This document shows, in pieces, positions 1 through 64,000 of a stretch of 64,000 nucleotides of DNA. The DNA comes from Botryococcus braunii (lineage: Eukaryota > Chlorophyta > Trebouxiophyceae). The stretch covers positions 800,659-864,658 of the forward strand of contig KV908338.1 of assembly GCA_002005505.1 (NCBI GenBank), written 5' to 3'. Numbering within the stretch: the first letter of the stretch is position 1; each line of letters starts with the position of its first letter. The position numbers and the translations under genes were made by a program. A model generated the notes under the pieces. That model worked only from the letters and a program-made list of their open reading frames with translations, had not been told where the DNA came from and did not search any database.

Positions 1-831
1 GAGGTAACCTTTAGAGAGTCAAGACCAGACTTAACACACAGAAAATTACTAGTAGATCCCATATGGATGAGATGGGGCGTTCGGCCACGCCATAAACAGA
101 CACGGCAGATCACAGGCCTGAAAGATAGGCTGAGTAAACCTGTCGTTGAGGGCCTTAACAATTATGGAGTCCCCACTTGACGGGCTCTCTGTTGCGGAAA
201 GAGGGAGTGGGGAATTCGATGGAAGGGAATATGCGAGGGAATACCTGACTTGGGGCTCCGCGATTGCAGTCCACGTTTGGGGCTCTGCAGCAGAGACACC
301 ATCATGGCAGTGCAGTCCTCTGTATGCCCCCTTCCAAATCATCAGTCAGTCACCCCCACACGTGGCAATCCTGCTGCGATGCAGTGTGGTCTATGAATCT
401 GATCCTGCTTCAATCTCTAGTCTCTTCTTCTTGACCTGCTCTTGGTGCAGTCATCCATGCCACAGGGAAATGAAACCTAGGACCAGTGCAGTGATCAAAA
501 AAGCATGTGAAGCATGTTGTCTGGGCAGCGCGATGGCACGGAGGGGCAGAGAGAATGTAAGTGGGGCCGCGCCACTCCTTACACTTGCAAATCTGCCTGC
601 AACGACGGCAAAAACTAGACAGGCATTAAGTCCTTATGATTTGGCCAAGGGATTTCTCAGGCGCCGTGATAAGACATTGAGGAGGTGCATTACGGGATTG
701 ACTTGTCCTTTCTTCTGCGATGGTGGAAGAAGGAAACTAATGTGCAAAGCTTCGGCCAGGGGATTGGCGTTGCAACTAGCTATAAATGTGGAGGTGCCTT
801 GTGTAACTGGTTTTCCAGCGTAGCTGCCAAA

Positions 832-833
<2 letters not shown>
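1..833. other. Intergenic DNA, no supported gene
   Basis: An open frame runs on the plus strand over 146-823, but its translation has no recognisable domain, is cysteine-rich without an ordered pattern and ends close to a microsatellite. I see no splice-supported exon or RNA gene here. Confidence 0.5.

Positions 834-925
<92 letters not shown>
834..925. repeat. (GT)n microsatellite, about 46 units
   Basis: Uninterrupted GT dinucleotides. The first of at least six long GT/CA tracts in the leftmost 15 kb. Alternating purine-pyrimidine of this length can adopt Z-DNA; that is general knowledge, not something shown here. Confidence 0.97.
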
Positions 926-926
<1 letters not shown>

Positions 927-1569
927 GCCCAGAACACAGACTTATGAACCGTACAACAAAGAAAAACTTTGCAGGAAGGGCCATCTGCAGGGTGACCTCT
1001 GAAAGTTAACGTGCACGAGCGCCATCCCTTGATATGCTATGAAGACTGGCTGCAAGGGGTAGTTTTGCTATTCTATGTCTTTCTTGTCTCATGTCATTGG
1101 CACAAGCCGGCTGAGAATTGCACGGGTGTCACTTGTACACAAGAACGTCCAGCAAGAGAAAACCCAGCAGCAAATCCCATGGCCTCTTCCACCATTTGTA
1201 GGCCTGCCAGACAAGGTGTAAGAGGCAACCAGGAATAGCATGCCATCCAAGCCGTGGGCCGACAAAGCAACACATGCAATTTGTTGGGGCTCCTGAGGAA
1301 GATGACGGCAGCAACGAAGGAAGATTACATCCAGGAGCAGCCATAAGAGGGAAAGTGGGCCAGCGCAACAGAGGGATGCAATGCGGGGAGATTGCAGGAT
1401 GATAGAAACCTACGGGTGGGTCCCTGCGGGCTGCCGGGTCCCTGCAGCTCGGCAGAAGCCTTCACACCTGCATGCTCTTGCCCTTCTGTGATTTCCATGG
1501 GAGCCGCTCCCTGTCACACAAAACTCAAGGTGAACCCTTGTCCTGTAGGAGGTTTTTCAATGCATGGCA

Positions 1570-1601
1570 TAAAACCCCCCCCCCCCCCCCCAAAAAAAAA
1601 C
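1570..1601. repeat. Poly-C / poly-A homopolymer junction
   Basis: About 17-18 C followed by nine A. Homopolymers of this kind also occur at about 8,617-8,634 (poly-C) and 60,000-60,024 (poly-T). Confidence 0.9.
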
Positions 1602-1810
1602 CTAGGGGTCCCCCAGGGGGAAAGTGTCAAAGACCAGAGACCTTTGCGCTAACAATATGGCAAGCAACTCACACCAAATGCGTTCAAAGGGAGACAAATA
1701 TACTTCATCCCCGCTAAAAAGCTGGTATGTCATGCTGTGCTCTTGTGCTCGTTCTGTAAATGAGTAGGAAAGCTCTGGACCTCCCTTCCTCCCTCCCTCC
1801 GTCCCTCCCT

Positions 1811-1866
1811 CCCCCCCCCCCCCCCACAAAAAAAAAGCACAGACACAGACACACACGTGCGCGGCC

Positions 1867-1897
<31 letters not shown>

Positions 1898-1935
1898 CCC
1901 TGCCCCCCCCCCACACACACATGCGCGCATGTGCG
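1811..1935. repeat. Compound C/CA/CG microsatellite
   Basis: Poly-C, poly-A, then mixed CA and GCGC dinucleotides, poly-C and CA again. Open frames across it are repeat artefacts. Confidence 0.85.
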
Positions 1936-2601
1936 CACGCACACTCTCTCTCCTGCCCCTTGCCCCTTGCCCATGTCACACCTGACCATGACAATAGAAT
2001 TTCGAACACCCCGCCTGTAATAGACACCCCGTTCTGAGCAGATACGCACACGTAAGTGAAGAGCAGGCTTCCCAGCGCTGTAATCGAGCAAACCTCTCTG
2101 CCTTCGCAATCTGCCTGTGCTCTGGGCGGTTTGAGACTGCACATTCATGCCAGCATGGAGGGGGTGGACAGGAGACACCAGGGAGAGAGACACAGCGAGA
2201 CAGAAACCAGGTTCGAGGCGGTCGTATAGGGTGCAATGGGTGCCCTGAAGGAGAGAAGAGTATCGGAGAGCGAGGGCATGATGAGGGGGAAACATGACAA
2301 GCGGGAAAACATCACAAGCAGAACAAGATCATTACCAGCAGGACCACATGGGAGACTAGCAGACTGTCCATGCCCAGAGGCGGTCCTAGTGAAGCCTTGC
2401 GCAGGCAGAACAGGGTGGGGACCACACGAAAAGACTTCAGATTCTGCCTTCTGACCAATCCGTGAACGTTTCCAACCATTTGACAATTCAAAAAGGGGGT
2501 TCAAGGGGGATCAAGGGGGAACGGGGATCTCTGGGATCGATGCGCGCATGCTGCACACAGTGGGGAACCGGAACCTGAGCGATGGTCATTATTTCCCCTC
2601 A

Positions 2602-3696
2602 TCATGCCCTCGCTCTCCGATACCCTCTCTCATTCAGGACACTCCTCGTGCTGTGTGTTTCGTGCCGCACAAGGGAAGGGGGGTGGGGGGCCACCTGCTC
2701 CAGGGTTGGTTGGTTCTTGGCGATGACCCTCTTAATGATGTCCGTGACCATGACGTGGACGACCTTGCTGGTGTGCCGCACAGCAGCAGCCACCCTGGTG
2801 GCTTGCGGAAGGCCAACCCTGACCTTGGCGCCCTTCTTAACCCCAATGAGGGCGGTTGGAACCCTGACCTCCCTCGCCTTGCTGGGGGAGGGAGAGGCCT
2901 TGCTGGGGAGCCGGCCCCGCTGAATGGAGCGGCGGCCAGTGCTGGCGCCGCGGAACTGGAAGGATTTCGGGACGCCGTGGTAGACCATGCCATTGCGGCC
3001 AAAGGGGGACGGTCGGGGCCGGTCGAGCCCCACCCGCGTGCTCGGAGGAGAGCTTATCTTGCAGCCAAAGATGGCGCGAGAGGGCCTACGGGGTCTGCCC
3101 CGGGTCGGCACTGGTTGACCAGCGGCGGCTGATTGGGGCTTATTACCAGCAGCTGATTGGAGCTTAACACCGGCTGCCCCGACGCTTCCTGGGGGGCGCC
3201 CACGCGTGCGAGGAAGAGCCCCCGCAGGGTTCTGGGGGGCCGGGTTCAGGTTGAAGACGTGAGGGGAAGGCCTTTGCCTCATGAGGTCTCGGATCGAGCC
3301 GGTGCGAGGGAACTGCGGGACCTGTGCTCCGCTCGGTCCCGCGGTCCTGGCTATGGGGAGGCTGGGTCCGCGTGGGGACATGGGCAGGCGGGAGGGGTAG
3401 CGGGTGGCCACATGGGCCACTGCAGTCTGAGTCACACTGGGCAGGTGCTGTGATCCTCTGTTGGGCGAAAAGGGTTTGGAGGGAGCAGCCTGGGGTTCGT
3501 AGGAGTGAGGGGGGCCAGCCGAGCGACGTCCAATAGGCAGAGGAAGCCCCTGTGATCTGGGCTGTTGCTGCTGTCGAGGCGAGGGCAGACCCCCAGAGGC
3601 CAGAGGGGCCGCCCTCAGGGGAGTGCGGCCACGCCCAGCTTTGGACGGGGAGGCATGCGCGGAGATGCCGCTGGGAGCATGCCGCTCCCAGTCCAT
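2602..3696 (-). CDS. Hypothetical basic, proline- and serine-rich protein (possible exon)
   Basis: A 364-codon open frame in GC-rich DNA that stands out from its flanks. The translation is rich in Pro, Arg, Ser, Gly and Ala, strongly basic, and contains repeated SPSKA and RGRP-type blocks such as PTRGRPRRPSR, which resemble AT-hook-like or generally nucleic-acid-binding basic segments. No folded domain is recognisable. The last 40 residues look less low-complexity. I cannot see a matching splice acceptor or donor, so the start and end are those of the open frame only. It could be an exon of a nuclear protein, or chance open DNA in a GC-rich block; codon statistics or RNA evidence would decide. 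Confidence 0.28.
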   Translation of the reverse strand: MDWERHAPSGISAHASPSKAGRGRTPLRAAPLASGGLPSPRQQQQPRSQGLPLPIGRRSAGPPHSYEPQAAPSKPFSPNRGSQHLPSVTQTAVAHVATRYPSRLPMSPRGPSLPIARTAGPSGAQVPQFPRTGSIRDLMRQRPSPHVFNLNPAPQNPAGALPRTRGRPPGSVGAAGVKLQSAAGNKPQSAAAGQPVPTRGRPRRPSRAIFGCKISSPPSTRVGLDRPRPSPFGRNGMVYHGVPKSFQFRGASTGRRSIQRGRLPSKASPSPSKAREVRVPTALIGVKKGAKVRVGLPQATRVAAAVRHTSKVVHVMVTDIIKRVIAKNQPTLEQVAPHPPSLVRHETHSTRSVLNERGYRRARA

Positions 3697-4388
3697 CGCC
3701 CAGTTGTGGGCCGCCGGCAGTTGCTCACGTGGCCGGATGATTTCCCTGGCCTGCAGGCCCCAGCCTTGCAGATCAGAAGCAGTGAGGGCTCCCGAAGTGG
3801 AACCACTCCCAGAGCTTTTCGGCGGGGACCCCGAAAAGCTGAAAAGAAGAAGGGAAGTCCATCAAAAAAGTGCATCGAAACAAAACCAAAAAGGGGCAAC
3901 AGAGATGGACACAGCACCAGCAAGCGTAAAACATGTGTGCTGCAAACGTGTGTGAGTTGAGCGCTACCTCAACAGCACTTTGCCCTCCTGAAGGGAACAA
4001 AATATGTAGCCATCTGACTATCTTCCACGTATATGGAGATGCCGCAAGTAAATAGAGGTTCATTTGAAGGCAGCAAAACTGATGAGCTGCTGTGGCAACA
4101 CACCTGAGATGCTGGCATACGGGAGAAGTCCGCTCCGGTCCTTCTAGCGGTGCAGTAGCTGTGCCAGCAGGTGGAACATAGTACGCGCAGCGCCGCAGGC
4201 CCCCTAAACCACTCGCTGAAACTTGCTCCGCACGCGTGGCAAGGACCTCTCATCTCATGATCATGGTCCTCTGTGCAAGGCACGGTAGCACCATCAACCA
4301 AGGCCTTCATTCCTCAATGGCATTACTAATCTAAGTCCACCAACAATGATGTGTGCACGCGTGCACATGCGGCGTGCGTGCGTATATG
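3697..4388. other. Intergenic DNA, nothing recognised
   Basis: Mixed-composition sequence between the basic ORF and a GT-rich block. No exon, RNA gene or repeat that I can support. Confidence 0.45.
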
Positions 4389-4509
4389 TCTGTGTGTGTG
4401 TGTGTGTGTGTGTGTGGGGGGGGGGGTGGGTGGATGCGTGCATGTGTGCGTGTGTCGGTGTGTGTGTGCGTGCGTGTGTGTCCGTGCGTGCGTGCATGCA
4501 TGCATGTAT

Positions 4510-4549
<40 letters not shown>

Positions 4550-4603
4550 GTGTGTGTGTGTGCGGGGGGGGGGTGCGTGGGTGGATGCGTGCTTGTGTGC
4601 GTG

Positions 4604-4643
<40 letters not shown>

Positions 4644-4660
4644 CGCGCACGCACGCACGC
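4389..4660. repeat. Compound (GT)n/(TGCG)n microsatellite block
   Basis: Several GT runs separated by poly-G (at 4,417-4,427 and 4,564-4,571), TGCG and ATGC tracts and ending in GCGCGC / CGCA repeats. All six frames stay open through it, producing artefactual CVCV or HTHT proteins. Confidence 0.95.
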
Positions 4661-4774
4661 ATGTGTATGTGGCGCACAAGTGTTAAGCCCTACTAATCCC
4701 TTTCAGCTACACGCTTCCCTGCTATGAACATCCTTGACAGAATCAGAGGAACATTGTGGCTCGTCCAGGACAAA

Positions 4775-4858
4775 GGACAGGTTAAGATGGCCAATGGACA
4801 GGTCAAGATGGCCAATGGACAGGTCAAGATGGCCAAAGGACAGGTCAAGATGGCCCAT
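4775..4858. repeat. 21-bp tandem repeat, four copies
   Basis: Four adjacent copies of GGACAGGTCAAGATGGCCAA-type units of 21 bp, differing at one or two positions; the last copy diverges at its end. The unit length is a multiple of three, but the surrounding frames show no recognisable protein. Confidence 0.93.
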
Positions 4859-5244
4859 ACCAGAGGAGACGTCCCCACTGCTCCTGTGGGGTGCTCCTTG
4901 CCACTGCCGGCGTGCCAAGGGGTGCTCCTGCTCATCACAGGGAAGATGACTTCAACAAGAACACTCAACGCAGCTACAGGAAACCAGGCACTTACCCCAT
5001 CTTCGATGATAACTGCAACAGAAAGATTCAGACCCTGCTGCATTTACAATCTCAACTTACGAGATACTTGTGTGTAAACCCTCAGAGAAAGTGAGAATTG
5101 CAGTGCTGTCACATGACCATGAACAGACATGTGATACGGCACCAGCCCCCTTCTTAGAAAGGGGGGAAAAGCCTCCCAGGGAAGGGCGCAGGAGGTTTCC
5201 GTCAAGCAACTTCAGGGATGCGATGGCTTGACCCACGGACAAGA

Positions 5245-5317
5245 GCTTCCTAGAAACCACACCCCATCTCTCTCAGAAGGTGCTTCCCAGAAACCACACC
5301 CCATCTCCCTCAGAAGG
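5245..5317. repeat. Direct duplication of about 35 bp
   Basis: Two adjacent near-identical copies containing CAGAAACCACACCCCATCT, separated by two bases. Confidence 0.85.
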
Positions 5318-7140
5318 TAAGGGCGAACCTGGACACGCGCACACTCTAGGCTTGATCGCATCATGGGGTTACCCCACCCTCTCGGAGAGTCCTGTTCCCT
5401 GCTCAAGATGGAGAGGTCTGGTGCTTGGCGTAGAGCCACTGGCCGGTGCAACCCGCCAACCCTTCCTCTGATCCCAGCTACATGTGCGCTGCTGCCCCGC
5501 ATGGGGTGTTTGTCCACCTGTCTTTGTGGAGCTGCTGCAATCCCACCCACCATCCACCACATTACTGCTTTTCAGGCATATTGCGTCCTGCATGAGACGG
5601 TCCATTCATGAGATGGACCGTTCATGATCATGAAACAGACCGTTCTTGATCGTGGGATGGGCCATACTGGACTCCAAAACGGGATGCTCTAAAACAGGCA
5701 TGAGCATAATGAACAAGATCAACGAATGTTTTCAGAAAGAAAGTGCCATATGATGTGTGCATGCAAGCAAATAATATGTTGGTAAACTTCTGAATATAAG
5801 GTGGCATAATTCTGTTCTGGCAAGTTCACAAGCGGTGGGCAATCCAAGCAGGAGGCCCAAGGTTCCCTTCAATTTGCCACTGTGGCGAGACAACGCCAGT
5901 GCTATGTTGGTAAACATGCCAACATGGTCCCTTGACTTATCGTCAATCAGAAGGTGAACAACTGCCTCGAGACTTAATCCAAGACAACAATTACAAAAAA
6001 CATCAGTGCCTACGGTCTCTTCTATCCTCAGCTCCAACCATCAGCATCGTCAGCAAACAAACCATGCTCCTTTGGTAGGGAATCCTAGATATTCGCTGTC
6101 AGTCTGGCAGGATAAACTGACTTCCTTAACCACTCGGCACTGTTAACAAATGTTCTTCCGCACAGACCTCAGTTAGCACCCCCGTGTCAAAAGCAAAGGT
6201 CTACATGGCTGGCCACAGACCATGCAATCCCTGCGCAAGCATTTTCCATGTAAATGCTTGCATGACCAGGCAAAAATGTTTGCAAAACAGAGTGATCTGG
6301 CAAGAAGCAAGGGGGGAAGGGAGGACTGAGTTACTGCTGACACAGCTGCCACACCTGGACGAAGTTCATCATCCTGCTCCTCACCATCGTCATCTGTTCC
6401 AACAAAGCCACGGTGGGGAGCAAGGCCTCTCCTTAGCTTCTTGGGGGCTTCCAGGCGGACCTCCAGCCACGCCCGCTTTGCTGGCCTCTGTCTGGGAGGC
6501 TCTTCCGAACCTCTCGCATGGCCACGGTCGTCTTGCATCCACCCCCCTCGCTGTTGTTCGTGGCCCGGGGACTCCATGAGCTGCTCAGAGGGCCCCCAAT
6601 CATTCATGTCAGGTGCTGCTGTCATCCTAAGCTCAATGCAGGCTTCGCCCAATGCGCAGTACTTCGCCCCAGGGGGAGGGGTCCTACGCACGTTTACTTT
6701 TCCAGGTACTTCAGTACAATCCTGGGGGCTCAATCACTTGTCAAACCCTAACCTATAAACCAACCACTGGAAAGGAACTGCGCATGTTGTCAAGATCTGT
6801 CGACCTGAAACTGGCCTATATCCCATCACAACACAACCGTCACGTAGACGTTGCTGCAACGACACTGTTGCCCCAAAACAGACCAGCCAGCCAGTCATGC
6901 CAACATGTGCTGGTCCTCAGTACCCAAACCTAAGCGTGCATGATATGCCAGTGGAACAGCGGAACGTCCTGGAACAAGGACTATTCCGGTGTTGGCTGGT
7001 CTGTTCTTTAGGGTTTAGCCGTTAGCGTTGTTAGTTAGCGTTGAGGTTCAGGGATAGGGCTGATCCTATCGTTAGGGTATAGGCTTAGGGTTCAAAAGGA
7101 ATAGCGGAACAGCGGAATAACTATATGTTCCGTTGGCATG
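5318..7140. other. Intergenic DNA with degenerate TTAGGG-like stretch
   Basis: No gene recognised. Around 7,009-7,095 there are scattered TTTAGGG, TTAGGG and TTAGCG words, reminiscent of a decayed telomere-type repeat but too irregular to call. Around 5,600-5,650 the word GACCGTTCATGATC and near copies recur. Confidence 0.4.
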
Positions 7141-7144
7141 CTAT

Positions 7145-7177
7145 CATGATGGCGACGACGACGACGGCGACGACAAC

Positions 7178-7240
<63 letters not shown>

Positions 7241-7318
7241 CGTGACGGTGACGACGACTACGATGATGATCGTGACGGTGACGACAACGACGACGACGAC
7301 GACGATGATGATGATGAT
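7145..7318. repeat. (GAT)n/(GAC)n trinucleotide repeat
   Basis: Long ATG/GAT run flanked by GAC-rich interrupted copies with GTGACG blocks repeated. Poly-Asp, poly-Met and poly-His frames across it are artefacts. Confidence 0.95.
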
Positions 7319-8179
7319 GGTTTTGGAGAGGCGTGCGCTGCTTCGGCAGCTTAACACGCTTGGGAAGTAAACCCTCTAGCAGAATTGAAGCATGTGTGGG
7401 TTGAAGCAAAGGCTGTGGGGTCAAACCTGAGACTGCGGCGACGGTCCCTTGGCACTCTCCAACGCGTTGCTTTGATGTGGGGCAGGAACCATTTCGCAGT
7501 CTGCGGCAGCATGGCTTCCTTGCTGCAGGGGGTCCTTCATGGAGCCCTCGCTGGCGTAGCTATCCTGTGGCGCCGACAGCCCTGCCACGCCGCTACTTGC
7601 ATTCCTCCCTTCGCCGGGGGGTGGCCATACAGAAACTCCGCTTGCGTTGCTTCCTTGTGGGGCCCTCGCACGCAAGGAGTCCATACTCCCAGTGCTGGTT
7701 TGTCGGACTGCGCCTCCTGCATCCGTCCCTCCCCCCTTTACAGTACTCGGCGCAACTGCAACTGTACTCAAAACCAATGGGAATTTGCACTACAGGCCAG
7801 CTACCTTTCATGGGAGGGAGCGAGGGAGAAAGGGAGGGAGGGAGTGTGTATTATAACATGCAGGTATTGCTGCTGACACAGCCATGTGTGGAGGACCAGA
7901 CATGTGTACCGATGAAGGATAAGGGTGTAAAACTACGGGTCCTGGCATGACAATCTTCACCCGGACCCCATGCCCCACACCACCTTGCGGAGCAGCCGCC
8001 GTTCTGCATGTTGTACCAAACTTTGAATCAGGGGGTGGGTTTGCAGCAGGGGATGTTACTTTTCTGAGCCAATGCAAGGCAAATACCTGCCCCTGGACTT
8101 GGCAAGCATACTGCTTTGGCTGTGACACTGGATTTAAAACAAGACATTTTTCCTTGAGCTCTTCCACGCCACTGAGAAG
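7319..8179. other. Intergenic DNA, no supported gene
   Basis: Overlapping open frames exist on both strands (7,385-7,950 plus, 7,421-7,811 minus), none with a recognisable domain or splice context. I see nothing else in it. Confidence 0.4.
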
Positions 8180-8456
8180 GAAACAAAAGGACCAGCTTTG
8201 AGAGAGGGCTTAGACTGGGCAACATCAAGGGACACAAAAGATCCAGCTGCGAAGAAAAAGGAGGCATATACTGGGCGACACCAAAGGAAACAGAAGAACC
8301 AGATGCGAAGCAAAAAGAGGCATCTACTGGGCAACACCACGGGAAACAGAAGAACCAAATGCAAAGGTAAAACGAGGCAAATACCAGGCAACACCAAAAG
8401 AAACAAAAGGACCGACTGCAAAGAACAAAGGGGGTTAATAGCAGGCAACACCAAGG
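8180..8456. repeat. Minisatellite, five copies of a unit of about 56 bp
   Basis: Units begin at 8,180, 8,231, 8,287, 8,343 and 8,400. Each starts with a GAAACARAAGRACC-like block and ends in GGGCAACACCAAGG-like sequence. The first copy is shortened (51 bp) and the copies have diverged by point changes. Confidence 0.9.
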
Positions 8457-8686
8457 CGCTCAAACTTGAGCTGCACACCTGCTGGACAACTGGTTTGCCT
8501 GTCCTCCGCGCCACGATTGGCTACGGGCTGGTAAGAAGTAAGCCCCGCAACCTGTCACCCATGGTTTGTCATGACCGGAAACGATGCAGCCATCATAGGC
8601 TAAATCTCAAACCTCCCCCCCCCCCCCCCCCAAATATCAAAAGAAATCAAAAAAACAGCCAAAAAAAACACGCACACGCACGCGCG

Positions 8687-8690
<4 letters not shown>

Positions 8691-8774
<84 letters not shown>
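8691..8774. repeat. (CA)n microsatellite, about 42 units
   Basis: Uninterrupted AC/CA dinucleotides, preceded by GCACGCGCGCG and, further left, poly-C. Confidence 0.97.
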
Positions 8775-8775
<1 letters not shown>

Positions 8776-9016
8776 GACAATACAAGAGGTGTCAAATTCC
8801 CACGCAAATTCTCAATTGAGACTCCGAAGCTTGAACAGAATTAGCCTCATGCTGCCACCACCTTGTGCCCTTCACAAGCAAGACCACAGCGGTTGCCCAG
8901 TCACCATTCTCAGCGCCTCAGTCCGCTAATCATTGGTCAAGATGAATAGCCTATGGCACAAAGAGATCGTTGCCCCAAAGATTCAGTTCGTGAGGACGAC
9001 GGGCAAAGGCCATTTC
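8775..9016. other. Intergenic DNA
   Basis: No feature recognised between the CA repeat and the hairpin. Confidence 0.4.
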
Positions 9017-9110
9017 AATCTGGCAATCTAGGCAGCCTCGACCTCGGCATGGCCATAGACACAGGGCCCTCCTGTGTCCACGGCCATGCCATGGCGAGGC
9101 TGCTCAGATT
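9017..9110. ncRNA. Long imperfect hairpin, pre-miRNA-like fold-back (candidate)
   Basis: Matching arms, outside to inside: AATCT 9,017-9,021 with AGATT 9,106-9,110; GCAGCCTCG 9,032-9,040 with CGAGGCTGC 9,095-9,103; GGCATGGCC 9,046-9,054 with GGCCATGCC 9,082-9,090; GACACAGG 9,058-9,065 with CCTGTGTC 9,071-9,078; loop GCCCT. Small internal loops separate the helices. Size and shape resemble a short miRNA precursor. It could equally be a degenerate foldback or MITE-like relic. No expression evidence is available. Confidence 0.4.
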
Positions 9111-9992
9111 GTTAGTTCTTGCACAGAAAGGCAGGTCTGTCGGGTCACACACAACCTGAGCCCAAGCCAAAAAAAGGGTTGGGTCCATCCATTGGCAAAA
9201 ACACCAGAATGTTGTGGTGTTGAATGATTCAGCATGCAGATGACAGTCGAAGTCTGCAACGCCTCAGAATAAAAGCGCACCTGCCCCCCCTTCCCAAAGT
9301 ACAGTTGTTCATAAATGCCTTACCTCTCTGGAACTGATCCTTGGACTCTCAGGTGGAGTCTCCTCCAAAGTGAGGTCCACCACCAGTCCCGGGTTCCCAA
9401 CCTGTGCAGGGGTCAACCAAGAGTGCTTGGTAGGACAACGAACATGCAAAAGAACAAAAATAACGAGCAGGGATCGACGGGAAAAGGAGGAGGTGGTGGA
9501 GTAGGGGGGATTGAGGAGGAAAGAGGTCTACTAGGTTAGAATTGGCCAGCAAAGCAAGGCCGGATACGTGGGAGTGTCTGCTACATGGGACACAAGGGAG
9601 CTGGGGAAAACGGGGATACATTGTGCCACCCATCACAGTTTGTAAGTACGAGGACGCATGGGTGACCCATGGGTTAAACTTTGTAAACAGCACATCTCCC
9701 AGCTCTGCAACAACAGCCTGAGGCCTCGCAAGCATCCAAACGAACCCATGGTCTCGCAATTAGGCAACAATCTGGGCGAGGCCTCGCAGTCACAGGGACT
9801 GTTGAAAAGGTGTTACAGCCCCAGCAGTCCGGCAAAGGTCACTACATGAACAACAGACACCACATGGTCGATTTGAAGCCTGGCAGTGGCTGTGTGGGCA
9901 GTGCCACTGTGTACCGGTCCAACCCGGCGTAAGGGCAGGTAGGCTTGTCATGATGCCCCTTAAAACACCCCCCCCTACCATAAACAAGCATT

Positions 9993-9994
<2 letters not shown>
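9111..9994. other. Intergenic DNA, no supported gene
   Basis: Nothing recognised. The frame of the large minus-strand exon to the right stays open down to 9,842, but that extension runs through a CA repeat and is unlikely to be coding. Confidence 0.4.
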
Positions 9995-10047
<53 letters not shown>

Positions 10048-10092
10048 ACACACACACACACACACACACGTACACGCACACGTGCACGCACT

Positions 10093-10132
<40 letters not shown>
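9995..10132. repeat. Interrupted (CA)n microsatellite
   Basis: Two CA blocks separated by CACGTACACGCACACGTGCA-type sequence. It lies just downstream of the likely 3' splice donor of the large minus-strand exon, so probably in its intron or 3' UTR. Confidence 0.95.
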
Positions 10133-10135
<3 letters not shown>

Positions 10136-10201
10136 CACACAGAGACAGGGGGGGGGAAGGGAGAAAAAGCCCCTTCTGTACAGAGCCAGCAGTCGACTTG
10201 C

Positions 10202-13200
10202 CTCGGGCTGCTCTGGTTCTGGGGCCTTGCTGGCGCAGCTGCCCTCCTGGGGCCCTGAGTATGTGCGGCTGGCCTGCCATATGCTGCCAGGATAGCCGGG
10301 TGCATTGGGGCCGCCCAGGTTCCCCGCGGTCTGCTGGCTGCCTGCAGCAGGGCCCGGCTCGGTGGCAAAGTTCAAGCCGGGAATCCGATCCTTGAACATT
10401 TGCATCAGGGAAGCGAAGAGCTGCCCAGTGCTCGGATAAGAAGCGGCAGCGGGGACGGCCGTGGCCTGCGGCGACGGAGCCTCATACCCCTGGTAGGGCT
10501 GCTGCTGCTGCTGCTGTGCGGACACGACATGATGGGCGGATGCGCCAGTGAACCCCGCCTGCTGCAGGTGAGCCTGCATCTGGTGGAGAAGCCCATCGAG
10601 AGTTGTGGGGGCTGACGGGGCGCTGGCGCTCTGTTGGGCCCGAGCCTTGTACAGGTGCAGCAGCTGCTGGAGCTGTGGGGGGGCCCTGCTTTGGTCCCCC
10701 ATAGGGGGCTGAGGAACGCCCCCGTGCTGGGGGTTCCAGCCCGCCTCGTAGAGGGCCTGCAGCATCTGCTGCCCGAGCTGCTGCATGGCCCCTGGCGTGC
10801 TGGCGCACAGCTCCGCGAATTGCTGCTGCATGAGGTGGCGGACGGCGCCGGGGTCTGCGCCATGAGGGGAGGCCGCTGGGTAGGACAGGGTGTTCTGCGG
10901 CAGAGCGTGGCCTGCAGCCCCAGCTGTGGAGAAGCCGCCGTAGGAGTTCAGAGCGGAGGCGAGCCGGGACGGGCCTTCAGCCGCGGAGTAGGGCTGCTGG
11001 TGCCTCTGGTCCGTGCCCATGCCCATGCCCTGCTGGGGAAGCGTGCCGGAGCACCAGGCCGTCAGCATGTCGCGCATCAGGTTTGGGGGCTCGTTTGGGC
11101 CAGGCCGGGGGCCCGTGCCAAACTGCTGAGCCGTTTGCATCCCCTGGGGTTGCCAGCTGGTCTGCCGCGCTGCCCCCGAGGATGGTCCCTGGGGGGCCCA
11201 CGAGGCCTGGGGAGCCCCGGCATATGACTGGCCCACCACACCAGATGCCGGCCGCTCTGTCGACCAGTGGCTGGCGCTGGTCAGGCCCTGGGTCGGGTAC
11301 CCTTCCCAGGTGTTGCGCTGCTGCTGAATTTGAGCGGACTGGTCCCTTGCTGCTGAAGACGCCGCGTAAGCAGAGTAGTTTGCAGGCGCGAATTGCACAG
11401 AGTGGGCTGCAGGAGAGGCCTGAGCAGAGTAGCTTGCAGGCGTGGACTGCGTGAAGCGGGTTGCAGGCACGGGCTGCGCAGAGTAGCTCGCGGGCGCAGG
11501 CTGCGTGGAGTGGGATGGAAGCGTGGGCTGAATAGAGTAGTTTGCAGGCGTGGGCTGAACAGAGTAGTTTGCAGGCGTGGACTGAACAGAGTAGTTTGCA
11601 GGCATGGATGGCGTGGAGTAGGTTACAGGCGTGGACTGCGCAGACTGCATGCTTCCTGCTGTCTGCATGGGCAGCCGCCACGGGGCTCCTCCATAGCCAG
11701 TAGGCGCAGTAGTGGGTCTTGCTGTCTGCAAGGAGGGCAAGCCATTGGATGCTGGGGCGTTGGACTGGTTAGCGGTAACCGGCCATGTGAAGGATCCACC
11801 AACCTGCGGCGCAGAGGCGTACTGGGTGTAAGGAGTCTGTGTTGCTCCTCCAGGATTCCTTGCAGCTGGCCAGGACAGGTCCAGCTGTCGACTGCTTGCA
11901 TGGAGCACCTGAGCACCAGAGTGGTGGGCAGGTGTGGCCTGCGGCTGAGCACCAAAGTGGTGGGCAGGTGTGGATTGTAGCGGGGCGCCAGAGTGGTGGG
12001 GAGGGGCAGCTTGCGGCTGCGTAGCCCCTGGTTGCATAGCCAAACCAGCGCCGGCGCTCCGAGGTGGTCCCAGGGTTGTGCTCCCAGCAATCCCCTGGGA
12101 CGAAGGAGGCGGCCGCTCTCCAAAGCCTTGTTGCCCGGCTTGCGGCACGGCTGACACGAGGTTTGCAGGGATGCCAGCAGGTCGCGGCGGCCCCGGAGGA
12201 AAGGCCTGGCTTGGATTCTGCCCACCACCATGGGACGGGACCCCCCGGCTCGACGGCTGCTGACCAGCACCATGGGACGGGGCCCCCAAGCTCCACAGCT
12301 GCTGAGGGTATGAGGGTAAGTGAGAGGAGACGTAGCCCGCTTGATGGGAGGAGGGCGCTGAGCTCCCTACAGTCCCTTGGGGATCCCAACCGCCGGTGCA
12401 GCCACCCGCCACGATGTCGACCCGCTGAGCTCCACCGCTCTGCAGTGGACGCGGCCTCAAAGCAGCCCCGCAGGAAGTCGCAGCAGCGTCGGCGGGCCCC
12501 CGCTGGAGAGGATCCATAAGAGAAGAGGCACGTCTGCTGGGTTGGGCCTGGCAAGCTGCCGGGCTGCCGCTGGGAGGCAAGCCATCAGATGGGGCAACGG
12601 GAGGCTGAGTGGGCGCGCTCCGATTGGCGTCGTCCTCGTCATCGTCAGACAACACAATGGCATCCGGGACCTCGTCCGCAGGTCTGAGAGGCGGCCGGGC
12701 TTCTCCATGGGCACCAGCCCACCCTGGGGGGTTCTGCGGGGTGACCTGGGAGGGCAAGAGCGCGCTGGTGGCCGGCGCTGGGAGCCCCAACTGCGGGTCT
12801 CCGCGCTGGCATTGCGCATCTGCTCCGGGGTCGGAGGTCGGCCGGCCACTGGGGGTGCTGGGGCCGGCCCCGAAGAGACTGCCGTGAGGAGCAATTCGTG
12901 ATGGCAGATCAGCCTGCTCAGTTTGAGCTCTGGTACAAGGCAGTGGCAAGCCCATGGAGGAAGCTCCAGGGTTTTGGGGGACGCTGTGCACTGCCGCGTC
13001 TTGTCCGGGCTTGGGATGGACTGGGGCTTGTGTCAGGGTAGTCGACACGAGCCCCGATGCAGCCCCTGTGTCTGGCAAGCCTCTGGTGGCAGAGCCAACT
13101 GCATTGGCAATTGCTGCGGCTTTGGGTCCAGGCCCGCTTTGGAGAGAAGGGTTGCTGAGCGCAAACGGGGCAGAGGCATGCATTTCCCTAGTTCCAAGTC

Positions 13201-13377
13201 TTGGGTTGATTGCTTGTACCCCGGCAACAGCAACAGTCTGTGACACTAGGACATTGCCATGTTGTGGTACGGGGTCCCTGCTGGCAGGTGCGTCGGGGCG
13301 CAATGGCTCTTGCCCCCATGCTTGCATCACACTCCCACGGTAGGCCAGAAGTTGTCCGGCAGATTGCTCGGCGGCCC
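10202..13377 (-). CDS. Large exon of a spliced gene: Q/A/P/S-rich protein with SIM-like motif and 9-residue repeats
   Basis: Main exon of the only splice-supported host gene here. The acceptor CTGCAG abuts 13,377 and joins in phase with the upstream exon. The frame stays open for over 1,050 codons of GC-rich DNA. The protein is low-complexity, rich in Gln, Ala, Pro, Ser and Gly. Features seen: PDAIVLSDDDEDD near 12,620-12,670, a hydrophobic core plus acidic run typical of SUMO-interaction motifs; at least nine copies of a 9-residue STPANYSVQ-like repeat (11,369-11,645); a short AHHSGAQ-type repeat (about 11,900-12,010); and a poly-Gln run near 10,500. I place the exon end at 10,202, where the sequence reads CCGAG then GCAAGT, a GC-type donor. 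The frame continues to 9,842 but only by reading through CA repeats. Function unknown; the composition suggests a nuclear scaffold or transcription/SUMO-related protein (inference). Confidence 0.6.
11369..11645 (-). repeat. 27-bp coding tandem repeat, about nine to ten copies
   Basis: Degenerate 27-bp units encoding a 9-residue motif with consensus near STPANYSVQ. Copies vary at residues 1, 5 and 8-9, but Pro at position 3 and Ser/Thr near position 7 are mostly kept. Frame is preserved throughout, which supports coding status. Confidence 0.85.
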
Positions 13378-13712
13378 CTGCAGCACACAGCCATCATGCA
13401 TCATCTCCCAGGAACTGATAGGACATGGAAGAGGATGTACGATTGGAAGGAAGTACCCGCAGTCGGACACAGACACCGGGGCCATGGAGGGAAGAACCTG
13501 ACGGAGATGGCCGAGCGAGACACAGGCAATGCAAAAAGGTACAGAAACCGGACAAGTGCAGGGAGTTCTAGCCTCCCGATAGACAACCCCTGCCGGCCCC
13601 AACCCTTAGACCAACTCCCTCGTAAGAGGCATACATGTCAGCCAGTATTTTACACTCTTTGAGACCGAGCAGCTCCTCATAACAAGCTCGCTGAAGTTAG
13701 GTAGGTAATTAC

Positions 13713-13875
13713 CTGTTGGACCAAAACATCTTTGAGCCAGGCCTTCCACCTCATTGAATGTTAAGGTAATGGGCGACCCGTTCCGTGATGCGAAGGAAAC
13801 ATCTTTTCCACGAACTTGTACGACAAGTACGTCAGCAGCAAACTCTTGCTTAAGTGCTTGACTTTCCACACGTTC
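13713..13875 (-). CDS. Upstream exon joining the large exon
   Basis: 163 bp bounded by GTGCAG acceptor and CAACAG/GTAATT donor. It encodes 54 residues including FAADVLVVQVRGKDVSF and a hydrophobic-charged pattern that looks like a folded domain. It starts in phase 0 and leaves one base, exactly complemented by the two leading bases of the exon at 13,377. The intron is 335 bp. Confidence 0.6.
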
Positions 13876-14523
13876 CTGCACAGTCGTGAGCAGTATCTTC
13901 ATGACATGCCAATTTACCCATCAGCCCACATTGACCATTACCGTCCAATACAGAGTACCCTGATATCTGACAAATTTCAGGGGCTTGGAAGCATATCAAC
14001 GTTTTCTGTGACCCCAATCTCTTCAATAGAATTCAAGCAACTTGCCCACTCAGCACCATGTAAAGGCATGCATGTTCCTCAGAACATGTCACACACCTCA
14101 TATCCCATAATGCCAGCAACAGACGCGGCACCACATTTTGAATGTACCTCACCTGATTTGCCTGACATTCTTCCCGCATTGAATCATTGAAGTCTTTCTG
14201 CAGTTGATCCAATACCTGCAGAGCATCGCTATCTTAACAGGATGAAATAATCTGGTAAACAATGCCCATGTTCTCAAATCCTTTCAAGTATTCCTGAGGT
14301 TTTGGAGCTTCATGGTTTGAAGGCTTCAAACTCAGATCAAGATCATGAATAATGAGCACAAACCAGAATATGGGTGCTCACCCCAAACAGATGTTTGTTT
14401 GAAAAACAAAGACAGTTTTCTTAACGAGCTTCCTTAGAGGTGTGTTCTTCTATTGTTTGTGTAAGTATTGTTACCCTTTTCCTTTTGTGTCTGCACACAT
14501 GGAGCCTGCTGACCCCTGCACAT

Positions 14524-14580
<57 letters not shown>
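14524..14580. repeat. (GT)n microsatellite
   Basis: Pure GT tract inside the 888-bp intron between the exons at 14,764-14,934 and 13,713-13,875. Confidence 0.95.
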
Positions 14581-14582
<2 letters not shown>

Positions 14583-14763
14583 AGTGTGTGTGCGGCTGTG
14601 CGTGTGTGCAGGTGGTTCTCTTATTTTGTTGTGGGTGTTTTGTATAATTTCCTTCCCCCTTTCCCTTTCCTATCTTTTGAAGACTGAGAAACCTAAGCTT
14701 CTCGATAACAGCAGAAAGCAGTCTGAAGATTCTCATGGAGCGGCTCTTGGTTCAAGGCCCCAC

Positions 14764-14934
14764 CTCAATATTCAACGGAAAGATCAAATTTTCTGCAACA
14801 TCTCCAACAGTCTTTTGTGCCTCAGACTCCGGTGCATCCAGTGTTGCGGCCCACACTAAGGAAGGTGGTGTATTTCGTGGGGTTCCCAAGAAAGCTCGCC
14901 GGCAGACTGCACGACATTTATTACACTCAATCAA
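14764..14934 (-). CDS. Candidate exon with Cys-rich start
   Basis: 171 bp between a TTCACAG acceptor and a TTGAG/GTGGGG donor, phase 0 at both ends. It encodes LIECNKCRAVCRR followed by about 44 further residues. The C-x2-C-x4-C spacing suggests part of a small zinc-binding site. Phases fit both neighbouring exons. The donor is not strong, so the 3' end is tentative. Confidence 0.5.
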
Positions 14935-15116
14935 CTGTGAATAATGACTCCATCTTCTTTGTCTTAGTAAACTGTCATGCAGCAGTAGTTTTAAAAACCA
15001 AAAAGGACTGGGACGAAATAATCATATAGGGATGGTTCTTGAACAAAAGCTCCATACCACAGAAATAAAGATGTGCAGCTGGCAGACAGCACCCATTGCT
15101 AAACCAAAGAGGATAC

Positions 15117-15211
15117 CATGACTTCAACTGTGGAGTACTCCACTGAACGTCTCCCAGCTAATCCAAATGAGACATTACCATCAAATATTGCAATATGTCG
15201 CCAAACCTCTC
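15117..15211 (-). CDS. Candidate exon
   Basis: 95 bp; acceptor GCACAG, donor CATG/GTATCC. It encodes a stretch including EVWRHIAIFDGNVSFGLAG. Two leading bases complete the codon begun by the exon at 15,261, and the end is phase 0, matching the next exon. An alternative donor (GATG/GTAATG, exon end 15,179) is possible. Confidence 0.45.
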
Positions 15212-15260
15212 CTGTGCGTGCACGGTGCAAATGACAATGCGTAAACAGGGCGTTGGATAC

Positions 15261-15368
15261 CTTTGGAGAAATTATTCCAAGCACCAATGGCACCACTACT
15301 TGCATCCCTTGCCCTTTGCAGGTATTCCTTCACCTCCTCAACTGGAATCCAACAGTTGGTTTCGGAAC
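15261..15368 (-). CDS. Candidate exon
   Basis: 108 bp; acceptor TGTTTGCAG, donor CAAAG/GTATCC. It encodes SETNCWIPVEEVKEYLQRAR and 15 further residues, an amphipathic helical pattern quite unlike random translation. Phase 1 in and phase 1 out. The following intron is only 49 bp. Confidence 0.55.
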
Positions 15369-15611
15369 CTGCAAACACAGAATTTTAATCACACGCTTAT
15401 CTAATTATCTGCAACACCTCAGCAACGTGTGGAATCCATATAACACATTTGGCTGCATTCAGAACCTCGAAAGGTCAAAAGGGCAATAATCGGTGGCTCT
15501 GAAGCGAACTCTTCAGAAGGTAAGGATGATAGGATTGGCAAAGAGCGGTGCTTCAGTGCCAGTCCTAATGTTAAAGACCAAATGGGGTTGAATAACCAGC
15601 CTCCCTTCAAC

Positions 15612-15665
15612 CTTGTTCAGAGACAGTCAAGTATTTTTCTTCCCTTAGAACAACCGCGGCTGCTG
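15612..15665 (-). CDS. Candidate short exon
   Basis: 54 bp; acceptor CCACAG, donor AACAAG/GTTGAA. Encodes VVLREEKYLTVSEQ after an alanine run. An alternative acceptor (ATGCAG) would extend it to 15,679 in another incoming phase. The phase-1 form joins the exon at 16,203-16,289. Confidence 0.4.
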
Positions 15666-15987
15666 CTGTGGGCCGCAATCTGCATACGCAATTGAGGTAT
15701 CGTGCCTCAGAACGATAGACGCACAATCGCACAAGGGGATACCAATGGAATTCTCAGAGGCCAATGGGATGTGTGCAGGATGACTCAATCAGAGACAGAG
15801 GAGGGGAGAGAGGAGGGGGAGGAGAGAGGGAGGGGGGGGGGCAGAGAGAGAGTGAGAGAGAGGGGGGGGGGGAGGACGGAAGAGAGAGGGGGGGGCAGAG
15901 AGAAGAGGGAACAGACGGGGGACCAGAGGGAGGGCAGCAGAGAGAGGGAAGGAGGCAGTGGGGGCCAGGGGGGGAGAGGGGAGAGAG

Positions 15988-16137
<150 letters not shown>

Positions 16138-16202
16138 CGCGGACTATAAGACTGCTTAGGAATGGAGGATCCCCCCAAGATGCTCGGATCAGTTCCACTT
16201 AC

Positions 16203-16289
16203 CATCTTGCTTCAAGCGCCAGCAACCTGTCACATCTGTGTTTGTCCCACATGTACTTCCCTTGCCGTGCAGCTGGCACTGCATACATG
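16203..16289 (-). CDS. Candidate exon encoding a Cys-rich segment
   Basis: 87 bp with acceptor TTTCCAG and an excellent donor AAGATG/GTAAGT. Encodes CMQCQLHGKGSTCGTNTDVT then GCWRL, a C-x2-C-x8-C-x8-C arrangement that could bind zinc. Phase 1 in and out. Exons further upstream (between 16,290 and about 17,530) are possible but I could not chain them. Confidence 0.45.
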
Positions 16290-19008
16290 CTGGAAATTCA
16301 CAGTCGCCAGGAAACAATGCTTCTTGCTTGCTGAAGGTTGAGTGCCCAGCTCCGAGCAGTAATAACTCCCATGTCAATCCTGGTACACAAAATTTTTGGA
16401 CGTGTGTTGGATTCTTGTAGGACACAGTAAGCAAACAAAATTTCCAAACTAAGGCAGGGATTGTAACAACTGTTAATGCACAAACTTCAGTATTAACAAG
16501 TGCTTATCCTAAATTAGGTAGATTTACGAATATCAGGCTCCAAATTCACAGATAAATTTACCTCAGACATCGTCATGTAGTTAGAACTCATTCTCCTCAA
16601 GTAGAACTAAGCAGTGCAGAAAGAAGTACAGACTCCAGGTTGACAATGTTCTGGAGTTGACAGTGTTTTCGGGATTGGGATTTCGCTGACTTCCATTGTC
16701 CGGGGGGGTTTGTTTGATGCATTTCTGGCGGGTTTGGGTTTAAGTGTCCTTCAAGCCCAGTGCTGGGATCTATGGAACTGCCTGGCTTTGGTGAATTGCA
16801 AGTAGGGAATTCCCGTATTAGTTGGTATTGGTTTTGCCTTTTAAATTACACTTTTGCAATTTCAGTGTAACTTCAGCGTTAAATTATGCCATATAAATTG
16901 GATCCAATATACTGCCTAACTATTGACATACCTCGCTCAAATGCTGTCTTGTAATGAGCCATGAGGCATACAAGCTTGGCAGCTGCTTTCCCTTGTTCTG
17001 TGCAAGGATATTGTAATGCCCTTATCTGCATGGCATATAAAGATTGTCAAATATGAAACACGGACACTAGTGCTGTTGCGAGGCCAGAAGTTCCAGTACT
17101 TCACGTCTTTATTGCATTCAGGGGTGAAGGCCACAGCCACAGATAATGGCTTAAAGCCTACACAAAAAGTTGATGAAAATAGATTTTGAACCCAATCCAT
17201 CGGTGGCCAGTGGGTTGCAAGAGTGCAAGAAACGAGGTAGAACTATATACCAGCGGATGCTTCGCCACAGCCTCGACAGTACCAAAAGCAAGGCCTTCGT
17301 GAACTATTATACAAATTAGATTCCTTGCCTCCCCACATGTCCATGGGGTACCCATTGTCGGCAGCAAGGACCTGGATCGGGCAACCTGATGCCTCCAGCA
17401 TTAACGAGAGTTCGATACCAAAAACTGTCTTAAAAACCCTGCAAGGGAGGAAGGTAGTGCACTTTTGCCAAGATCCCTGCAATCCAGAAACTTTCCTTTC
17501 TGCCTGGCGGGAAGTACAAGCGGCGGCAAGCACACCCCGCCTAATCCTGAATTGCCTGAAGATGAACCAGAAAACAGTTTAGGCCTTGCAAATATTGAGT
17601 GGAATTCGCGACTCTACCGCTTGCTCCTGATTAGACCGTAGGTCACTGCATACGTGCACCTGCACAGGTTGAAGATCGTGCAAGGGGTGGGCCGGAGGGC
17701 AAGTCGATTGACCTTCCGACATACTTAAGCCCGAAGATCGGTTACTGCCCGCGCGATTACTCGGCGTGCAACTTCTTACCGGTTGCGTACCACGGTGTAA
17801 TCCCCACGTAATTTCTCCCACTTGTTCTTCGCGCCTGATGTGCGGGGTAAACACGCACGGCACTTTGTGCGCTTAGCATCCGATATCACTTCCGCGAGTG
17901 CATATGAGCCTTCTTCCCATCTATGTAGTCCAACAAAGCAATAAAACACTTTCAAGGTACATCGAGTCTCGAACCGAATAAGAACCGTTGGACGTTCTCG
18001 TTCACCCGTCTATCAGTTTGACTCTTGTGTTCACCCCAATAAGAACTGCTTCAGGATATTTAATTAACACTGAATTTTCAAGTAGTCCACCAGGAATGTT
18101 ACGAATCACGGATAAACTTTTTTATGGTGAAGCCACACTGGAGAAGTGGCTGCAAAGCTGTGATATTCTGCATATAGTCTGAAGAAAATCAACGATCAAA
18201 GAACGGTTTTGGAAGACAGTGTTGGTGACTTGCGTCTTTGGTATATGCACCGTAGGCTCATCACCGCCCCAACGAGAACCACGATCAGTAGAAGTTATCT
18301 GCTCGGGCTCCGGTAAATTCTGCAGGAACAATTACATATCGGAGGTATTAACTTACAGAACATTGCAAAAGGATTGTCATTTTTAAACGTGAAACATTAA
18401 GGTACTGATCGGTCATGACATCGGAACGTATCTGCCCTTAACATAATCCTGGCAAGGATCCAAGAAAATATAGCACTGTGTTGTTTATTATAGAGATGTC
18501 TTGATTGATAATTCGAAAAATTTCTTAAAACAGATGAGTATCGCCGAAAGATCTAGCACATTCGAAGTCAGCTGTTCGAATTTCTCAGATCGCGCATATA
18601 TATACTGGTGGCACCCATAGCTGCATATTGATGCACCCGTACGTACAATTTAAACTCTATTTAATAGAAACATTATATACGATACTTTTGTGCCTTATCA
18701 GTTACAGAAATGTAAGGAGTTCGTAGAAAGTAGCCTTTTCCAACTTTCTTTCGGGAGATGGACCAAGTTGGTTCTGCAACCGGTTAACGCGTTGTACTGC
18801 CTTATTCCGGATGACGGAGCAAGCAACTGTCCTCAGCGGACGGAACTCCGGGCTTGCTAGCACTCCGCTTAGATTAAAGAGAGAACGATTGCGAGTGAGA
18901 TGTTAATATTCTTTTGACGCACTCCCCAGTTCGCGCAAATATAAGTTAGACATGTTTACACGGAACTATTGGCACACTGGAAATGACGATCTGTCGACAT
19001 GTCCGTGT
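16290..19008. other. Host DNA, possible further upstream exons, otherwise unassigned
   Basis: On the minus strand near 17,330-17,450 an acceptor CCCTTGCAG is followed by an open stretch reading VFGIELSLMLEASGCPIQVL, which looks exon-like, but I could not find phase-matched neighbours. From about 17,900 to 19,008 the DNA is AT-richer and I see no gene or repeat. A TSD for element A begins at 19,009. Confidence 0.35.
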
Positions 19009-19013
19009 GTATG
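19009..19013. repeat. Target site duplication of element A (GTATG), left copy
   Basis: Identical to 27,229-27,233 and flanks the outer LTR ends exactly. Confidence 0.9.
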
Positions 19014-20042
19014 TTTTATAGAATGGCACGGTCCAGCGTCAATCTACATACATTTCAGACACCCTGTGACATAATGCAATCATTAGCAATGCTCACAGAA
19101 GACAGTATGGACAGCCCTTATCCTCTCGAAGGGCTTCACAGACTGGAGTTCGTCACGTATGAACTTTTACAATGTATGTGTGTTATGATGTGACTCACTA
19201 AGCTAAGCAAAACATAAGGGATACCTGTGACATAATGCAATCATTAGCAATGCTCACAGAAGACAGTATGGACAGCCCTTATCCTCTCGAAGGGCTTCAC
19301 AGACTGGAGTTCGTCACGTATGAACTGACCAATCTCACTGCCTTCATCCCTTTAAATACTACGGAAGGCTGACATCATTGCCTCCTCTGCATTTGCTAGT
19401 CTTTGTCACTATTAACACTACGGAGAGTTGATCTGCGGCTCCGTACTATGCGTGAATTCGTAGAACCGTACACTCATCGTTCAGTCCTACCGGATTTTTC
19501 ACGAACTCGACCCGAAAATATCTTAGACCGTCTAAACGACAAGATCTATCCGCAAAAGCTTCGATCCAGGACCTCGGAGCCGACCGTACGCTCCGTGAAA
19601 TGACTCGATGAGAAGATATTTACTCCGTGAACCCGTTCGGATCTCGATCTGATCACCGAGTTAGTTCCTGAGACCTTTAAACCACTCGGAGTTGGTGCAT
19701 TTACGTCTAACTTACTCGAATCTCACGATAAGAACCGTAATTGCACCCCGGAACTTCTACTGTAAGTCCGTACCACCCTGTACACTCCAGGATAAAGTCT
19801 GCAGGCCCTTTAACTTTATTCAAATGTCATGAGTAAGTCTCAAATGTCCTTTATCAGTCAATATACTTGCACATTTATTCTATACACCAAGTATATCAAC
19901 AACGTGTCATGCAGTACACCTGTACCTTATGCAGCTGTACCTTATTTGGACTCTTCAAACATGCAGACAAATGTAGGGGACTCTCATCAGATGTGAAGTG
20001 AAATTTTTCCCAAGTACAGCTGATGATCCCCATTTTATAACA
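19014..20042 (-). repeat. Element A 3' LTR
   Basis: 1,029 bp, same length as the partner at 26,200-27,228. Contains an internal direct duplication of about 103 bp (19,063-19,165 and 19,224-19,326). Confidence 0.95.
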
Positions 20043-20127
20043 CCTCCCCTCATGTGCAGGAGTGGACAAATAAGCAATCCCAAATCACTTCAGCCAGGCA
20101 CAAACAGCTGTGCTCAATCAGTTGGCT

Positions 20128-23100
20128 TCATTTCAAGCCAGCCTGTGCTCTAAGCTTTATGAAGGGAGCTTTGGCCAAAACCTTCGTGAACATATCAGCA
20201 ATATTTTCTGCAGTGCCCACATATTTTGGAATGATAGCACCCTTCTCCACCTCATCCCTCACCCTGTGGTACCTCACTGCAATATGCTTGGTCCTAGTTG
20301 AGATGGGAATTCCCTTAATATTTGCAAGGGCACCTGTGTTGTCAGTATACACCACAACACCACCTTCCCCCTCTCCCAGATCAGACATTAACTTGCTGAA
20401 CCAAAGCGCTTCTTGCACCCCAGTACACATGGAGATGAACTCTGCCTCAACAGTAGACAGAGCCACCAGTGGCTGCAGTTTACTGCCCCAAGAGACTGCT
20501 GCACCACTGGACATAAATACGTAGCCTGATGTAGACTTTCTGCCATCCAGATCACCTGCATAGTCAGAATCTACAAAGGCTTCCAAGCCTCCCTTTCCCC
20601 TTTCCCACTCCAAACCCAGCTCCTTGGTTGCTGCCAGGTACCTCAGCACATTCATGCCTGCGCTCAAATGCGTTGAAGTGGGCTGGTTAGAGAATCTTGC
20701 TAATAAACCAGCTGAGTAGGATAGGTCTGGCCTCACAGTGTTGGCTAAATACAATATCCCTCCCACAAGTTCCCTGAAACGATTTTCTGAAGGGAGGGGA
20801 TCACCAACATCTTTCTGCAATTTCCAGGATGCATCAAGGGGGACTGATTTTGTGCGACAGTTTGTCATGTCAAAGCTCTCAAGAATGTCTGTGACCAGTT
20901 TCTCGTTTGACAACTTAATACTTTTCAGCACACCACCCTCATCATACTGAAATGATAACTGCATCCCCAGAAAGTGCCTTGCTTCACCCAAGTCTTTCAC
21001 TGAAAACTTTGCCGACAGTAAAGACTTGGTATTTTCTATGCTTGCAATATCTTCAGACACTATCAGTATGTCATCAACATATAGCAGCAAATACACAGTG
21101 GCTCCCTCTACACTCTGAAGTATGAATAGTGAAGGATCTGCATCTGAAATTACAAATCCAGCAGATTTCAGATAGGAGCTAATCGTTACGTACCATGCAC
21201 GTGGAGCTTGCTTTAACCCATACAGTGCCTTGTGCAGTTGACAAACAGTGTTGGGCCCACCCACATGATACCCTTCAGGTTGTTTGACTTTAACGTCCTC
21301 TGCCAAGTCCCCATGCAGAAAGGCAGTGCTCACATCCATTTGATGAACTCTCATGTCCCTGGTCACTGCTAGGGACAACATATATCTTAGTGTTGAGTGT
21401 TTGGAAACTGGGGCATACACTTCAGTGTAATCAACCCCATATATTTGCTTAAAGCCTTTTGCCACCAGTCTTGCCTTGAACCGTTCCACTTCCCCAAGTT
21501 CAGACAATTTCACTTTGTACACCCATTTGACTGGCAGGGCCTTCTTGAATTCTTTGTTATCCACCACCACATATGACCATGTGCCCAATGCTTTGAGTGA
21601 TTTCATTTCCTCATCCATGGCTTGTACCCATTTGTCAGCTTCAGGAGAGTTTACTGCATCTACATATGTGGCTGGTTCAACAATTACCGTGTCTTTCTGT
21701 ACTTGTACGTATCCACAGAAATTTGAGAATGTGTTTGTTTGGTTTGTTTCTGATGTGTGTATTGTATTACGTTTCCTCTCAGGATACCTCCCTCCAAACA
21801 AACCAGCAGGTGAGTGGGGAATACTGGCAGCCAGGAAATCAAATTCCACTGGCTCTAAGTGAGAGTCTGAGACATAACCCTCAACACTGTTGTGGCTGGT
21901 GACTTGTGTAACACCCCCATTAAAGGGGCGCGCACCCAGACTGCTTGTGGAACGGGTTTCTGGCACTTCCAAGTCCAGATCACCCGCGAGCCCTTTATGA
22001 CCACCCCTAGTCTCCATTGGTATTGACTCCTGCTGAGCCAATACCTCCCCTGGCTCCCCTGCCATCCCTGCGCTCAACTGCTCACCTCCGCGCACCTGCG
22101 CACCTGGACTAGTAACCTCTAAACTGCCCAAGGGGGCCAGAGAAACATCAGGCATGCTTGCAGGAACATCAGTGAGGGGGTCTGTGGGACCATCCTCATC
22201 TGTAGTGTAATCAAAAGCACTGTCAGACTCAACTAAGTCTGGCACGTCTGAAAGATCATCATTTACTGTACCTGCAGGGTCACTGCCAGACACGTCTGCA
22301 GTGACTTCCTCAAACCTGACAAATTCCCCAGCATGGACATCGACTTTGCCATCAATAAGCACTCTGTAGTTTTGACTGAGATCATCATATCCAAGAAAAA
22401 TACCTTCAGAGCTTACACAGTCGAACTTTCCTGCCCTTTTGGACTTCAGAATTAATGCAAAACATTTGCAACCAAACACACGCAAGTGGCTGAGATTAGG
22501 CTTATGACCAAACCATGCTTCAAAGGGAGTAATACTCAAATTTGCAACAGCACACACATTCCTGAGGTAATTTGCAGTAAGCAGAGCATCACCCCAATAT
22601 TCAGTTGGAAGATCTGTGGCTGCCAGCATGGCCCTCGCCCTCTCTTGCAGAGTCCTGTTCAGTCTCTCAATCTTCCCGTTCTGCTCATGAGCATAAGGAG
22701 CAGTCTTCTGATGGACCACTCCATACTTCCTACAGAATTTGTCCAAACCAATAAACTCAGTGCCATTGTCAGTACGTATGTACTTGACCCTGCATTCACA
22801 CTGATTCTGCCATGTAGTGAGAAGAAGTGTGGCCTCTTTCACTGCATCGGACTTAGATTTTAACAGGATGACTTTGGAGAATTCTGTGAATTCATCAATG
22901 ACACTTAAAGCATACTTTTCACCATCATTTGATTCAGGACTGATTGGACCTATCACATCCATATGTACCACTTCAAGTTTCCTAGTACATTTGGTGTTAG
23001 TTGTTTTAAAGGGTTGTGTAGTCATCTTCCCCAACATGCATGGTTCACACACTCCATGGTTTCCAATGTGCTTTGACAAATCAATGGTGGGAAGAGACAT

Positions 23101-23205
23101 CCCTTTAACCATGTCCTCTTTTCTAATCCTTGACATATTGTGAGGTGACAAGTGACCTAAAAGTGCCATAGGTCCACTTTCTCTATGTCTATTTGTGCTA
23201 TGCAA
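20128..23205 (-). CDS. Element A pol: integrase, reverse transcriptase, RNase H (copia)
   Basis: A 1,025-codon frame. In order: the end of the GAG pre-integrase zinc region; integrase core with VVHMDVIGPISP, IRTDNGTEF and EQNGKIERL (the D, D and E positions); reverse transcriptase with LYVDDILIVSED around residue 709; RNase H of the copia type with STVEAEFISM and MFTKVL near the C-terminus. Integrase before RT fixes it as Ty1/copia. The true beginning of the product is upstream in the gag-PR frame: this frame joins it at about 23,160 only if one base is skipped back or restored. The ATG-less start at 23,205 is simply the open-frame limit. Catalytic residues look complete, so the polymerase may be functional. 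Confidence 0.93.
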   Translation of the reverse strand: MHSTNRHRESGPMALLGHLSPHNMSRIRKEDMVKGMSLPTIDLSKHIGNHGVCEPCMLGKMTTQPFKTTNTKCTRKLEVVHMDVIGPISPESNDGEKYALSVIDEFTEFSKVILLKSKSDAVKEATLLLTTWQNQCECRVKYIRTDNGTEFIGLDKFCRKYGVVHQKTAPYAHEQNGKIERLNRTLQERARAMLAATDLPTEYWGDALLTANYLRNVCAVANLSITPFEAWFGHKPNLSHLRVFGCKCFALILKSKRAGKFDCVSSEGIFLGYDDLSQNYRVLIDGKVDVHAGEFVRFEEVTADVSGSDPAGTVNDDLSDVPDLVESDSAFDYTTDEDGPTDPLTDVPASMPDVSLAPLGSLEVTSPGAQVRGGEQLSAGMAGEPGEVLAQQESIPMETRGGHKGLAGDLDLEVPETRSTSSLGARPFNGGVTQVTSHNSVEGYVSDSHLEPVEFDFLAASIPHSPAGLFGGRYPERKRNTIHTSETNQTNTFSNFCGYVQVQKDTVIVEPATYVDAVNSPEADKWVQAMDEEMKSLKALGTWSYVVVDNKEFKKALPVKWVYKVKLSELGEVERFKARLVAKGFKQIYGVDYTEVYAPVSKHSTLRYMLSLAVTRDMRVHQMDVSTAFLHGDLAEDVKVKQPEGYHVGGPNTVCQLHKALYGLKQAPRAWYVTISSYLKSAGFVISDADPSLFILQSVEGATVYLLLYVDDILIVSEDIASIENTKSLLSAKFSVKDLGEARHFLGMQLSFQYDEGGVLKSIKLSNEKLVTDILESFDMTNCRTKSVPLDASWKLQKDVGDPLPSENRFRELVGGILYLANTVRPDLSYSAGLLARFSNQPTSTHLSAGMNVLRYLAATKELGLEWERGKGGLEAFVDSDYAGDLDGRKSTSGYVFMSSGAAVSWGSKLQPLVALSTVEAEFISMCTGVQEALWFSKLMSDLGEGEGGVVVYTDNTGALANIKGIPISTRTKHIAVRYHRVRDEVEKGAIIPKYVGTAENIADMFTKVLAKAPFIKLRAQAGLK

Positions 23206-25541
23206 GTCTCAACTTGGTTTACCTCCTTACTGAATGTCACATGTTTTTCAGTAATGGACAAGTCAATGAACCATTGATAAGGAAAGCAGTGTTCTGCATA
23301 ACCTAAATTGGTTCCATTTGAATCTGTGATAAAACATTCAATGCCTAGAATATTCACATTTAGGCCATCAAGATATGCTTTTCCCACAGACAGCAGATAT
23401 TTCTTGGAGGTAGGGACATACTTGACATTGTAAAGAACAAAGGATGTTCCAAACTCTGAGAATACTTTCATTTTTCCCTCTCCAAGTATAGCTTCCCTTT
23501 TGCCATTTGCCACTACAAGGTATTCTGGGTCCTTGTACTCAACATAGTCTATCATATTCTCTTTGCTAGGGGAAATATGATCAGTTGAGCCGCTATCAAT
23601 CAGCCAAGCAGGCAGGGAGGGGGTTGAATTGACTGATTCCCTTCTTACACAGTTACTAAATACCTCCCTTGAGTACTGCTCCAACTTGGGGCAGTTCCTC
23701 TTCACATGACCTGGCTCCTTACAGTGGTAACATAGGAGCGTTGACCTTCCTTGCTGTTGGAAAGCCTGTCTGCTTGCCTGAGCATCATTCACACTTTCCT
23801 TAGTATCTCTCAGTACCTCAACATTGTGTGCAGATGGCCTTCCAGCATTGTTCTTGCTCCCACCCTTATTCCCATATGTTGGATTTGTAACGTTTCTAAC
23901 ATATGGTTTGGGTGCTGGTGTGCTTGCTTTCTTGTTTTGTAACTTACTGTATGTGAGTTCAAGAACATGTTGCAACTTATGTATGTCTGCTTTATCATAG
24001 CATACAGAAGTTTGAAATTGTCTGTCAGCCTCATATTCATCTGACAAGCCCGCCAATAACATGGCACACAATGTGAGATCAGAATAAAACTCGCCCAAAC
24101 TCTTGATAGTATTTGCGATTTTCCTCCCTCTTAAGATGTATGCAGATGGCTTTTCTCCTGGGAACATGGTCAAGGTCCTAGCCTCATTGTGTAGACTGAT
24201 TAACTTGCCTTGTGCCCTTACCCTGAATACGTCTAGAAGGGTATGCCACATCACATAAGCTGAATACTGGTCTGAGATTTGTACCAAATACTCTTCAGTG
24301 CAAGACTGTGTTATAAGTGTCTGAGCTTTGAAGTCATCCAAGGAACCCTCACAGTCATCATGCACACAATATGCAACTCCCATTTCCATTAACATGGTGT
24401 AAACATGCTTGCTCCACATCACCCAATTGTTGTCGTTTAACTTAATTGGTTCCAGTTTCGGAGTAAGTTTTTGATATGAATATGGGACAGGACCAGTGGG
24501 GTAAGTGACACCAGGAAAACCTGTAGACGTGAACGGAGCAGGTCTTCTGCCACCAGGAGGAATACCTCCTGTGGGTGGACCACCACTAAAAGGGGGACCC
24601 CCACCACCACCACCACCTGGCCCACCAGGCCCACCAGGACCTCCAGGCCCACCAGGCCCTCCACCGCCACCACCACCAGCCCCACCACTGGGGCCAACAC
24701 CACCAGGAACACCCCCAGCAGCACTGATAATAGGAACATTACCGTAAAATGTTGCTCTCGATGCTTGACTGGGGCGCTGTGCAGCTCCTGCAGGACCAAC
24801 AGGAGGGCCCCCACTGTATGGAGGACCTCCACCAGGAGGACCAGCTCCTGGAAGTACCATTGGGACAGCTGCAGCAGCCTGCGTTGTTGCCTGTGGGATG
24901 TTTGGCAATGTGGGGTTAAGACTATTTAACATTGCAGTAGTCATACTAACTGGCAACATGCCCCCACTAGGGAGCGGAACGTACACTAACTGTGTACCAC
25001 CTAGCTGCGCATTTTGAGAGACATTCACACCGACACTACTAGCCAAAGGAACAGATGCAGGTTGCGTTACTTGTGACTGACTGATTTGCACAGCAGCATT
25101 GCTGACATTTGTCCTAGGCAAAGCAAGTGAAGGTTGAAAGTTACCTCTTGTCACAGCTGGGCCACTAGTAACAGGAACACTTCTAGTCCTAAGTGCCCTA
25201 CTAGCTAATAAACCGGGATTGAACCCATATACCTGTCTTGCACCTGGTGCCTGACTCCCAGGCTGATTTGAAGGACCACCTGAGTGCACTTCAACAGACT
25301 CAGTCAGTAAACTACTCTGCTCAAGAGATGAGTAATTTGGTTGGCTGTCATTTTCTGTATCAGATACTTCACTCTCGTCTTCATTGCTGGAGTGTTGCAA
25401 ACCAGGATTTTCATGCAAGGCATTAATACCAGAGGGAGAATACACATCTTCCTCATACATAGTGTTATACACACCTTCTATTGAGACAGGAACATCATAT
25501 GGTTCCTCCACTATCTCAGAAAGGGTATACGTAGCACTCAT
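23157..25541 (-). CDS. Element A gag and aspartic protease (copia)
   Basis: 794 codons from ATG at 25,541. N-terminal acidic and Ser-rich segment, a Pro/Gln-rich stretch, a glycine-proline collagen-like run (around residues 255-325), the copia gag fold, a CCHC knuckle CYHCKEPGHVKRNC near residue 604, and the protease active site WLIDSGSTDH near residue 646. The frame stops at TAG (23,159-23,157) just after LWH of the pre-integrase domain. Pol follows in the -1 frame, overlapping by 49 bp. Gag should form the virus-like particle and the protease should mature it. Confidence 0.92.
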   Translation of the reverse strand: MSATYTLSEIVEEPYDVPVSIEGVYNTMYEEDVYSPSGINALHENPGLQHSSNEDESEVSDTENDSQPNYSSLEQSSLLTESVEVHSGGPSNQPGSQAPGARQVYGFNPGLLASRALRTRSVPVTSGPAVTRGNFQPSLALPRTNVSNAAVQISQSQVTQPASVPLASSVGVNVSQNAQLGGTQLVYVPLPSGGMLPVSMTTAMLNSLNPTLPNIPQATTQAAAAVPMVLPGAGPPGGGPPYSGGPPVGPAGAAQRPSQASRATFYGNVPIISAAGGVPGGVGPSGGAGGGGGGGPGGPGGPGGPGGPGGGGGGGPPFSGGPPTGGIPPGGRRPAPFTSTGFPGVTYPTGPVPYSYQKLTPKLEPIKLNDNNWVMWSKHVYTMLMEMGVAYCVHDDCEGSLDDFKAQTLITQSCTEEYLVQISDQYSAYVMWHTLLDVFRVRAQGKLISLHNEARTLTMFPGEKPSAYILRGRKIANTIKSLGEFYSDLTLCAMLLAGLSDEYEADRQFQTSVCYDKADIHKLQHVLELTYSKLQNKKASTPAPKPYVRNVTNPTYGNKGGSKNNAGRPSAHNVEVLRDTKESVNDAQASRQAFQQQGRSTLLCYHCKEPGHVKRNCPKLEQYSREVFSNCVRRESVNSTPSLPAWLIDSGSTDHISPSKENMIDYVEYKDPEYLVVANGKREAILGEGKMKVFSEFGTSFVLYNVKYVPTSKKYLLSVGKAYLDGLNVNILGIECFITDSNGTNLGYAEHCFPYQWFIDLSITEKHVTFSKEVNQVETCIAQIDIEKVDLWHF

Positions 25542-26187
25542 AATCAGCTAGTCCTATACCTCAAGGACAGCTCAACTGCAAACACTAGTACTTTTCCTTA
25601 AAGACAAGTGATGCAATCACACACAGATCCTATTCCTCAAGGACTGTAAACAACTACTCTTTTACCACAAAGAGAAGTCAAAGATTGTTAAAACACCGAT
25701 CCTATACCACAAGGACGGCACAACTGCAAGCACTAGTACTTTTCCTCAAAGACAAGTGATGCAATCAACCACAGATCCTATCTTTCAAGGTCTGTAAACA
25801 ACTACTCTTTTACCACAAAGAGAAGTCAAGTTTGTTAACACCGCCGATTCTATACGTCTAGATCAGCCGATCGTGACCACGTGTCACCGAGTTAAGAAAG
25901 AAATAATTTACCAACCTTGGTTTTCTGCACCAGAAAACCTCCACACAACTTACCGTGCCTCTCTCACCACCACTTTGACTTAATCGTCAAAGCAGCCGAG
26001 AAGCCCTTCGACCAAAGATGCCCGCAACAGATATTTAGGGTCGATTCTCTGAAGTAAACCCAATAAATTGGATCTGCAAACAGAGAGCCAACACCTATCT
26101 ACCATTAGATTGCAAAGAACCGTGTGGACAAGGCGTATTGCCCACACAAGACGAGGTAGATCACCACGCCGACCGTGTCATTGAGCT
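25542..26187 (-). repeat. Element A 5' leader with tandem duplication
   Basis: Two adjacent units of 148 bp (25,553-25,700 and 25,701-25,848), each apparently two diverged halves of about 74 bp sharing CCTAT-CCTCAAGGA and ACTYTTTTACC-like words. Non-coding; it precedes the gag start. Confidence 0.85.
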
Positions 26188-26199
26188 TCGCCGATACCA
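26188..26199 (-). promoter_or_regulatory. Element A primer binding site
   Basis: Element-sense TGGTATCGGCGA directly abuts the 5' LTR. It would pair with a tRNA 3' end reading UCGCCGAUACCA. The implied A1:U72 pair is the hallmark of eukaryotic initiator tRNA-Met (inference). The same 12 bases occur in elements B, C, D and E. Confidence 0.85.
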
Positions 26200-27228
26200 T
26201 TTTATAAAATGGCACGGTCCAGCGTCAATCTACACACATTTCAGACACCCTGTGACATAATGCAATCATTAGCAATGCTCACAGAAGACAGTATGGACAG
26301 CCCTTATCCTCTCGAAGGGCTTCACAGACTGGAGTTCGTCACGTATGAACTTTTACAATGTATGTGTGTTATGATGTGACTCACTAAGCTAAGCAAAACA
26401 TAAGGGATACCTGTGACATAATGCAATCATTAGCAATGCTCACAGAAGACAGTATGGACAGCCCTTATCCTCTCGAAGGGCTTCACAGACTGGAGTTCGT
26501 CACGTATGAACTGACCAATCTCACTGCCTTCATCCCTTTAAATACTACGGAAGGCTGACATCATTGCCTCCTCTGCATTTGCTAGTCTTTGTCACTATTA
26601 ACACTACGGAGAGTTGATCTGCGGCTCCGTACTATGCGTGAATTCGTAGAACCGTACACTCATCGTTCAGTCCTACCGGATTCTTCACGAACTCGACCCG
26701 AAAATATCTTAGACCGTCTAAACGACAAGATCTATCCGCAAAAGCTTCGATCCAGAACCTCGGAGCCGACCGTACGCTCCGTGAAATGACTCGATGAGAA
26801 GATATTTACTCCGTGAACCCGTTCGGATCTCGATCTGATCACCGAGTTAGTTCCTGAGACCTTTAAACCACTCGGAGTTGGTGCATTTACGTCTAACTTA
26901 CTCGAATCTCACGATAAGAACCGTAATTGCACCCCGGAACTTCTACTGTAAGTCCGTACCACCCTGTACACTCCAGGATAAAGTCTGCAGGCCCTTTAAC
27001 TTTATTCAAATGTCATGAGTAAGTCTCAAATGTCCTTTATCAGTCAATATACTTGCACATTTATTCTATACACCAAGTATATCAACAACGTGTCATGCAG
27101 TACACCTGTACCTTATGCAGCTGTACCTTATTTGGACTCTTCAAACATGCAGACAAATGTAGGGGACTCTCATCAGATGTGAAGTGAAATTTTTCCCAAG
27201 TACAGCTGATGATCCCCATTTTATAACA
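26200..27228 (-). repeat. Element A 5' LTR
   Basis: 1,029 bp, matching the copy at 19,014-20,042 apart from four differences that I noticed, and carrying the same internal duplication. Confidence 0.95.
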
Positions 27229-27245
27229 GTATGTATATATATATA

Positions 27246-27506
27246 TGTAGCATTTCCTAGGGTATAATGCTCTAGTATGGTCCTTGGCATTGCTCTTTGA
27301 CTTGCCATGTGATCTGGATTCGCAGTACAACCTCGCTCAAGTAGTTCGCTCGGTTGCCCGACTACGCGTCTGTGGCAGTACAGTATAATTCAATCCACCC
27401 TGGGTTTAAGAGTACGCTTGCGAATCAATCATGTAACACTCCTTCGTTGCACACCACGAACGTCTCACTGTCTCATAAAAACCTCTTCCGCTTAGTTAAC
27501 GCTACA
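27246..27506 (+). repeat. Element B 5' LTR
   Basis: 261 bp, starts TGTAGCATTTCC, ends GCTACA, one base before the PBS. Clearly homologous to the 255-bp LTRs of C but diverged by many substitutions and short indels. Confidence 0.9.
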
Positions 27507-27507
27507 G

Positions 27508-27539
27508 TGGTATCGGCGACAAGGATCAGTTCCTTGTCG
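27508..27539 (+). promoter_or_regulatory. Element B PBS with overlapping hairpin
   Basis: PBS TGGTATCGGCGA (27,508-27,519). Its last three bases start a perfect 9-bp stem, CGACAAGGA (27,517-27,525) with TCCTTGTCG (27,531-27,539), loop TCAGT. Confidence 0.85.
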
Positions 27540-27576
27540 TTCGTTCGTGGTGCGTTTCTTTTCCTTTCGGATTGTG

Positions 27577-28026
27577 ATGTCTCGGCATCCTCGTTCGGGT
27601 TCAAGGGCTCGTGCACCTAGTCCTGGCATCGCAGAGCCAGATCCATCCATAGATCTTCTTGCTTATGTATATGTAGATCGTTCATGGGTAGATCCTCGTT
27701 GTATGCTTAGGCGTTTGGTAGATATCGGTGCCCTGCTCGAAGGAGCCGTTGCATTAGGATCTAGTGTTCCGTCGCATTCCCCTCCAGTTGATACCGCTCA
27801 GAGCATTTCAGAGGAACTTGAGATGTTAATTCAGTGCTCTCTCGCGCAACCTGCACCTGTGGTCGTGCCGCAGCCCATACCAACGGCAACTCCGGCATCG
27901 GCTACAGCCTCGTCAGGTTCAGGCTTGGCATCCGCTCGGTCCGTGGAGGTGGCTACGACGTTCTTCCGTTGCTTCCAATTACACCTTGAGTTGAGGAAGC
28001 ACTTTCAAAAATCAAATACAACTTGA
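27577..28026 (+). pseudogene. Element B gag, internally deleted
   Basis: ATG at 27,577 opens MSRHPRSGSRARAPSP, homologous to the gag start of C. After ARSVEVATTF the frame jumps straight to RCFQLHLELRK, which in C lies some 165 residues later. The capsid core and most of the knuckle region are therefore missing. The reading frame itself stays open to 28,026. Confidence 0.85.
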
Positions 28027-28072
28027 TTTGTTGGACTTCTTTGGTATTACAGCAGTGTGAGGCCTGTTTCAG

Positions 28073-28750
28073 ATGTCTGCCAACTGTTCAGTGACCCAGT
28101 ATGGGATTCCTGTTTTGTATGGGCTTGGTAATCTGCAGAATTTCTTTCACAGTTGTTGCCATTCTTTCATGTCCCATATTGTGGATGGGCATGGTTTGTG
28201 TAGAGAGTTTCAGACATCCCCCCATGCCAGTGACTTGATCAATCCTGTGTGCATGTATAAGAGAGATGCAGCTCCTCACCTTCTTTCTAGTGATGCTCAT
28301 GTTGTCTTGTTTGTTGATGGTAGTAACAGGGAGTGTACTGTTAGCCAGCTTGTGTCACAGCTACTGCCAGGTACTAGATTGACTGTGCTCTCTTGCCTGA
28401 GCCACTGTGAACAGGTGCTGGAAGGGACTACACAACAACAGTCTCATGATGTATTGCTCTCGGCTTCTGTTTTGGATGCACTGGGTCTTACTTCCACCTT
28501 TAAGAGCTCACCCCACTGCAGTTCCCATACAGGCTTGCCCTTATATCGTTGCCTGGTACAGACTGGTTGTCTCAGTGTGAAGGAGAAACCCCTGCCCGCA
28601 ACTTCTTTTGACTCTTTTGTTCAGCTTGACAGTAGACACATTGTGAATGGTCTTGATCTTTCCTCCACTTGCATAGAGTTTGAGGGAATTCTTGCTAGTA
28701 GACCTGTCAAGATTTTGTTGGACAGTGGAGCCTCTGCAAATTTTATTGAT
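28073..28750 (+). pseudogene. Element B pol N-terminal segment and start of protease
   Basis: Homologous to the N-terminus of C pol: a roughly 200-residue pre-protease region, then [12 protein letters not shown], the retropepsin active site. Element C inserted immediately after it. The frame downstream to 28,825 belongs to the LTR of C. A frame disruption separates it from gag. Confidence 0.88.
28746..28750. repeat. Target site duplication of element C (TTGAT), left copy
   Basis: Matches 35,070-35,074; falls within the protease coding sequence of B. Confidence 0.92.
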
Positions 28751-29005
28751 TGTAGTATATCAGCGGAAGAGAGTTTAGGAATCAGACAATTCGTGATGTG
28801 CACGGAAAGAGTGTTACATGAATGAGCCGCAGGTCCACCCTTAATGCCATCCAGGGTTGAATGTACAGTGTACTGCCACAGACGTGTAGTCGGGCAACCG
28901 AGCGAACTACCTGAGCGAGGTTGTACTGCGAACTCAGATCACATGGCAAGTCATAGAGCAATGCCAAGGACCATACTAGAGCATTAGACCCTAGGAAATG
29001 CTACA
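28751..29005 (-). repeat. Element C 3' LTR
   Basis: 255 bp, TGTAGTATATC to GAAATGCTACA on the plus strand; same as 34,815-35,069 on visual comparison. Confidence 0.95.
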
Positions 29006-29754
29006 TGCCCTCCCCCTTGGCATAAGCTATGAGATGGTGTTTATGGCAATGGGGCCACAAACGTAAGACAGGGGTATCACGAACCCTGCTTACTGTAACT
29101 ATAGATAATCACACCTCCTATAGTTACTAACTACTGCAAGTCAGAGGATGAAGTCCACAAGCAAGTTTAGCACGACACAGACGAGGGACTCATCTGCTCA
29201 ACGCTCGAATACCTTAACATTCTAAGGACTATCGTCTGCAAGCGGATCCTCCAACTTAGGGGACGAACTCTCTAGACAGCACTCACACCAGTGATGAAAC
29301 AATTAGGTTGAGTCCTCAGACTAGCACTTGTCCAAACCCTAGGTCCAGTTACCCTGCTTCGCAGTGTAACCTTCGCTTGAGGTGGCTTTCCATCAAAAGG
29401 CACAAGGCATATTGCCTAGAGCAGCAAGCTATACACACTAACTGCCACATGGTGTATCTCATGGGTAAGATACCAAGCAAGTCATGCAGTCACGGAACTA
29501 CAATTTGCAGCTACACTGCATAGCATGTGCATCACAAAATGGAGCCGGGATAAAGAAACATAACCCATGCAAAACATAGAAGCAAGAGACATGCATGCAA
29601 GTCCCAATTCATGATTCCACCACCCTCCCAGACCCTCCCACCCTCCCTCCCTGATCCAAGCTGGCTGGCGAAGTCCAAGGGTCATCAGCCGCAAGTGGCT
29701 GGAAAAGTCCTCAAGCCGCAAGTGGCTTAATCAAGGGATGCCCGCAAGTGGGAC
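29006..29754 (-). other. Element C 3' untranslated region
   Basis: Starts (plus-strand left) with the PPT at about 29,006-29,018. Contains a pyrimidine-rich CCCTCCC stretch around 29,620-29,650. No coding signal. Confidence 0.7.
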
Positions 29755-32700
29755 TTAAGAAAGGACTGGTGCAACTGCCACGTCATCGGCCAGATGGCGA
29801 ACATGGGCAAGAGGCTCCCAAGTGTTCTCAGTCTCATCATAGCCTTTCCACTTGACCAAGTACTGCCAGGACTTTCCAACTCTCCTCTTAGCCAGAATAG
29901 CCTCCACTTCATAAACGCCGCCACGCTTATCTGCATACAACGGAGGAGGTGAAGTAACAGTCATAGGTGAGGATGAAGACACATAAGGCTTCAGCTGAGA
30001 AACATAAAACACAGGATGAATATTAACAGGCTCAGGCAAAACAAGTCTAAACGCTCTCGAACCAACTGCTGCAGCAATGAGAAAGGGCCCAAAATACTTA
30101 GCTGATAACTTTGACGAGAGCCCAGGCGCCAGCTGGTTCTTCCTGGCTGCCAGCAGCACCTGGTCCCCCACCTTGAAAGGGTGGTCTCGTCTCTTCTTAT
30201 CTGCATAGGACTTCTGCCGTTGCTGTGCAGAGGCAAGGTTAGACCGGGCACTTTTTAAGGCAGTCTGCAGCCCCTCAACCCACTCAGAAACTGCAGGGTT
30301 AGCAGAACGTGAAGGAACAGCAGAAGACAAAGGAGTAAGGGGGTGGCGCCCATGGTTCAAAAAGAAGGGTGTATGCAAGGTTGAAGCCTGGAGGGAGTTG
30401 TTATATGCAAACTCCACCATGCTGAGGTACTTGCACCAATCAGTCTGTCTCGGGCCCACAAACCCTCTTAACATGTCTTCCATAGTTCTGTTCATTCTCT
30501 CTGTCTGCCCGTCGGTCTAAGGGTGGTAAGCAGTAGCCATAGCAATGTCAGTGCCTAACAACTTAACAAAGGCCTTCCAGAAGTGACTAGTGAAACGAGG
30601 ATCTCTGTCACTAACAATGGATGTAGGCATCCCAAACCTAACAAAGACCTTATCAATAAACAGTTGTGCAAGTTGAGGTGCAGTGATGGTTTTAGTGCAT
30701 GCAGCCAAGACACACAACTTAGAAAACCTATCAACAAAAACCACAATGGAGTCAAACCCGCAACAGACAGGTAAATCAGTCACTAAATCAAGGGAAATGC
30801 TCTGCCAAGGTCCATCCGGAATAGGCAGTGGCTGAAGCAAACCATAAGGTACAGCTGCAGTCCCTTTTGTGCGCTGACAGGTATCACAAGACCTGCAAAA
30901 GTCCCTGACTGAAGAGCTGAGGCGTGGCCACCAAAACTCCCTGCACACTAGCTCATACATCTTGTTAATCCCAAGATGGCCAGAAAACGGTGTGGCATGG
31001 CACTCTCTCAACACCTTCTCCCTAAGTGCTTCAGGTACATACACCTTCCCTGACTGCACAGAATAAGGTACAGAGTCCCTTAACACCAAAACACCTTCAT
31101 CCACCAGCTTACTAACTTTGGGATCTGAAATACACAGCAAGGCAATTTCTTGTAAAATAGACGAGACAGAAACAGAGGAGACATGCATTACTGCCAAATC
31201 AACACGCCTAGACAAAGCATCTGCCACAACATTGTCAGTGCCCTTAACATATTTAATGTCAGGCATGAATCTCATGATCTCAGTAAGCCAACGTTCCTGC
31301 CTACTGGTCCTAACAGGGGCAGTCAACAAATATTTCAAAGCCTGCTGATCAGTGTGAACTGTGAATTTTGCACCCAACAGCACATGCTTCCATTTTAATA
31401 AAGCATGCACAAGAGCAATCAACTCTCTATCATAAGGGGCCAAATTCCTCTCAGGGGGCTGGAGTTTCCTGGACTCGAAGGCGACAGGCTGTAGTCCCTG
31501 CCCTTGATCCTGCTGCAAAACAGCACCCACAGCATAGCCTGAGGCATCCACATGTATCACAAAAGGTTTGTCCAAGTCTGGCATTAACAAACATGGAGGA
31601 GAGGAAACAAGATCTTTCAATGCATTAAAGGCATGGATTTGAGGTCCCTCCCAAGTCCAAGGCACATCCTTTTTGAGCAATTCAGTGAGAGGAAATGCAA
31701 CATCTGCAAAATGATCAATAAATGTGTCATAGTACTGTGTGAGCCCCAGAAAACCCCTCAACTGTGACACATTCAAGGGAGTGGGCCAGTCCCGGATGGC
31801 TGCAACCTTCCTTGGGTCCACCATAATCCCCTGTGGTGTCAACAAGTGACCCAAGTATTCCACCTGCTTGGACACAAACTCACATTTAGACCTTTTACAA
31901 TAAAACCTATGCTCCCTAAGCACTGACAAGACGATACGTAAATGCTCCATGTGTTCTTCCACAGACTTGGAATAAATAAGGATGTCATCCAGATAAACCA
32001 ACACAAATCTATCAAGGAAGGGTGCCAAGATAGAGTTCATAACAGACTGAAATGTCGCAGGAGCATTCGTAAGACCAAAAGGCATCACTGTGAACTCATA
32101 GTGACCATATCTAGTCTTAAAAGCTGTTTTCTCTATGCTGTCCTCATGCATCCTAATCTGATGATATCCAGAAGCAAGGTCCAACTTAGAAAATACACAA
32201 CTACCATGAAGTTGTTCAAACATCTCATCTATTCTAGGCAAAGGGTGTTGATTCCTAACTGTAATCCTATTGAGGGCCCTATAGTCTATACATAAACGCC
32301 AGCCACCATATTTCTTTGGAACAAACAAGATGGGTGCACCAAATGGTGAGGTAGATGGGCGGATGAAGCCTCTCTCAAGTAACTCCTGCAACTGCGCACG
32401 GAGTTCAGCCAGCTGAGCTCCGGACAGTGGGTATATGCGGGAGGCTGGAGGAGTTGCGTCCGGCTCCAATCTGATATGGTGGTCTCCAGCACGAGAAGGA
32501 GGGAGGCCTTCAGGAAGTCCAGACAACACATCCTTGAACTCCTGCAAAAGCTCCTCCAACTCTGGCACGTTATATGTGTTAGTATCCTGGGAGGTATTAG
32601 TCACTGCATTCAACTGAATAAGGTACATTGAGTCACCTGACTTAACAAGTTCCTCCACTTCCATGGCAGAAACCACATACTCAGGTAGACCCGACCTCTG

Positions 32701-33708
32701 GCTTCCCAAAAGCACATGTGTTTTATCAGAATGAAACAAAGACACTGCATTCAGCTTCCAATTAACCACTGGATTAAATTCAGTCAACCAAGGTTTCCCT
32801 AGGACAAGGTCATAGTATGCCAGTTCAGTGGGGAGACAGGTGACTCCAAAATCCAGAGACCCCACAGATAGGTCCACTGACACACTACTGCCTACCACAG
32901 TGGTCCTTCCATCAGCAACACGTATCGTGACAGGTGAACTTATGGAAACAGTGGGCAAGGAGAGCTCCTGCACTAAGTGTTGATCCACAAAATTGGCAGA
33001 TGCCCCACTGTCCAACAAAATCCTAACAGGCCTACCAGCAAGGACTCCCGCAAATTCAATGCAAGTAGAGGAAAGGTCAGGACTGTCCACAAACTGACTA
33101 GTGTTGAGCATAAAAGAGTCAAAACATGTTGCTGCCAGTGGTTTCTCCTTCACACTAAGTAACCCAGTCTGGACAAGACAACGAAATAAAGGCAAGCCTG
33201 ATGAGCAGCAATGGGGCGGATCCTTAACGGTGGAAGTAATTCCCAAAGCATTCATGACAGGGCCCGAGAGCAAGACATCATGTGATTCCTGTGCAGAAGT
33301 CCCTTCCAGCACCTGCCCACAGTCACTCTGAAGGCAAGAGAGCACAGTCAATCTGGTACCTGGCAGTAACTGGGTGCTGAGCTGGCTGATAGCAGACACT
33401 CTATCACTACTCTGACAGAATAAAACAACATGAGAGGTCTCTGCTGGAAATGAGGAAGAAGCGTTACTCTTACCCTGACCCTCAGGACTAGCTAGGTACC
33501 TGTCAGTGGGTAACGTCTGAAACTCCCTACAGAGACCATGCCCATCTACATAATGAGACATGTAAGCATGACAGCAACTAGAAAAGAAGTCCTGAAGATG
33601 CCCAACGTTATACAGTACAGGGGTACCAAACTGGACTGCAGAACAAGGGAAAATCATCTCAAAAACAGGGCTCACACTGCTGACAAACAATAAAGGACGC
33701 CAATTCAA
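29755..33708 (-). CDS. Element C pol: protease, RT, RNase H, integrase, chromodomain; one in-frame stop
   Basis: Pre-protease region (about residues 1-235); protease [15 protein letters not shown] with [12 protein letters not shown] (Tyr near residue 572); RNase H around [16 protein letters not shown]; integrase zinc region H-x-H...CRSCDTC, then core DLVTDLP and IVSDRDPRF. After AYHP comes TAG (30,519-30,517), then in the same frame [11 protein letters not shown] and the rest of integrase. A chromodomain follows ([13 protein letters not shown]...[11 protein letters not shown]). The stop sits where related elements have Gln, so a single C-to-T change explains it. Pol is in the -1 frame relative to gag, the frames touching at 33,705-33,708. 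Confidence 0.93.
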
Positions 33709-34745
33709 GTCGCTTTAGACTTGTTACGATCCTTTTTCAACTCGGGATGAAGCTGGAAGCACCGGTCGATGCTGTGCCCCACTTTCCCACAATGTGCGCA
33801 AACGTGCGCAGCTGGCTTGGCTGCACCAGAGGTCTTGGAGTCGCCTGAACCTTTTGGGGGGTGCTGCGGCTGTTTGGAGGGGCCTGGAATATCAGATATG
33901 GTCACTGCATGTTTGAAGAGGTCTCCCAGGGTTTTAGGATACTGCAACGAGATAGGCTTCTGCAGATCTGCCCTGCAGCCCTGCAAAAACAGGTGACACA
34001 AGGTGTCTTCAGCAAAAGCACTGGGAACTTTAGCACGCAACGCATTAAACGTAGCTATATAAGTCCTCATGTCCTGTTTGCCCTGCGAGATACTCAGCAA
34101 TTGCTCCAAATACCGCTTGTGCAGCTCTACAGGCCTGAATGCCACAGTCAGAGCTGACACAAAATCACTCCACGTCCCAAAAGCTGACAAGCTACCAGAG
34201 GCAATGAGATGAAACTGCCCTGTCCACCAATCAAGTGCTTTGCCACGGAGAAACATCGACGCAACCTCTACTGCACGGGTAGAGGCCAGATCTACACCAT
34301 ATGCACGCAAATACATTTCACACTGCATAATCCAAGGATCCAATTTTGTTGCATCCCCTTCGAACACAGGCGGATCCGGAAACTTCAAAGAGGGCTTCCC
34401 TGAACCACTCGGAAGAACAGCTGGTGCCACAATAGCCGTTGGCGTAGGCTGCACTGCGACGACTGGAGCAGGTTGCGCTAAAGCTCGTTGAATAATTTCC
34501 GCAAATCCATCTAGGAGAGTCTGAGTAGTGGCATCAGGTGGAGCAGTCGATGGAACACTAGATCCTGCTACAGCGGACTCCCCAGGAAGAGCACCGATTG
34601 CCACAAGATGCCTAATCATTAACGCTGGATCTACTTCTGACAGATCTACATCCTCATCAATAGAGGGATCTACAGGGGGATCAAGTTCAACACGACTTGG
34701 GCTCTGTGCGCGGGCTCTAGACCCTGAACGAGGTCGCCGAGACAT
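33705..34745 (-). CDS. Element C gag
   Basis: 346 codons from ATG at 34,745: basic N-terminus MSRRPRSGSRARAQSP, acidic segment, Pro/Thr-rich linker, a retrotransposon gag core (around KLDPWIMQCEMYLRAYG to FLQGCRADLQKPISL) and a C-terminal knuckle VCAHCGKVGHSIDRC. It ends TGA overlapping the pol frame by four bases. No ATG is available at the junction, so -1 frameshifting or initiation at a non-ATG codon would be needed for pol (inference). Confidence 0.92.
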   Translation of the reverse strand: MSRRPRSGSRARAQSPSRVELDPPVDPSIDEDVDLSEVDPALMIRHLVAIGALPGESAVAGSSVPSTAPPDATTQTLLDGFAEIIQRALAQPAPVVAVQPTPTAIVAPAVLPSGSGKPSLKFPDPPVFEGDATKLDPWIMQCEMYLRAYGVDLASTRAVEVASMFLRGKALDWWTGQFHLIASGSLSAFGTWSDFVSALTVAFRPVELHKRYLEQLLSISQGKQDMRTYIATFNALRAKVPSAFAEDTLCHLFLQGCRADLQKPISLQYPKTLGDLFKHAVTISDIPGPSKQPQHPPKGSGDSKTSGAAKPAAHVCAHCGKVGHSIDRCFQLHPELKKDRNKSKAT

Positions 34746-34781
34746 TGCGAAGCACTAAGAAAGAAACGCACCACGAACGAA

Positions 34782-34812
34782 CGACAAGGAATCAGCCTTG
34801 TCGCCGATACCA
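34782..34812 (-). promoter_or_regulatory. Element C PBS with overlapping hairpin
   Basis: PBS TGGTATCGGCGA in element sense (34,812-34,801). Stem CGACAAGG/CCTTGTCG (34,782-34,789 with 34,796-34,803) shares three bases with the PBS; the six-base loop differs from that of B. Confidence 0.85.
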
Positions 34813-34814
34813 AA

Positions 34815-35069
34815 TGTAGTATATCAGCGGAAGAGAGTTTAGGAATCAGACAATTCGTGATGTGCACGGAAAGAGTGTTACATGAATGAGCCGCAGGTCC
34901 ACCCTTAATGCCATCCAGGGTTGAATGTACAGTGTACTGCCACAGACGTGTAGTCGGGCAACCGAGCGAACTACCTGAGCGAGGTTGTACTGCGAACTCA
35001 GATCACATGGCAAGTCATAGAGCAATGCCAAGGACCATACTAGAGCATTAGACCCTAGGAAATGCTACA
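34815..35069 (-). repeat. Element C 5' LTR
   Basis: 255 bp; partner of 28,751-29,005, followed by TSD TTGAT at 35,070-35,074. Confidence 0.95.
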
Positions 35070-35584
35070 TTGATGATAAACTTGTGCAGGAGCTTGCCCT
35101 TCCCACTGTGCCTTTGAGTTCACATGTTACTGTGAGAGTGGCTGATGGTAGGACATCTGTGGTAGGACATAGTGTGTCAACTGACCTGACTGTTGGGACC
35201 TTGGGTTTTGGAGTCACCTGCCTCCCTACTGAGTTGACCTACTATGATCTTGTCTTGGGCAAACCTTGGTTAACTGCTTTTAACCCAATTGTGAATTGGA
35301 AATTGAATGATGTGTCTTTGGTTCATGCTAATAAAACACATGTACTTTTGGGGTGTCAGAGGTCAGGCATGCCTGGGTATGTGATCTCATCCATGGAAGT
35401 GGAAGAGATGGTGAAGTTGGGTGAATCAGTGTACATTATTCAACTGAATGCAGTGACTGACAATGTTTCAGATACTGATGCATACAATGTGCCAGAGTTG
35501 GAGCAGCTTTTGCAGGAATTTAAGGATGTACTGTCTGGACTTCCTGAAGGCCTCCCTCCTTCTCGTGCTGGAGACCACCACATC
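35070..35584 (+). pseudogene. Element B pol segment: protease C-terminal part
   Basis: Continues the B protease after the C insertion: LVQELALPT and [18 protein letters not shown], matching C pol. It runs to [16 protein letters not shown] and is then cut by the LTR of D at 35,585. Confidence 0.88.
35580..35584. repeat. Target site duplication of element D (ACATC), left copy
   Basis: Matches 42,101-42,105. Confidence 0.92.
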
Positions 35585-35825
35585 TGTAACAGGGGTTCAA
35601 CGATCGGGTGAACCTCGTGACGCATAACAGCGTTACACGTGCAGTAGCGCACCGGTGGTGCTGCTGTGCGGGCAGAGATTGGACAAGATAGAGAGGTGTT
35701 AGGATAGTCTAGGCACCTAAAGGCTTGGGTTTAGAGTTATAGAGACCTTGGGCGAGAGGTGGAGCCCCATTATGTAAGGTTCGTTGCAGTCGGGGTTTGG
35801 GACCTTTGCCGATCGGTCCGTGACA
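35585..35825 (+). repeat. Element D 5' LTR
   Basis: 241 bp, TGTAACAGGGGTTC to GTCCGTGACA; partner 41,860-42,100. Confidence 0.95.
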
Positions 35826-35826
35826 G

Positions 35827-35859
35827 TGGTATCGGCGAGAGGGGCTTAGGCCCCTTTCG
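35827..35859 (+). promoter_or_regulatory. Element D PBS with overlapping hairpin
   Basis: PBS TGGTATCGGCGA (35,827-35,838). Stem CGAGAGGGGC (35,836-35,845) with GCCCCTTTCG (35,850-35,859), loop TTAG; ten pairs with one G-T. Confidence 0.85.
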
Positions 35860-36026
35860 TGAGCCGACTGAGTCTAGAAAGGTATATTTATTTATGTAAT
35901 TTAATAGAAGAGGAATTTGCCGCTTGGGAGTTAGATTTAGCGAGGAGACGTCGTGAAGTCTCACAGGGCCCCCAACTCGACGATCCCTCTCGTTCCGTAC
36001 AATCTGATGCCTCAATAACTTCAGAA

Positions 36027-37280
36027 ATGGCGCGGAGAGAACTTGATGATTTACGTGCGCAGCTGGATGAGTCCCGAGAGCGGGAAGACGCGCTCCAAAC
36101 TCAGATCGACGAACTCCGTGCGGAACAAGAGGCACGACCCACTCCCGTAATTCGTACGCATATGCCTGACAAATTTGAGGGCCGAAAGGATGATTTGGAG
36201 CAATTTTTAGAGGATGTGCGTTCGTATTGTGTGCTTACTAATCTCCCACTTGACAAGCGAGTGGATTACGCGGTGCGGTGCCTGGGGAAGTCCGTGAAAA
36301 AGGTATGGCTGGCTAAGAAAGCCAATTACCTTAGAACAAACCCAGGTACAGCCCTGACTCTTGAAATCTTTGGACAACTTCTGGGCAGTGTCTATGACAA
36401 TAGTGATAAAATCACCAAGGCAAGGGACAAGTTGGATGGGGTTTTTCAGGGTTCTGATACCCTAGAACGTTATGTCGAAAGGTTCACAACACTGCTTTCA
36501 GAGGTGGAAGTGGGGGGAGAGCTGTCTGGGGGGAAGAAAATTCATCGCTTTAGAAAGGGGTTGCGCGACGACTTAAAAAAGGTGGCTGTCCTTGACCCCA
36601 CCACTGGGGCTCCTTACCAAGACATAGATGCATTGATCAGTGCACTAACAAAGTATGATGCTGCCGTGGGAGGCACGGCGCAGGGGAAAAGACAACGTCT
36701 TGGGGGCCCTAGTGTGGCAGCCACCACTGCCGTCGAATATGCCTACCCCACAGCCACCCCGGACGGGACATGGACAGGATACAACTATGGCTATGGTTAT
36801 CAACAAGCCCCAACGTATGCTGCGGCTCCCATGGCCATGGCCTCAGTCTACCCTCAAGCAGGTCCATTAGCCTCCATGGCAGGTGGGCCTTCCCTGTATC
36901 CCCGTAGGGATGGGGTACCACCCTCAATGCGGGTAGATCGCCGCACTGGGTTCAACCCCGAGAGGCAGTGTTTCTCGTGTCAGAGCATGGGTCATGAGGC
37001 GTGGGTGTGCCCTTTCAAACAAATGGCTGAACACCCTGAGATCCCCCTCACTGCTTTTCAGTTGCACATTGCTCAACAGATTGTGAGGGACCGGCGGGCT
37101 CGGGGAGTTCCACTTCCTGTCATCCCTGCACAGTTTGCAGAGATGGTGAATAGGGGCCAAGCATATGGTGGGGTGGGAACGGGCGGGACTGGACCAGGTG
37201 GTAGGACTGGGCGTGGGCGCGGACGGGGCCGGGGACGAGGACGGGGCTACGGAAGAGGGCGGGGACGGGCTAGAACATGA
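36027..37280 (+). CDS. Element D gag
   Basis: The first in-frame ATG with a homologous start in element E is at 36,027 (MARRELDDLRAQL); the open frame begins at 35,859. N-terminal coiled-coil-like segment, gag core (FEGRKDDLEQFLEDVRSYC to KIHRFRKGLRDDLKK), aromatic Gly/Ala/Tyr/Pro linker, one CCHC knuckle CFSCQSMGHEAWVC, and an Arg-Gly-rich tail GRGRGRGRGRG. Its TGA overlaps the ATG of pol as ATGA. Confidence 0.92.
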   Translation: MARRELDDLRAQLDESREREDALQTQIDELRAEQEARPTPVIRTHMPDKFEGRKDDLEQFLEDVRSYCVLTNLPLDKRVDYAVRCLGKSVKKVWLAKKANYLRTNPGTALTLEIFGQLLGSVYDNSDKITKARDKLDGVFQGSDTLERYVERFTTLLSEVEVGGELSGGKKIHRFRKGLRDDLKKVAVLDPTTGAPYQDIDALISALTKYDAAVGGTAQGKRQRLGGPSVAATTAVEYAYPTATPDGTWTGYNYGYGYQQAPTYAAAPMAMASVYPQAGPLASMAGGPSLYPRRDGVPPSMRVDRRTGFNPERQCFSCQSMGHEAWVCPFKQMAEHPEIPLTAFQLHIAQQIVRDRRARGVPLPVIPAQFAEMVNRGQAYGGVGTGGTGPGGRTGRGRGRGRGRGRGYGRGRGRART

Positions 37281-40200
37281 TCATGGAACAATACCTCACC
37301 ACATTTTCTCCTTATCCTACTTTTTATTCTTCTTTAAAACAGCAAGCGGGACAACTTTTAGATTGTTTATTTTCTTGTAGCACTTCTTTGGAAGTTCAGC
37401 CCGATGGTACACACTTACCACAGTTTGTTGTTGTTAAACGGGGGGAAGTTGAACAAACATTATCACGCTTTCGGCAAGACCAACTCGGGACACCTCAAAT
37501 GCATGCTTGCTTTGTCTTAGGGGCAAAAGTTGCCAAAAGTGCGACCATTTTTCCCTTTTTGAAGGGCATGCGTGTGCTCCTGCAAGGGAAAAAAGATAGG
37601 AATATTCCCTATTCCTATGTCGTTTACTATGCACCTCCCCAACATTGCATATCATTTTGTCAGGCACTAGCACATCCAGACCTTGCCTTCATCTTCAATA
37701 TCAGGTGTGGGGGGGTCAGTGGAGTCGCTCTGGTAGATACCGGGGCAACCCACACATTTGTGCGCAGGTCTTTTGTGAACACTTTAGGCCTTCGGCCGGT
37801 GAACACTTCGGTGTCTGTCCAATTGGCAGATGGCCAAACAATGACCTCTGCCGGCACTGTTTCTTTAAGGTTGCATTTGTCAAGAACTTACGTTGAACAA
37901 AGGAAATTCATAGTCTGTGACAGGCTCTTGGATGGTATAGATGTCATTTTAGGAAATGATTTCTTGAAAGACCGGGGCGCATTCATAGACTACGCGCAAA
38001 ATGCCTTGCATTTGAAGCCGGCACACTTCCCTCACTACATAACTCTCCGAAATAATGCGATTGTGCCCGAGACAAGCCCAATAAATCATACTAAGATTAT
38101 TTCAGCAATAAGTGCAAACAGGGCTTTACGGAAGGGTGCTCAAATGTTTTGGGGAGTCGTGCGAGAGGAGACAAAGGAGGGGACAATGGGGAATGGAAGG
38201 GACCAGTCATGGGAGGAGATTGTATTGGGGAAGGTGGCCTCGGCTACCATGAAAGAAGAACCTCCCCCATGGGATACAGATGAAGCCACCGACCTTAACC
38301 TAAACTCTCGGGATGCAATTGGTAGTATGACTGGCAAACCAAAGGAGCTGCGAGAACTTCTGTTGCAGTTTCTAGATGTTTTCCCAGATAAGCTGCCAGA
38401 GTTGCCACCAGATAGAGGGGTAGCTCACACTATACCAATGGAACCAGGTCATGTACCCCCGTGCCGACCCACCTATAGGCTTGCTGAACCTGAAGTCAAA
38501 GAATGTAGGCGGCACGTCGAAGAACTCTTAACCCAAGGGTTCATTAGGCCTAGTTCCTCTCCTTATGGCAGCCCAATTCTGTTTGTTAGAAAAAAGGATG
38601 GTTCTTTCCGTATGGTCATCGACTATCGAGCGGTCAATAATCTCACAAGGAAAGACAAATATCCATTACCAAGAATTGACGATTTGCTAGATAAACTACA
38701 AGGCTCACAATATTTCAGTTCGTTTGACCTGTTGTCGGGTTACCACCAAGTACGACTGCATGAGGCGGATGTACCCAAAACAGCATTTAGGACACCTTTT
38801 GGGTCCTATGAGTTTTTGGTTATGCCCTTTGGGCTAACGAATGCTCCGTCAACTTTTCAAAGGTTGATGAATTCAATATTTCACGACTTTATTCGTGAAG
38901 GCTTCGTCGTTATTTATCTAGATGACTTGTTAATCCACAGTCAATCCTTGGAGGATCATTACCAACATTTGGCACGTGTGCTCGAGCGGCTCCGGGAACA
39001 GAAACTGTATGCTAAGTTATCCAAATGTGACTTCCTAACGTCAGAGTTGTGTTACTTGGGACATGTTGTTGGACGGGACGGGCTGAAAGTGGATCCGGCT
39101 AAAGTTAAAGCTATCAAGGACTGGCCAACTCCCACTACGGCGACGCACGTACGGCAATTTCTGGGGCTAGCCAACTACTTCCGCAAGTTTGTCAAAAACT
39201 ATAGTACGATAGCTGCCCCACTTACCCATCTAACTGGCAAGACGCCATGGATTTGGGGCAACACCGAGCAACATTCTTTTGATAGTCTCAAAAATGCCTT
39301 AGTCAATGCTCCCACCTTGGTATTGCCAAATCCACAAAAGCCGTACCGTGTCGTTACCGATGCTAGTGACATAGGAGTTGGTGCAGTTTTATTACAAGAC
39401 CAAAAGCCGGTCGCGTATTTCAGTAAAAAATTCAATTCAGCTGAGACGCGATATAGCACAACTGAAAAAGAACTTTTAGGAGTCTTATATGCTTTGAAAG
39501 AGTGGCGCTGCTATGTCCTAGGCACCTCATTTGTTGTTGTCACTGACCATAAGGCTAACAGCTTTTTACAAACCCAATCTCTCCTTTCACCCAGAAGGGC
39601 GCGGTGGGCCGAATATCTGCAACAATTTGACATTAAGTGGGAATGGTCACCTGGGGTTGGCAACCCAGCAGACCCACTTTCAAGATGTCCTAATCTGGCC
39701 GTGGCCAACGTGTCGGGTGGACATCTGGGGGAGCACTCTCTCCTTGTCGAAGCGGATATGATGGGGGCAGGGGAGGCTGCAGACTCTCACTCCCTACCCT
39801 CGCAACTGGAAGGAATGGAAGCATGGGTGCGGGTTCTAAAGGATGCTTATTTAGTTGATGGATGGCTCTCGCGTAAACAAAACCGTCGGAAATTGGCCCA
39901 CCGGAACGGGTTCTGGTATAAAAACTCGCGTTTGTATGTGCCTGCGCATTACGTTTCAGTGGACGGGGCGGAAAGGAACCTCCGTAGGGAAATACTTGAA
40001 AATCTTCATGGACCCCCAATAGTGGGTCATCAAGGGCGGGACAGGACAATCGAGCTGGTCGCCAGATCTTGGTGGTGGCCAGGGGTAAATGCAGATGTAA
40101 CCGACTATGTAGCGCATTGCGACTCGTGCCAAAGAGTAAAACCTTTTTCAGGCTTACCTGTAGGGTTGTTACACCCCTTAGAAATCCCTCCTTGAAAATG

Positions 40201-41359
40201 GGAGTCCATGTCCATGGATCTCATCACGGGATTACCTAAGACCAAATCTGGGTACAATGCAATTTGGGTTGGGGTTGATAGATTATCTAAATTTGCCCAT
40301 TTTGCGCAGACGTCACAGGAGGCCGACGCCGCTGACATTGCCCAACTATTGCGCACGCGTGTCTTCACTTTACATGGCTTTCCCCGTGAGATAGTTTCAG
40401 ATAGAGACCCACGTTGGGTGGGCAAGTTCTGTCAGGAGTTGTTTAGGCTCACGGGGTGCCGGTCCGCCTTGTCTACTGCTTTCCACCCCCAGAGCGACGG
40501 CCAGACTGAACGCATCAACAGAATCTTGGAAGATTACCTTCGGCATTATGTGGGGGGGAGACAGACTGATTGGGATAAGCATTTGTGTGAGGCCGAGTTC
40601 GCATATAATAATACTTACAATCAATCTATCAATACTACTCCGTTTCGCTTAACTTTTGGGCAGGACCCTGTGATCCCTTTTCAAGAAATCTATGATGCAC
40701 CTGTTCTTGGTCGTGGTATCGAGCAAGAATATGTTCCAGCTGCGGCTGAGTTTGTCAGACGTATGCGGTGGGACTTAGAACGGGCCAGGACTTGCCTTAA
40801 GGCAGCCCAAGAAAGACAGAAGGCGTACGCCGATAAAAGGCGGCGGGACCTACCAAGCTTTGAAGTAGCTCAACAAGTCCTGCTTTCGTCAAAGAATATT
40901 AAGTTCAAACATTCCAGGACTAAGAAATTGTTGCCAAGGTACATTGGCCCCTTTCCGGTCACCCGGGTTATTTCCCCGGTAGCATACAAGTTGCTGCTAC
41001 CTACGCATATGCGCATGCACGACGTATTCCATGTTTCCCTTCTCAAACCGTATAAAACTGACGGAAGCGTGCAACCCCCACCTCTTCCTGAAATCATAGA
41101 TGGTGAGCTAGAATATGAGGTGGAGGCAGTGCTTGCACATAGAGAGCGGAAACTTAGGGGCAAGAAAGTAGTGCGCGAGTATCTTATTAAGTGGGCCGGC
41201 TATGAGAGCATCCATAATACCTGGGAACCCGAGGAAAACTTAGTGCATTCTCGAGAGGCGGTACAGCAGTACTGGAGTCTAACCACGGGGCGTGGGTCGG
41301 AAGCTAAACGGACAGGAACGGAAGCTACATCTCAACGCAAGCGTGCTAGGCGTGCTTGA
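37277..41359 (+). CDS. Element D pol: protease, RT, RNase H, integrase, chromodomain; one in-frame stop
   Basis: ATG at 37,277 inside the gag stop (ATGA). Order: pre-protease segment of about 150 residues; protease VALVDTGATHTF (Asp near residue 154); RT with YLDDLLIHS (Tyr 547); RNase H VTDASDIGVGAVL; integrase zinc region HQGRDRTIEL...CDSCQRVK; then TGA at 40,193-40,195; then integrase core [19 protein letters not shown], and chromodomain EYEVEAVLAHRERKLRG...WEPEENL with a basic KRARRA tail. E has Arg at the aligned site, so CGA-to-TGA or AGA-to-TGA is likely. Apart from this stop it looks intact. Confidence 0.93.
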
Positions 41360-41859
41360 CGCCCTGGCAGGTCGGGTCGGCCCCTTGGTGCTCCTTTTGT
41401 GGGAAGCTCTGGACGTGGCAACCAGAGTGCACCTTGGGGGTACTCCAGTATGGGTAGACCTTAGGAGTGGAACGGACATGGGAACGGACGAGAGTGAGGC
41501 GCGTGGCCCCTCTCGGGTGCGTGCGGTGCTAACCGCTCACCCTGGACAGGACACATGTGTAGAGTGTCGCGACTTGTGTTTACCCTGATGTATCGTGATG
41601 TGGAAAGGACCAGTGGAAAGGACTGGACTAGTTGTTGTATCGGTTCCCGGGTTCACGTAAAGGACATGACTGGACATGTAGGAACATACACGGACTGGAC
41701 TGGATATGTAAGGACTGGACAGGACAAGGGGTCCGGCTGGGGCTGGGGACGCCGGACTAGCGACTCTCGGTCTCTAAAGCTCCAAAACCTAAAGCCTTGG
41801 GTGGTTAGGTTAGTCTCCTTACCTACTTGGCCGGGACGTCCAAGATAGGAGGGGGAGGA
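41360..41859 (+). other. Element D 3' untranslated region with GGACTGGAC repeats and hairpin
   Basis: Contains many GGACTGGAC/GGACAGGAC words (about 41,600-41,730), a hairpin at 41,731-41,757 that covaries with element E, and a PPT at about 41,847-41,859. Confidence 0.8.
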
Positions 41860-42100
41860 TGTAACAGGGGTTCAAGGATCGGGTGAACCTCGTGACGCAT
41901 AACAGCGTTACACGTGCAGTAGCGCACCGGTGGTGCTGCTGTGCGGGCAGAGATTGGACAAGATAGAGAGGTGTTAGGATAGTCTAGGCACCTAAAGGCT
42001 TGGGTTTAGAGTTATAGAGACCTTGGGCGAGAGGTGGAGCCCCATTATGTAAGGTTCGTTGCAGTCGGGGTTTGGGACCTTTGCCGATCGGTCCGTGACA
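41860..42100 (+). repeat. Element D 3' LTR
   Basis: 241 bp; partner of 35,585-35,825; TSD ACATC follows at 42,101-42,105. Confidence 0.95.
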
Positions 42101-42657
42101 ACATCAGATCGGAGCCGGACGCAACTCCTCCAGCCTCCCGCATATATCCACTGTCTGGAGCCCAGCTTGCTGAGCTACGTGCACAGTTGCAGGAGCTCCT
42201 TGAGAGGGGGTTCATCCGCCCATCGACATCACCATTTGGTGCACCCATCTTATTTGTTCCCAAAAAGGATGGTGGATGGCGTTTATGCATTGACTACAGG
42301 GCCTTGAATAGGATTACTGCTAGGAACCAACACCCATTGCCTAGGATTGATGATGTTCGAGCAATTGCATGGAAGTTTTGTATTTTCTAAGCTAGACCTT
42401 GCCTCTGGATATCATCAGATACGTATGCATGAGGACAGCATAGAAAAGATTGCTTTTAAAACCCGTTATGGTCATTATGAGTTCACTGTTATGCCTTTTG
42501 GGTTAACCAATGCACTTGCCACCTTTCAGTCTGTGATGAACTCTATCTTGTCTCCCTTCCTTGATAGATTTGTTCTGGTGTACCTAGACGATATCCTCAT
42601 ATATTCTAAATCTGTTGCAGAGCATATGGAGCATTTGAGGACAGTCTTGTCAGTGCT
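42101..42657 (+). pseudogene. Element B pol segment: reverse transcriptase
   Basis: Reads [16 protein letters not shown] through [20 protein letters not shown], breaks frame near 42,350 by an apparent single-base loss compared with C, then [14 protein letters not shown] and [12 protein letters not shown]. It ends where F inserted at 42,658. Confidence 0.9.
42653..42657. repeat. Target site duplication of element F (GTGCT), left copy
   Basis: Matches 48,944-48,948; located in the RT of B. Confidence 0.92.
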
Positions 42658-43348
42658 TGTTGTGTTAATAAATTTTATGCCTTTCCCTCAGAGGAGAAAT
42701 AATGGCAAGTCTCCGGATGAGGACAATACCAATTAGGAAGGAGAGGCAAAACTCTGAGTTCTGCCAGGCAATACATGCATTTGAACGAAGACTATCATAA
42801 CGCAAGTTACAGACACGTTTGTAGAAAGGAGGCATATGGGGCAAGCACGGAGAGGGAAGGCACTTGATTGGAACTATAGCAGCACTCCGGGTGTCTATCA
42901 ATCAGTTGCCAACCAGTCCTTGACTTGTATATGTCCGTGCCTACTTAACAACGCACAAGTAGGAGGACATCGTCTAACACCCTCCGTGCCGCCACCATGC
43001 AGGTGACTTAACCCTTATTGTATTCCTGGATTTAGCACTCAGATGAACATTGTTAGAACAAGCTAGACATATGGAGTTGAGTTTAGCTCATCGGACAAAG
43101 TAACGAGCATGACCTGAGTGAGAGCAGGTTAGGCGTGTTTGAACTGCGTCACCTTATTAGGAGAGATGAGAGATATTGTAAGACTTGATTGGAACTATAG
43201 CAGCACTCCGGGTGTCTATCAATCAGTTGCCAACCAGTCCTTGACTTGTATATGTCCGTGCCTACTTAACAACGCACAAGTAGGAGGACATCGTCTAACA
43301 CCCTCCGTGCCGCCACCATGCAGGATACGCCAAGCCCAGAATATTTCA
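42658..43348 (+). repeat. Element F 5' LTR
   Basis: 691 bp with an internal direct repeat of about 130-140 bp (from about 42,862 and again from about 43,193, offset 331). The inner LTR end is at 43,348. Confidence 0.95.
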
Positions 43349-43362
43349 GGTTATGGGCCCAC
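43349..43362 (+). promoter_or_regulatory. Element F primer binding site, half-tRNA type
   Basis: GGTTATGGGCCCAC directly after the LTR is complementary to the anticodon arm of initiator tRNA-Met (GGGCCCAUAACC, anticodon CAU). This is the arrangement known for Drosophila copia, which primes from a 5' half of that tRNA. Confidence 0.85.
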
Positions 43363-43416
43363 GGGCTCGGATGCTGAGAGTGGGTGGCGCCTAAATCGGA
43401 GCTCACTAGACTGTGA

Positions 43417-43614
43417 ATGGCGAAGAAGCGAACAAAGCAAACAGCCAGGAAGACTACCAACCTCAACGTCCCAGCGCGCTTGAGATCAGGACCTCCGTCA
43501 TACAACGAACTAATCAGAGAAGGAGGACAACGTGGAGACCGCAATCCTGGCGAGAGAGCCTTTATCGTCAAAGACTACATTTTTCACCTTCACGTTGGCT
43601 GTCCGCTAGAGTAA
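43417..43614 (+). CDS. Element F leader ORF with histone H3 tail-like N-terminus
   Basis: 65 codons from ATG at 43,417 to TAA, ending 51 bp before the gag ATG. It begins MAKKRTKQTARKTT. The known N-terminus of histone H3 (after Met) is ARTKQTARKST, so RTKQTARK, covering K4 and K9, is identical over eight residues. The remainder (including NELIREGGQRGDRNPGERAF) does not resemble H3 and I do not recognise it. It may be an upstream ORF, a small accessory protein, or chance. Ribosome profiling or conservation in other copies of F would tell. Confidence 0.5.
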   Translation: MAKKRTKQTARKTTNLNVPARLRSGPPSYNELIREGGQRGDRNPGERAFIVKDYIFHLHVGCPLE

Positions 43615-43665
43615 GATCTTGCTGCTACGTTGCGAGTACTGGAGTTATAAGACAACTGGGGAATT

Positions 43666-46600
43666 ATGACTTCCAAGAAGAAAGGATCATCAGCTAGTGG
43701 AGCATCAACGTCAAGCAGTGAACCAGCCTCATCCACGCCCATCAGAGAACCATGTACTCCCAGCACCTCAAGAGGCAGCGGAGATGAGCTGCCCAAGATT
43801 ATCCCAACAAATGTCAAGGTACACATAAAACTGAAGGAACGGGGGACAAATATTATTGTTTGGAAGAATGCATTTTTGGCAGCAAATGAGTCAAAAGGGT
43901 CTCTGGCTGCCATCCTGGAGGCTATGCCTGGTACAGCACATGATGCAGCCGCAATGTTGCTGATTTATGAGTCAGTTCCAGAGGAATGGCTGGGACCTCT
44001 GTCTAATCTGCCCTCTGCCTATGATGCATATGAGTTCATCTGCAGAAAGTTTATTGGTGGATATAATATCCAGGCCAATGCAGACTGGCTCCAAGAAATG
44101 AACCAGGGAATGAAACATGACGAGACGATATCGCAGTATGTCAACAGAATGATCAACCTGAAGGCATGCCTTGACAGGAACAACCATGCTCTACTGGATG
44201 CACACGTTGCAACCCAGATTGTGCAGGGCTTGCCTGATGCAGCTAAAGAGCCAGGAATGATCACAACTGCTGCAGCACAACCCCTGGAGAAGCTGGCCGG
44301 ACTTTTGCGCAACACAGCAGCGGCAGTGGGTTTTGATGAATATGCTCCTCGCCAACCAAGGGTTTTGGCTCTTGGACAAGGCTCCAGTGGAACCAATACC
44401 CCACCAGCTGCCAGTGCAGCCCATCAGCAGGCCCAACCAACTGTCTCTGAGGCCAAGTCCGAGACAAAGGGCATCTGCAACTACTGCAATAAGAAGGGGC
44501 ATTACTGGAGGGACTGTCGAAAGAGGAAGCGGGACGAGGAGACCCAACGGAACGTAGTGGCAGCGGTCCAACAACTGCAGGGAATGTGGCTACAGGGACC
44601 TCCACCTATGGGTGGCCCACACCCTCCTGCAGCCCAGCTGGCGCACCCTGGACTGGATGCCTTTCCTGCATGGTTTCAACCCCCAGCTCCCCCACCTCCA
44701 CCACCTAGAGGTATGCCATACATAATTTCCCTCAACATCCTGAAGACTCCTGTCAGAAATTCGTCTCTGCAATCCTGGCTGGTGGACAGTGGAGCATCTG
44801 TACATCTGGTGAATGATGTGACCTTGCTACATAATCCAACTGTGCATGCCAAACCCATCCCATTACATCTGGCCACTTCAGATGCCACTGGAGGAATTGT
44901 AGCATCTGGCTCTGTCTGCATCCTCAGTCGAGTGGGAGTTCCCTTGTGGATACATCATGTTCAGTGTGTTCCTTCTGCAACCTCAAACATACTGTCAGTA
45001 TCTGCAGCATTGCGGGATGGGGCAGTCTTTCGCACAGATGATGTTGGAGCATTCACTGAAGTCTGTGGTCCAAACAGCTGGAGGTCTCGGATCAGTGCAG
45101 AGAAAGGGCTATTTTACATTCATCAAGTTGTAGCTCTGAGTCCCAGTGTTAACCACAGAATCATCTCGGCTGCTGTGAAGTCCAAAACCCCCACCCAAAA
45201 CTCACACAACTGTGCCAGACGATACCTCTGGCATAGCAGAATGGGACATCCAGGTGAAACATGGATGCAGCGCCTAACCAATGAGGACCTGGTCTCAGGA
45301 CTTGATACATCCCTATGCCCCTGCTCCAATTGTCCAGTCTTCTGTGAAGCATGTATTGAGGGAAAGACGTCTCGGCCTCCATTTGGAGTAAGTAGTAGAC
45401 CAGCTGTTGAACCACTTGACAGAGTACATATTGACACTGTGGGCCCCATTTTTCCTGCTGCAGTAACTGGTGAACGTTACTGGGTGACTGCTTTGGATGA
45501 GTCATCTCAGTTAAAGGCAGTCCTGCCTGTGAAGTCCAAAGATGCCATCAGTGCTGCTGTGCGGGACCTCCTTCTATATTGGCAGACCCAGAAGAAAACC
45601 AAAGTGAAGTGTGTCCGAAGTGACCGTGGAACTAGGTCTGAATGCCGCAACCACCAATTGGATGGCCTGACCCGGGCCCAACGACACGAACAACGCATTG
45701 CCGCCAAAGACCTCCTGCTGCCACAGGAGAAGGGAGAGAGCAGAGAGCGAGAGGGGTTGACTGAAGGTGACTCTCTGTCACAGGGACCAGGGGAAGTGCA
45801 GCTAGAGGGTGATTCACATGAGGGGCATGAATTGCATGTGAGTGCAGTGAGGGGGGCAGCTACATGCAAAGCTGCAAATGGTCCCGGGGAGCTGAGCAGC
45901 ATGGGTGGGTCCTGTTCAGTGATTGAGAGAAATGTAAGAGATGTGACCATGCAGAGTTCTTTTGGCAACCCGTCCAGTCAGAGCACTCCTGGACGGGACT
46001 GTGGTGGCAGCCACCGGTCAGAGGAAGCATCATATGCTCCCTCTGCACCAGCCAAACATGATTGTGAGCGGGAGACAGGGTCTGCATCCTTGACTCCGTG
46101 TAAGGGACGAGAGGAGGAGGTGAATCAGGAGCACAGACATTGTGGAGACAGACCAAATTACAAGTGCTCACTGAGAGGTACCTGTGCCTGGGAGAGTGAT
46201 GTCAGAGATGTGAGGTCACTCCCAACAGTGACATGCAGTCGGTCTGAGAGGCATGTGGATCACGTGAATCAGGGGAAGTATGCAGACACTCTGCCATATC
46301 CCGATGTTGTTTGTGAGAGACCTGAAGAGTCTGAACTCTTGCAGGCATGTCAGAGTGTGTCCGAGGAGGTGAATCGGACGTCTGGACAATGTGAAGGAAA
46401 TCCAAATTACAAAGACTGTCCGAGAGGTACCTGTGCATGGGAGGATGATGTGAGGGATGAGCAGAGTAACTTGTGCAAAGCCAAGTGTGAGTCCAAGCGA
46501 GAGCGTGCTATGAGAGTGCATTCTACTCCTACTGGAGAGCCTGTGATGTGTAACTCAGCGAGTGTCAGTGGAAGAGTAGTGGGTTCTGGACAAAGTGAGG

Positions 46601-48234
46601 GAAAATCAGGCAATACAAAGGAAAAGCACACAGGTGTCAGATTTGGGAAAATTCACGTTCCCTCTAATTTGAGAGAAGCACAGATGTCTCCCCAGTGGGA
46701 ATACTGGAAGGCAGCTATGCAGGAAGAGCAAAATTCCCTAGATACTCATGAGGTCATGGAGTATGTGCCAAGACCTCGTGGACATAAGGTTATTCCAGTT
46801 CACTGGATATTTTCAGTGAAAATGGATGCACATGGCAATGTGGTGAGATTCAAGGCCAGATTAGTGGCACAGGGATGCAGACAAATCCCTGGAGTGGATG
46901 TGATGGAGGTTTTTGCTCCTACTAGTAGCTATGGAGCTAGAAGAGCTCTGCTGGCCGTTGCTGCAAGAGAGGGCTGTGAAATTCATCAGGTAGACGTTAA
47001 GACCGCCTTTCTGAATGGTGAGCTCGAGGAGGAAGTATATGTAACGCAACCTCCTGGCTTTGAGAATGGGGATAAGCATATTGTGTGCCGATTGAGAAAG
47101 GCGTTGTATGGCCTGAAGCAGGCTCCACGTGCCTGGCACAAAACCCTGAATGACAAACTTGAAGTCATGGGGTATGAGGTGTGCAAGAGTGATGCGGGAG
47201 TGTATGTGAGATGCTCTACTGATGGAGGAAAGTCCTATGTGCTGATCTATGTTGATGATCTTCTGATAGTTTCCAAGGGTATGTCAGAAATCGAGAGAGT
47301 GAAGGGACTCCTCAAGAAAGAGTTCACCATCCATGATCTTGGAGAAGTAAAGGATTTCTTGGGATGTCAAGTGATGAGAGATAGAGATAAAGGGCTGATC
47401 ACCCTGAGTTGCATCCCTAAAATCGATGCACTTGTAGAGAAATTTGGCTTGGATCTTGAGTCAGTGGGACCTGATACTCCCATGACAAAAGATTTCGTAA
47501 TGTCCCAAAGGCCTGCACCGAGAGATGGGAGCGACAGCATTGGTGCTGGCAGTCCACTACCTCCAGGTCACCGTTACTGTGAGTTAGTAGGGTCTCTTCT
47601 GTATATAGCCAACACCACACGTCCCGACATAGCTCAAGCAGTAGGTGTATTGTCTCGTTACCGCATATCTCCCACCACAGCACATTGGAATGAAGCCATC
47701 CGTGTGTTGAAGTATCTGAAAGGAACCCGAGATTTGGTTCTAACTCTCGGAGGGGGGGAGATAGAGCTAGAAGGCTATGTGGATGCCGACTATGGAGGTG
47801 ATCAGGATCATCGCTTCTCTACCACTGGCTTTGTCCTCACTGTGTTTGGAGGAGCAGTGGTGTGGGGAAGTAAAAAGCAATCTGCTGTTGCCACTTCAAC
47901 AGTGGAGGCTGAATTCATGGCAGCAAGTGCTGTTGTAAAGGAAGCAAATTGGCTGAGAGGTTTCCTGGAGGAAATTGGAGTGTTACCGTGGATAGTGAAG
48001 ATTCATTGTGACAACCAAGGGTGTATAAACCACCTGAGGAATCCGGTGTACTCCAAACACACAAAGCATATTGCAATTAGCTGTCACTTTGCCCGTGAAG
48101 CTATTGCAAAGGGGCAGGTTGAATTCAAGTACATTCAATCTGCTAGAAATGTGGCTGACATTTTTACCAAACCACTAGTTAGACAAGTGTTTCTGGGACA
48201 TCGTAACTCACTGGGACTGGCCAAGTTTCTGTGA
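43666..48234 (+). CDS. Element F gag-pol polyprotein with defective integrase core
   Basis: A single frame of 1,522 codons. Copia gag (residues about 50-240), knuckle CNYCNKKGHYWRDC near 272, protease WLVDSGASVHLVND near 372, pre-integrase zinc region LWHSRMGH...CPVFCEAC near 521-565, integrase start VHIDTVGP (586) and VRSDRGT (651). There the similarity ends abruptly and a region of about 330 residues with two diverged repeats containing RGTCAWE follows. The third catalytic acid (Glu) and integrase C-terminus are not seen. RT then starts normally (VIPVHWIFSVK), with YVDDLLIVSK near 1,195, and RNase H with STVEAEFMA near 1,411 is complete. Confidence 0.92.
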   Translation: MTSKKKGSSASGASTSSSEPASSTPIREPCTPSTSRGSGDELPKIIPTNVKVHIKLKERGTNIIVWKNAFLAANESKGSLAAILEAMPGTAHDAAAMLLIYESVPEEWLGPLSNLPSAYDAYEFICRKFIGGYNIQANADWLQEMNQGMKHDETISQYVNRMINLKACLDRNNHALLDAHVATQIVQGLPDAAKEPGMITTAAAQPLEKLAGLLRNTAAAVGFDEYAPRQPRVLALGQGSSGTNTPPAASAAHQQAQPTVSEAKSETKGICNYCNKKGHYWRDCRKRKRDEETQRNVVAAVQQLQGMWLQGPPPMGGPHPPAAQLAHPGLDAFPAWFQPPAPPPPPPRGMPYIISLNILKTPVRNSSLQSWLVDSGASVHLVNDVTLLHNPTVHAKPIPLHLATSDATGGIVASGSVCILSRVGVPLWIHHVQCVPSATSNILSVSAALRDGAVFRTDDVGAFTEVCGPNSWRSRISAEKGLFYIHQVVALSPSVNHRIISAAVKSKTPTQNSHNCARRYLWHSRMGHPGETWMQRLTNEDLVSGLDTSLCPCSNCPVFCEACIEGKTSRPPFGVSSRPAVEPLDRVHIDTVGPIFPAAVTGERYWVTALDESSQLKAVLPVKSKDAISAAVRDLLLYWQTQKKTKVKCVRSDRGTRSECRNHQLDGLTRAQRHEQRIAAKDLLLPQEKGESREREGLTEGDSLSQGPGEVQLEGDSHEGHELHVSAVRGAATCKAANGPGELSSMGGSCSVIERNVRDVTMQSSFGNPSSQSTPGRDCGGSHRSEEASYAPSAPAKHDCERETGSASLTPCKGREEEVNQEHRHCGDRPNYKCSLRGTCAWESDVRDVRSLPTVTCSRSERHVDHVNQGKYADTLPYPDVVCERPEESELLQACQSVSEEVNRTSGQCEGNPNYKDCPRGTCAWEDDVRDEQSNLCKAKCESKRERAMRVHSTPTGEPVMCNSASVSGRVVGSGQSEGKSGNTKEKHTGVRFGKIHVPSNLREAQMSPQWEYWKAAMQEEQNSLDTHEVMEYVPRPRGHKVIPVHWIFSVKMDAHGNVVRFKARLVAQGCRQIPGVDVMEVFAPTSSYGARRALLAVAAREGCEIHQVDVKTAFLNGELEEEVYVTQPPGFENGDKHIVCRLRKALYGLKQAPRAWHKTLNDKLEVMGYEVCKSDAGVYVRCSTDGGKSYVLIYVDDLLIVSKGMSEIERVKGLLKKEFTIHDLGEVKDFLGCQVMRDRDKGLITLSCIPKIDALVEKFGLDLESVGPDTPMTKDFVMSQRPAPRDGSDSIGAGSPLPPGHRYCELVGSLLYIANTTRPDIAQAVGVLSRYRISPTTAHWNEAIRVLKYLKGTRDLVLTLGGGEIELEGYVDADYGGDQDHRFSTTGFVLTVFGGAVVWGSKKQSAVATSTVEAEFMAASAVVKEANWLRGFLEEIGVLPWIVKIHCDNQGCINHLRNPVYSKHTKHIAISCHFAREAIAKGQVEFKYIQSARNVADIFTKPLVRQVFLGHRNSLGLAKFL

Positions 48235-48252
48235 GGTAAAGGCAAGGGGAAG

Positions 48253-48943
48253 TGTTGTGTTAATAAATTTTATGCCTTTCCCTCAGAGGAGAAATAATGG
48301 CAAGTCTCCGGATGAGGACAATACCAATTAGGAAGGAGAGGCAAAACTCTGAGTTCTGCCAGGCAATACATGCATTTGAACGAAGACTATCATAACGCAA
48401 GTTACAGACACGTTTGTAGAAAGGAGGCATATGGGGCAAGCACGGATTGGGAAGGCACTTGATTGGAACTATAGCAGCACTCCGGGTGTCTATCAATCAG
48501 TTGCCAACCAGTCCTTGACTTGTATATGTCCGTGCCTACTTAACAACGCACAAGTAGGAGGACATCGTCTAACACCCTCCGTGCCGCCACCATGCAGGTG
48601 ACTTAACCCTTATTGTATTCCTGGATTTAGCACTCAGATGAACATTGTTAGAACAAGCTAGACATATGGAGTTGAGTTTAGCTCATCGGACAAAGTAACG
48701 AGCATGACCTGAGTGAGAGCAGGTTAGGCGTGTTTGAACTGCGTCACCTTATTAGGAGAGATGAGAGATATTGTAAGACTTGATTGGAACTATAGCAGCA
48801 CTCCGGGTGTCTATCAATCAGTTGCCAACCAGTCCTTGACTTGTATATGTCCGTGCCTACTTAACAACGCACAAGTAGGAGGACATCGTCTAACACCCTC
48901 CGTGCCGCCACCATGCAGGATACGCCAAGCCCAGAATATTTCA
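48253..48943 (+). repeat. Element F 3' LTR
   Basis: 691 bp, partner of 42,658-43,348; followed by TSD GTGCT at 48,944-48,948. Confidence 0.95.
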
Positions 48944-49708
48944 GTGCTCAGGGAACATAAATTTTATTGCAAAAGGTCTAAGTGTGATTTTGTTGCTAAG
49001 CAGGTGGAATACCTTGGACACCTGTTGACACCTCATGGGATTATGGTGGATCCTAGGAAGGTTGCAGCCATTCAGGATTGGCCCACTCCTTTGAATGTGT
49101 CACAGTTGAGAGGGTTTCTAGGTCTTACTCAATATTATGATACTTTTATGGACCATTTTGAAGATGTTGCCTATCCTCTTACTGAGTTGCTCAAAAAGGA
49201 TGTGCCTTGGACCTGGGAGGGACCCCAGAGGGAAGCCTTTGTAGCACTGAAAGATCTTGTTTCTACTCCTCCTTGCCTTTTGATGCCTGATTTAGATAAA
49301 CCTTTTGTTGTGCATGTAGATGCCTCAGGTTTTGCTGTTGGTGCTGTGTTGCAGCAGGATCAAGGAAAGGGACTGCAGCCCGTTGCCTTCGAGTCCAGGA
49401 AACTCCAACCCCCTGAGAGGAAGTTAGCACCATATGACAGAGAGTTGCTTGCTCTTGTTCATGCCTTGCTTAAATGGAAGCATTTGTTGCTGGATGCTAA
49501 GTTTACTGTACACACTGACCAGCAAGCACTAAAGTATTTATTGACTTCTCCTGTTAGGACTAGCAGGCAGGAAAGATGGCTTACTGAAATCATGAGATTC
49601 ATGCCTGATATTAAATATGTGAAGGGCACTGACAATGTTGTTGCAGATGCTTTGTCTAGGCGTGTTGATTTGGCAGTAATGCATGTCTCCTCTGTTTCTG
49701 TCTCGTCC
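48944..49708 (+). pseudogene. Element B pol segment: RT C-terminus and RNase H
   Basis: After the F LTR the B frame resumes with [36 protein letters not shown], RNase H FVVHVDASGFAVGAVL and VTDQQAL-like [11 protein letters not shown], ending at SSVSVSS. From 49,709 the DNA is the LTR of H. No stop lies within this piece. Confidence 0.9.
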
Positions 49709-49897
49709 TGTAGTATCTTGCTTGTCTCAAGTTCGTGTGAGAATGACCTCACACAGGTGCGACCCGTCTGATAGCACCCCGCCAGCCAAGCTGGCCAGAT
49801 TACGTAATGAGGTCATCGTACCCCGCTCTCCGATCACGCGCTATCGGCTCGATGCCGATCGGCTCCCTAACGGACCCTTCGCACTCGGAACGTTACA
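49709..49897 (-). repeat. Element H 3' LTR
   Basis: 189 bp, plus-strand TGTAGTATCTTG to AACGTTACA. Left border set by the break in B homology compared with C. The partner LTR is outside the window. Confidence 0.75.
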
Positions 49898-50303
49898 CCC
49901 TCCCCCACCTAGGCTCAAGCCGTCTCGGATTGAGGGGGATGCATCTCCCACACAGGAAGCACTACAGTCAAGAGTGTATCACGTCCTGACCAGCCACCTT
50001 CGCAGGAAGCCCTACAGACAAGAGTCCCATACCTCTTGCCCAGCCACCCGCCACCCTAGTCCCGGCAGACTAGTGGTAACGACAATCCACACCCATGCTC
50101 ATTTGGACTGCCCGCGGAGCACTCCCGGAAGTACAACCTCCGTCACCAGAAATCCATCTGGCTAATCAAGCTATTGGGGGCTTCACTGACCATCACCATA
50201 GCGCTTAGAGTACATGGTTACTCTAGAGTCACAACCCACCATCAGCAGAGACTCTCAGACACCGAGTCCAGGACCCGGGGTGCACCATGCCCTTGAGACT
50301 ATC
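49898..50303 (-). other. Element H PPT and 3' UTR, first part
   Basis: PPT at about 49,898-49,909 (plus strand CCCTCCCCCACC), followed by a hairpin CTCAA...TTGAG with inner CCG/CGG at 49,914-49,934. No coding signal. The TSD of E (CTATC) is at 50,299-50,303. Confidence 0.75.
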
Positions 50304-50601
50304 TGTAACAGGAAAAGTCGCGTGTTATAGGAAAATGACCGGACCACGAGGATTTGGACCTCCATAAAGGTCCCTTCGTGAGTTATGTTCCTCCACGCCA
50401 AGAAGTGGCTACTTCACGCGCCAAGGGAGTGACCCTTACTTGACAAGGCGCATTGGCGATGGAGACAGGGACACACTTAGAACAGGATAGAATAAGGCTT
50501 TGGCAGAGGAAGGACCGGGCCGGACTGGACGGGTACTGAGGTGGAGCCCAAACAACTTGTAACCATTGTTTTCGCATCCTTTGGCCGTTTCTACTGTATC
50601 A
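50304..50601 (+). repeat. Element E 5' LTR
   Basis: 298 bp, TGTAACAGGAAAAG to CTACTGTATCA; partner 56,876-57,173. Confidence 0.95.
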
Positions 50602-50602
50602 C

Positions 50603-50641
50603 TGGTATCGGCGAGAGGGGCCAAATTTTGAGCTCCTCTCG
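50603..50641 (+). promoter_or_regulatory. Element E PBS with overlapping hairpin
   Basis: PBS TGGTATCGGCGA (50,603-50,614). Stem CGAGAGGGGC (50,612-50,621) with GCTCCTCTCG (50,632-50,641), ten pairs with one G-T, ten-base loop. Confidence 0.85.
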
Positions 50642-50817
50642 TTGAAAAAATTTCCCAAAGAAGTTTTTCAGAGAATTCTATAGATTCGGATTGGGTTAGT
50701 TGTGGTGTGTGTGGCGCTTTTAGGGGCCTACGACTCGGGTCACCGAGTTTAGGGCCCCCACCCGGACTTTCTCGATTTCCTGTGTCACCGAGCCTCGCCA
50801 GCACCGACAGCTCAGAA

Positions 50818-52149
50818 ATGGCTAGACGACAAGTCGAAGAGCTGCAGGCTGCTTTGGCCGAGGCCGAGGGGCGTGAAGCGGCAATGGCTGCCGAACTGGC
50901 TGAGTTACGACAACAGGCAGAAAACGCTGAAGTTGCGGCTCAAAACCCCGCGAACCCACAGGCAAGAATCCCGACCGTTCGAACCCACTTACCGGAAAAA
51001 TTCGAGGGACGCAGGGACGATCTCGAACAATTCCTAGACGATGTGAGGTCATATTGTGAACTCACCGGTGTGCCCGCGAACCTCAGGGTTGACTACGCAG
51101 TGCGCTGCTTAGGAAAGAGCGTGAAAAAGGTGTGGTTAACAAAAAAAGCAGCTTACGTGAGGCAAAATCCAGGTGCTGTCGTGGATTTAGCTCTCTTTGG
51201 GGATCTGTTGTCTTCTGTCTATGATAACACTGATAAGGTTGCAAAGGCAAGGGATAAACTTGATTCCGTATATCAGGGCAACGAATCAGTTGAGAAGTAT
51301 GTTGAGCGCTTTACAACCTTGCTAGCAGAGGTAGAAGTCAGTGGGGACCTATCCATGGGGGAGAAAATCCATAGGTTTCGTAAAGGCCTACGTGAGGATT
51401 TAAAGAAATATTCAGCAATTAACCCTACAACAGGCAAAGGTTTTGATGATTTGGATGCCTTGATAAGTTTACTCACACGGTACGATGCCGCGGTGGGCGG
51501 GCCCTTACAGGCAAAGAGACTGAGAACCGGCCCCGGGGCCCCTAACTCAAGCATTGCAACCGCCACCGTTGGCCCAGCACCGCACGTTGCTGGCGTCGGA
51601 CAGGACTGGACAATCCCCTACTACAGTCATGAATTTGGGATGATGGCAGCTGCACCGATGGTGGCAGCGCCAATCCAGATGGCCCATGGTTACCCTGCGC
51701 CGCTCGCCACGGTCGCCGCGATCCAAGGCGCGACTCCTTATCCCCGCAGGGATGGTTTACCTCCCGAGTATCGGAGGGACACTAGAGTTGCCTTTCCCCT
51801 CAACAGAAGCTGTTACGCGTGCAATACCCCTGGCCATGAATCTTGGTTTTGCCCACTCAAAAAACTTAGAGAGGACCCTAACGCCTATCTTAATCAACAA
51901 CAGTGGGACATCTTGCAACACATTGTGAAGGCCAGACAGGAGGTAAACCAGCCTGCTCCACCAATTCCAGGTCTGGCTGGTGATTTGCTGCGGCGACGGG
52001 TAGGAGGGGGCCACAACAACTTTAGGTCCCTCGGTGTGGGAGCAGCCCCTATGCAAGGGTGGACAGCTCAGGGTGGGGCCGGACGGGGACGGAGAATCAG
52101 AGGACGGGGCCGTGGACGGGGCCGGGCAAGGGGACGCGGTAGGCCATGA
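50818..52149 (+). CDS. Element E gag
   Basis: ATG at 50,818 gives MARRQVEELQAALAEAEG, aligned with the start of D gag; the frame is open from 50,707. Coiled-coil-like Ala/Glu-rich N-terminus, gag core FEGRRDDLEQFLDDVRSYC to KIHRFRKGLREDLKK, linker, knuckle CYACNTPGHESWFC, and an Arg-Gly-rich tail. The stop overlaps the pol start as ATGA. Confidence 0.93.
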   Translation: MARRQVEELQAALAEAEGREAAMAAELAELRQQAENAEVAAQNPANPQARIPTVRTHLPEKFEGRRDDLEQFLDDVRSYCELTGVPANLRVDYAVRCLGKSVKKVWLTKKAAYVRQNPGAVVDLALFGDLLSSVYDNTDKVAKARDKLDSVYQGNESVEKYVERFTTLLAEVEVSGDLSMGEKIHRFRKGLREDLKKYSAINPTTGKGFDDLDALISLLTRYDAAVGGPLQAKRLRTGPGAPNSSIATATVGPAPHVAGVGQDWTIPYYSHEFGMMAAAPMVAAPIQMAHGYPAPLATVAAIQGATPYPRRDGLPPEYRRDTRVAFPLNRSCYACNTPGHESWFCPLKKLREDPNAYLNQQQWDILQHIVKARQEVNQPAPPIPGLAGDLLRRRVGGGHNNFRSLGVGAAPMQGWTAQGGAGRGRRIRGRGRGRGRARGRGRP

Positions 52150-55100
52150 GTGGAGTTAGAGAAGGAAACCTCCACACTTTTGTTCCTTGGGAATCTTTTC
52201 ATTCTTCTATCGAGCAACGTTGTTCTGAGTTTTTGCATTGTTCTTTTTCTAGAGGCCCCTTTGACAATACCCTACCCGATGGAACGTCTAAACCGACATT
52301 TGTTGCAGTACCTATAGGTAAAGCGGAGGACACCTTATCCACTTTCGCTCGTGAGCAACAAGCAAATAAACATTTAAGTGCTTGTTTTCTAATGGGTAGT
52401 AAAGTGGCGAAATCCAAGGCAGTGTACCCATGGCTAAAAGGCATGAGAGTTATCCTGCAAGGTACCAAGGGACCTGATGTCCCCTACTCCTATGTAGTTT
52501 ACCATGCCGGACCCAAATTTAGCGTATCTTTTGCTCAAGCTTTTTCAAATAGGCATTTAGCAATGCTTTTTCATGTTAACTGTACTGGTGTGAAGGGCGT
52601 CGCTTTAGTCGATACCGGGGCGACGCACTCGTTCGTCAGACATGACTTCCTAGCTACTCTCGGAGTGAGGCTGTCAAAGAAGTGTGTGGATGTCCAGCTT
52701 GCAGATGGGCAGACCATGCGCTCGGCGGGGACAGCTAAGCTCAGGGTGCACTTATCTCAAACATATGTGGAACAGAGGGATTTCATTGTCTGCGAAACTC
52801 TGTTGGATGGGGTGGACTTAATCCTTGGTGAGGATTTTCTGAAAGAAAGAAAAGCGTTAATTGACTACAATCATGGCGCAGTTCATCTTAAACCGCCTCA
52901 TTCCTCACACTACATTACACTCCTCAACCCGCTGCCCCCTAGTGAAAGAGGTACCTTACCGGCGCAAAAAGTAAATGTTATAAGTGAGGGTCAAGCTAGG
53001 CGGGCTATGCGAAAGGGTTGTCCAGGGTTTTGGGGGGTTGTGCGAGAGGCAAGGAGTGGACAGGACTCAGTTTGTGCAACACACTATCTCCATAGGGTTG
53101 CAGTGGCAACTACAGAGGGGGATAATCCTTGGGACGAAGACAGCGGAGCCACCGGCCTAGATTTAAACGAAAACTCCCGGCGTGTTATTGAGGGTATGAC
53201 TGACAAGCCACAAGACTTGAAGCAATTGTTGTTAGAGTTTTTGGATGTTTTTCCAGAGAAATTGCCAGATTTACCTCCAGACAGGGGCATCTTGCACACT
53301 ATACCTATGACACCCGGCCATACGCCGCCCTGTCGCCCCACTTATAGGTTGGCTGAACCAGAAGTGGCGGAGTGTCGGAGGCAGGTTGAGGAATTACTAG
53401 CACAGGGTTTCATCAGGCCGAGTGCATCACCGTATGGTAGCCCCATATTGTTTGTGAGAAAGAAAGACGGAACATTCCGAATGGTTATAGATTACAGGGC
53501 AGTTAATAACTTAACAAGGAAGGACAAATATCCGTTGCCACGGATAGACGATCTTCTGGACAAGCTGCAGGGTTCAAAGTTCTTTACCTCTTTTGATCTC
53601 TTGTCAGGTTACCATCAAGTGCGATTACATGAATCCGATGTTCCCAAAACCGCCTTTAGAACACCCTTAGGTTCATTTGAATTTTTGGTGCTTCCTTTTG
53701 GTCTCACGAATGCTCCCTCCACGTTTCAGAGACTGATGAACAGTGTGTTTCATGATTTTATTCGAGAGGGTTTTGTTGTGGTTTACCTAGATGATTTGTT
53801 GGTATACAGCAAGTCCAGGGAACAGCACTTAGAGCACTTAACTCGCATCCTTACTCGGCTGAGAGAGGAAAAACTTTATGCAAAATTATCCAAGTGTGAG
53901 TTTTTTGCTGACGAGTTGCGGTATTTGGGACATGTCGTGGGGCGCGACGGCATCAAAGTTGACCCTGCCAAAGTTCGGACTATTGTGGACTGGCCAACAC
54001 CCACGGGGAGCACGCACGTACGACAATTCTTGGGACTAGCCAACTACTTCCGCAAGTTCGTCCCGGGTTACAGTACGCTTGCGGCCCCCTTAACCCGGCT
54101 CACTGGCAAAGTTCCTTGGATGTGGGGAGAAGCTGAAGAGCACGCGTTTCAAAGTTTAAAAGAAACTTTGTCCAATGCTCCTGTACTAGCACTCCCAGAC
54201 AGTAGCAAGCCTTTCAAAGTGATCTCAGATGCCAGTGACTATGGGGTGGGTGCAGTACTATTGCAAGAAGGTAGACCTGTAGCATACTTCAGTAAAAAGC
54301 TTAGTAATGCCGAACGCAATTATTCCACAACTGAGAAAGAGCTTGCAGGTGTGTTGTATGCCCTCAAGGAGTGGAGGTGTTACTTATTAGGGCAAACTTT
54401 CACAGTTGTTACGGACCATCGCGCGAATAGTTTTTTGCAAACCCAAACCCTACTCTCACCCAGACGGGCGCGCTGGGCGGAGTTTCTACAATTATTCGAC
54501 ATCCAATGGGAATATGCGCCGGGATCCACTAACCCTGCTGACCCATTGTCTAGGAGTCCTCACTTAGCCGGGGCCCACGTCCGAGCCCTAGCTCGGGCCC
54601 AGGCTGGGGTTCAGGCGTCGGTTCAGGCTAGGGCAGGGCCCCTGGGGGAGCACTCTCCCCCTGTCGGAGTAGGAGCGATGGGGGTTGGGGAGGCTGCAGA
54701 CTCCACCACCCTACCCACGCCGATGGACGGGTTGAGGGGATGGGGAAGGGTTTTAAGTGAGGCATATGAGATAGATGATTGGCTCCATCGTAAACAAAAT
54801 CGCCGCAAGTTAAGCTTCCATAGTGGCTTGTGGAAGCGCGGTGCGCGCATTTACGTTCCCTCCCACCATATGAGTTCTGACGGTGTCGAACGTAACCTTC
54901 GTAGAGAAATCCTGGAAAATTTGCATGGACCACCTATAGTTGGTCATCCAGGCAGGGACAGGACCCTCGAATTAGTTCAACGTTCCTGGTGGTGGCCAGG
55001 GATGGCCGCAGATGTGGCTGACTTTGTGGCCCAATGTGACTCGTGTCAGCGTGTCAAAGCCCCAGCACACTTACCTGCAGGGTTACTACACCCTCTAGAA

Positions 55101-56291
55101 ATACCTGACAGAAAGTGGCAATCAATGTCTATGGACCTAATCACTGGACTGCCAAGAACTAAGGAAGGATATGACGCTATCTGGGTTGCTGTTGATAGGT
55201 TGTCAAAGTATGCGCACTTCGCTCCGACGACCACTGACGCAAGTGCAGAAGTGATAGCTCAACTGTTACGGACCCGGGTTTTCACCTTGCATGGGTTTCC
55301 CACTCACATTGTATCAGACAGAGATCCTAGGTGGGTGGGTCGCTTCTGTCAAGAGCTCTTTCGGTTGACCGGTTGTCGCTCTGCGCTATCTACAGCGTTT
55401 CATCCGCAGACCGACGGTCAAACGGAACGAATTAATAGGATTTTGGAGGATTATTTGCGTCATTACGTCACTGGAAGACACAACGACTGGGATAAACATT
55501 TGTGTGAGGCTGAATTTTCTTACAACAACACTTTTCAGCAATCAATCAACACTACTCCATTTAGGTTGACTTTCGGTCAGGATCCCACGATTCCCTTCCA
55601 GGAAGTCTATGAAGGTGTGACATCTTCTGTACGTGAGTATGTACCGGCAGCAGCAGAGTTTGTACGAAGGATGAGATGGGATCTAGAAAGAGCGCGGACA
55701 TGTCTCAAAGCTGCGCAGGACCGCATGAAGGCATATGCGGACGCGAGGAGAAAAGATGCTCCTATTTTAAAAATAGGCCAACCTGTCCTCCTCTCAACAA
55801 AGAATCTGAAATTCAAGCATACTCGGACAAGAAAACTCTTACCTCGGTTTATTGGGCCTTTTCCCATCGTCCAGGAGGTATCATCGGTAGCTTTCAGAAT
55901 TAGGCTTCCAAAAACTCTGAGGGTTCATGATGTCTTCCATGTTTCTATGCTTAAGCCTTATAAGGAAGGTGGGACGGTACAACCTCCTCCTCTACCTGAG
56001 ATTATTGATGGAGAAGAGGAGTATGAGGTCGAGGCTGTGCTAGCTCATAGGGAACGAAAGTTACGAGGTCGAAAAACTGCGCGAGAATATCTTGTAAAGT
56101 GGACCGGGTATCAGGATATTCATAATACTTGGGAGCCAGAGGATAACTTAGAACACGCCAGGGAGGCGTTACAGCGGTACTGGGATTTAACCACGGAGCA
56201 CAGGCCGGAACAAAAAGAAAAGGTGGACAAGAAACGTAAAGGACGTGGTAAAAATGCTGAGAAGCAGCGGAAGCGCGCTAGGCGCGCTTAG
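52146..56291 (+). CDS. Element E pol: protease, RT, RNase H, integrase, chromodomain
   Basis: 1,381 codons without interruption. Pre-protease segment (1-150) shared with D; protease VALVDTGATHSF (Asp 156); RT with VVYLDDLLVYSK (Tyr 547); RNase H ISDASDYGVGAVL (about 695); integrase zinc region VGHPGRDRTLEL...CDSCQRVK (about 930-965); core [18 protein letters not shown] and DGQTERINR; chromodomain EYEVEAVLAHRERK to WEPEDNLEHARE (about 1,292-1,345); basic tail KRARRA. A chromodomain on integrase is known in chromoviruses to direct insertion to marked chromatin. It is one long polyprotein in the -1 frame relative to gag. Confidence 0.96.
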   Translation: MSGVREGNLHTFVPWESFHSSIEQRCSEFLHCSFSRGPFDNTLPDGTSKPTFVAVPIGKAEDTLSTFAREQQANKHLSACFLMGSKVAKSKAVYPWLKGMRVILQGTKGPDVPYSYVVYHAGPKFSVSFAQAFSNRHLAMLFHVNCTGVKGVALVDTGATHSFVRHDFLATLGVRLSKKCVDVQLADGQTMRSAGTAKLRVHLSQTYVEQRDFIVCETLLDGVDLILGEDFLKERKALIDYNHGAVHLKPPHSSHYITLLNPLPPSERGTLPAQKVNVISEGQARRAMRKGCPGFWGVVREARSGQDSVCATHYLHRVAVATTEGDNPWDEDSGATGLDLNENSRRVIEGMTDKPQDLKQLLLEFLDVFPEKLPDLPPDRGILHTIPMTPGHTPPCRPTYRLAEPEVAECRRQVEELLAQGFIRPSASPYGSPILFVRKKDGTFRMVIDYRAVNNLTRKDKYPLPRIDDLLDKLQGSKFFTSFDLLSGYHQVRLHESDVPKTAFRTPLGSFEFLVLPFGLTNAPSTFQRLMNSVFHDFIREGFVVVYLDDLLVYSKSREQHLEHLTRILTRLREEKLYAKLSKCEFFADELRYLGHVVGRDGIKVDPAKVRTIVDWPTPTGSTHVRQFLGLANYFRKFVPGYSTLAAPLTRLTGKVPWMWGEAEEHAFQSLKETLSNAPVLALPDSSKPFKVISDASDYGVGAVLLQEGRPVAYFSKKLSNAERNYSTTEKELAGVLYALKEWRCYLLGQTFTVVTDHRANSFLQTQTLLSPRRARWAEFLQLFDIQWEYAPGSTNPADPLSRSPHLAGAHVRALARAQAGVQASVQARAGPLGEHSPPVGVGAMGVGEAADSTTLPTPMDGLRGWGRVLSEAYEIDDWLHRKQNRRKLSFHSGLWKRGARIYVPSHHMSSDGVERNLRREILENLHGPPIVGHPGRDRTLELVQRSWWWPGMAADVADFVAQCDSCQRVKAPAHLPAGLLHPLEIPDRKWQSMSMDLITGLPRTKEGYDAIWVAVDRLSKYAHFAPTTTDASAEVIAQLLRTRVFTLHGFPTHIVSDRDPRWVGRFCQELFRLTGCRSALSTAFHPQTDGQTERINRILEDYLRHYVTGRHNDWDKHLCEAEFSYNNTFQQSINTTPFRLTFGQDPTIPFQEVYEGVTSSVREYVPAAAEFVRRMRWDLERARTCLKAAQDRMKAYADARRKDAPILKIGQPVLLSTKNLKFKHTRTRKLLPRFIGPFPIVQEVSSVAFRIRLPKTLRVHDVFHVSMLKPYKEGGTVQPPPLPEIIDGEEEYEVEAVLAHRERKLRGRKTAREYLVKWTGYQDIHNTWEPEDNLEHAREALQRYWDLTTEHRPEQKEKVDKKRKGRGKNAEKQRKRARRA

Positions 56292-56875
56292 TGCTCTGGC
56301 AGGTCGGGTCGGCCCCTCGGTACGTCCTTGGGCCACCTTGGAAGCTCTAAGCTTGGCCCTTAGAGTGTACCTTGGGGGTATCCCAGTACTAGAGCGCACT
56401 CGGATGAATAGGACGTAAGCGGGGTAGAATGTCTACCTCGGGTGCGTGCGGTGATGACCGCTCACCCTGGACAGGACTCGTCGAGGTAGGGTGTCGTCTA
56501 CCTCGGGTGCGTGCGGTGCTGACTGCTCACCCTTGTCAGGTTTCGGACGTCAAGCATGTAATGTCGCGACATCCGTGCTAGCTCGCGCTGTAGCGTAACG
56601 CCCGACGCAGATGGGTGGCCCCACTGCCGTTGGGTAGAATTCCTATTGGACAGGACGGGCGAATTTATGTATGGACGGGACAGATTTTACATTGTTATAC
56701 GGACAGGGCTGGACAAGACAGGACAGGGGTCTGGCTTGGGCTGGGGACGCCAGACTAGTACCCGCGGACAGGACGTGACAGGACCGTACCTCTGCCAAGT
56801 GTGTTAGGTGCGTAGTGTAGTTGTTTAGAGTGAGTCTCCCTCTTGGCCGTGACGTCCAAGCTAAGGGGGGGAGGG
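56292..56875 (+). other. Element E 3' untranslated region
   Basis: Contains two copies of a CTACCTCGGGTGCGTGCGGT-type block with CTCACCCT (about 56,430-56,540), GGACAGGAC-type words, the hairpin at 56,729-56,755 covarying with D, and the PPT at about 56,862-56,875. Confidence 0.8.
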
Positions 56876-57173
56876 TGTAACAGGAAAAGTCGCGTGTTAT
56901 AGGAAAATGACCGGACCACGAGGATTTGGACCTCCATAAAGGTCCCTTCGTGAGTTATGTTCCTCCACGCCAAGAAGTGGCTACTTCACGCGCCAAGGGA
57001 GTGACCCTTACTTGACAAGGCGCATTGGCGATGGAGACAGGGACACACTTAGAACAGGATAGAATAAGGCTTTGGCAGAGGAAGGACCGGGCCGGACTGG
57101 ACGGGTACTGAGGTGGAGCCCAAACAACTTGTAACCATTGTTTTCGCATCCTTTGGCCGTTTCTACTGTATCA
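56876..57173 (+). repeat. Element E 3' LTR
   Basis: 298 bp, partner of 50,304-50,601. Confidence 0.95.
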
Positions 57174-57393
57174 CTATCTGAGGTGCTACTAAGTCCGCAG
57201 TGAACGGAATAGGGCCCTTCCACATGGCATAGCCAGGGACAGGGAGGAGCTATTGAGTAGGACGACATGTTGAACAACGCAACCACTTCGCCGCTAACGA
57301 GGGATGTCCCGTCGACTGGACATGTGGATCGAATGCCACGACCCCCGAAGTGACAACAGCCCGACTCAAGGCCATTTGTGTGTCTCCTGGGTC

Positions 57394-59337
57394 CTAGCCC
57401 GTCTTGACCCGTGCCCAATACTCCTTCAACGCCCCAGGGGCATTCCGCAAGTTCGCCTCTGATTCCCACGTGTCATGTTCAGGGGAGTATCCCACCCACC
57501 GAACCAGGAACTCATACGAGCGGCGAGCCTTCCGGTGGTGAAGAATTTTCTCCACCTCGTACTCGTCCTCCCCCTCCAGCACCTCAGCAGGTGGTGGTGG
57601 TTGGACACTGCCATCCCGGCGGTATCGTTCCAGCCGTGACACATGGAACACGTCATGTATCCTCCAGCGTGCCGGGAGGATCAACTCATAGGAGTTGCCT
57701 CCAACAGACTTGGCAATTTGGAACGGCCCGACCCACCGAGGCAACAGCTTCGGTGTGCCCTCTTTGAACCTTAGGTTCTGAGCCGACAACAGGACCCAAT
57801 CTCCTGGAGCGAACGTGACATCCTTACGCTTCGTGTTAGCGTAACGTGCCTGGCGTTCCGTCGCAATGCGATGTGTGCGCCGAGCTTCTGCCACTAAACG
57901 CTGAATGCGTTGGACAAAGCTCGAGGCAGCCGGGACCCTGAACTCTGGCAACACCGATACTGGTAGGTACGGGTGATGACCATAGTTCAACATGAACGGC
58001 GTGAAGCCCGTGCTAGAGTGCTCGGCATTGTTGATAGCGAACTCAGCACACGACAGCTTCTCGTCCCAGTCAGTCTGTGACTTAGACACATACATGCGGA
58101 GCATGTCCTCAAGAACACGGTTCACACGCTCTGTCTGCCCATCCGTCTGAGGATGATACGCCGTGGACATGGCCTGCTTGGTCCCAAGCATCCGACACAA
58201 GGCTCGAGTGAAGTGGCTGGTGAACAGGGGATCCCTGTCAGACACCACTTTCCTAGGCACTCCGTGGAGCTTCCAAATGTGATCCACAAACAGCTTCACT
58301 GTCTGCTCAGCAGTCGCCGTGGTCTGCGTAGCCACCAAATGAACCATCTTCGTCAGCTTGTCCACCACCACCAGGATGGCATCATGCCCTTCCGCGGTGC
58401 GAGGCAACTGGGTGATGAAGTCCATGGTCACCGTGTCCCACGGTTTATGCGGAAGCTCAAGGGGATGCAACAGCCCCGAAGGCTTTGCATGCCTTGCCTT
58501 GTTTTTCTGGCAGAGGTGACAGTGAGTCACGTACTGCGTCACATCCTGTGTCATCGTCGGCCACCAATAATGGCGGGCAACCAGCTTCAGGGTTTTGTTC
58601 ACACCTTGGTGTCCAGCATACGGGCTATCATGCATTTCTTCCATAAGGTGGGATCTAAGCCCAAATGCATGCGGCACAACAATCTTTCCTTCTTGTAACA
58701 GGAAGCCGTCGTGTGCGACCAGAGGCGCCACAGTGCTAGGTTCCTTGAACCAAAGGTCTTCCTGATAACCACGCACAAACTTGTCCTTCCACGTCATGCC
58801 CTCTCCCCCACCTGAAGGAGGCCTAGACTCGTGTCCCATACCACGAGCCTCTGCAGCCAAGGGAGTACCCTGTGCCCGGGTAACGGCGCAAATGACATCC
58901 CGAAGGGAGCGATTTGGAAGACAAGGGGGACCCTCCGAAACGTATGAACGAGTGGAACGAACCACAACCGCGTTCACCAATGAGTTGGGAGGTGGATATC
59001 CCACCGGCGTGCGGCTCAGCGCATCGGCAACCACATTTGAGGCACCCGCCATATGTTCCCATGTGAAATGGAACCGGGAGAGAAACTCTGCCCAACGTGT
59101 CTGGCGGCGGCTCAACTGTGCCACAGTATCAAGGTAGGTAATAGCCTTGTGGTCAGTGACCACGCGGAACTCCGGCCCACCTTCAAGATAACAGCGCCAC
59201 ACCGTTAAGGCGTGAACCACTGCTAGCAGCTCTTGCTCCCCAGTAGGATAATTGATTTCTGCCGGTGTGAGGCGACGACTCTCAAAGGCAATGGGGCGGC
59301 CCTCTTGATATAAGACGGCCCCTGTCGTAGAATGCAC
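57394..59337 (-). CDS. Element H pol, C-terminal part: RNase H, integrase, chromodomain
   Basis: 647 codons open. Starts inside RNase H (STTGAVLYQEGRPIAFESRR), cut by the LTR of J at about 59,333. RNase H core with VVTDHKAITYL; integrase zinc region GHQGVNKTLKL...CHLCQKNK; catalytic core TMDFITQLPR, VVSDRDPLFTSH, TDGQTERVNR; SH3-like linker; chromodomain EYEVEKILHHRKARR to WESEANLRNAP. Integrase is intact. The sequence is distinct from D/E, representing a third gypsy lineage here. Confidence 0.92.
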   Translation of the reverse strand: MHSTTGAVLYQEGRPIAFESRRLTPAEINYPTGEQELLAVVHALTVWRCYLEGGPEFRVVTDHKAITYLDTVAQLSRRQTRWAEFLSRFHFTWEHMAGASNVVADALSRTPVGYPPPNSLVNAVVVRSTRSYVSEGPPCLPNRSLRDVICAVTRAQGTPLAAEARGMGHESRPPSGGGEGMTWKDKFVRGYQEDLWFKEPSTVAPLVAHDGFLLQEGKIVVPHAFGLRSHLMEEMHDSPYAGHQGVNKTLKLVARHYWWPTMTQDVTQYVTHCHLCQKNKARHAKPSGLLHPLELPHKPWDTVTMDFITQLPRTAEGHDAILVVVDKLTKMVHLVATQTTATAEQTVKLFVDHIWKLHGVPRKVVSDRDPLFTSHFTRALCRMLGTKQAMSTAYHPQTDGQTERVNRVLEDMLRMYVSKSQTDWDEKLSCAEFAINNAEHSSTGFTPFMLNYGHHPYLPVSVLPEFRVPAASSFVQRIQRLVAEARRTHRIATERQARYANTKRKDVTFAPGDWVLLSAQNLRFKEGTPKLLPRWVGPFQIAKSVGGNSYELILPARWRIHDVFHVSRLERYRRDGSVQPPPPAEVLEGEDEYEVEKILHHRKARRSYEFLVRWVGYSPEHDTWESEANLRNAPGALKEYWARVKTG

Positions 59338-59802
59338 AAGTTAGGGAGAATTTCCAAGTTGTGAGAGAGAGAGAGAGAGACAAGGCCGGATGGCCGACAA
59401 GTTGGACGCTCTTTCCAATTACAAGTAACCCCCACCTCACGGAGCTTCCACTCCCTACTTGTGGTCTACTAAGCTTCCAAATTACCTGAGTGCGTGTCTT
59501 CCCGTGGCTTACGTCTCTATCCGTTCCTTCCCGTGGTTCGTGATCGTGTGTTCACGTTCCTCCAATGGTAGCGCACTAGTCCACCAAACCTCTACAATAG
59601 TATCTAGAAAATATCCTAGAATCCTACTATGAGAGTAACGTCCATAACTATCCAATGGAATTCGACGGCTAGGAAGCCAAGGCTAGACGCTAGGCACGTG
59701 CGTACTCGCGTTGCTCGTACGACATGTGCGCCACATGTGCGCCTAGGCTAGGGGGTAAGGGAAATGTCCAGAAATGCCGGGAAATCCCTACATTCCATCA
59801 CA
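59333..59802 (-). repeat. Element J 3' LTR (probable)
   Basis: Plus-strand TGCACAAGTTAGGG to CCATCACA. The left border coincides with the loss of H RNase H homology; the right border abuts a PPT (GGAATTAAGGGGGGGATGA in element sense). Contains a short GA run at 59,366-59,381. The possible TSD (TAGAA, 59,328-59,332) cannot be checked because the other side is outside the window. Confidence 0.65.
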
Positions 59803-61106
59803 TCATCCCCCCCTTAATTCCTGCATGTCCTCATGCAGCCACATACACACATACAGTAGACCACAATTATAAGGGAATGGTCGTCACCGAACGGCCCATC
59901 CACCAGCGCCGTTAGACCCTTGCCGAATGGGTTACATTAGGGTCCCCGCCTCCAAGTTATTCCCCTATCATCCCAAGCAATTGACTAAAGCGTCCATTTT
60001 TTTTTTTTTTTTTGTTTTTTTTTTAAATTTATTTATTAGGTGTGCTTTATTTTAGTCCTAAGTACAATACTGTACGATACGATACGACACGGTACTATAA
60101 TTACGATAAATTACGATAAATTACGGCGAACTACGACGAACGTTCGCCTTATTCCTTTCGAACTATCCAAGTCCGCCTTTATTGACACATCCCTATTTAT
60201 TATTTATTAAAGCAATACAATGCTTGTGACACAACCGATAAACAATCCGAACAAGATAAATATGACACAGGTGTAGCTCAGTCCACAATGCTTTCCTAAA
60301 GTGGCTATCCATACAACACAGTTTCTTTATGATACATTGTCCATACTGTACACATACTGTACACATAAGGTACACATATAGTACATAGAAAGAAATCCAT
60401 CCCAAGATGCCAAGTAGTCCATATCCAAGGGTTCCAAGTAGCCCATAGCCAAGGGTTCCAAGTAGCCCATAGCCAAGGGTTCCAAGTCACTTCTGTACTT
60501 CAAGCCCACGTCCCAAGTGCTAGTTAAGCAGACTGCGGTTGCGCGCCATGTGTACTTCAATTCCTATCCCTGAATGCAGAACCCCGAGTTCAATGCATCG
60601 AAGCGGTATGAGGCCTCATTTAACGAAGTGAGACGTGTAACTAAGATTTATAACAAGCTAAGCAAGGGTTTCAGGCAAGGGTGACACCGAAGGTAGGAAT
60701 CGAAGTTCCAATCCGTTACAAGTTCGCAGCCCTCCTCACGCAGGTCGTCCGAGTCTCCAAAGAACAATATAATGAACAATGTAGAGAATGCTAGATGTCT
60801 CACTCGTAGCAGCAAACCCAAAGACAATGATCGCCACCCGAGTTCCTAGTCCACCTATGCGCGGATCCGGCTACGTCGTCCCTCTACGAGATGCTCTCGC
60901 GAGCATAACGATATGGATGACGAGAGGAGACCCACTAGGATATTACAGTCATTTTCCTACACACAAGGACAACGAGATCTACTCGTATCCCAAAGGGCAC
61001 GAAGAAACATGAACTACGCGCACACCATTACGAACATTATGCTTACGCGCACATCCTACGCGCAGGGGACGTGAGACGCGTCGCGCTGACGCGGCACCTC
61101 ACTACA
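59803..61106 (-). mobile_element. Element J 3' UTR followed by the 3' LTR of element I
   Basis: Right of the J PPT is a hairpin (59,821-59,838), then non-coding DNA with poly-T (60,000-60,024), TACGATA-type repeats (about 60,072-60,120) and a 24-bp repeat (60,416-60,488). The LTR of I ends at 61,106 (CACTACA) next to its PPT. I could not place its left border. No coding signal. Confidence 0.55.
60416..60488. repeat. 24-bp tandem repeat, three copies
   Basis: Unit CCAAGGGTTCCAAGTAGCCC plus four bases, with near-identical copies. Confidence 0.9.
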
Positions 61107-61785
61107 TGCTCCCCCCCTTATTCCTGTGCGTCCCCGCGCAGAAGGCAGAGCGCAACAACAAACAAACAAGACAAACAAAGGAACAAGACCTTCCAACATG
61201 CGGAGACTCAGACTTAGACCTACGGGCAACCCGCCTCCCGTGTTGCCAGACCCCAGCCGAATGCTGCGTATCGGGGTCCCCACCATAATGCAATAACAAC
61301 AAGGATCAGGCATGACTAACAGAACAAAAGACAAAACACTGAAAGAAAAACGAAAGTCCACATGATGAACAGCCAAAATGAGACACAAGGGCAGAGCTAA
61401 AAGTCCAGATGTCCAAAAGTCCAGAGTCCAAGGGGAGTCCAATTTCCACATATAGTCCAGTATTACGCCAGTATTGCACCATATTGATCAGGTGTGGTAG
61501 TGAAGTGAAAAGGCCATACACCTAATGTGCACAAAAATCTATCCAGGTAAGGGACCCATGGTCAACCCTACCGGGTAAGGCAGCCTTACCCTAGCCTATC
61601 CAAAGTCCATATGGCCATACAGAGAGACCCCTCCAAGGAGGGCCAACCGGTCGACGGGACCCTAAGGGTGGACCCTAGGAGTCGTGCCCTTGGGAGGCAA
61701 TGGCGGGAGCCCGTGACTCTCTCTGTATTCTTCCACTTTCTTGTGGCAACAACGCGTGACCTGTGCAAGTTATTTCCAGCTATCC
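61107..61785 (-). other. Element I PPT and 3' region without recognised coding sequence
   Basis: PPT AAGGGGGGGAGCA (element sense) at about 61,107-61,119, hairpin at 61,124-61,141, then sequence resembling the J 3' UTR. The expected integrase C-terminal half is not found between here and 61,860. Confidence 0.6.
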
Positions 61786-63978
61786 TCATTTGGCTCGTTC
61801 GGATCGTACAGAGTGCGGCCGCGTTCGCCAGTGAGTGGCTTGTGATCTACAATGCCACCACACCCGGGATCCACGATACATCCACACCCATGTCCTTAAC
61901 AATTGTGCTAGAGTATAAGCATCAGCATTCATTGTTGTAGCAGCAAAATGAGCACACTTGTTAAGCCTATCCACGACAAATCAAATAGCATCATTTCCAC
62001 TTGGGGTCGGTGGGAGGTTAGTAATAAAGTCCATAGACACACTTTGCCACTTCCTTCCTGGTACTTGCAAGGGGTGAAGAAGACCAGCAGGCAAAGTATT
62101 CCGAGCCTTGACTCGTTGACAAGAGTCACAATGAGCAACATAGGCTTTGACATCCTCATACATTCCCGGCCAATACCATTCCCTTGTTACAAGCTCGTAC
62201 ATGCGAGTTACTCCAGGGTGACCAACATGAGGTGGATCATGTAAAGCTTCCAAAATTCCACGTCGTAGGTTCTCCACGACAAGTTCCCCATCTTTCCTTT
62301 CCTCAAACAATGCAGGAACATATTTCCGTCCATTCCTCTCCCAAAAGCCTCCCTTTAGACTAACCTTCCTTCTATTCGCACGCGCTGCCAACCACGGATC
62401 GTATGTGTAAGCCTTCTCAAGTTTGCCAAGTAGGGATTCGTACCCATCGGTCTCGCGGGTAAGCTCACTCGGGCTGGCCAACCCGATTTGCTCCATCGTG
62501 CCGAGGGAGCTTGGGGTCTCGTGAGCGGGCCCCGGGAGCGTGACCTTGGGGACCTTGCGGACCCGAGCTGTGAGGGTACCCTCGACATCCCGGCTGGAGG
62601 GGGTGAGGGAGTCCGGACTGGTGCGCCGACGCTTGCGCCGGAGGGCAGCCCCGGCCACAGCAGCCCCATTGTCCCTCCCCCCAGGTCCAGGGTGTTGAGT
62701 GAAGTGACACCTGGAGAGCGGATCCGCAATGTTGGTCTTGCCCGGTTCCCATACCCATTCAATCTCAAACTCCTGCAGGCGCTCGGCCCACCGAGCCCTC
62801 CGAGGACTAAGCCCCACCTGTTGACCCAAGAAGGTGTTGCACTTGTGATCCGTCACCACCGTTACTGGCTTACCTAACAAATAACACCTCCATTCCGTGA
62901 GAGCATACACTACAGCCAATAACTCCCGTTCCGTGGCACTGTAGTTCCTCTCGCTTGCTCCCAACTTTTTACTGAAATACGCACAAACCTTCCCATCTTG
63001 AAATAGCACAGCTCCCACGCCGTAATCGCATGCATCGCACACTACCTTAAATGGCCGACGTACGTCCGGGAGCGTTAAGATAGGGGCACTTACCAAAGCT
63101 TCCTTTATGTTGTCAAATGCTTCCTGTTGTTCCTGTCCCCACTTCCAAGGTGCTTTTGCCCCAGAGAGAGCTGTCAATGGGGTTGCCAGGATACTGTAGT
63201 TCTGAATAAACTTTCGAAAGTAATTAGACAACCCAAGAAACCTCCTAACTTCCGTTACGTTTGTGGGCGTAGGCCACTCCTGCACCACCTTGACTTTATC
63301 CATATCCACTTCCAACCCATTTTCCCCAATGATGTGTCCCAAGTATTTCAATTGTTTCTCAAAGAAAGAGCATTTGACAAGTTTTGCCAGGAGTTGATGT
63401 TCGCGTAGACGGGTGAAAACTCTGTCCAACTGCAGAAGGTGTTCCTCTTCCGTTTTGCTATAAATGAGCACATCATCCAAGTATACAACCAAAAAGCCTT
63501 CCCTTATAAAGTCGTGAAAAACCTCATTCATAAGCCGTTGAAATGTCGCGGGCGCGTTGGTCAAACCAAAGGGAAGTACAAGAAATTCGTACAAGCCAAA
63601 AGGGGTCCTGAAGGCAGTTTTAGGCACATCCTCCTTGCGAAGTCGCACTTGATGGTACCCAGACAACAAGTCCAAGCTCGAAAACACCTTGGCTCCCTTA
63701 AGCCTATCCAACAGATCGTCAATTCTGGGGAGATGGTACCTATCCGAGATGGTAATTTTATTCAGGGGACGGTAGTCTATTACCATACGCAAACTTCCAT
63801 CCTTCTTTCTAACAAACAAAACAGGTGATGCAAATGGTGAGCAACTTGGCCTGATCAATCCCAATTTTAACAACTCATCAACCGTTTTTTCGCATTCCGC
63901 AAGCTCACTTGGAGCAAGACGGTACGCGGGCCTATTGGGGGGCCGATGTCCTTCTTCCAAATTTATTGTGTGAAACAC
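61786..63978 (-). pseudogene. Element I pol: RT, RNase H, truncated integrase (gypsy)
   Basis: RT from PNRPAYRLAPSELAECEKTV through FVRKKDGSLRMVIDYRPLN, VVYLDDVLIYSK; RNase H KVVCDACDYGVGAVLF and VTDHKCNTFLG; a linker rich in Arg/Ser/Pro; integrase zinc region GHPGVTRMYEL...CDSCQRVK; and the core start SMDFITNLPP. TGA at 61,983-61,981 interrupts the core where relatives have Trp. The same frame resumes with VDRLNKCAHFAATT but homology ends near 61,860, before the second catalytic Asp. The N-terminal side continues beyond the window. A decayed copy. Confidence 0.88.
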
Positions 63979-64000
63979 TTCCCGCTCCGGGGGTAACCCC

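What the first reader, a model, noticed from the sequence alone, without database searches (positions are those of the whole stretch)
43417..43614. Leader ORF of copia element F carries a histone H3 tail mimic
The 65-codon ORF between the PBS and gag of F begins MAKKRTKQTARKTT. Eight consecutive residues (RTKQTARK) equal histone H3 residues 2-9, including the K4 and K9 contexts; the next residue is Thr instead of Ser10, then Thr11 matches. The rest of the ORF is not H3. An element that makes or displays an H3-like tail could titrate or recruit H3K4/H3K9 readers and writers and so influence its own silencing or targeting. This is inference; an eight-residue identity at the N-terminus of an ORF is hard to dismiss but can still be chance or a captured fragment.
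Basis: partly seen in the sequence, partly recalled or inferred. Interest (0 to 1): 0.78.

Follow-up and report, generated by a model that had tools for sequence, protein, structure and literature searches.

The report
Retrotransposon protein with histone H3 tail
A family of jumping genes in a green alga encodes a small extra protein whose front end resembles the tail of histone H3, in one large branch with the silencing lysine replaced by methionine, which suggests that these elements jam the host's gene-silencing machinery.

Summary
In detail: ORF 43417-43614 starts MAKKRTKQTARKTT. It is not chance. The window ORF is a C-terminally shortened copy of a ~165-175 aa leader protein ('ORF1') lying between the 5' LTR and gag-pol of Copia elements in Botryococcus braunii or a near relative. 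ORF1 has many copies in diverged sublineages. The K9 clade keeps KQTARK (one of nine loci: KQTAGK) with different synonymous codons. A second clade aligns with H3 from the first residue, e.g. MGRTKQSGRMSTGGKRP against host MARTKQTARKSTGGKAP, with methionine at K9 in 17 of 17 rows. A DNA pattern for RT[K/R]Q[T/S]GRM occurs 216 times in the genome, with lysine instead 0 times. In that clade the tail evolves about as slowly as the core (dN/dS 0.21, 0.17) and slower than the linker between (0.55). The core has no match in Pfam. Best reading: an element-encoded H3-tail mimic that engages H3K9 silencing, the K9M form acting like the K-to-M methyltransferase traps. The mimicry is well supported; the mechanism is inference. 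Translation, partner and a host H3K9 methyltransferase are not shown.

The parts
42653..42657 (.). 5' target-site duplication GTGCT
   Evidence: flanks printed; the same five bases follow the 3' LTR at 48944-48948
42658..43348 (+). 5' LTR of the Copia element (TG...CA, 691 bp)
   Evidence: 2 mismatches (42852, 42853) to the 3' LTR
43349..43416 (+). leader between LTR and ORF1; primer-binding region by position only (tRNA not identified)
   Evidence: TGA stop directly before the ORF1 ATG
43417..43614 (+). ORF1, truncated form (65 aa) of the 166-aa leader protein
43429..43452 (+). RTKQTARK, identical to H3 residues 2-9
   Evidence: host H3
43492..43503 (+). PPSY (PPxY-type) motif, PPxY in 24 of 24 rows of A2
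   Evidence: that PPxY binds WW domains is recalled, not tested
43606..43614 (+). deletion junction CTAG|AGTAA where codons 65-166 of full-length copies are missing
   Evidence: window against L021 and L025
43666..48234 (+). Copia gag-pol ORF (1522 aa): gag, zinc knuckle, protease, gag-pre-integrase, RVT_2; most of the integrase core is missing in this copy
   Evidence: comparison copy L031; zinc knuckle and protease by motif
48253..48943 (+). 3' LTR
48944..48948 (.). 3' target-site duplication GTGCT

Best explanation
The ORF is the shortened window copy of an accessory protein (ORF1, ~165-175 aa) that Copia elements of this alga carry upstream of gag. ORF1 has (1) a probably disordered N-terminal tail that mimics the histone H3 tail around K4-K9, (2) a PPxY-type motif, (3) a conserved helical core without a recognised relative, and (4) an acidic C-tail. 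I think the tail works as a histone mimic against H3K9-based silencing. In the K9M clade, after removal of the initiator Met, a free (A/G)-R-T-(K/R)-Q-(T/S)-G-R-M-S-T-G tail would occupy the substrate groove of an H3K9 methyltransferase and hold it with SAM, as H3K9M does in fission yeast. In the K9 clade, including the window element, the tail would be a competing substrate or, once methylated, a decoy for or tether to H3K9me readers. Shown: family, position, conservation, H3 likeness, fixed Met. Inferred: translation, nuclear location, target, anti-silencing effect.
For: Full-length ORF1 lies between LTR and gag in F copies and directly before a gag ORF in a K9M-clade element. Few stops in the scored (top-ranked) matches: none in 150 of 150, 129 of 150 and 141 of 150. 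Profile searches of ORF1 against 177,635 distinct PDB sequences return almost only H3-type N-termini aligned from the first residues: A2, 88 hits at E<=10, the 60 shown are all H3, Cse4 or H3/CENP-A tails, best E 0.033; A3, 2 of 2; A4, 47 of 48. Selection: K9M clade tail dN/dS 0.21, linker 0.55, core 0.17; K9 clade tail pS 0.75 (saturated) against pN 0.13. Methionine at K9 is fixed: R2, R8, M9 (H3 numbering) invariant and T3, Q5, G7, G12 at least 90% in 14 K9M proteins; 216 places for the Met pattern, 0 for the Lys pattern (the first 100 places are listed, not each checked to be ORF1). In the G9a-H3K9M-SAM structure the ordered peptide is residues 3-12 (PMC5030085, section read), the stretch conserved here. 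Residue 2 is Ala or Gly, compatible with Met removal (recalled rule). AF2 gives the tail low confidence.
Against: No expression, protein, binding or localisation data. Single-sequence PDB searches did not return H3: P0007 nothing, P0008 two unrelated chains; only profiles did, with weak E-values (0.03 to 10), and the PDB is rich in H3 tails. In the K9 clade the linker is as constrained as the core (dN/dS 0.12, 0.13), so there the tail does not stand out. Starts were picked by a M[AG][RK] rule; 4 of 13 K9M loci (L050, L052, L053, L054) have an in-frame ATG 8 codons upstream, which would bury the tail, although gene models P0008-P0010 and P0014 start at M[AG]R. A host H3K9 methyltransferase is not shown: Pre-SET found nothing (its control rang nowhere), the one SET exon read looks ASH1/SET2-like by eye, SRA exons were few. 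K9M tails have A7G (one has R) and 13 of 17 tree rows have R at K4. Metagenome relatives have R at K9 or a diverged tail (P0005/P0006, P0012/P0013). Most scored F copies lost the C-terminal part of ORF1 and still multiplied. ATG at residue 10 could be kept as an alternative start.
Confidence: 0.45

Rival explanations
1. The tail is a basic nuclear-localisation or nucleic-acid-binding segment whose likeness to H3 is incidental convergence.
For: The relatives read are Arg/Lys-rich at the N-terminus; metagenome relatives MVRSTVRRSRTQTAQRR are basic but hardly H3-like.
Against: Non-basic H3 residues (T3, Q5, T/S6, T11, G12) are shared and largely kept in the K9M clade, which aligns from Met; profile hits are H3 tails rather than other basic proteins.
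Confidence: 0.21
2. Targeting: the tail, methylated or not, is bound by chromatin readers (chromodomain, PHD, BAH) and tethers the element's particle or integration complex to chosen chromatin. A variant is competition with the chromodomain proteins of co-resident Ty3-type elements.
For: The K9 clade mostly keeps the KQTARK context; the genome holds very many chromodomain frames, 150 scored of 1236 candidates, two of them in this window.
Against: A methionine cannot be methylated as K9 is, so readers of K9me should not bind the K9M clade; no insertion-site bias was measured.
Confidence: 0.22
3. The N-terminal part survives in the amplified, truncated F copies only because the leader RNA has a cis role (packaging, dimerisation, priming), not because a peptide is made.
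For: Copies with 65-90 aa remnants and an open ~1800-aa gag-pol exist (L022, L027, L030, L031, L040) and truncated forms are 146 of the 150 matches scored (query: the short form); 1 more stops at codon 68 and 3 are full length.
Against: Between sublineages the tail changes at synonymous sites while the protein is kept, which a pure RNA role does not predict.
Confidence: 0.08
4. The likeness was inherited from a captured H3 or CENH3 5' exon and has no present chromatin role.
For: K9M member L051 shares MART.QT.R.S.GGNRP with the host CENH3-like protein L012.
Against: dN/dS of about 0.2 in the K9M-clade tail and few amino-acid changes at saturated synonymous sites in the K9 clade are not decay; no histone domain is found.
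Confidence: 0.04

Closest known systems
EZHIP, the mammalian H3K27M-like PRC2 inhibitor ('oncohistone mimic'; PMC12713659, abstract read)
   Same: A non-histone protein carries an H3-like motif with methionine at a methylatable lysine.
   Different: Here the site is K9, the mimic is at the N-terminus, and the carrier is a retrotransposon accessory protein in an alga; inhibition is untested.
H3K9M histone mutant trapping Clr4 and bound by G9a (PMC5030085; abstract, introduction and structure section read)
   Same: Same register: R2-T3-x4-Q5-x6-x7-R8-M9-S10-T11-G12.
   Different: That is a mutated histone; this is a natural non-histone protein with A7G and, in 13 of 17 tree rows, R at K4.
Viral histone mimics such as the disputed ARKS motif of SARS-CoV-2 ORF8 (PMC10833455, part 1 of 2 of section 1 read)
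   Same: A parasite protein shares an H3-tail stretch.
   Different: Four residues there; here up to 10 of 14 identical from the N-terminus, kept over diverged lineages. The ORF8 dispute is a warning that a motif alone does not prove function.
VANC anti-silencing proteins of Arabidopsis VANDAL elements (PMC5735166, abstract read)
   Same: An element-encoded accessory protein; here too a role against silencing is proposed.
   Different: VANC causes DNA methylation loss at target elements and binds sequence motifs; ORF1 has a histone-like tail, sits in an LTR element and has no shown activity. That VANDALs are DNA transposons is recalled.
ORF0 upstream of gag-pol in Retrosat2/RIRE3/RIRE8 (PMC3485330, passages read)
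   Same: Extra ORF upstream of gag-pol in LTR retrotransposons of the plant lineage.
   Different: No H3 tail is mentioned in the passages read; no sequence comparison was made here.

Membership tests
Ty1/Copia LTR retrotransposon (the carrier) | LTRs with TG...CA ends and short target-site duplication | tested here: met
   (window copy)
Ty1/Copia LTR retrotransposon (the carrier) | Copia-type gag-pol with integrase before RVT_2 | tested here: met
   RVT_2 6.5e-66 in the window; rve (34.8 bits, cut-off 32.6), SH3-like and RVT_2 in that order in copy L031. Retrotran_gag_2 stays below its cut-off in all three proteins scanned. The window copy lacks most of rve.
Histone H3 / CENH3 | histone domain | tested here: not met
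   Pfam scan of 24 ORF1 members: no histone family; only two non-histone families at E 0.035 and 0.38
Histone H3 / CENH3 | N-terminal tail ARTKQTARKSTGGK | tested here: inconclusive
   similar, not identical: up to 10 of 14 residues identical in the K9M clade
K-to-M histone mimics (EZHIP-like) | H3-like motif with Met in place of a methylated Lys | tested here: met
   K9M clade only: 17 of 17 tree rows; 216 against 0 pattern places. The window element itself keeps K9.
K-to-M histone mimics (EZHIP-like) | SAM-dependent binding and inhibition of the methyltransferase | not testable with these tools
   needs recombinant enzyme and peptide
VANC-type anti-silencing protein | sequence-specific binding to element DNA with loss of DNA methylation | not tested
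   no relatedness search against VANC was made
Retrosat2-type ORF0 | ORF upstream of gag-pol | tested here: met
   position only
Retrosat2-type ORF0 | sequence relatedness to ORF0 | not tested
   no ORF0 sequence was compared directly; the A2 database search returned 14 proteins: 8 Botrbrau1, 5 JGI, 1 ENA

The most novel reading that the evidence does not exclude
LTR retrotransposons of a green alga encode a natural H3K9M: a non-histone protein whose free N-terminus copies H3 residues 1-14 with K9 replaced by methionine and traps the host's H3K9 methyltransferase, while a sister clade keeps a methylatable K9 as a decoy. It would be a retroelement-encoded, oncohistone-like silencing inhibitor, with two opposite solutions (substrate and trap) within one protein family.
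Probability: 0.36. Interest if true: 0.95.

Novelty: new variant of a known kind. Interest (0 to 1): 0.86.

Why it matters
How transposable elements fight chromatin silencing is little known (stated so in the VANC abstract, PMC5735166). A conserved, high-copy element protein that copies the substrate of H3K9 methyltransferases, in one clade with the substitution that acts as a dominant block in fission yeast (PMC5030085), would make retroelement counter-defence at the level of histone methylation directly testable with peptides. It would also offer natural K-to-M variants (A7G, K4R, T6S) that show what such a trap tolerates, and another natural case beside EZHIP of evolution using a K-to-M mimic. 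The core has no recognised relative.

Tried and rejected

Considered and rejected: chance; a recently pasted H3 fragment (synonymous divergence between sublineages); myristoylation of the MG- forms (A and G alternate at residue 2 and Arg follows; recalled motif rule). Whether the H3 likeness is ancestral, captured or convergent is undecided: the tree has only a midpoint root, and the likeness is not significant in P0012/P0013. The host target was sought with Pre-SET (nothing, control silent), SET (11 places; one exon read), SRA (4 places, 1 over cut-off) and chromodomain; this does not settle whether an H3K9 methyltransferase is present.

Rows dropped: L041 (frame lost after the tail), L043 (early stop), L055 and L066 (no M[AG][RK] start), L064 (N run), L047 and L048 (L048 is the same place as L044), and P0011, P0014-P0016 (short models or fragments) were left out of the tree and dN/dS; L045 (144 aa) was left out too. 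P0011 and P0014 are in A4. L060 is in the tree, not in A2 or the dN/dS sets.

Full report
OBSERVATION. The ORF at 43417-43614 is as described. It sits in a Copia element bounded by two 691-bp LTRs (42658-43348, 48253-48943; 2 mismatches between them) and a GTGCT target duplication, so the insertion is young. RTKQTARK is identical to residues 2-9 of the host's own H3, read from three genomic loci.

WHAT THE ORF IS. Copies of F in the same 176-Mb genome show that the window ORF is shortened. L021, L024 and L025 read 166 codons ending ...SESEWESDSDVERDIE; in L021 and L025 ~50 bases and then the gag ATG follow. The window type joins codon 64 to the end of ORF1 at a TAG microhomology (303 bp lost); a second, different deletion gives the 80-90 aa forms. 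Of 150 scored matches (of 740 candidates) 39 have the 65-aa form, 102 a 90-aa frame, 5 an 80-aa frame, 1 a stop at codon 68 and 3 the full 166 aa; none has a stop inside the part matched. The query was the short form, so these counts are biased towards it. Among 20 copies fetched at length and the window, several with short ORF1 have an open ~1800-aa gag-pol (L022, L027, L030, L031, L040); L031 has integrase core, SH3-like and RVT_2 domains. The window copy's pol is 1522 aa and lacks most of the integrase core.

WHERE IT OCCURS. The 166-aa protein finds five proteins at E<=0.001 in 5.8 billion: three named Botrbrau1/Bobra (taken as Botryococcus braunii) and two JGI metagenome proteins at 54% identity. 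P0002 equals the ORF of L021, so the host is B. braunii or very near; a published B-race assembly of 170.2 Mb in 983 pieces (PMC11286282, passages and section 8 read) is close to G000's 176 Mb in 989 contigs. A profile of 24 members finds 14 proteins: 8 Botrbrau1 models, 5 JGI proteins, 1 ENA protein. In the genome, searches with P0004 and P0009 scored 150 of 797 and 150 of 800 candidates; 129 and 141 of these have no stop in the match; a search with P0005 finds the same families. In one K9M-clade element (L057/L069) ORF1 of 174 codons is followed 11 bases later by a gag ORF with a Pol_BBD match over its cut-off, a sub-threshold Retrotran_gag_2 match and a zinc knuckle read by eye. Other K9M loci were fetched too short to see gag.

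THE TAIL IN OTHER SUBLINEAGES. This is the main result. The K9 clade reads MAKK(R)RTKQTARKTT or MAKRRRPKQTARKTT; L068 reads MARQRRIKQTAGKTT. The other clade starts like H3 from the first residue: MGRTKQSGRMSTGGKRPF, MARTRQTGRMSTGGNRPP, MARTRKTGRMSTGYKGP against host MARTKQTARKSTGGKAPR. K9 is methionine in 17 of 17 rows of that clade in the tree, which is one side of a branch with 100/100 support; the K9 clade (11 rows) has 96/92 (midpoint root for drawing only, a few rows identical or nearly so). In 14 aligned K9M proteins R2, R8 and M9 (H3 numbering) are invariant, and T3, Q5, G7 and G12 at least 90%. A DNA pattern for RT[K/R]Q[T/S]GRM, loosely degenerate at the K4 and T6 codons, occurs 106+110 times in the genome (reversed control 2+0); the same with Lys for Met 0+0. 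That comparison holds for the Gly7 context only, as the K9 clade has Ala7; 100 of the 216 places are listed and they were not each checked to be ORF1. Metagenome relatives read RQTARR (P0005, P0006) or SRTQTAQRR (P0012, P0013), with Arg or no clear residue at K9.

START CODON. ORF1 starts were picked by a M[AG][RK] rule. In 4 of 13 K9M loci (L050, L052, L053, L054) another ATG lies in frame 8 codons upstream; in the other nine the frame has a stop or no ATG before it. The gene models P0008, P0009, P0010 and P0014 start at M[AG]R; P0011 starts at the Met of the K9 position.

IS THE LIKENESS REAL. Shuffling residues 2-31 of each of 23 proteins gives p at the floor of 1e-5 for most ORF1 tails; the weakest B. 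braunii members are L068 (local p 3.6e-4) and L056 (1.2e-4); P0005 has 3.9e-4, and P0012/P0013 are not significant (p about 0.4). In a control of 1116 distinct ORF N-termini from the same DNA, the top entry is the host CENH3-like protein, the next 18 are all ORF1 (32-51), and the next of any kind scores 25. Profile searches against PDB sequences return H3-type tails: the 60 shown of 88, 2 of 2, 47 of 48. E-values are weak (best 0.033), H3 is over-represented in the PDB, and single-sequence searches did not find H3, so the shuffles and the N-terminus control carry more weight.

SELECTION. Between diverged members the peptide is kept while its codons change: TKQTARK is written ACAAAGCAAACAGCCAGGAAG, ACGAAGCAGACGGCAAGAAAA, ACCAAACAAACGGCTCGGAAA and AC(T/C)AAGCAAACAGCCCGGAAG. 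By Nei-Gojobori counts the K9M clade (13 sequences) has dN/dS 0.21 in the tail, 0.55 in the linker behind it, 0.17 in the core and 0.26 at the acidic end. In the K9 clade (9 sequences) the tail has pS 0.75 (saturated, ratio not computable) and pN 0.13; linker, core and acidic end have 0.12, 0.13 and 0.24, so there the linker is not looser than the core. A tail held about as firmly as the core next to a loose linker, as in the K9M clade, is what a binding motif looks like. The sequences are related by descent and no tree-based test was run.

REST OF THE PROTEIN. After the linker comes PPSY or PPTY (PPxY in 24 of 24 rows of A2; P0012/P0013 read VPSY/VPTY), then a helical core with YPAYK.T.WE.S in all 24 rows, and an acidic end. 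AF2 models of both clades give a helical core and low-confidence ends, the tail included (mean pLDDT 74.7 and 70.3). No Pfam family and no structural neighbour worth naming was found.

HOW IT MAY WORK. H3K9M dominantly blocks H3K9 methylation in fission yeast and enhances binding of the H3 tail to Clr4 in a SAM-dependent way; in the G9a-H3K9M-SAM crystal the ordered peptide is residues 3-12 and Met9 sits in the lysine pocket (PMC5030085; abstract, introduction and structure section read). The K9M clade conserves that stretch. Ala or Gly at residue 2 should allow Met removal and a free N-terminus as in H3 (recalled rule). I therefore favour, as inference, a trap in the K9M clade and a substrate or reader decoy in the K9 clade, to which the window copy belongs. 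Against: no expression or binding data, no host H3K9 methyltransferase shown, imperfect tails, the upstream ATG in some loci, and truncated F copies that multiply. Those copies keep tail and PPxY, but they are too similar to each other to show selection since the truncation.

WHAT IS KNOWN. EZHIP is a non-histone H3K27M-like mimic (PMC12713659, abstract); VANC proteins are element-encoded anti-silencing factors (PMC5735166, abstract); an ORF0 upstream of gag-pol exists in rice LTR elements (PMC3485330, passages), and extra ORFs are captured in rotifer LTR elements (PMC5408684, abstract). The disputed ORF8 ARKS case (PMC10833455, part 1 of section 1) shows that a motif alone is not proof. In the listings of ten searches (two of them empty, several showing only the top rows of many) I saw no title or abstract start reporting a retroelement-encoded H3-tail or H3K9M mimic; most subscription papers are not held there.

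VERDICT. Observation confirmed; mimicry real and conserved (my confidence ~0.9); anti-silencing mechanism plausible but unproven (~0.45).

Noticed in passing
L012 (G000:C224:264756-267932): Host CENH3-like protein starts MARTKQTARKSVGGNRPVYGRKR; it shares GGNRP with the K9M-clade tail of L051.
   Followed up: partly
window 42862-43003 and 43183-43324 (and 48457-48598, 48778-48919): Each LTR carries an exact internal duplication of 142 bp (spacing 321).
   Followed up: no
window about 42350-42650 and 48950-49770: The Copia element appears to be inserted in a Ty3-type reverse transcriptase / RNase H sequence that continues on both sides (read by eye from the ORF list).
   Followed up: no
window 56022-56186 (+) and 57409-57561 (-): Two of the very many chromodomain matches of this genome lie in the window (150 scored of 1236 candidates, many in frames of 1198 or 1382 aa, as expected of Ty3-type polyproteins).
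   Followed up: no
G000:C565:65002-65364 (L064): Genome search reported an ORF1 match in an open frame of 1821 aa; the start of the fetched stretch reads as N, so it is probably a gap effect.
   Followed up: partly
P0012, P0013, P0016 (JGI metagenome proteins on contigs of 21-34 kb): Relatives outside the Botrbrau1 set keep the core but have VPSY, VPTY or VPTC instead of PPxY and a diverged basic tail.
   Followed up: no
window 46114-46210 and 46363-46459: A 75% identical direct repeat inside the gag-pol ORF.
   Followed up: no
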